Of a stretch of DNA of 20,785 nucleotides, positions 1 through 20,785 are shown piece by piece (positions within the stretch are counted from its first letter, which is position 1; every line of letters starts with the position of its first letter). The notes beneath the pieces were generated by a model that saw only the letters and a program-made list of their open reading frames with translations, had not been told where the DNA came from and made no database searches. The stretch is taken from positions 1 through 20,785 of IMG/VR virus record IMGVR_UViG_3300009129_000109, one strand, 5' to 3'. This stretch comes from a virus. Made by a program: the position numbers and the translations under genes.

Positions 1-41
1 TTATGGAGGTTTTTCAGCCATAATCTTCTTCTTGGGTTCAT
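1..41 (-). CDS. 5' end of a gene running off the left edge
   Basis: An ATG at 41-39 is followed by 13 open codons to the window edge, reading MNPRRRLWLKNLH. An AAGGAG ribosome-binding site lies 8 nt before the ATG, and a CTATTTA promoter-like motif sits a further 30 nt upstream at 75-81. The basic start (RRR..K) is the only thing visible and no function can be assigned. An earlier ATG at 46 hits a stop after two codons. A third ATG at 22 gives only MAEKPP before a stop at the edge, with a poor ribosome-binding site. The gene is placed after the capsid module and appears to have its own transcription signals. Confidence 0.45.
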   Translation of the reverse strand, partial: MNPRRRLWLKNLH

Positions 42-74
42 TGCATTTTCTCCTTATTATGTGAATACATGTTA

Positions 75-81
75 TAAATAG
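75..81 (-). promoter_or_regulatory. CTATTTA promoter-like motif before the left-edge gene
   Basis: The minus strand reads ACTATTTAT here, 34 nt before the ATG at 41 and just downstream of a terminator hairpin. It matches motifs in five other intergenic gaps of this window. The role as a late promoter is inferred from position and recurrence. Read on the plus strand, this copy alone contains a full TATAAATA. Confidence 0.45.
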
Positions 82-97
82 TATACAAATTAACAAA

Positions 98-123
98 AAG
101 AAAACCCCCCCCGAAGAGGGGGG
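98..123 (-). terminator. Intrinsic terminator after the 195-aa gene, UUCG tetraloop
   Basis: On the minus strand a C-run (123-118) pairs with a G-run (112-105) through a C(TTCG)G tetraloop closed at 116/111, with one T-G wobble. The stem is about 7 bp and is followed by TTTTCTTTTTGTT. It lies about 27 nt past the stop codon of the 195-aa gene at 150. A GC-rich stem, stable tetraloop and T-tract form a textbook Rho-independent terminator. Confidence 0.85.
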
Positions 124-149
124 AAATTTTTATTTAAATTTTACGTACT

Positions 150-737
150 TTAAACGTCGGTGTTCGCCGTAGCCTGGGCTGAACCAATGTATTTAATGTA
201 CACAACAAGCTTTCCACTAGTTTTCTCAGTGGTGCCGTTGCCGGTACCCTTGTTAATCCAGCAGAGAGTCGTTCCGGTACTACCGTCACCGACGTAACTC
301 GCAGTTGTGCTAGCGAAGCCAGCACCAGTGATCATCCCAGCGGCACCGTTGGCATCGCTACCAAAATCGATTCCGTCAAGAATTGTCAATGTCGCCGTCA
401 CAGCGGCATCCGCCGTGGCCGTTGTGGCTGTAAGTACCAAATCGGTTGAATTTGCGTTTGCATCGCTAAAAGCTTCGCTGCAAATAACGTGACAATCCAA
501 TACACGCGCTGATGCTGGTAATGTTGCAACAGTTTTCTGAAGACCGTTGTCGGTAGCCGTAGCGGTATAACCACCAAAATCAGTTTCAAACACAGCCTCG
601 TACACACCGTAACTGTCTTGAACAGCGGAATAGCTGATCTGCTTAACTCCTGTGAGTTGTGCGCCGTTCATTTCTATCTCTCTTCTCAAGCCTTCAATTA
701 ATGCTTGAGTCCTCTTCAAGCCTATTCTTTTTCCCAT
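150..737 (-). CDS. Probable virion/capsid-associated protein following the major capsid gene (195 aa)
   Basis: This 195-residue protein is encoded directly after the major capsid protein gene. A short basic helical start (MGKRIGLKRTQALIEGLRRE) precedes a Thr/Ala/Gly/Ser-rich remainder with alternating beta-type patterns, typical of secreted or virion-surface phage proteins. The C-terminal segment contains KLVVYIKYIG. There is no signal peptide or transmembrane segment. The start is supported by GGAGG 8 nt upstream. The gene stands alone between two strong terminators (822-841 and 105-123) and has its own CTATTTA motif at 798-804, which suggests separate, abundant late expression. In T4 a vertex protein (gp24) follows gp23, but this protein is too short and shows no gp23/gp24 signature. 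A decoration or head-fibre protein is the best inference; I do not recognise a named family. Confidence 0.75.
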   Translation of the reverse strand: MGKRIGLKRTQALIEGLRREIEMNGAQLTGVKQISYSAVQDSYGVYEAVFETDFGGYTATATDNGLQKTVATLPASARVLDCHVICSEAFSDANANSTDLVLTATTATADAAVTATLTILDGIDFGSDANGAAGMITGAGFASTTASYVGDGSTGTTLCWINKGTGNGTTEKTSGKLVVYIKYIGSAQATANTDV

Positions 738-797
738 TTTTAAACCCTCCGTTTATAATCATGTTTAATATTATGGTGAGACTTTTCGCCTCGTTCG

Positions 798-804
798 TAA
801 ATAG
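798..804 (-). promoter_or_regulatory. CTATTTA promoter-like motif before the 195-aa gene
   Basis: The minus strand reads AACTATTTACG, 61 nt before the ATG at 737 and immediately downstream of the terminator that closes the capsid unit. It is one of the recurrent ACTATTTA copies; the promoter role is inferred. Confidence 0.45.
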
Positions 805-810
805 TTCCAG

Positions 811-846
811 ACAAACAAAAACCCCCACCAACAGGTGGGGGTTTTA
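811..846 (-). terminator. Strong intrinsic terminator after the major capsid gene
   Basis: A perfect 8-bp stem (822-829 with 834-841) encloses a 4-nt loop; on the minus strand the arms are CCCCCACC and GGTGGGGG. The following T-tract reads TTTTTGTTTG. A-runs on the other side extend the stem, so it could also work on the plus strand. It begins 24 nt after the capsid stop codon at 870. Confidence 0.9.
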
Positions 847-869
847 TCAATAGCAAGTAAGGATTCGGA

Positions 870-2687
870 TTAGGAACCAGACTCACCAAGCAAGCCGCGA
901 ATGATAACCAAGCCATACATATCAGGACGAACCATCTTCTTTGCATAACGAGTCATAACACCCTTTCTCGGCACGAAGTCTTCAGGGCCGAAGATCGTGG
1001 GGGTAGTCTGTAGTGGCACATAAGGTGCGTATACATATCCACTCTCTAGGAAACTAGAGCCTCGGCGTCCTACTAGGACAACGTTGCGCAGGAAGTAAGG
1101 ATCAACGATAACGTCGAATTTCTTGGAAAGAGAACCAACCTTAACTGCACCAGCAGTACCCCTGTCGTCATCAGCGGTTACGCTTGCGCGGAAACCAGCC
1201 GTGAACTCAAGGATATTAGCAACTTCAGGTCCGCAGACGATGAAGTTAGCTCCACCGCGCAGAGTCTTACGATGAATCTGAGCGGACACATCATTGATGG
1301 TCTCAATCAGAGTCTCATACCACTCGCTAACGGTACCGGTGAAGTCTGGAGCAGCAGCGCTAGCACCAACCTCCGTACCAGTTGTACGATCTACGAACAA
1401 GCCCGGTGAGCGAGCCCAGTAGTACGTACTGGCGGTTGCACCATTTACCAGATCCGCAAGAATCTCACGGTCAATTTCAAGAGCAATCTGCTCAGAAAGA
1501 ATACTGGTAAGCTCGACTTCGGCGTCAAGGTTGTGATAGGCATTAAGATCCTGCCCCAACTCTGGCGTCCACTTAGCCTTGAGCTTTTTGGTTTGCGTGG
1601 TGACTGCCACTGAGTCGACCTTGATGTCGATCTCTGGGATTTGGTCGTTTCCTTCGAGTCCCCATTCAGTCGTACCGACAACCGCGCCCAATGCAGAAGC
1701 ATTAGTGAGATTGTCATAAATTGGCACCTGTACACCAAGTCCAGCACCGACAGAAGCAGAGCCTGCTCCACCAATACTTGCAGATGTCATAATACCAATA
1801 TGTCGAACTGCTGCTGCTGCCAGATCGTTATCGCCTGCAGCAACAAATGTCGTCAATCGACGCACTGAAGAACAAGCAGTATCACTAGCGAGTCCATCAA
1901 GACAAGTGTTCCATGCGGCACCACTAATCTCGAATGCAGCCAAGTTGTCCATATCAGTTTGAGCATCCGTATAAGTAGACTTCAAGAGATCGAGAACAAC
2001 TACCTTGTACGCAGTGCTTCCGCCTGATAACGCAACGAGATCAGGATCCCATTCGATAAGCTTAAGCTGAGCGTCAGTAGCATAAGTAATACTGTTGCCA
2101 CCGCCTAGGTAGAACTGATCCTTGAGAGCAACGCCGGTACCAGCAGCGAACTGAACGCTACTAGCGGACGGAGATGCGTATGCATAACCGCGAGCACTGT
2201 TGCGCGGACCAGAGAGTGAGGACGCGTCTGAAGAGACTAAGTCTACACCACCTGTGATCTGGCTACCAACCTGATCAGTACCGTAAATGGACTTATTAAC
2301 TAAGTTACCAAAACGGTCGGTCTGGCTAGCGGATGCTCCCAAGTCAGGGGAGAACACGAAGTCCAGGAAGAAAATGAGTCCACTTGGGAGACTCATGGGC
2401 TGAACACTAACGAGATCGTTGGCGATCAAGCCTGCAAAAACACGGCGAACGATGGGGAACGCGACGGCTGCGAAGCCTTCGACATCACCTGCTGCCATGG
2501 ATGAACTCTCACGGAGGAGTTCCTTTGCTTGATTTTCAAGCAATCGAGCCATTGTCTGACGCTTTTGATCAGAACCAAGCCCTTCGAGAAGACCAGTAGC
2601 CTCCCACTTATTTAACAATGCGTTACCTTCGGCACGCATATCACGATTAATGATACCTTCAGTTAATCTTTCTACAATACCAGCCAT
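870..2687 (-). CDS. gp23: Major capsid protein, T4 gp23 family
   Basis: This is the 605-aa subunit of the phage head shell. The recognisable gp23 signature lies at about residues 77-107, with FPIVRRVFAGLIANDL followed by SVQPMSLPSG. In T4 the matching region reads VRRA.PNLIA.D..GVQPM..P.G. Residues 1-60 are helical and charged, like the gp23 propeptide that gp21 removes after an (L/I)xE site. Here LRE at 58-60 followed by SSSMAAGD is the most T4-like candidate site, and LLE occurs at 33-35 and 49-51. Length exceeds the T4 protein (521 aa). AAAGGAGG lies 10 nt upstream of the ATG. The gene follows the scaffold after an 18-nt gap, probably in one transcript from the motif at 4038, and ends at a strong terminator. 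By eye its base composition is richer in G+C than the unknown genes further right, as expected for a highly expressed gene. Confidence 0.93.
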   Translation of the reverse strand: MAGIVERLTEGIINRDMRAEGNALLNKWEATGLLEGLGSDQKRQTMARLLENQAKELLRESSSMAAGDVEGFAAVAFPIVRRVFAGLIANDLVSVQPMSLPSGLIFFLDFVFSPDLGASASQTDRFGNLVNKSIYGTDQVGSQITGGVDLVSSDASSLSGPRNSARGYAYASPSASSVQFAAGTGVALKDQFYLGGGNSITYATDAQLKLIEWDPDLVALSGGSTAYKVVVLDLLKSTYTDAQTDMDNLAAFEISGAAWNTCLDGLASDTACSSVRRLTTFVAAGDNDLAAAAVRHIGIMTSASIGGAGSASVGAGLGVQVPIYDNLTNASALGAVVGTTEWGLEGNDQIPEIDIKVDSVAVTTQTKKLKAKWTPELGQDLNAYHNLDAEVELTSILSEQIALEIDREILADLVNGATASTYYWARSPGLFVDRTTGTEVGASAAAPDFTGTVSEWYETLIETINDVSAQIHRKTLRGGANFIVCGPEVANILEFTAGFRASVTADDDRGTAGAVKVGSLSKKFDVIVDPYFLRNVVLVGRRGSSFLESGYVYAPYVPLQTTPTIFGPEDFVPRKGVMTRYAKKMVRPDMYGLVIIRGLLGESGS

Positions 2688-2705
2688 AATTTAAATACCT
2701 CCTTT

Positions 2706-4004
2706 TTAGTTATTCTTAATTCCGGCTAACCTTTTCATTCTGTCTAAGAATGGATCAGTTGTTTGTGCTTCTCTGCGAGATGCACGGATAATTGAAGACG
2801 GACGATTGATTGCTTCGCTCAACGATTGTGGGGCACGTTTAGTTTGTGCCGGCGCTGCGCTTTCAAGCGTTTCAAATATTGTCTTTGCCTCCATAACTGA
2901 ACCAGCATTAGAAATAGCTTCGGCAATTTTATCTTTTTGCCGCTCATTTAGGGAGGTATTTCTCAAAACACGGTTCGTGTAAAGCAAGCGCGCATTTGAA
3001 ATATTAACCTCTTGCAAGGTTTCTTTTATTTCTCCAACAGCCTGCTTATATTTTTTATTGCTCGCTTTGAGTTGCTTATTTTCAAAAACCAACTCTTCTT
3101 GAGCTTTTCTCAAAACATCTAAATCTTTTTTAACATCAGTAGTACGACGATGAGCAATTTCTTTTCCCATCTCCCACTTCTGACTTTCGGATGAGCGTCC
3201 TGCCCATCCACCTAATGTGGCGCCCATATCTACTGTGAGCTTTTCTGCGATGGCATCAATTAACTCATCGGGAATCTCTAGGCCTTCTTCTTGTTTTTCG
3301 CCTTCTTCGTCTTCCGTTCCCATGACATCAGCCTCAACAGCTTCGCTTCCGCCACTTGATTTTCCACCCCCTTCTAAAGAGTCCATAGCGTCTACATCGG
3401 CTTCTTCTTGTGCTGCAGCAGTAATTCCTGCTGTAGCTTCTGCCACCATCTTAATTAAATCTTCTTCATTAATATCAATTTCTTCTTCTAGTTCATCATC
3501 CTCTTCGGATTCCCATGAATGTTTGGGTTGTTTTCCGGCGATGTCTTTTTTAGCTACGCCCGGATCACTAGGAGATCGTCCGCCTCCACCCGTCTCAGTT
3601 TGTAGAGACTCTATAGCCTCCGCAAGAGCATCTAAATCAACAGTCACTTTCACATTTTCTCCTTCATCTTCTAAATGTTTTAATCCTTCGCCTTCCATTT
3701 CAGACAAATTATCTGTTGCAGATAAAGGAACTCCATCCACGATATCTTCAACTTCGGCTCCTTCTGCTCCCTCGATCCCCATCATGGGATCAGCAGCCAA
3801 GGGATCCGCCGCCATCGGATCGGCCGCCATCGGATCGGCCGCCATTGGATCGGCGGCAAGGGGATCTTCTTGTTCTAAAAGTTTATCGAGTGCTGTGCGC
3901 ACCTCATCAGAATACTTCTCTACAATCGAGGATTCTGCCGTCTTTAATGCGGCATCTCGTAACGCCTTAGCATCAATGATGGCTTCTTTTAGCAATGTTG
4001 ACAT
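2706..4004 (-). CDS. gp22: Prohead core scaffold protein, gp22-like
   Basis: This 432-aa, strongly acidic protein sits immediately before the major capsid gene, where T4 places gp22, the scaffold that gp21 degrades during maturation. The visible architecture is a helical start, then a DPxAA pentapeptide repeat (about residues 47-75), then a long Glu/Asp-rich low-complexity stretch with Gly-Ser patches. A probable coiled coil follows (about 280-345, rich in Lys, Glu, Leu and Gln). A basic tail ends in DPFLDRMKRLAGIKNN, a T4-like core-protein style of C-terminus. Several (L/I)xE tripeptides, such as LQE, could serve as protease sites. AGGAG precedes the ATG by 9 nt and a CTATTTA motif lies 34 nt upstream. 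T4 gp22 is shorter (about 270 aa); the extra length is the repeat and acidic regions. The assignment rests on position and composition more than on sequence identity. Confidence 0.8.
   Translation of the reverse strand: MSTLLKEAIIDAKALRDAALKTAESSIVEKYSDEVRTALDKLLEQEDPLAADPMAADPMAADPMAADPLAADPMMGIEGAEGAEVEDIVDGVPLSATDNLSEMEGEGLKHLEDEGENVKVTVDLDALAEAIESLQTETGGGGRSPSDPGVAKKDIAGKQPKHSWESEEDDELEEEIDINEEDLIKMVAEATAGITAAAQEEADVDAMDSLEGGGKSSGGSEAVEADVMGTEDEEGEKQEEGLEIPDELIDAIAEKLTVDMGATLGGWAGRSSESQKWEMGKEIAHRRTTDVKKDLDVLRKAQEELVFENKQLKASNKKYKQAVGEIKETLQEVNISNARLLYTNRVLRNTSLNERQKDKIAEAISNAGSVMEAKTIFETLESAAPAQTKRAPQSLSEAINRPSSIIRASRREAQTTDPFLDRMKRLAGIKNN
3780..3866 (-). repeat. 15-bp tandem repeat encoding DPxAA units in the scaffold gene
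   Basis: Five consecutive DP(L/M)AA units plus a partial sixth are encoded by near-identical 15-nt units (plus strand pattern like atcggatcggccgcc). The short perfect unit suggests expansion by slippage. Proline-containing spacing makes it a likely flexible linker in the scaffold. Confidence 0.9.
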
Positions 4005-4037
4005 TAATTAGCTCCTAAAAAAACAATAATTCAAAAA

Positions 4038-4044
4038 TAAATAG
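4038..4044 (-). promoter_or_regulatory. CTATTTA promoter-like motif before the scaffold gene
   Basis: The minus strand reads TACTATTTATT, 34 nt before the scaffold ATG at 4004, in a 66-nt gap with no other feature. It would drive the scaffold-capsid pair. It is one of the recurrent copies; its function is inferred. Confidence 0.5.
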
Positions 4045-4070
4045 TACCCTCTATAGCAAAAAGACTATTA

Positions 4071-5216
4071 TTATGTGCCACTTCTGTTTACAATCCACCA
4101 ATTCTCGCCATCACAGTGAAAGGTACGAATTGAATAATTATTTTTAATTCGGATTTCTTTAGAAAAATCTATCAAGCCATCCTCTGCGGCAATGGTTAAA
4201 GCATGGCAGCTTAATTTATATTTTTGTTCTGCAAAAGTTTTAATTGTAATAATTCTGCCGCGATTATCTTTAGGATGAGGTAGCGTTGCCTCAATTCTGT
4301 GTTCGGTAGTATCAAACAACACTGTACTATCTGACGCCTGGAAGTCGTATGTTTTATCTTTAACTACTTTTATATCTTTATAGAGAGCGCCATTTATTTC
4401 TAAATCGCCATTTATCTCCATCTTCTCCGAAATTTGTGCACTTAATGCTTTAACAGTTCCCTTGACAGATAGAACATCGCTGCGAGGATCAAATATCAAG
4501 TTAGCGCTGCCCTCACATTCTTTGGCGCCCTTGTATTGGAGACTGTGTCGAACGCCGGCGGGCTGAGGAATCTTTAACGCAATAGAGGCATCATATAAAT
4601 TTTTTACTGTAGTGTGTCTTACTTCTCCTCGTGTTAAATCGTGTATGAGAATCATATCGCCATCACTAATGTTCTGGCCACCGGTGGCGATGTCTACAGT
4701 ATGAGAAGGATTAATAACAAGCTTTTGATTTTTAAAGGATAGTCCACCATCCATTGCCACATCTACCTGAACTCCTTCTTCCAGTACAGTGATGCCATTT
4801 TTAGCGCACACTTTTAAGACGCCTCTGTGTGCTTCTAAACCACTACCATAATTAACATTTTCGCCCTTTACCTTTCCAATTACCTTCTCTCCCGGAATAT
4901 GGTGTAGCTCTTTGGCGGATCCTTTAAAAAAGCCAAAATGAGCATGATCTCCATGAAGTGTACTTCCATCAAAAGTTAAATTAGAAGGTGTTTTGACTTT
5001 TTTATCTCCTTCATATACAAGGATGCCATTGGGGATCCCAAATACTAATTCGTCAAAAGCAACTTTGTTTTCAGTAGCACAAGGACTTTCAGCATCAGTA
5101 TCGTAAAAAACACTGGCGCTCAATACATTTTTAAAAACTTTAATTCCTTCTATTTCTTGATCGCCGTGTTGCCCTACTAAACCATCCATTTTCCCTTTAA
5201 TAACATTATAAGCCAT
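4071..5216 (-). CDS. Fibre-like virion protein, divergent member of the MAY family (381 aa)
   Basis: The N-terminus (MAYNVIKGKMDGLV) matches the MAYNV start of the 349-aa protein encoded at 7535-8584. A middle NLTFDGSTL motif is also shared with that protein. The last ~80 residues follow the same plan as the three other fibre-like proteins here: a strand-rich segment, an Asp-Gly turn and an end like FHCDGENWWIV. The body is beta-rich without membrane segments. GAGG lies 7 nt before the ATG. The gene lies alone between terminator 5262-5296 and the scaffold promoter, with its own CTATTTA motif at 5252-5258. Its codon use looks more A+T-rich than that of its neighbouring paralogue. A head or tail appendage is likely; which one cannot be told from sequence. 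No enzymatic motif is seen. Confidence 0.7.
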   Translation of the reverse strand: MAYNVIKGKMDGLVGQHGDQEIEGIKVFKNVLSASVFYDTDAESPCATENKVAFDELVFGIPNGILVYEGDKKVKTPSNLTFDGSTLHGDHAHFGFFKGSAKELHHIPGEKVIGKVKGENVNYGSGLEAHRGVLKVCAKNGITVLEEGVQVDVAMDGGLSFKNQKLVINPSHTVDIATGGQNISDGDMILIHDLTRGEVRHTTVKNLYDASIALKIPQPAGVRHSLQYKGAKECEGSANLIFDPRSDVLSVKGTVKALSAQISEKMEINGDLEINGALYKDIKVVKDKTYDFQASDSTVLFDTTEHRIEATLPHPKDNRGRIITIKTFAEQKYKLSCHALTIAAEDGLIDFSKEIRIKNNYSIRTFHCDGENWWIVNRSGT

Positions 5217-5251
5217 TCTATATCCTCTCGCAAATAATTAGCTTCATTACT

Positions 5252-5258
5252 TAAATAG
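5252..5258 (-). promoter_or_regulatory. CTATTTA promoter-like motif before the 381-aa gene
   Basis: The minus strand reads GACTATTTAAG, 36 nt before the ATG at 5216 and starting directly after the terminator T-tract at 5262-5269. The promoter function is inferred from the repeated spacing. Confidence 0.5.
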
Positions 5259-5261
5259 TCT

Positions 5262-5296
5262 AAAAAAAAGGATGCCCCCCGTAAAGAGGGACATCC
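5262..5296 (-). terminator. Intrinsic terminator after the 691-aa fibre gene
   Basis: On the minus strand GGATG (5296-5292) pairs with CATCC (5274-5270) as the base of a stem that continues through C-runs and G-runs with wobble pairs. Eight T residues follow (5269-5262). It lies about 38 nt after the stop codon at 5334. Confidence 0.85.
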
Positions 5297-5333
5297 AAAA
5301 AGATATGATCTTAAATCTAAGGAAAGCCGTAGA

Positions 5334-7409
5334 TTAGATAATCACAAATGTATCAGCAGCAACGTAGAAAAGAGAGATACCACCATAAGGTGATTCAATC
5401 TTCAAGATTGATTCTCCATCGAAAGTCTGTGCACCACTAGCAGTGATCGTCAACGTGTTAGTAGTGGAAACTCCAGCAGGAGCCTTCACGCGAACAACAT
5501 CGCCAGCAGATAAGTTAACCGAACCAAGCATCGTCCAAACACGAGCAGCAGTGAAAGTAGCGGTACCATAGTTAAGCCCTTCTGCCATGACTGCATTGGC
5601 ATCTCCAATTCCATTAGGAGTGCTTGCAGCGCCAACAGAAAGTACTCCATTGGTAGCGGAAAGACCAGTTCCCGCCATTCCTGAAACTAAGTCCGCAATG
5701 CTTTCTTTGCGTGTTTGATTAGAGTCACTAGAATCAATGATAGCAACACTATCGAGAGCCACATCAACTGCAGCTGCGGTTAGCGTGTTCATGTCTAGTT
5801 TCCAGTCGGAAACAGCAGAAGAAGCGTCATAAGTCGTTCCGCCCAAACCTGAGTTAGCAGCTTTAGAAAGCGCGTTAGTCAGAGTAGCAGTTAACTTAGG
5901 AACACCGTCGCCGGCAAGAACCAGAGCATCGCCAGTTTGTGTCAGCGTCAAATCACCATTATCAAAGTTGATAACGGCACCTTCCGCAAGGAAGAGATCG
6001 CTAAACTGTTTGGCAGTTGTACCGAGATAAGCACCATCGTTGGCGTCTGGTATGAGTCCTGCCGTAATTTGAACTTCGCCGTCATCCGTTAATCTCATTA
6101 CTTCAGTTCCATCAAACTGATTGAAAACCAAATCATCGCCATCAACCATGAGATTTACATCAACGTCGCCTGCAGTGGTATCAAGATCGATAGTCAATTT
6201 TGCAGTACCGGCATCTTTGAATTCAAAGTTTCCACCAATAGCATCGAGAACGATGTCGGTGGACGAAGACAGAGTTAAATCTCCAACTGATTTAACAGAG
6301 ATTGGCGTAGCAGCAATGGTTAGACCAGTTGTACCATCATGAGTAAACGTAATATCCGAGCCGAGGCCCATCGAAAGAACTGACGAATCAGACAAGAGGT
6401 CCAAGTCATCACCGATAACTGCACTCTTAGCAACACTTAAACCACCATCGGTCTGTAAAGAACCGTCAGTTGTTGAAGTTGCTTCAGTTGCGTTGTTAAC
6501 ATTCAGAATACCAGCAGCTGAAACGGTGAGTGCAGTAGCTGCGCCCATCGTCACGACACCAGAATCCGCAGCAAAGGTTGCCGCTGTTCCGTTGTAGATT
6601 GCCTTAGCAACACTTAATCCACCATCAGTTTGAAGTGAACCGTCAGTTTTACTAGTAGCATCAGTTGTGTCATCAGTTTTGAGAATACCGCTGAAAGTAC
6701 CTGCACCCGTTACATCAACTAAAGTAGCTGTGATATCGAGATCTCCACTTGATATGATGTCGAGATCAGTTCCATCACCACTAATGTATTCGCCAGCATT
6801 ACCAAAGGCAAGTCGGGCGCCTGAAGCAGCCATAACGCAGTTATTAGCTGCTTGATCTGTCAAAGTGAATTTAGAAGTGCTTCCAATGTTCAGAATTGCA
6901 CCATCAGACAAGAGATCCAAGTCATCTCCAATAACAGCACTCTTAGCAACACTTAAACCACCATCGGTCTGTAAAGAACCGTCAGTTGTTGAAGTTGCTT
7001 CAGTTGTATCGTCTGTCTTAAGAACACCAGAGTAGGTACCCGTTGTTCCAGCAACAGCGGCAAATGTACCAGCTGCAACGGATGCAGCACCAATTACGGT
7101 TCCATCAATATTACCACCGTTGATATCAACAGTAGTCAAAGTTGACGTACCAGTTACTGTAATTGCATCGATGTAACCAGCATCGATGTGAGCTTCCGCC
7201 CATTGTTTAGCAGAAGTACCCAAATCACGGGCACTATCAGTAGAAGGGATAAGATCCGAATCAAACTGACCGGTTACTGTAACAGTATCGGTAGTAGCGT
7301 TACCCAGATCGACATCACCAGTTGCACTAAGTGTGGTCGTAGTAATACCTTCCTCCTGTACTAAGGAGCCACTCATAGTAGCAGCCCCAAATTGAAATTT
7401 ATAAGCCAT
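5334..7409 (-). CDS. Large repeat-containing fibre-like virion protein (about 691 aa)
   Basis: I start it at the ATG at 7409: GGAGG lies 9 nt upstream and the N-terminus MAYKFQFG then matches the MAYNV starts of two sister proteins. An upstream in-frame GTG at 7457 lies inside a hairpin, has no ribosome-binding site and is rejected. The body is Thr/Ser/Asp/Gly-rich and beta-type. It contains three copies of a module with ATSxTDGSLQTDGGLSVAK, two of them continuing into SAVIGDDLDLLSD. It also has fibre motifs (DLGTSAKQWAEAHIDAG and LGTTAKQFSDLF) seen in many aquatic phage fibre proteins. The C-terminal module (about 80 aa) ends TFDGESILKIESPYGGISLF.., shared with the three other fibre-like proteins here. 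It is probably a trimeric virion appendage. The module copies at DNA level could recombine and change fibre length. Confidence 0.8.
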   Translation of the reverse strand: MAYKFQFGAATMSGSLVQEEGITTTTLSATGDVDLGNATTDTVTVTGQFDSDLIPSTDSARDLGTSAKQWAEAHIDAGYIDAITVTGTSTLTTVDINGGNIDGTVIGAASVAAGTFAAVAGTTGTYSGVLKTDDTTEATSTTDGSLQTDGGLSVAKSAVIGDDLDLLSDGAILNIGSTSKFTLTDQAANNCVMAASGARLAFGNAGEYISGDGTDLDIISSGDLDITATLVDVTGAGTFSGILKTDDTTDATSKTDGSLQTDGGLSVAKAIYNGTAATFAADSGVVTMGAATALTVSAAGILNVNNATEATSTTDGSLQTDGGLSVAKSAVIGDDLDLLSDSSVLSMGLGSDITFTHDGTTGLTIAATPISVKSVGDLTLSSSTDIVLDAIGGNFEFKDAGTAKLTIDLDTTAGDVDVNLMVDGDDLVFNQFDGTEVMRLTDDGEVQITAGLIPDANDGAYLGTTAKQFSDLFLAEGAVINFDNGDLTLTQTGDALVLAGDGVPKLTATLTNALSKAANSGLGGTTYDASSAVSDWKLDMNTLTAAAVDVALDSVAIIDSSDSNQTRKESIADLVSGMAGTGLSATNGVLSVGAASTPNGIGDANAVMAEGLNYGTATFTAARVWTMLGSVNLSAGDVVRVKAPAGVSTTNTLTITASGAQTFDGESILKIESPYGGISLFYVAADTFVII
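6388..6490 (-). repeat. 103-bp direct repeat, copy 1
   Basis: Nearly identical to 6904-7006, with about 4 mismatches by eye; the right-hand 70 bp (6421-6490) are identical to 6937-7006. It encodes the DGSLQTDGGLSVAK module of the 691-aa fibre protein. The low synonymous divergence points to recent duplication or gene conversion. Confidence 0.95.
6602..6667 (-). repeat. Diverged copy of the fibre-module repeat
   Basis: About 66 bp clearly related to the two 103-bp copies, but with many substitutions. It encodes the middle module (TSKTDGSLQTDGGLSVAK) and then departs into an unrelated sequence (AIYNGTAATF). Confidence 0.8.
6904..7006 (-). repeat. 103-bp direct repeat, copy 2
   Basis: Partner of 6388-6490, offset by 516 bp and in the same reading frame. 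The spacing is a multiple of three (172 codons), so homologous deletion or duplication between the copies would keep the fibre frame open. Confidence 0.95.
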
Positions 7410-7440
7410 ATTATATATCCTCCAAGAAATAGTTAGCTTA

Positions 7441-7500
7441 TCTGAATAGGCATACACCTATCCAAATGCAAGCGAGATTACGCATACACGTATCCCCGCT
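7441..7500 (-). promoter_or_regulatory. Two tandem RNA hairpins with identical TGTATG loops in the fibre-gene leader
   Basis: On the minus strand, hairpin A has arms 7500-7489 and 7482-7471 (12 positions, one mismatch, two wobbles) around loop TGTATG at 7488-7483. Hairpin B has arms 7466-7457 and 7450-7441 (10 positions, two wobbles) around loop TGTATG at 7456-7451. The stems are unrelated in sequence; the loop is the same. Neither is followed by a T-tract, so they are not ordinary terminators. They lie 32-91 nt before the ATG at 7409, upstream of its GGAGG. A protein- or RNA-binding element or a stabilising leader is inferred. Confidence 0.6.
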
Positions 7501-7506
7501 TATTAC

Positions 7507-7513
7507 TAAATAG
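7507..7513 (-). promoter_or_regulatory. CTATTTA promoter-like motif before the 691-aa gene leader
   Basis: The minus strand reads CCTATTTAG, lacking the usual A before the core. It is 98 nt from the ATG at 7409, so a transcript from here would carry both TGTATG hairpins as a leader. Weaker than the other copies. Confidence 0.35.
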
Positions 7514-7534
7514 GCGCCTGGATCCTTTAAATTT

Positions 7535-8584
7535 CTAGTAAACGAAGTATTTATTGAGCCCGTTGCAATAAAGCTGAATTGCTGCATAAGGTGATTCTAA
7601 AACTATTGAAGTTTGCCCATCAATAGTATCGCTTCCCTGAGTCCTTATAATCACTGGATACGTTGAAGCGTTACCTCCCTCGTCTTTTATAGCATATGTC
7701 TGCCCATTTAAGACACCATCGGCAGAAGGAAGAGTTAATGTAACTGAAGCTGTAAGAGTGTCTGATTGGATTCCTACTAAATAATCAATTTCTTGAATTG
7801 TATAATCATCTGCCACTACTCTTCTAACATATCCAATCCCCCCAAACATTTGAATTTGATAAGCTCGGAGCTTAAACAAAAATCCTGGATCCATAAAGAT
7901 TCCATTATTCTTAAAATTCATAAAGCCTACATCAAAGCCTTTTGTAGTACTTCCAGAGCCAAATTTCAAGTTATTATCAGCTACCGTAAGAGCGTCAGAG
8001 CCCATATAAATTGTGCCGGCATCCACATATAATGATCCCCACGGATTAGCAGACGTTCCTAAGTCATGAGTACTTCCCAAAGTAGGCACCAAATTGCCAT
8101 CCAAATAAGTGGTGCCACTCACCCTAAGACTTCCTGTAAACGTTAAATTATTACTAGAGTATAATAATTTGACGGATCCGGTTGTGCCGCTTCTTCCCGA
8201 TGCTGTTACAAACTGTAATGAATATGCGGGCCCTGCAGAGGCGGAACCCCCTCCACCACCACCGCCGGCACTAATTCCTGTTAATCTACTGCCGTCGCCC
8301 TCAAAATAGGACGCAGAAACTCCCACACTAGCAGTAAGATCGCCAGTGAGAGACAACGTGCTCCCATCAAAAGTCAGATTTGATTCGCACGTTATAGAGT
8401 TCGCGTCACCACCTACATTAGTAAGAATCGCATTATTAGTGGCATTAGATACACGTGGAACATTAATAACGTTAGCTCCATCCGAAGTGCTCAGATTTCC
8501 GGAAACAATGTTTCCGACAACAAGCGTACTAGGTGTATATTCTTGGGCGGCAATTACGGTGCCAGATAAAACATTGTATGCCAT
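7535..8584 (-). CDS. Fibre-like virion protein (349 aa)
   Basis: It starts MAYNVLSGTVIAAQEY, the N-terminal tag shared with the 381-aa and 691-aa proteins. Residues around 70-110 contain NLTFDGSTL and then SASYFEGDGSRLTGI, a motif common in phage fibre proteins, followed by a run of seven glycines as a hinge. A middle section has LGSTHDLGTSANPWGSLYVD, matching the DLGTSAKQW repeat in the 691-aa protein. The C-terminal ~85 residues (IQEIDYLVGIQSDT to the end) align with the 226-aa protein's end (VSSSDYILGVKDSN to the end) and finish SPYAAIQLY....YFVY. GGAGGAG precedes the ATG. It lies 15 nt after the 226-aa gene, probably in one transcript with it. It is probably a homotrimeric appendage; receptor binding versus head decoration is undecided. 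Confidence 0.78.
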   Translation of the reverse strand: MAYNVLSGTVIAAQEYTPSTLVVGNIVSGNLSTSDGANVINVPRVSNATNNAILTNVGGDANSITCESNLTFDGSTLSLTGDLTASVGVSASYFEGDGSRLTGISAGGGGGGGSASAGPAYSLQFVTASGRSGTTGSVKLLYSSNNLTFTGSLRVSGTTYLDGNLVPTLGSTHDLGTSANPWGSLYVDAGTIYMGSDALTVADNNLKFGSGSTTKGFDVGFMNFKNNGIFMDPGFLFKLRAYQIQMFGGIGYVRRVVADDYTIQEIDYLVGIQSDTLTASVTLTLPSADGVLNGQTYAIKDEGGNASTYPVIIRTQGSDTIDGQTSIVLESPYAAIQLYCNGLNKYFVY

Positions 8585-8599
8585 TCAACACCGCTCCTC

Positions 8600-9280
8600 C
8601 TAATATACAAACCAATTCGTTCCGTCCGAATATAGACTAATTGCTGCCATGGTGCCAGCCATAGTATAATAAGAATCGCCATCAATAGTGAAACCGCCCG
8701 CAGGAACAGAAGCTGAAATTACTATTTTAGTGGCGCGGGAAGTAACTTGATCTTTTACCAATAACATGGCCCCGGGTCGCGACACTGATGCGCTAGGAAG
8801 ATATATGGTTACATTATTACTATCTTTAACTCCCAAAATATAATCACTAGAAGAAACATGATACGGATTAGCGGCTACTCCAACTGCTGAATATTTTGCG
8901 CCAAATCCTCTTACCCACACCCTTTCTGTTATAGCCGATGCACTAAATAAATACGTTGCGCCCGACATCACAGTTAAACTACCGGTACGGCGATGCATAT
9001 CATCGTTACTATTACCGAAATAAGTAGAACCAGTGGAATCAATAACAGCAACATTTTCAATATGATAATGGCTAGCGCTAATATTCCCACTAACAATAAG
9101 AGTTCCTGTCAACACCAATGTACTAGCTGCTAATTCGCCAGTAGAGGCTGTATAGTACATAAAATTAGTAACACCAGTGGCTTTTTTTGTACCCGTTACA
9201 AATAAAACCGAACCAGTGGGCCCACTAAAAGCTCCATCAGTCTCTGTACAATCAACATATGCCCATCCAAACGATGCCAT
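8600..9280 (-). CDS. Fibre-like virion protein, short form (226 aa)
   Basis: This 226-aa beta-rich protein has a C-terminal half clearly related to the 349-aa protein encoded next. Both have a DY(I/L)(L/V)G(V/I) segment, a TLPSA or YLPSA strand, a VKD or IKD turn, then TIDG and an ending IxLYxDGxNxFVY. The N-terminus (MASFGWAYVDCTETDG) differs from the MAYxV tag of the three sister proteins, so it may attach differently. Middle residues have the VSGNISASHYHIENV type of fibre-shaft pattern. The start is only 3 nt after the stop of the 139-aa gene, with AGGA 6 nt before the ATG, so translation is probably coupled. There is no membrane segment or enzymatic motif. Its exact role in the virion is unknown. 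Confidence 0.75.
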   Translation of the reverse strand: MASFGWAYVDCTETDGAFSGPTGSVLFVTGTKKATGVTNFMYYTASTGELAASTLVLTGTLIVSGNISASHYHIENVAVIDSTGSTYFGNSNDDMHRRTGSLTVMSGATYLFSASAITERVWVRGFGAKYSAVGVAANPYHVSSSDYILGVKDSNNVTIYLPSASVSRPGAMLLVKDQVTSRATKIVISASVPAGGFTIDGDSYYTMAGTMAAISLYSDGTNWFVY

Positions 9281-9283
9281 CTC

Positions 9284-9703
9284 TTATCCTACCCCTGCAG
9301 AACCAGACCAACTGGTACCCTTGTCAGTATCAGTCCTTTGTTTAGGAACATACGTTAATCCTGCAACTATATCCACGTTGCTCGATCCTGAAAGCCATAT
9401 TTCGCTTACCTTCACATCAATAATGGGAAGATACGACGCACGATCTGGTGCTCCCGAATGTTTATCGGGCAACGCAATCCAATTGTCGCCTTCTACTCCC
9501 AATTGCGAAAAGCCTATTTTAAGGTTGGTAACCCCAGTTCCCGAAAATCTATTTTGTACCCACACCCATTTAGTCACATGTGGGAACTGAACTTTCGTAG
9601 CAGTGGTACAATCAATACCACCCGACGCAAATGGAATGCCGCTAACTTGATAAGCTCCAACAGCATTTAATCCAGGCGCTAATTTCCATGAATCTCCCGG
9701 CAT
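9284..9703 (-). CDS. Probable virion protein, tandem paralogue B (139 aa)
   Basis: A close paralogue of the upstream 147-aa protein. Both start MPGDSWKLAPGL and continue YQVSGIPF.SGGID. Both share VTKWVWVQNR, APDRAS.LP and the C-terminal YVPKQRTDT..GTSWSGS.GVG. They differ mainly in the loop after the KIGFSQ/KVGFSE segment, where this copy is shorter. The protein is small, beta-rich and soluble, without Cys clusters or catalytic signatures. GGAG stands 7 nt before the ATG. Its place ahead of the fibre genes and within a late unit suggests a virion structural component such as a decoration or fibre-connector protein. I do not recognise a named family. Confidence 0.72.
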   Translation of the reverse strand: MPGDSWKLAPGLNAVGAYQVSGIPFASGGIDCTTATKVQFPHVTKWVWVQNRFSGTGVTNLKIGFSQLGVEGDNWIALPDKHSGAPDRASYLPIIDVKVSEIWLSGSSNVDIVAGLTYVPKQRTDTDKGTSWSGSAGVG

Positions 9704-9737
9704 TAAGAATCTCCTAAATTAATAAATTTAATCATTA

Positions 9738-10181
9738 CTATCCTACCCCGTTAGAGCCCGACCAACTTGTGCCTTGGGTAGTATCAGTACGCTGTTTAGG
9801 AACATAAGTCAATCCAGCCATTACATCTACGGCAGTCGATCCCGAAAGCCACAATTCGCTAATCTTTACGGGCAATGTAGGTAAATGAGAAGCTCTATCG
9901 GGCGCCGTCGAAGTGTCTTCCACGGTAAAAAAATACGTTCCTGCCGCATATCCTGCGCCAGTCCATGCAGCGTCGGCTCTCACTCCAGCTTCAGAAAAGC
10001 CCACTTTTAAATCATTGGAGTCGTCTCTATTCTGCACCCACACCCACTTAGTTACAGAGGGGAATTGAATCTTGAGGGCTGTCCTAGCATCAATTCCACC
10101 CGATACAAAGGGAATGCCGCTCACCTGATAAGAGCCAACGTTGTGTAGGCCTGGTGCTAATTTCCATGAATCGCCTGGCAT
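9738..10181 (-). CDS. Probable virion protein, tandem paralogue A (147 aa)
   Basis: This 147-aa protein duplicates the 139-aa neighbour; the two genes remain visibly similar at DNA level, especially at both ends. It carries an insertion relative to its sister (about residues 70-92, AAWTGAGYAAGTYFFTVEDT). This suggests that the conserved ends form the fold and the middle loop varies on the surface. GGAG lies 7 nt before the ATG. The CTATTTA motif at 10212-10218, 31 nt upstream, makes it the probable first gene of the fibre transcript (147, 139, 226 and 349 aa). Its function is unknown beyond probable virion component. Confidence 0.73.
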   Translation of the reverse strand: MPGDSWKLAPGLHNVGSYQVSGIPFVSGGIDARTALKIQFPSVTKWVWVQNRDDSNDLKVGFSEAGVRADAAWTGAGYAAGTYFFTVEDTSTAPDRASHLPTLPVKISELWLSGSTAVDVMAGLTYVPKQRTDTTQGTSWSGSNGVG

Positions 10182-10211
10182 ATGAATCTCCTAAAATAAT
10201 TATGTTCAATG

Positions 10212-10218
10212 TAAATAG
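10212..10218 (-). promoter_or_regulatory. CTATTTA promoter-like motif before the paralogue/fibre genes
   Basis: The minus strand reads GACTATTTACA, 31 nt before the ATG at 10181 and almost touching the end of the bS21 gene. It matches the ACTATTTAC form found at 798-804 and 17218-17224. Confidence 0.5.
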
Positions 10219-10221
10219 TCT

Positions 10222-10464
10222 CTATTTTTTTCTATTGCGTCTTTCTTGGGCTTTACGTTTTTTTCGTTCTTCTTTTAATCTCATCCGTTGTGCTCGAATT
10301 CGTTTTTCTTTCTTAGCAACAGATGGTTTTTTATATCGCTTACGATCACGCACCTCTTCAATAATGCGTTCTTTCTTGACTTTCTTAGTGAATTTTTTTA
10401 TCATTCTCTCAACGTTACCCCTTGTCTCTCTTGAAGTTACGCCAATATTATATGTTTTTGCCAT
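10222..10464 (-). CDS. rpsU: Ribosomal protein bS21 homologue encoded by the phage
   Basis: This 80-aa, extremely basic protein aligns without gaps to the bacterial small-subunit protein bS21 over its core. The segment ERMIKKFTKKVKKERIIEEV followed by RDRKRYKKPS corresponds to E. coli ALRRFKR...KAGVLAEV followed by RRREFYEKPT. The diagnostic F, EVR, R, Y and KP positions are all kept. A Lys/Arg-rich helical tail follows, as in bS21. An N-terminal extension of about 9 residues (to MAKTYNIGVTS) replaces the usual MPVIKVRENE strand. In bacteria bS21 sits near the anti-Shine-Dalgarno end of 16S rRNA and assists translation initiation. bS21 genes have been reported in phages, including aquatic ones. 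The gene lies 7 nt after the 138-aa gene, with an AGG overlapping that stop, so it is expressed with head genes. A host-ribosome modifier late in infection is inferred. Confidence 0.85.
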   Translation of the reverse strand: MAKTYNIGVTSRETRGNVERMIKKFTKKVKKERIIEEVRDRKRYKKPSVAKKEKRIRAQRMRLKEERKKRKAQERRNRKK

Positions 10465-10471
10465 TATATAC

Positions 10472-10888
10472 CTATTTCATTGCTTTCCAAATCGCGGAAG
10501 AATGTCCGAGAATAGAACTAATATCTACCCCTGCATCGCCGGGAGGACCCAAATCGGGTGCGCCGGCGGCAGACTGCCTGTGTGACATCGGCTCAGTTCC
10601 TTCAAACAAATCAACGCCATTATATGCGTCTGCTCCCATAGATTCCATCAATTTTTGACGGTGTTCTTGAACCTTCTTTCTCGATTCGTTAGACTGCTTG
10701 CGCATCTTCATATCTTCATTAAACATGCGTTTCGGAGCAGCCTCTTTTGTTTCCATAACGAGATTACCTTGCATGCCCTTAGCTACTTCAGCCACCACAT
10801 TCGAGAGAAGCCCCTCTTCTAGAAGGACTTCATGAATACACTCTTTAACTACAGGCTTGATTAAGCGTTTGAGATCTGACTTCTTCAT
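10472..10888 (-). CDS. Unrecognised head-cluster protein with Glu-rich N-terminal tag (138 aa)
   Basis: It overlaps the end of the 926-aa gene by 4 nt (ATGA), so translation is coupled. The N-terminus MKKSDLKRLIKPVVKECIHE, followed by VLLEEGLLSN, is a short amphipathic helix resembling the starts of the 217-aa and 926-aa proteins. It contains possible gp21-type (L/I)xE sites (IHE, LLE). The middle (about 50-95) is very rich in Lys, Arg, Glu and Met. The C-terminal part is Gly/Pro/Asp-rich and ends in SSILGHSSAIWKAMK. There is no membrane segment or catalytic motif. It may be an internal or core head protein processed by the protease. I do not recognise a family. Confidence 0.65.
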   Translation of the reverse strand: MKKSDLKRLIKPVVKECIHEVLLEEGLLSNVVAEVAKGMQGNLVMETKEAAPKRMFNEDMKMRKQSNESRKKVQEHRQKLMESMGADAYNGVDLFEGTEPMSHRQSAAGAPDLGPPGDAGVDISSILGHSSAIWKAMK

Positions 10889-13665
10889 CCATCACCCTTG
10901 CTAATTCCTGATAGCGTCTTCCATCTGCCAAGGACAGATTCTTTTAAGATGCCTTCTCCCATTGCTTCGGCTACGTTGGCCAGCTTCGCCGGCGGGGCAC
11001 TGGTGGCATCTGCTGTTTGTTTAGAAGACACGCCACCCTTTGTAACCGACTTCAATACACGCGTCAAAAGCGGCACCATTACACGAGCGTCATGAGGTTT
11101 TTTTAGTGACTGCAGGATACGATAAGATCCAGTGTCCTTTTTCTTTTGGAGATTATTCAGATGCGCTAATGCAGTAGAGGCTTTTTCTTTGCCAAATGCA
11201 CCTGCCATCTTTGCCACAGTTGTTCCTCCTTCTTGCACGGGGGCGCTCATTTGTCTCTTAATGTCTCCTAATGCATCCACAAACTCTCCCCAGTCTTCTT
11301 CAAAAGAATTTTCTGGAAACTGTTGAGCGTGGGCGCCTTCAAGATCTCTTAATAAACGCGCAACTTTATACGTTTTTCCTGTGCGTGTTTCGATTTCCTG
11401 CTGTTTAAATTTAGGAGGCAATCTATAAGTTTTCTTTTTAGGTACCTCTTCTTCCTCTTCTTCTTCTCCCTTTTCTGGATCGACACTTACAGTCGTATCA
11501 ACCGGCTCTTCTCCTTTATCCCACCTTGATACATCCTTGGTTAGAGAAAGATCATCTTGGGGGGTGGCGTCTGGTTCCAAGTCCCGTGTGATCACCTCTT
11601 CATCATCAACAGTGATTTTGGTTTCGTCGTCCTTTTTAGTCCGATCTTCATCATCAACTTCGTCATCCGTCTTAGTGATGGGCAACTCGTCCATGCCCTC
11701 AAAATGTGCCTGCGTAAGTCCCGCGTCTCCATAGATTCCCAAAATAGCCTTTATTACTTCTTTCACGTCTGCTGTCGTTATCGACGGCTCTTCGGACGCT
11801 ATGTATTCCTTCCATGCCTGGAAAACATTAATATTTTCTTTCTGTACCTTGGCGATAGAAGCGGGAGCTAATTTAAACTTGATCTTGTCGTTTTTGTTTG
11901 CTGCCTCGAAAGCTTGCAAAATATAATCTACTTTGACTGGATCATCAACCTTGTCGCCTACACGCGCTTGTACGGTGTCATAATCAATTATAACTTCTTG
12001 TTGAAGCCCAGGTTCGGTTATGGGGTCGACGGGCTCGACAGGACCCCGGTCCAGGTCGGTATCATCCGAAGTTTGTTCGATGTCATCGTCTTTCTTTTCG
12101 GGCTCAGGATCAATTGCTTGTTGTATTTTACTTTCTTCAGGCACAGGAAAGTCTACTAACTCTTTATATAAATCTGCGAGCATTTGTGCTCGTGAAGACT
12201 TCATGCCCTTCATACGAAGGAGCTTGACTGCTGCGCCGGCACTAACTAATCCAATGCCCAAAGCTGCGATCCATGGGCCGGCTGCAGCTAATTGATATGC
12301 GCCCAAAGATGTGGCACCCTGTCTGAAAACTGTCTTTGTCACTATCTTTGCAATCTTAGGAGTAAAAACATCGCCTCCTGCGCCGGGGGCCCCCGCTCCC
12401 GACAAGGGAATGACTTGTTCCAAAGTGGCTGCAGGATTTGTAGTTACAGCATTTGCAATATTGGTTGTCCACCAATTAGCGAAACCTGTATTTCCGCCGG
12501 CTGACGCCATATCTAATAAATTCTTTGTTGGATTGCCAGCACCATCAACAAGTCCCTTTGACGCCATTTGCTTCACAAAATCTCCGACGCCCAATTGGGA
12601 AAGATTCGCGCCTGGAGTCCCTTGTAACACTGCTAACTGTTCGGTTACTCCCACTCTGTCTGTTCCCATAATAACGTTCTTAAGTGTTACCCATTGTCCT
12701 GGGTCTTTAAACATGGCTATAAACCATGGCTGTTGGACAAGCCAACCAAATCCGGCTCCCAATGCTCCTAAAGCTGCCAGAACTGCTGGTGCCTTGTTGC
12801 TCTTGAGCCCTTTAATTGTGGCAGAATCTACCTCGTCGCCCTCTCTGCCGGCTTTTGTATAGCTCGCGCCCGTTGGGCCCTCGGGTGCAGCATAAGCCGC
12901 TGTGCGGCCCTTTTGTAACTGAGGCTGTCTAGTGTCAGTTGCAGCACCTACGTTTCCAGGCATAATTGGAGCTTCTTTTAAATTCTTGGTATGCCATTCT
13001 TGAAGCTGTTCTGCCAGAACATCTTCCGGTATTTCTTTTTCTTCTGTGAAATGCTTATAAGCGTCTGCCAATTGAAAATCAAGAAGCCATTTTACATATT
13101 CTCTCAAAGCTTTCACAAGATAATTTGCTGCTGCAGGTCCACCAGGGAAATTGCCCGACTCAACGGCGGCCTCGGCTGAATCATATACACCACCAATTTC
13201 ATATAGTGCTGCCATAAAATCAACCTTTTCTCTCATATTAGGAAACTCTTTATGCTCTGCCTCAATATTTTTCTTAAAATCTCCGAAGCCTTTCTTCATG
13301 GCGCCATCAATAGCAGCTTGTACTTTTTCCAATGCGGCAGCAACGCGTTCTTTGCGCTTGCCAAAGATCTTGCCACCCTTCTCAAGAGAGCCCATCCTGC
13401 CCATAGTATATTTGATATTGGTCCAAATGCCCTCTTCAATAAGCGATGAATCAAACTTGTCGCCATGCTCTGCTTTAAGGTATTCTTGTAAAACCACCGA
13501 CCAGAAATCTTTGCGTTCCTTTATAAGTTTTTGATGTTCTTTAAGAATGTCTTGATTTAATTTAAAAACCAAGAGTTCTTCCTGGATAATCGTCGCAGTC
13601 TTCCTGATATCTTCCTGGCGATTTATTTCCTCTAAAACAATTTGTGCAAGTTGTGGTTTATTCAT
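10885..13665 (-). CDS. Large probable internal head protein (926 aa), unrecognised
   Basis: It begins 8 nt inside the end of the gp21 gene, with GAGG 9 nt before its ATG. Residues 1-35 (MNKPQLAQIVLEEINRQ, then TIIQEELL) resemble the tag of the 217-aa protein, including a shared IIQEEL. Residues 40-230 are helical and charged. Residues 235-290 are Ala/Gly/Pro-rich. Two hydrophobic segments lie at about 292-311 and 458-482, flanking a Gly/Asn-rich region. Residues 515-560 and 660-742 are highly acidic, including a run of seven Glu. The C-terminal ~180 residues are basic and helical, ending near ILKESVLGRWKTLSG. This size, the tag, the acidic linkers and the hydrophobic segments fit an internal or ejected head protein, or a very large core protein. 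I see no lysozyme, polymerase or nuclease motif. The function is unknown. Confidence 0.7.
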   Translation of the reverse strand: MNKPQLAQIVLEEINRQEDIRKTATIIQEELLVFKLNQDILKEHQKLIKERKDFWSVVLQEYLKAEHGDKFDSSLIEEGIWTNIKYTMGRMGSLEKGGKIFGKRKERVAAALEKVQAAIDGAMKKGFGDFKKNIEAEHKEFPNMREKVDFMAALYEIGGVYDSAEAAVESGNFPGGPAAANYLVKALREYVKWLLDFQLADAYKHFTEEKEIPEDVLAEQLQEWHTKNLKEAPIMPGNVGAATDTRQPQLQKGRTAAYAAPEGPTGASYTKAGREGDEVDSATIKGLKSNKAPAVLAALGALGAGFGWLVQQPWFIAMFKDPGQWVTLKNVIMGTDRVGVTEQLAVLQGTPGANLSQLGVGDFVKQMASKGLVDGAGNPTKNLLDMASAGGNTGFANWWTTNIANAVTTNPAATLEQVIPLSGAGAPGAGGDVFTPKIAKIVTKTVFRQGATSLGAYQLAAAGPWIAALGIGLVSAGAAVKLLRMKGMKSSRAQMLADLYKELVDFPVPEESKIQQAIDPEPEKKDDDIEQTSDDTDLDRGPVEPVDPITEPGLQQEVIIDYDTVQARVGDKVDDPVKVDYILQAFEAANKNDKIKFKLAPASIAKVQKENINVFQAWKEYIASEEPSITTADVKEVIKAILGIYGDAGLTQAHFEGMDELPITKTDDEVDDEDRTKKDDETKITVDDEEVITRDLEPDATPQDDLSLTKDVSRWDKGEEPVDTTVSVDPEKGEEEEEEEVPKKKTYRLPPKFKQQEIETRTGKTYKVARLLRDLEGAHAQQFPENSFEEDWGEFVDALGDIKRQMSAPVQEGGTTVAKMAGAFGKEKASTALAHLNNLQKKKDTGSYRILQSLKKPHDARVMVPLLTRVLKSVTKGGVSSKQTADATSAPPAKLANVAEAMGEGILKESVLGRWKTLSGISKGDG

Positions 13666-14266
13666 CTGCTAATACCTCATTTAATAAGCGATTGATTCGA
13701 TCTGCTCGTGTGAATATATTGGATTCTTTTAAATTCTTTGCTTCGGACATCATATATGCCCCTGGAGTTGATGGCTCAGAAACGAAATCAAAACAGATCA
13801 ATTGAAAATCGTCTTGTACCGTGGTAGCGCCGTTGTTCTCGCTCACAGAGCCCATCCCACGAGAAGAGATACCAAGCTTAACACCCGACTCTACCAGTGA
13901 ACGAAGAATATTGCCAGAAGGAGTGTTTAAAACTTTTACTTTACCCATCACACTTTTGTCCTCCATCCAAACAGAAGTAACCATATGTGATGCGTTTTTG
14001 AGATTAATAACTGAGTCATCGGGATGATCTAATTCTCCCAGCGCTCTTTTTTCTTTTACGAGCTTTTGGTAATTCTTAACTTCTCTCATCAAAGTTTTGA
14101 AAGGGTAAACTCTTCCATTACCGTTTTGTATATCGGCTTCTTGTAATTTGCCCGAAAGCATCATGCCGCCGTTTGACACAAATCTTTTTTCATCTTCTGT
14201 CAAAAGATCTTGACATACGCCACCCTCGCAGAGTTCGTAATATTCTCGTAAAAGTACTTTTCCCAT
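13658..14266 (-). CDS. gp21: Prohead core protease, T4 gp21 family
   Basis: This 202-aa protein is the serine protease that cleaves scaffold and capsid protein during prohead maturation (T4 gp21, about 212 aa, peptidase family S77, herpes-protease-like fold). The family's catalytic His is seen at about residue 81 in GELDHPDD. The catalytic Ser is at about 134-135 in KLGISSRGMGSV. The early GKLQEADIQNGNGRVYP segment is also typical of gp21-type proteases. The start overlaps the 217-aa stop by 1 nt (TAATG) without a clear ribosome-binding site of its own, so it is probably translated by coupling. It lies upstream of scaffold and capsid genes as in T4, but separated from them by about 9.6 kb of extra genes. 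Its (L/I)xE preference underlies the proposed cleavage sites in neighbouring proteins. Confidence 0.92.
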   Translation of the reverse strand: MGKVLLREYYELCEGGVCQDLLTEDEKRFVSNGGMMLSGKLQEADIQNGNGRVYPFKTLMREVKNYQKLVKEKRALGELDHPDDSVINLKNASHMVTSVWMEDKSVMGKVKVLNTPSGNILRSLVESGVKLGISSRGMGSVSENNGATTVQDDFQLICFDFVSEPSTPGAYMMSEAKNLKESNIFTRADRINRLLNEVLADE

Positions 14267-14919
14267 TATTTATTTTTTAAAAACCTCTTTAATTCTTCTT
14301 GGATAATCCGCGTAATCATAGACTCTTGAAACGGAATATCATATTCCCCTTCTGGGGCGGGTCCAGCTTCTCTACCTTCGAATCCACCAGCCGGCGGAAC
14401 AAACTTGTACCGCTGTTCCGTTGGAAACTCTCCCGGTTTATATACTGAGTCAGGTACCGGATTGGCATCTTCTGGGACTCGTGGCCAGCCATCTTCATCC
14501 ATATTTGGTGGGCCACCACGGCTCTCACTAGCCTCTGGAAAGATGGAATCACCAGTTTTTAGTGCTTGTTTTGCGCGGCTTACCCAATAGTCTTTACCCC
14601 ACTTTTCCATTATATGCTTAAATTCATTAATTACGGTTCTCTTAGAAAAAAGATAATATCGATAATCATCAGACCATTTTTCAAAACCAGCGGTGGGCGC
14701 CTTTTTAATCTCATCTTCAAGTGCCGATTCCCATACTCTCTGTATATCGGGAGCGTAAGGTTCCTCGCCCTTCTTCTGATCGCGCAGATAGTTGCCTGCT
14801 ACGTCCTGCATGCCAATCTTTCTTCTGCCTGTTTCGCCGGCGCCGTACATCGCTTCCGAAGTAACATTAGATATCTCTTCTTCAACTATCTGTTTAAGTT
14901 GTGATTTAGTAATCTTCAT
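14266..14919 (-). CDS. Head-cluster protein with tags at both ends (217 aa)
   Basis: The N-terminus MKITKSQLKQIVEEEISNV is a short amphipathic helix. A similar element closes the protein (MITRIIQEELKRFLKNK). IVE and IQE within them fit the gp21 (L/I)xE cleavage rule. Between them lies a Trp/Tyr-containing helical region (about 60-130: VWESALEDEIKK, WSDDYRYYLFSKR, KDYWVSRAKQAL) and then a long Pro/Gly/Glu-rich, probably disordered stretch (130-195). The gene directly precedes and overlaps the protease gene by 1 nt. AGAGGA lies 6 nt before the ATG, itself just downstream of a small GC hairpin (14937-14951). Location and tags suggest a scaffold or core protein packed inside the prohead, in the place T4 gives to gp67/gp68. 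Homology to these is not visible. Confidence 0.7.
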   Translation of the reverse strand: MKITKSQLKQIVEEEISNVTSEAMYGAGETGRRKIGMQDVAGNYLRDQKKGEEPYAPDIQRVWESALEDEIKKAPTAGFEKWSDDYRYYLFSKRTVINEFKHIMEKWGKDYWVSRAKQALKTGDSIFPEASESRGGPPNMDEDGWPRVPEDANPVPDSVYKPGEFPTEQRYKFVPPAGGFEGREAGPAPEGEYDIPFQESMITRIIQEELKRFLKNK

Positions 14920-14929
14920 TTGTATTCCT

Positions 14930-15022
14930 CTATATTGCGGGCATCACCCGCGCGGGTATTGATCCCTTACAGCAATTCCTTACTGGTTGAAGCATCCATT
15001 TCTGTGTCCAAAAGTTAGTCAT
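14930..15022 (-). CDS. Possible 30-aa small protein between the membrane protein and the 217-aa gene
   Basis: An ATG at 15022-15020 overlaps the last codons of the 104-aa gene. AGAGG lies 6 nt upstream. The frame stays open for 30 codons (MTNFWTQKWMLQ..CC..MPAI) to TAG at 14932-14930, 10 nt before the next ATG. It exactly fills the only gap in this part of the cluster, and the coupling geometry matches its neighbours. It has a Cys-Cys pair and three Met/Trp-rich positions but no recognised motif. With only 30 codons, chance cannot be excluded. Confidence 0.35.
   Translation of the reverse strand: MTNFWTQKWMLQPVRNCCKGSIPARVMPAI
14937..14956 (-). other. GC-rich hairpin upstream of the 217-aa gene
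   Basis: On the minus strand GCGGG-TGATG-CCCGC can form a 5-bp hairpin (14951-14937). An overlapping perfect palindrome CCCGCGCGGG spans 14947-14956. It has no T-tract, so it is not a standard terminator. It sits just before the AGAGGA of the 217-aa gene and could tune its translation or slow transcription. Confidence 0.4.
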
Positions 15023-15329
15023 TTTTTACCTCTACTGTTTTAAATAGCTTAATACCTTCGTCTCCGAATGTCATATTTAATATATATGATGTCCCCGAAG
15101 AGATACATCCTAAAATCAAAAAATTGTCAACAGATACGTCAAAACTAAATAGTTCTGTAAACGGAGAAAGAAACATTAAAAGTGCGCCTACCCAAAATCC
15201 CATACACATTGGACACTTAAATAGCTCTCCTAGTTTTCCTTCTGTGGGGCGCCATCCATCAAAAATGCTGCCGTACACTAATATTTGAGTTAAGCCATAA
15301 GCTGCGAGTATAAAAGTCAAAAGTTCCAT
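15015..15329 (-). CDS. Small membrane protein with CPxCxGFW motif (DUF1360-like, 104 aa)
   Basis: Three hydrophobic segments are visible (about residues 1-21, 45-65 and 68-88). Between the first two lies KCPMCMGFWVG (Cys39, Cys42, Gly44, Trp46). This Cys-Pro-x-Cys-x-Gly-Phe-Trp pattern characterises small DUF1360-type membrane proteins found in phages and bacteria. Their biochemical role is not established to my knowledge. The start shares one nucleotide with the stop of the 151-aa gene, so translation is coupled. An integral membrane protein among prohead genes is notable: assembly of T4 proheads begins on the inner membrane, and a membrane anchor for the portal initiator (T4 uses gp40) is one possible role. 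That is speculation. Confidence 0.75.
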   Translation of the reverse strand: MELLTFILAAYGLTQILVYGSIFDGWRPTEGKLGELFKCPMCMGFWVGALLMFLSPFTELFSFDVSVDNFLILGCISSGTSYILNMTFGDEGIKLFKTVEVKND

Positions 15330-15784
15330 TAGTTATCCTTTACAGTTTTGTTGTTAAAATTCTGAGCTATAAAAGCCTGCAGCATCGCGGTAGTATTAAC
15401 TTGGCTTAATGGGGTTTGCGGATCTAGCTCTTCGAGTTGTGCGGACAGGTGTTTTAAAAAAGCTTTTTCTATATCATCATCTACAATTCTAGAAATATCT
15501 GGATCAATAGCAATTGCTTCTAGTCCTGGGGGTTGTTTTTTCTGTGATAAATCTCCGCCATACAAAGCTGACGCAAAGTCACCTGCATCCATAGCTGCGC
15601 CTAAAAAATCAGCAACGTCTCCCAAGCCCCCAGTAGCCAACTTGGCTATCAGCTTGCCGCCTTTCTTTAACATCTTATCTCTTTTGACGGTTTGTATGAC
15701 ATTAATTAAATCACCGACAGTGTTTAAACCTTCGGTCAAATTCGCAAGGCGCCAATTCTCCATTATCAATTTCATCTCAGACAC
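15329..15784 (-). CDS. Head-cluster protein with MKLIMENW N-terminal tag (151 aa)
   Basis: The GTG at 15784 has GGAG 7 nt upstream, overlapping the stop of the previous gene, so I keep it as start. An in-frame ATG at 15775 would begin MKLIMENWRLANLTE, closer to the tag as I recall it from other phage proteins. After the tag comes LTE, a possible gp21 site, then GLNTVGDLINVIQ. A basic segment (KRDKMLKKGGKLIAKL) and a Gly/Ala-rich amphipathic region (GGLGDVADFLGAAMDAG) follow. The C-terminal half is acidic with helical character (DDDIEKAFLKHLSAQLEEL). There is no convincing transmembrane segment. It is probably a core protein processed in the prohead; I do not recognise the family. Confidence 0.68.
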   Translation of the reverse strand: MSEMKLIMENWRLANLTEGLNTVGDLINVIQTVKRDKMLKKGGKLIAKLATGGLGDVADFLGAAMDAGDFASALYGGDLSQKKQPPGLEAIAIDPDISRIVDDDIEKAFLKHLSAQLEELDPQTPLSQVNTTAMLQAFIAQNFNNKTVKDN

Positions 15785-15794
15785 AGAAACACTC

Positions 15795-16331
15795 CTACAT
15801 CGTATACAGATAACTTAGCGAATACGGATCCCTAACATATCCTTTGCGAATCGAACCTTGTTCAACCTTCTGCGGAACATCTCCAAGCTCGGTTGAGTCT
15901 TCTTTATCCGGGTGTATCAATTCTTCGTCGTCCATCGATATTATTGCTTCGGTGGCTTCAAAATAAGGACGCTCTTCTTCTATAAAACGAGATATATTAA
16001 TAAGAGCTAACTTAGGGGCACTTAATTGTTCGGATGAGGGCGTTTCCATATCAGCCTCGATAGAGCCATAAAAACCACCAGCATGAATCGATTCGGGGAT
16101 TACTATTCCTTTCTTATGGAGATATGTAAAAAGACGATTTTGGGCGCCATATGCCAAATCAGACATGGCTTCTTTCGGAAATGTTATAACTTTGTTTTTT
16201 GCAGTTGATAATACAATATCGATATCTCCATGATCAAAGATCATTAAATCTCCACTGACGCTTTTCCGTACATTTAAATCTAAACGCACGCTTCCTTCAT
16301 TAGGTTTTCCAATCTTAATGGTTATGGGCAT
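15795..16331 (-). CDS. Unrecognised conserved-type phage protein (178 aa)
   Basis: It overlaps the 277-aa gene by 17 nt and ends 10 nt before the next GTG. The N-terminal part reads as beta-rich: TIKIGKP, VRLDLNVRKSVSGDLMIFDH, DIDIVLS. A helical middle (SDLAYGAQNRLFTYLHKKG) follows, and then an acidic C-terminal stretch (about 105-160). The last residues are RKGYVRDPYSLSYLYTM. There is no signal peptide, membrane segment or catalytic motif. Its place between portal and protease, in tight operon with portal, suggests a role in prohead assembly. No function can be assigned from sequence. Confidence 0.7.
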   Translation of the reverse strand: MPITIKIGKPNEGSVRLDLNVRKSVSGDLMIFDHGDIDIVLSTAKNKVITFPKEAMSDLAYGAQNRLFTYLHKKGIVIPESIHAGGFYGSIEADMETPSSEQLSAPKLALINISRFIEEERPYFEATEAIISMDDEELIHPDKEDSTELGDVPQKVEQGSIRKGYVRDPYSLSYLYTM

Positions 16332-17148
16332 CGTTATAAATTTCCTTTACAAGCGCTTGAGTTCGCATAACTGTCAAAAGAAGCTCTTCGTTAATCTCAC
16401 TAGCTCCTAATGTCTCCAGACGATCAATAACTGATTGAGTCTTTGTTAGCATCTCTTCGTCTTCTTTAATCTCATTTATATCTTGAGCGGTACGCAATGC
16501 AGTTGTAAGGCGCGGTAGCTCTTCATTTAAAAACAACTTCAACTCCACAGCATTATCTGCGAACGAAGCAACATAATAATGTAGCAGTTGCTTTTGCTCA
16601 TTTAAAAGCTCATTCTCATATTTCTTATTAAACTTAGTGGCGAATGTTTTATAAACCAACCCATCAATAACTTCTCCTTTCTCCACCTCTTCTCTGCCTA
16701 TTGTCATGCGTTGAATAATCTCATTTTCTAAAATAATTTGATTTTTAGGAGAAATACGATCTGAAAAAATCTGCATAATAGTTGCCAACGATTTGTAGTT
16801 GGGTACGAAATTAGCAAAAACTGATGGTGATACATCTTTGTTAACATCGTGAATTAACTTGGTTTGTTGTTTGAATAAACCAGTTGGATCAATAAGCTTG
16901 TGTTGTAATTTAGCTTCGCGCAATATCTTTTCTGCCATGACGCGATCTAAATTCTGATTTTCACACAACGAACGATAGCAATCTAAATCTCTTCTCAACA
17001 CACTTCCAGGCTTGAAATGCTTTTTTATTACTTTGATTGCTATATTTCTTCTGTTTGAATCGTTTTTTAAAATGGCAACAGTAGCTTCTTTGACAAGCGC
17101 TTCGTATACAAAAGCTGTATTACGTTTCTTGTTGTGTTTTGTCTTCAT
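16315..17148 (-). CDS. Unrecognised helical protein following the portal gene (277 aa)
   Basis: It starts 29 nt inside the end of the portal gene. The protein opens with a basic KTKHNKKRNTAFVYEAL segment and is almost entirely alpha-helical and charged, with no membrane segment. Notable stretches are VLRRDLDCYRSLCENQNLDRV, shown here only as landmarks at about residues 51-71, FVPNYKSLATIMQIFSD, and a Glu-rich C-terminal third with repeated Leu. T4 carries the small core proteins gp67 and gp68 at this place; this protein is longer and no homology is visible. A portal-associated assembly or core factor is plausible. A CTATTTA motif inside the portal gene (17218-17224) could give it separate expression. 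Confidence 0.72.
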   Translation of the reverse strand: MKTKHNKKRNTAFVYEALVKEATVAILKNDSNRRNIAIKVIKKHFKPGSVLRRDLDCYRSLCENQNLDRVMAEKILREAKLQHKLIDPTGLFKQQTKLIHDVNKDVSPSVFANFVPNYKSLATIMQIFSDRISPKNQIILENEIIQRMTIGREEVEKGEVIDGLVYKTFATKFNKKYENELLNEQKQLLHYYVASFADNAVELKLFLNEELPRLTTALRTAQDINEIKEDEEMLTKTQSVIDRLETLGASEINEELLLTVMRTQALVKEIYNDAHNH

Positions 17149-19135
17149 TCTTTTGCTCCGTTATTAAGTCTTTAGTTTCCAATTCGTGAAGTAGGCTGCG
17201 TAGAGATTCATTAATTGTAAATAGTTGTTTCTCTTCTGTTTGTTCTCTCAAACTATAAGTAGATTGTTCTTCTTCATAAATTCCATTAGTTAAGCCATCC
17301 ATTTTTACAAGAGATTGTATATCGCCATAACCCGGCAACGTTCCTCTTCTAGTGTTGCTGCCTTTTTCTTTCGAATATTTAGCAGCATAAGAACGAGAAC
17401 GGGCGCCGGCTGCACGTTTGTCTGTCTTTACAGGATTATATACCTTCCCCCTGGATCCAGGCGTGAGACGAGGAGAATTCCGCGATCCTGGTGGAACTGC
17501 CAAAAGTGGGGATTCCTCACCTGCTGCTTCAGGGGCTGCAGCAGCTGCGGCATCAGTTGCCGGCATTTCGGCGGGCCCGCCAGGCGCCTCCATTCCAAGA
17601 TCGCCACCAAGATCTGCGCCCATGCCACCGCCAAGATCTCCACCCATGGCGCCAGCACCTGCGCCGGCGGCTTCTGCTGCCGATGCCTCTGCCACTTGTT
17701 GAAGTGCAGCGTCGTGCATGCGATCATAATACATCTCTCTCTGGTTGCGAATAAACTCTTCGTGCGTCATTCCAAACATATGTTCTGATACCCACCGACG
17801 AGAGAAATAGCCTTCCGTAGCGCTTGCTGCGGTGTCAAACTTTGTTTTCCAATGTTCTAGCTCTTGCAATTCCGCAATCTTAGAAGGATTATTTAAGCTT
17901 AATTGAAATGAAAGTAAATCATCTCCTCTAAATCCTAGGGTATACAAGTGAATGATTCCAATCTTGGTTAGTTCTGCTACAATCACTCGCTGAAGTCTTT
18001 GAATAGTTCTAGCAAAACGAATGTCTTTTTGGGCTAATGTTGTCTTGTCTTCCTCGGCTCCCTCTCCCATCGTGAGATATGATTGGGGAATTTTAAGAGC
18101 GGAGAATAACTTATCTCTAAGGTACTTAATATCATCAATCTGCGTTGTGTTTGCTCCACCAGCAAGATTTGTAATGTCTGTCGCGGAGCCAGCACGGACG
18201 GGGATAAAATAATCTTCCTCAATGCTCATAGGGTTATAACGCAAATCAATGTGTCCCGTTTTAGGATCCACCACGGAGTGGCGCTTAAGCTGTGTGACAA
18301 TCTTCTCCATGTATTGCTCCACATCCTGTGGAGGAATCGCACCTACATCAATCTTAAAAAGGCGACGTTCTGAGGAACGGATCACGCGATATGCCATCAT
18401 CGCATCTTCCATCAAAGTTAGCTGGCGCCAGATGCGTCTGGCTGGCTCTAGAATTGATGTCCCATACGGCGCATACTTATCATTTCCTAAAATACGAAAA
18501 TGACACATTTGCCAATTTTCAAATGTCATTCCCGCACTATTCCACTGATATTGGATATAGTTGGGATTGGTGCTGTCCATTCCTTCTAGTCTTTCAATTT
18601 CTTGGGGAGGGAGAGCAATAACTGATTTGACTCCATATTTTTCGTCAATGTCCAAATACAGAAAGAAATCGCCATACTTACACATAGTGCGACTCCACCC
18701 GAATAAATTATAATTTAAGTTTAAAACACTACTATAAAGCACATCCAATACTGCTCGCAATTCTTCATTGGGGCACTTGATGTTAAGCATGGGTCGCAAA
18801 TCAGAATATGTAGTCATTTCGTCTGCATATATATCCATCGTAGAAGCGATCTCTGGCGTATATTCCATTTGATCAAAATCAATATATCTTTCAGAACGTC
18901 GTTGGTTTGCTATAGCATTGGTGGCAATAGTATCTAAAGGGCTATATAATGTCTTTTTAAACTGTTGTCCTGATGCTGATTTAAACCGAGAAGAGAATTT
19001 GTCAAGATGTTGTCTTCTAATACGTCGTCCCGATTGAGAGCGATAATTAATAATCGGACCTGAAAAAAGCCTTGTTAGGGCTTTAAATAAATCCGACTGG
19101 GGGTTGTTAGGGTTTTTTCCTTTAAAGGGGGGCAT
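17120..19135 (-). CDS. gp20: Portal vertex protein, T4 gp20 family, with long C-terminal extension
   Basis: This 671-aa protein is the dodecameric ring through which DNA enters the head; it also initiates prohead assembly. The gp20 core is seen at about residues 80-475. Landmarks are MEYTPEIASTMDIYADEMT near 90, MCKYGDFFLYLDID near 151, the RIWRQLTLMEDAMMAYRVIR region near 234, and LKIPQSYLTMGEG followed by DIRFARTIQRLQR near 347-383. T4 gp20 has 524 residues. Here an extra ~190 residues follow: a Gly/Ala/Met low-complexity linker (484-540, GGDLGGGMGADLGG type), a basic Ser/Arg/Pro stretch, and a Glu/Gln-rich helical end. The gene lies 9 nt after terminase and overlaps the 277-aa gene by 29 nt. 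The ribosome-binding site is weak (GAG). The gp20 assignment is firm; the role of the tail is unknown. Confidence 0.92.
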   Translation of the reverse strand: MPPFKGKNPNNPQSDLFKALTRLFSGPIINYRSQSGRRIRRQHLDKFSSRFKSASGQQFKKTLYSPLDTIATNAIANQRRSERYIDFDQMEYTPEIASTMDIYADEMTTYSDLRPMLNIKCPNEELRAVLDVLYSSVLNLNYNLFGWSRTMCKYGDFFLYLDIDEKYGVKSVIALPPQEIERLEGMDSTNPNYIQYQWNSAGMTFENWQMCHFRILGNDKYAPYGTSILEPARRIWRQLTLMEDAMMAYRVIRSSERRLFKIDVGAIPPQDVEQYMEKIVTQLKRHSVVDPKTGHIDLRYNPMSIEEDYFIPVRAGSATDITNLAGGANTTQIDDIKYLRDKLFSALKIPQSYLTMGEGAEEDKTTLAQKDIRFARTIQRLQRVIVAELTKIGIIHLYTLGFRGDDLLSFQLSLNNPSKIAELQELEHWKTKFDTAASATEGYFSRRWVSEHMFGMTHEEFIRNQREMYYDRMHDAALQQVAEASAAEAAGAGAGAMGGDLGGGMGADLGGDLGMEAPGGPAEMPATDAAAAAAPEAAGEESPLLAVPPGSRNSPRLTPGSRGKVYNPVKTDKRAAGARSRSYAAKYSKEKGSNTRRGTLPGYGDIQSLVKMDGLTNGIYEEEQSTYSLREQTEEKQLFTINESLRSLLHELETKDLITEQKNEDKTQQET
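17218..17224 (-). promoter_or_regulatory. CTATTTA promoter-like motif inside the portal gene
   Basis: The minus strand reads AACTATTTACA, the same extended form as at 798-804 and 10212-10218. It is 70 nt upstream of the 277-aa ATG at 17148, inside portal coding sequence. It could start a transcript for the core and protease genes, or be a chance match. Confidence 0.3.
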
Positions 19136-19144
19136 TTAGTTTTC

Positions 19145-20728
19145 TCACTTTATAATCCATTTATATTGATCATACATATTCTTTGCTTCATTTATTTTAT
19201 CAAAGATGTTATCTTTTTTGTAGCCCTCTTGGCCACTTATCCTGGTATTGAAGGATGTATTGGTAGTTTTAATAGAACCAAGGAAGGCTTTGTGATAATT
19301 TAAATCTCGCGCGTTTGCTTGAATAGCGGTATCTCGTACCCAGCAACCTATAGCAAGAGCCATTACTAGATCATCATGATAGCTTTTCATAGCTTGGGGT
19401 TTGCCATTTTTCCAAATAAAAGTTTTCATTTCGTTTACTAGTCGTGAAGAATATATTTTAATTAGTTTGTTTCTGATAAACTCCTCTAATTTCGCGACGA
19501 TCAAGGGACGCGTCTTCATCGAAGTGGTGAAACCTGGGATGGCGCTATTTCTTATTTCGGCCTGGTGTTGCTCAATATATTCATGGGTGGACTTAATTGA
19601 ATAATAAAGATTGGGATATTGGTATTCTATGAGCTTGTCTAGTACTGTGTATCCAATATTATTATTTTCAACTACCAGCATACATCCCCCATATTCTCTA
19701 CCCACTTGATTCAGCATATTGGCATACATATCTGGGGTTGGCTTTCCTTGATACTCTCCTACCACTTCTAATGTTTCTAATTTTATAATATGAAAAGTAG
19801 AATAGTCAGCAGCGTCTCCACGTGCAACATCCACTACCATTAAATAATTACACGTGGGATCATGTTCTTCCCAGATCCAAAAGTTTCGATCAAAACCAGT
19901 ACGATATTTAGGCTCCCTCACACACGTCAACAGCCACTCCATACAATCAGGATCAATAACAGTTTCGCCTGAAGTATTAAAGTTACATTCTAATTCTTGT
20001 GCAATCTGTCGTTTCGACATATTTTTGGTTTCTTTCTTATACCACTCTTCATCTCGTTCAGGGTGCACATCCCACATGAGAGTTGTCAAATTAAAATTGT
20101 TTGTTCCTGCGTCTGCGTCCGTGCACGTCTTGTGAAACCAATTTCCCACACCGTTGGGAGTAGACAAAGCAATACAGCGTCCACCGGTGGATAGCGTGGG
20201 ATACAAACCTGTCCAGAGTTCTTCTAAACCTTCGATGTGTGCCGCTTCGTCCAATACCAAAAGAGACAACGCCTCCGAACGGCCAGCATCGCCAGAAGTG
20301 GAGGCGGCCTTAATAGAAGAACCGTTAGAAAGCTCAAACGAAGTTCTGTTGTCTACATCAATAGTGGCAATCTTTAACCAGTCTGGAAGATTACGCATGA
20401 TGCCTTTTACTTTTTTTACTAAGTTACCCGCCGTTGCAAACTTTGTTGCCATTACAAGAATTGCTTTATCTCGATGAAATAACATCATCCAAACAATATA
20501 ACCAGCCGTAATCGTTGAGATGCCAAGCTGGCGGGCTTTTAAAATAACATTAAAACGATAATCGTTAAAGTTATCCAGCAAATCGTCCTGAAAGTCATAC
20601 GTGTCAAATAAAATAAGACCGTGTAGTGGATGCGAGATCCTCGCATACGTCTTTAAAAAATAGGCAGAATCTTTGCCGCACTTTAATATCTCTTTTACTT
20701 TTTGTTTTTTGTCTAATTGAAAGCTCAT
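19145..20728 (-). CDS. gp17: Terminase large subunit, T4 gp17 family (packaging ATPase and nuclease)
   Basis: This 527-aa motor protein pumps DNA into the prohead through the portal and cuts the concatemer. The N-terminal ATPase has a Walker-A-like LKARQLGIST at about 63-72 and Walker B LLVLDEAAH at 156-164, with catalytic Glu161. The coupling motif ALSTPNG follows at 187-193. The C-terminal RNase-H-like nuclease has its acidic residues in VVDVARGD (Asp300), LVVENNN (Glu354) and YHDDLVMALAIG near residue 455. Length is shorter than T4 gp17 (610 aa), mostly at the N-terminus, but all motifs are intact. Only 9 nt separate it from the portal gene, whereas in T4 the tail sheath and tube genes 18 and 19 lie between 17 and 20. 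The ATG at 20728 has a weak GAAG-type ribosome-binding site. The small subunit is not in the window, unless it is the partial gene upstream. Confidence 0.96.
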   Translation of the reverse strand: MSFQLDKKQKVKEILKCGKDSAYFLKTYARISHPLHGLILFDTYDFQDDLLDNFNDYRFNVILKARQLGISTITAGYIVWMMLFHRDKAILVMATKFATAGNLVKKVKGIMRNLPDWLKIATIDVDNRTSFELSNGSSIKAASTSGDAGRSEALSLLVLDEAAHIEGLEELWTGLYPTLSTGGRCIALSTPNGVGNWFHKTCTDADAGTNNFNLTTLMWDVHPERDEEWYKKETKNMSKRQIAQELECNFNTSGETVIDPDCMEWLLTCVREPKYRTGFDRNFWIWEEHDPTCNYLMVVDVARGDAADYSTFHIIKLETLEVVGEYQGKPTPDMYANMLNQVGREYGGCMLVVENNNIGYTVLDKLIEYQYPNLYYSIKSTHEYIEQHQAEIRNSAIPGFTTSMKTRPLIVAKLEEFIRNKLIKIYSSRLVNEMKTFIWKNGKPQAMKSYHDDLVMALAIGCWVRDTAIQANARDLNYHKAFLGSIKTTNTSFNTRISGQEGYKKDNIFDKINEAKNMYDQYKWIIK

Positions 20729-20734
20729 TCATTT

Positions 20735-20785
20735 TTATCTTCGTGCTTCTTCTCTCTCAATAACTTCATCGGCGGCCGCTAGAAT
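20735..20785 (-). CDS. 3' end of a gene upstream of the terminase
   Basis: The only minus-strand frame open from the right edge encodes ILAAADEVIEREEARR and stops at TAA (20737-20735), 6 nt before the terminase ATG. The charged helical end and the position directly before the large terminase would fit a small terminase subunit. Sixteen residues are too few to decide. Confidence 0.45.
   Translation of the reverse strand: MLAAADEVIEREEARR

Follow-up and report, generated by a model that had tools for sequence, protein, structure and literature searches.

A bS21 gene fixed within the T4-type head module of a phage group

According to the published survey, bS21 is the commonest ribosomal protein in viral metagenomes, accounting for 88% of those detected (Mizuno 2019, PMC6375957), and S21 is described as core to the pelagimyophages, where it lies in no specific gene cluster (PMC7029224). 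The bS21 of the Pelagibacter phage HTVC008M is reported to enter E. coli 70S ribosomes, and protein output in vitro from ribosomes carrying it was only ~5% of the control (Mizuno 2019, PMC6375957). For Bacteroidetes phages, Chen 2022 (PMC9723584) reports high, simultaneous expression of bS21 and the structural genes, as well as divergence of bS21 in its N-terminal helix, which sits over the anti-Shine-Dalgarno (anti-SD) where mRNA would bind. In the same account, 388 of the 900 published bS21 phages have one of six structural genes no more than 10 genes away, 310 of them with a prohead protease nearby; late exchange of bS21 into host ribosomes was already proposed there for the huge phages of Bacteroidetes, and packaging of the protein was also raised. 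The idea of a phage bS21 that is encoded beside head genes, made late, exchanged and perhaps packaged is already published (Chen 2022; Mizuno 2019).

Here, we analyze a 20,785-base IMG/VR virus record (the window, by which we mean the whole stretch of DNA), which is probably a fragment, and whose phage clade may well be among the bS21 phages of Chen 2022. The explanation we favor, with somewhat better than even confidence, is that a fixed head-module bS21, made late, takes the bS21 site of the host 30S subunit and biases initiation toward late phage messages. Ribosome exchange is thus our best reading of the window and also the hypothesis put forward in the published account (PMC9723584).

The bS21 gene and its head-module setting

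In the window, the identified genes share the minus strand. TerL and portal come first, followed by several further genes, gp21, a 926-aa gene, p138, bS21, six genes, a 432-aa gene, and gp23:

19145..20728, minus strand: terminase large subunit, TerL (phrog_2, E 4.1e-53; 47.6% identity to the TerL of Flavobacterium phage immuto)
17120..19135, minus strand: portal protein gp20 (phrog_213, E 5.2e-70)
13658..14266, minus strand: prohead protease gp21, peptidase S77 (PF03420, E 2.7e-29; phrog_207, E 8.2e-55)
10885..13665, minus strand: 926-aa head-module protein between gp21 and p138 (ORF; no PHROG match)
10472..10888, minus strand: p138, the 138-aa gene directly upstream of bS21 (conserved position; gp21-type cleavage consensus)
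10222..10464, minus strand: bS21 gene, 80 aa (PF01165, TIGR00030, AF2 helices, dN << dS)
2706..4004, minus strand: 432-aa gene immediately ahead of the capsid gene, in the scaffold (gp22) position (position; conservation beside the major capsid protein, MCP)
870..2687, minus strand: major capsid protein gp23 (PF07068, E 1.1e-71; Shine-Dalgarno AAAGGAGGT)

The bS21 gene sits between the gp21 protease and the gp23 capsid gene of a T4-type head module, and the same-strand matches to gp21, portal, and gp23 around it bear out the initial annotation, which had described a bS21 gene packed among head genes. The 926-aa gene overlaps its neighbors gp21 and p138 by 8 and 4 bases, respectively. "Scaffold" is a name by position for the 432-aa gene, which has no significant Pfam or PHROG family match; of the six genes between it and bS21, the first two were searched against Pfam and PHROG and have no match. 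Two adjacent genes at 9738-10181 and 9284-9703, without a Pfam or PHROG match, resemble tandem paralogues, both starting MPGDSWKLAPGL.

The earlier reading gave no strand for bS21. In the ORF listing of the window, the gene is an 80-codon ORF running from ATG to stop at 10464..10222 on the minus strand, while the plus-strand frame at 10222-10464 is interrupted by stops. The gap to p138 (10465-10471) measures 7 nt, as the earlier reading had stated; the product is basic, with 35 K/R, 10 D/E, and a pI of ~11.5. Its proposed identity as bS21 was upheld by profile searches, in which the protein matches PF01165 (E 9.3e-10, 38.5 bits against a gathering cut-off of 27) and the NCBIfam equivalog TIGR00030 (E 4.8e-8, 32.7 bits against a cut-off of 28.95), and these two curated profiles above cut-off rule out a generic basic protein. 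It also matches PHROG 21469, "ribosomal protein S21" (E 1.1e-3). In a sequence search of solved structures, 33 of the 35 sequences with E ≤ 1 are S21 proteins; the top match, 9i5v (E 9.3e-6), aligns without gaps over residues 16-59. Residue 16 of the window protein aligns with residue 10 of Flavobacterium johnsoniae bS21, so its N-terminus extends about 6 residues further. A tblastn search of the protein against a phage collection gave no match, though the collection includes a phage with annotated S21; the BLAST low-complexity filter is a likely reason. We conclude that 10464-10222 on the minus strand encodes a true bS21.

The bS21 core (F, R, Y, and K-P-S) is kept, as the initial annotation had stated: in an alignment of 38 bS21 sequences, F25 and S48 are invariant, and Y44, K46, and P47 are each conserved at 90% or above. 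Over the 55 columns compared between phages and cells, the core residues dominate in cells too; the core Arg is carried by 93% of the cellular and 88% of the phage sequences. The AF2 model, built from the alignment of 38 sequences that includes the window's, predicts helices spanning residues 18-31, 34-43, and 47-79 (mean pLDDT 86.6, pTM 0.41). Foldseek returned 10 matches to this model, all of them ribosome entries and 4 of them S21 chains, every one with E > 1; these E-values and the pTM of 0.41 count against our favored explanation.

A chance ORF is ruled out by conservation in relatives and by low dN. Against the two nearest non-identical relatives (L007 and L008), dN is ~0.06 with dS of 0.89 and 1.27, and dN is below dS in all 11 computable pairs of 12 (dS is not computable for L030). 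Two of these pairs are unequal in length: L040-L094 has 78 versus 68 residues (an ungapped comparison), and L035-L034 has 78 versus 79. The bS21 gene is under purifying selection. Together with the retained core residues, such selection also favors an alternative that we regard as unlikely, in which phage bS21 would simply stand in for host bS21 that is lost or limiting at the late stage, sustaining overall translation without favoring phage mRNA.

The placement of bS21 recurs in relatives. A bS21-seeded scan gave 41 IMG/VR loci, a set biased by its own seed, and where their flanks reach, we observe gp21, p138 (except in L043), bS21, the scaffold-position gene, and the capsid gene on one strand. 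An MCP-seeded set comprises the best 80 of 597 relatives, whose capsid proteins are 58-85% identical to that of the window. Among these best 80 of 597, bS21 lies between gp21 and MCP on the same strand in 16/16 loci spanning both and appears without gp21, again on that strand, in 6 more partial loci; it is on the head-gene strand in all 22 loci showing bS21. The other 58 show neither bS21 nor gp21, and 9 of these extend at least 5 kb upstream of the capsid gene. We searched 30 whole records, consisting of those 9, 17 capsid-seeded records with known bS21, and 4 bS21-seeded records. Within the 9, L077 has both genes and the other 8 have neither; across all 30, 22 records contain one bS21 each (20 above the Pfam cut-off) and 20 contain gp21, every one of which also carries bS21. 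As an independent count, bS21 is present in 17/17 gp21-bearing capsid-seeded records from the best 80 of 597 relatives, L077 included. In the window's phage group, bS21 is fixed within the T4-type head module, and the proposal that its placement is meaningful is borne out and broadened.

The neighboring genes travel with it. We find p138 in 61 of the 63 loci with bS21; measured from the bS21 start, its stop falls anywhere from 21 nt before to 11 nt past in 58 of the 61. Pairwise distances of bS21 correlate with those of TerL (0.85, 29 loci), p138 (0.81, 61 loci), gp21 (0.74, 54 loci), portal (0.59, 40 loci), and MCP (0.49, 45 loci), and each correlation was reached in 0/500 permutations. Thus, bS21 is co-inherited with its neighboring genes.

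In T4, the consensus for gp21 cleavage is [LI].E[AGS], and head proteins can carry a capsid-targeting N-terminus. Although p138 has no significant Pfam or PHROG match, a gp21-type consensus occurs in 57/61 p138 sequences versus 19.9 in shuffles, and in 44 of the 56 full-length sequences it starts within residues 18-28, where shuffles give 1.7 (in the window, it is LEEG near residue 25). It is possible that p138 is a prohead core protein, and because the above-chance consensus follows its amphipathic N-terminal segment, this segment may be a capsid-targeting sequence. Similar short amphipathic starts are shared by the head-module proteins p138, 14266-14919, and 10885-13665 (MKKSDLKRLIKPVVKE, MKITKSQLKQIVEEEI, and MNKPQLAQIVLEEI). 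By eye, a 484-kb phage (L004, LR756508) has a run of small ORFs at 29000-34500, between portal-like and protease-like ORFs, many of which start approximately MKxxExKLRxIIRxEL, as if an N-terminal motif had expanded; in the same phage, intein-like insertions seem to break ORFs at 21930-23711, 23793-27953, and 34510-36234, the portal-like and protease-like ones included.

In bS21 itself, the consensus is found in 2/63 sequences versus 4.0 in shuffles, which is not above chance. The virion packaging raised in the initial annotation therefore finds no support in the sign tested, and we consider it quite improbable that bS21 is a basic internal capsid protein that would be delivered to the next host or would condense DNA. 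The gene does adjoin gp21 and the scaffold-position gene, the protein carries a strong positive charge (35 K/R of 80), and packaging has been raised for phage bS21 before (Chen 2022, PMC9723584); set against these points are the contrast with p138 and the kept bS21 core, though packaging might proceed without such a signal.

Clade-specific residues and phylogeny

Residue counts given here are of distinct cores, 54 from the window clade and 180 from cells. At one site, all 54 clade phages have Lys, which is found in 0/180 cells, where Glu is most common (133/180). Six residues on, the clade has Glu (48) or Asp (4), together 52/54, whereas neither is found in any of the 180 cells, which have Lys, Ser, Arg, or other residues. 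We refer to these as charge-swap sites 1 and 2. Two further sites differ: one with Lys/Arg in 180/180 cells retains Lys in 2/54 clade phages, and one with Ala in 161/180 cells has Ala in 5/54. These counts confirm the earlier remark that the N-terminus differs from the bacterial form. The two charge-swap substitutions are also unexpected if phage bS21 were a plain replacement for the host protein, unless an unsampled host shares these residues. Of the other phage types, Mel-JY01 (a Microcystis phage) has both charge-swap residues (Lys and Glu), while no Lys was counted at site 1 in the HTVC008M type (29) or in the Bacteroidota type (12).

The glycine at the turn between helices 1 and 2 behaves differently. 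It is Arg33 in the window bS21, and the clade has Arg/Lys in 46, Gly in 7, and Thr in 1 of 54. Cells keep Gly in 163/180, comprising 124/124 outside Bacteroidota and 39/56 within; of the 17/180 non-Gly cells, 16 are Bacteroidota sequences (16/56) with Lys/Arg. Bacteroidota-type phage bS21 (L341-L366) have Lys here in 11 of 12 distinct sequences. In the best-scoring part of the cellular set (107), 3 have Lys at this position. Convergent loss of the turn glycine across two phage lineages was considered as a phage hallmark and rejected, given the 16/56 Bacteroidota cells with Lys/Arg and the 7/54 clade members that keep Gly.

Our bS21 trees use ~55 columns and cellular sequences from four phyla; L043 was left out of the trees and distance tests, and identical or odd-length cores were left out of the trees. 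Against 107 distinct, best-scoring cellular cores, 51 phage bS21 form one clade with a support of 0.71, which becomes 0.85 once Mel-JY01 is included, and HTVC008M falls outside. The cellular set was enlarged to 180 distinct cores by adding 80 lower-scoring sequences. In this largest tree, 52 of the 54 phage cores group with Mel-JY01 (0.83), while the same 52 without Mel-JY01 are supported at only 0.06, which counts against our favored explanation. In the same tree, 11 Bacteroidota-type phage bS21 group together (0.94), and Bacteroidota cellular sequences adjoin them (0.84-0.85). One and the same set of head-module profiles hits the window clade as well as the Bacteroidota type, from which we infer that bS21 entered the T4-type head module at least twice.

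Expression signals and a possible role at the ribosome

In T4, the late-promoter octamer is TATAAATA. The window contains a single copy, located on the strand that does not encode the genes, with 1.26 expected by chance; T4-type late promoters are thus rejected as not above chance in the window, and this count weighs against our favored explanation. Sigma-70-like promoters are uninformative as evidence (43 found versus 39.7 expected). The 7-nt gap makes co-transcription of bS21 with p138 likely. From gp21 to bS21, terminator-like sites on the minus strand are weak (5-6 pairs) and lie within genes, while the strongest such sites on this strand are at 845-818, 5296-5270, and 130-101 (31 sites found, 16.5 expected). 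As the one at 5296-5270 separates bS21 from the capsid gene, the latter may have its own transcript. For bS21, late timing is inferred from the gene neighborhood only.

The Shine-Dalgarno of the window's capsid gene, AAAGGAGGT, has an energy of -13.2 kcal/mol. The median is -11.5 kcal/mol over 104 capsid starts, which include reference phages and some near-duplicates, and -4.8 over 63 bS21 starts. A script picked the starts, and the start-site set leaves out L003, L119, and L001, which duplicates the window. The SD of the window's own bS21 gene (-3.8) is the fourth weakest of 20 window genes, so little bS21 may be made, which again counts against the favored explanation. In Bacteroidota-type phages, an SD is found at 0/11 capsid starts, and in Flavobacterium phage immuto, 12/12 head-region genes are SD-less. 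Strong SDs in the window, compared with these SD-less immuto genes, make a Bacteroidia host unlikely. On the other side, a Flavobacteriaceae MAG includes one relative contig (L129), but SD-like sites precede its gp21 and p138. Contigs with this phage bS21 and head genes (L129, L130, and L131) were seen in MAGs of Flavobacteriaceae, Acidiferrobacteraceae, and Micavibrio, and each of these MAGs contains two S21 matches, of which one seems to come from a phage; MAG binning of relatives is not decisive as a host clue.

In Bacteroidia, an aromatic residue, Tyr54, is reported to sequester the anti-SD (PMC9976891). The corresponding site in the window bS21 is Arg60, based on the 9i5v alignment extended by one residue. 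An aromatic residue is found in this column in 0/54 of the window clade versus 12/12 Bacteroidota-type phages, and among cells in 15/56 Bacteroidota and 0/124 others. Each kind of bS21 therefore matches the initiation mode of its own phage's genes, which suggests that phage bS21 acts at the ribosomal anti-SD. The match shows retention rather than adaptation, as inheritance from a donor gives the same match, and the SD pattern is also that of an ordinary SD-using phage, as would be expected if bS21 only made up for a host shortage.

Under our favored explanation, bS21 would share transcription with the head genes at a late stage of infection, and its translation would follow directly on that of the p138 protein. 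It would then occupy the bS21 site of the host 30S, a site whose protein is exchangeable. The protein retains the conserved Y-x-K-P-S where the long C-terminal helix begins. With no aromatic residue at the Tyr54 site, the anti-SD would stay free for the strongly SD-led capsid message, and the altered first helix and turn (the charge swap and the lost Lys/Arg), said to face the mRNA path, could bias initiation to late messages. Both 30S incorporation and mRNA selectivity are thus predicted properties of the phage bS21.

The low in vitro activity reported for HTVC008M bS21 (~5%, PMC6375957) counts against this explanation in that it fits inhibition as well as redirection. Taken at face value, the poorly active E. 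coli ribosomes favor a phage bS21 that would act mainly as an inhibitor by making host ribosomes poor at host messages. We hold this to be very improbable: placement in a head module suits production, the phage's late genes depend on the same ribosomes, and the assay crossed distant hosts with a bS21 from outside the window clade. Returning to late ribosome exchange, a broader version is one that we put forward tentatively and with well under even confidence, in which two unrelated bS21 were captured by the same kind of head module at separate sites and in opposite orientations, each keeping anti-SD handling suited to the genes of its phage, and the charge swap that the window clade later gained in its mRNA-facing first helix would yield a late ribosome dedicated to strongly SD-led capsid messages. 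Taken as a whole, the initial interpretation stands in its bS21 assignment, its head module, its meaningful placement, and its differing N-terminal half, and falls short on packaging, where the cleavage consensus in bS21 did not exceed shuffles.

Comparison with described phage bS21 systems

Like the window, HTVC008M is a T4-like myovirus with a phage bS21. Its protein differs in having 27% identity to that of the window, in lacking the Lys/Glu charge swap, and in falling outside the clade, and its gene is at 91228, ~16 kb from the capsid gene, between the CobS gene and Hsp20. Of 80 loci seeded with this bS21, those that extend to a head gene number 6 (L326-L331) and are arranged like the window; only 25 of the 80 are at least 15 kb, making the absence of head genes in the other 74 weak evidence. 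The 75-aa neighbor of gp21 in immuto does not encode bS21, and the annotation of the 41-kb region lists no S21.

The RpsU of Mel-JY01 (PP395634) is sense and located between the prohead protease and the scaffold-position/capsid genes, and it groups with the window clade (0.83-0.85). It differs in having 33% identity and in keeping the turn glycine and the Lys lost by the clade, and, unlike the window, Mel-JY01 has no match to the p138 profile. Three loci and the reference make up this type, all with a sense bS21 between gp21 and the scaffold-position gene.

The Bacteroidetes huge phages, as described in PMC9723584, share with the window a bS21 within the TerL-portal-protease-capsid region, although there it is antisense to the head genes, whereas in the window it is sense. 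The Bacteroidota-type loci that we collected with Bacteroidota cellular bS21 as the seed (28 loci, of which 26 extend to a head gene) are matched by the same head-module profiles as the window clade. In these, bS21 is antisense in 26/26 placeable loci and lies in the portal/gp21 interval where both genes are seen. The window bS21 follows gp21, is non-aromatic, and accompanies SD-led genes, whereas the Bacteroidota type precedes gp21, is aromatic (12/12), and accompanies SD-less capsid genes. Sense placement after gp21, fixation in the group, the Tyr54/SD contrast, and the charge swap are not described in the portions of published accounts considered here (e.g. PMC9723584), and relative to these, the new elements are the sense placement after gp21, the non-aromatic Tyr54 site with strong SDs, and the charge swap, at sites never altered in that way in 180 sampled cellular sequences. 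A fixed head-module bS21 with clade-specific residues and an SD-strong capsid message provides concrete test material for specialized phage ribosomes, and it extends the case of Bacteroidota bS21 to phages with SD-using genes.
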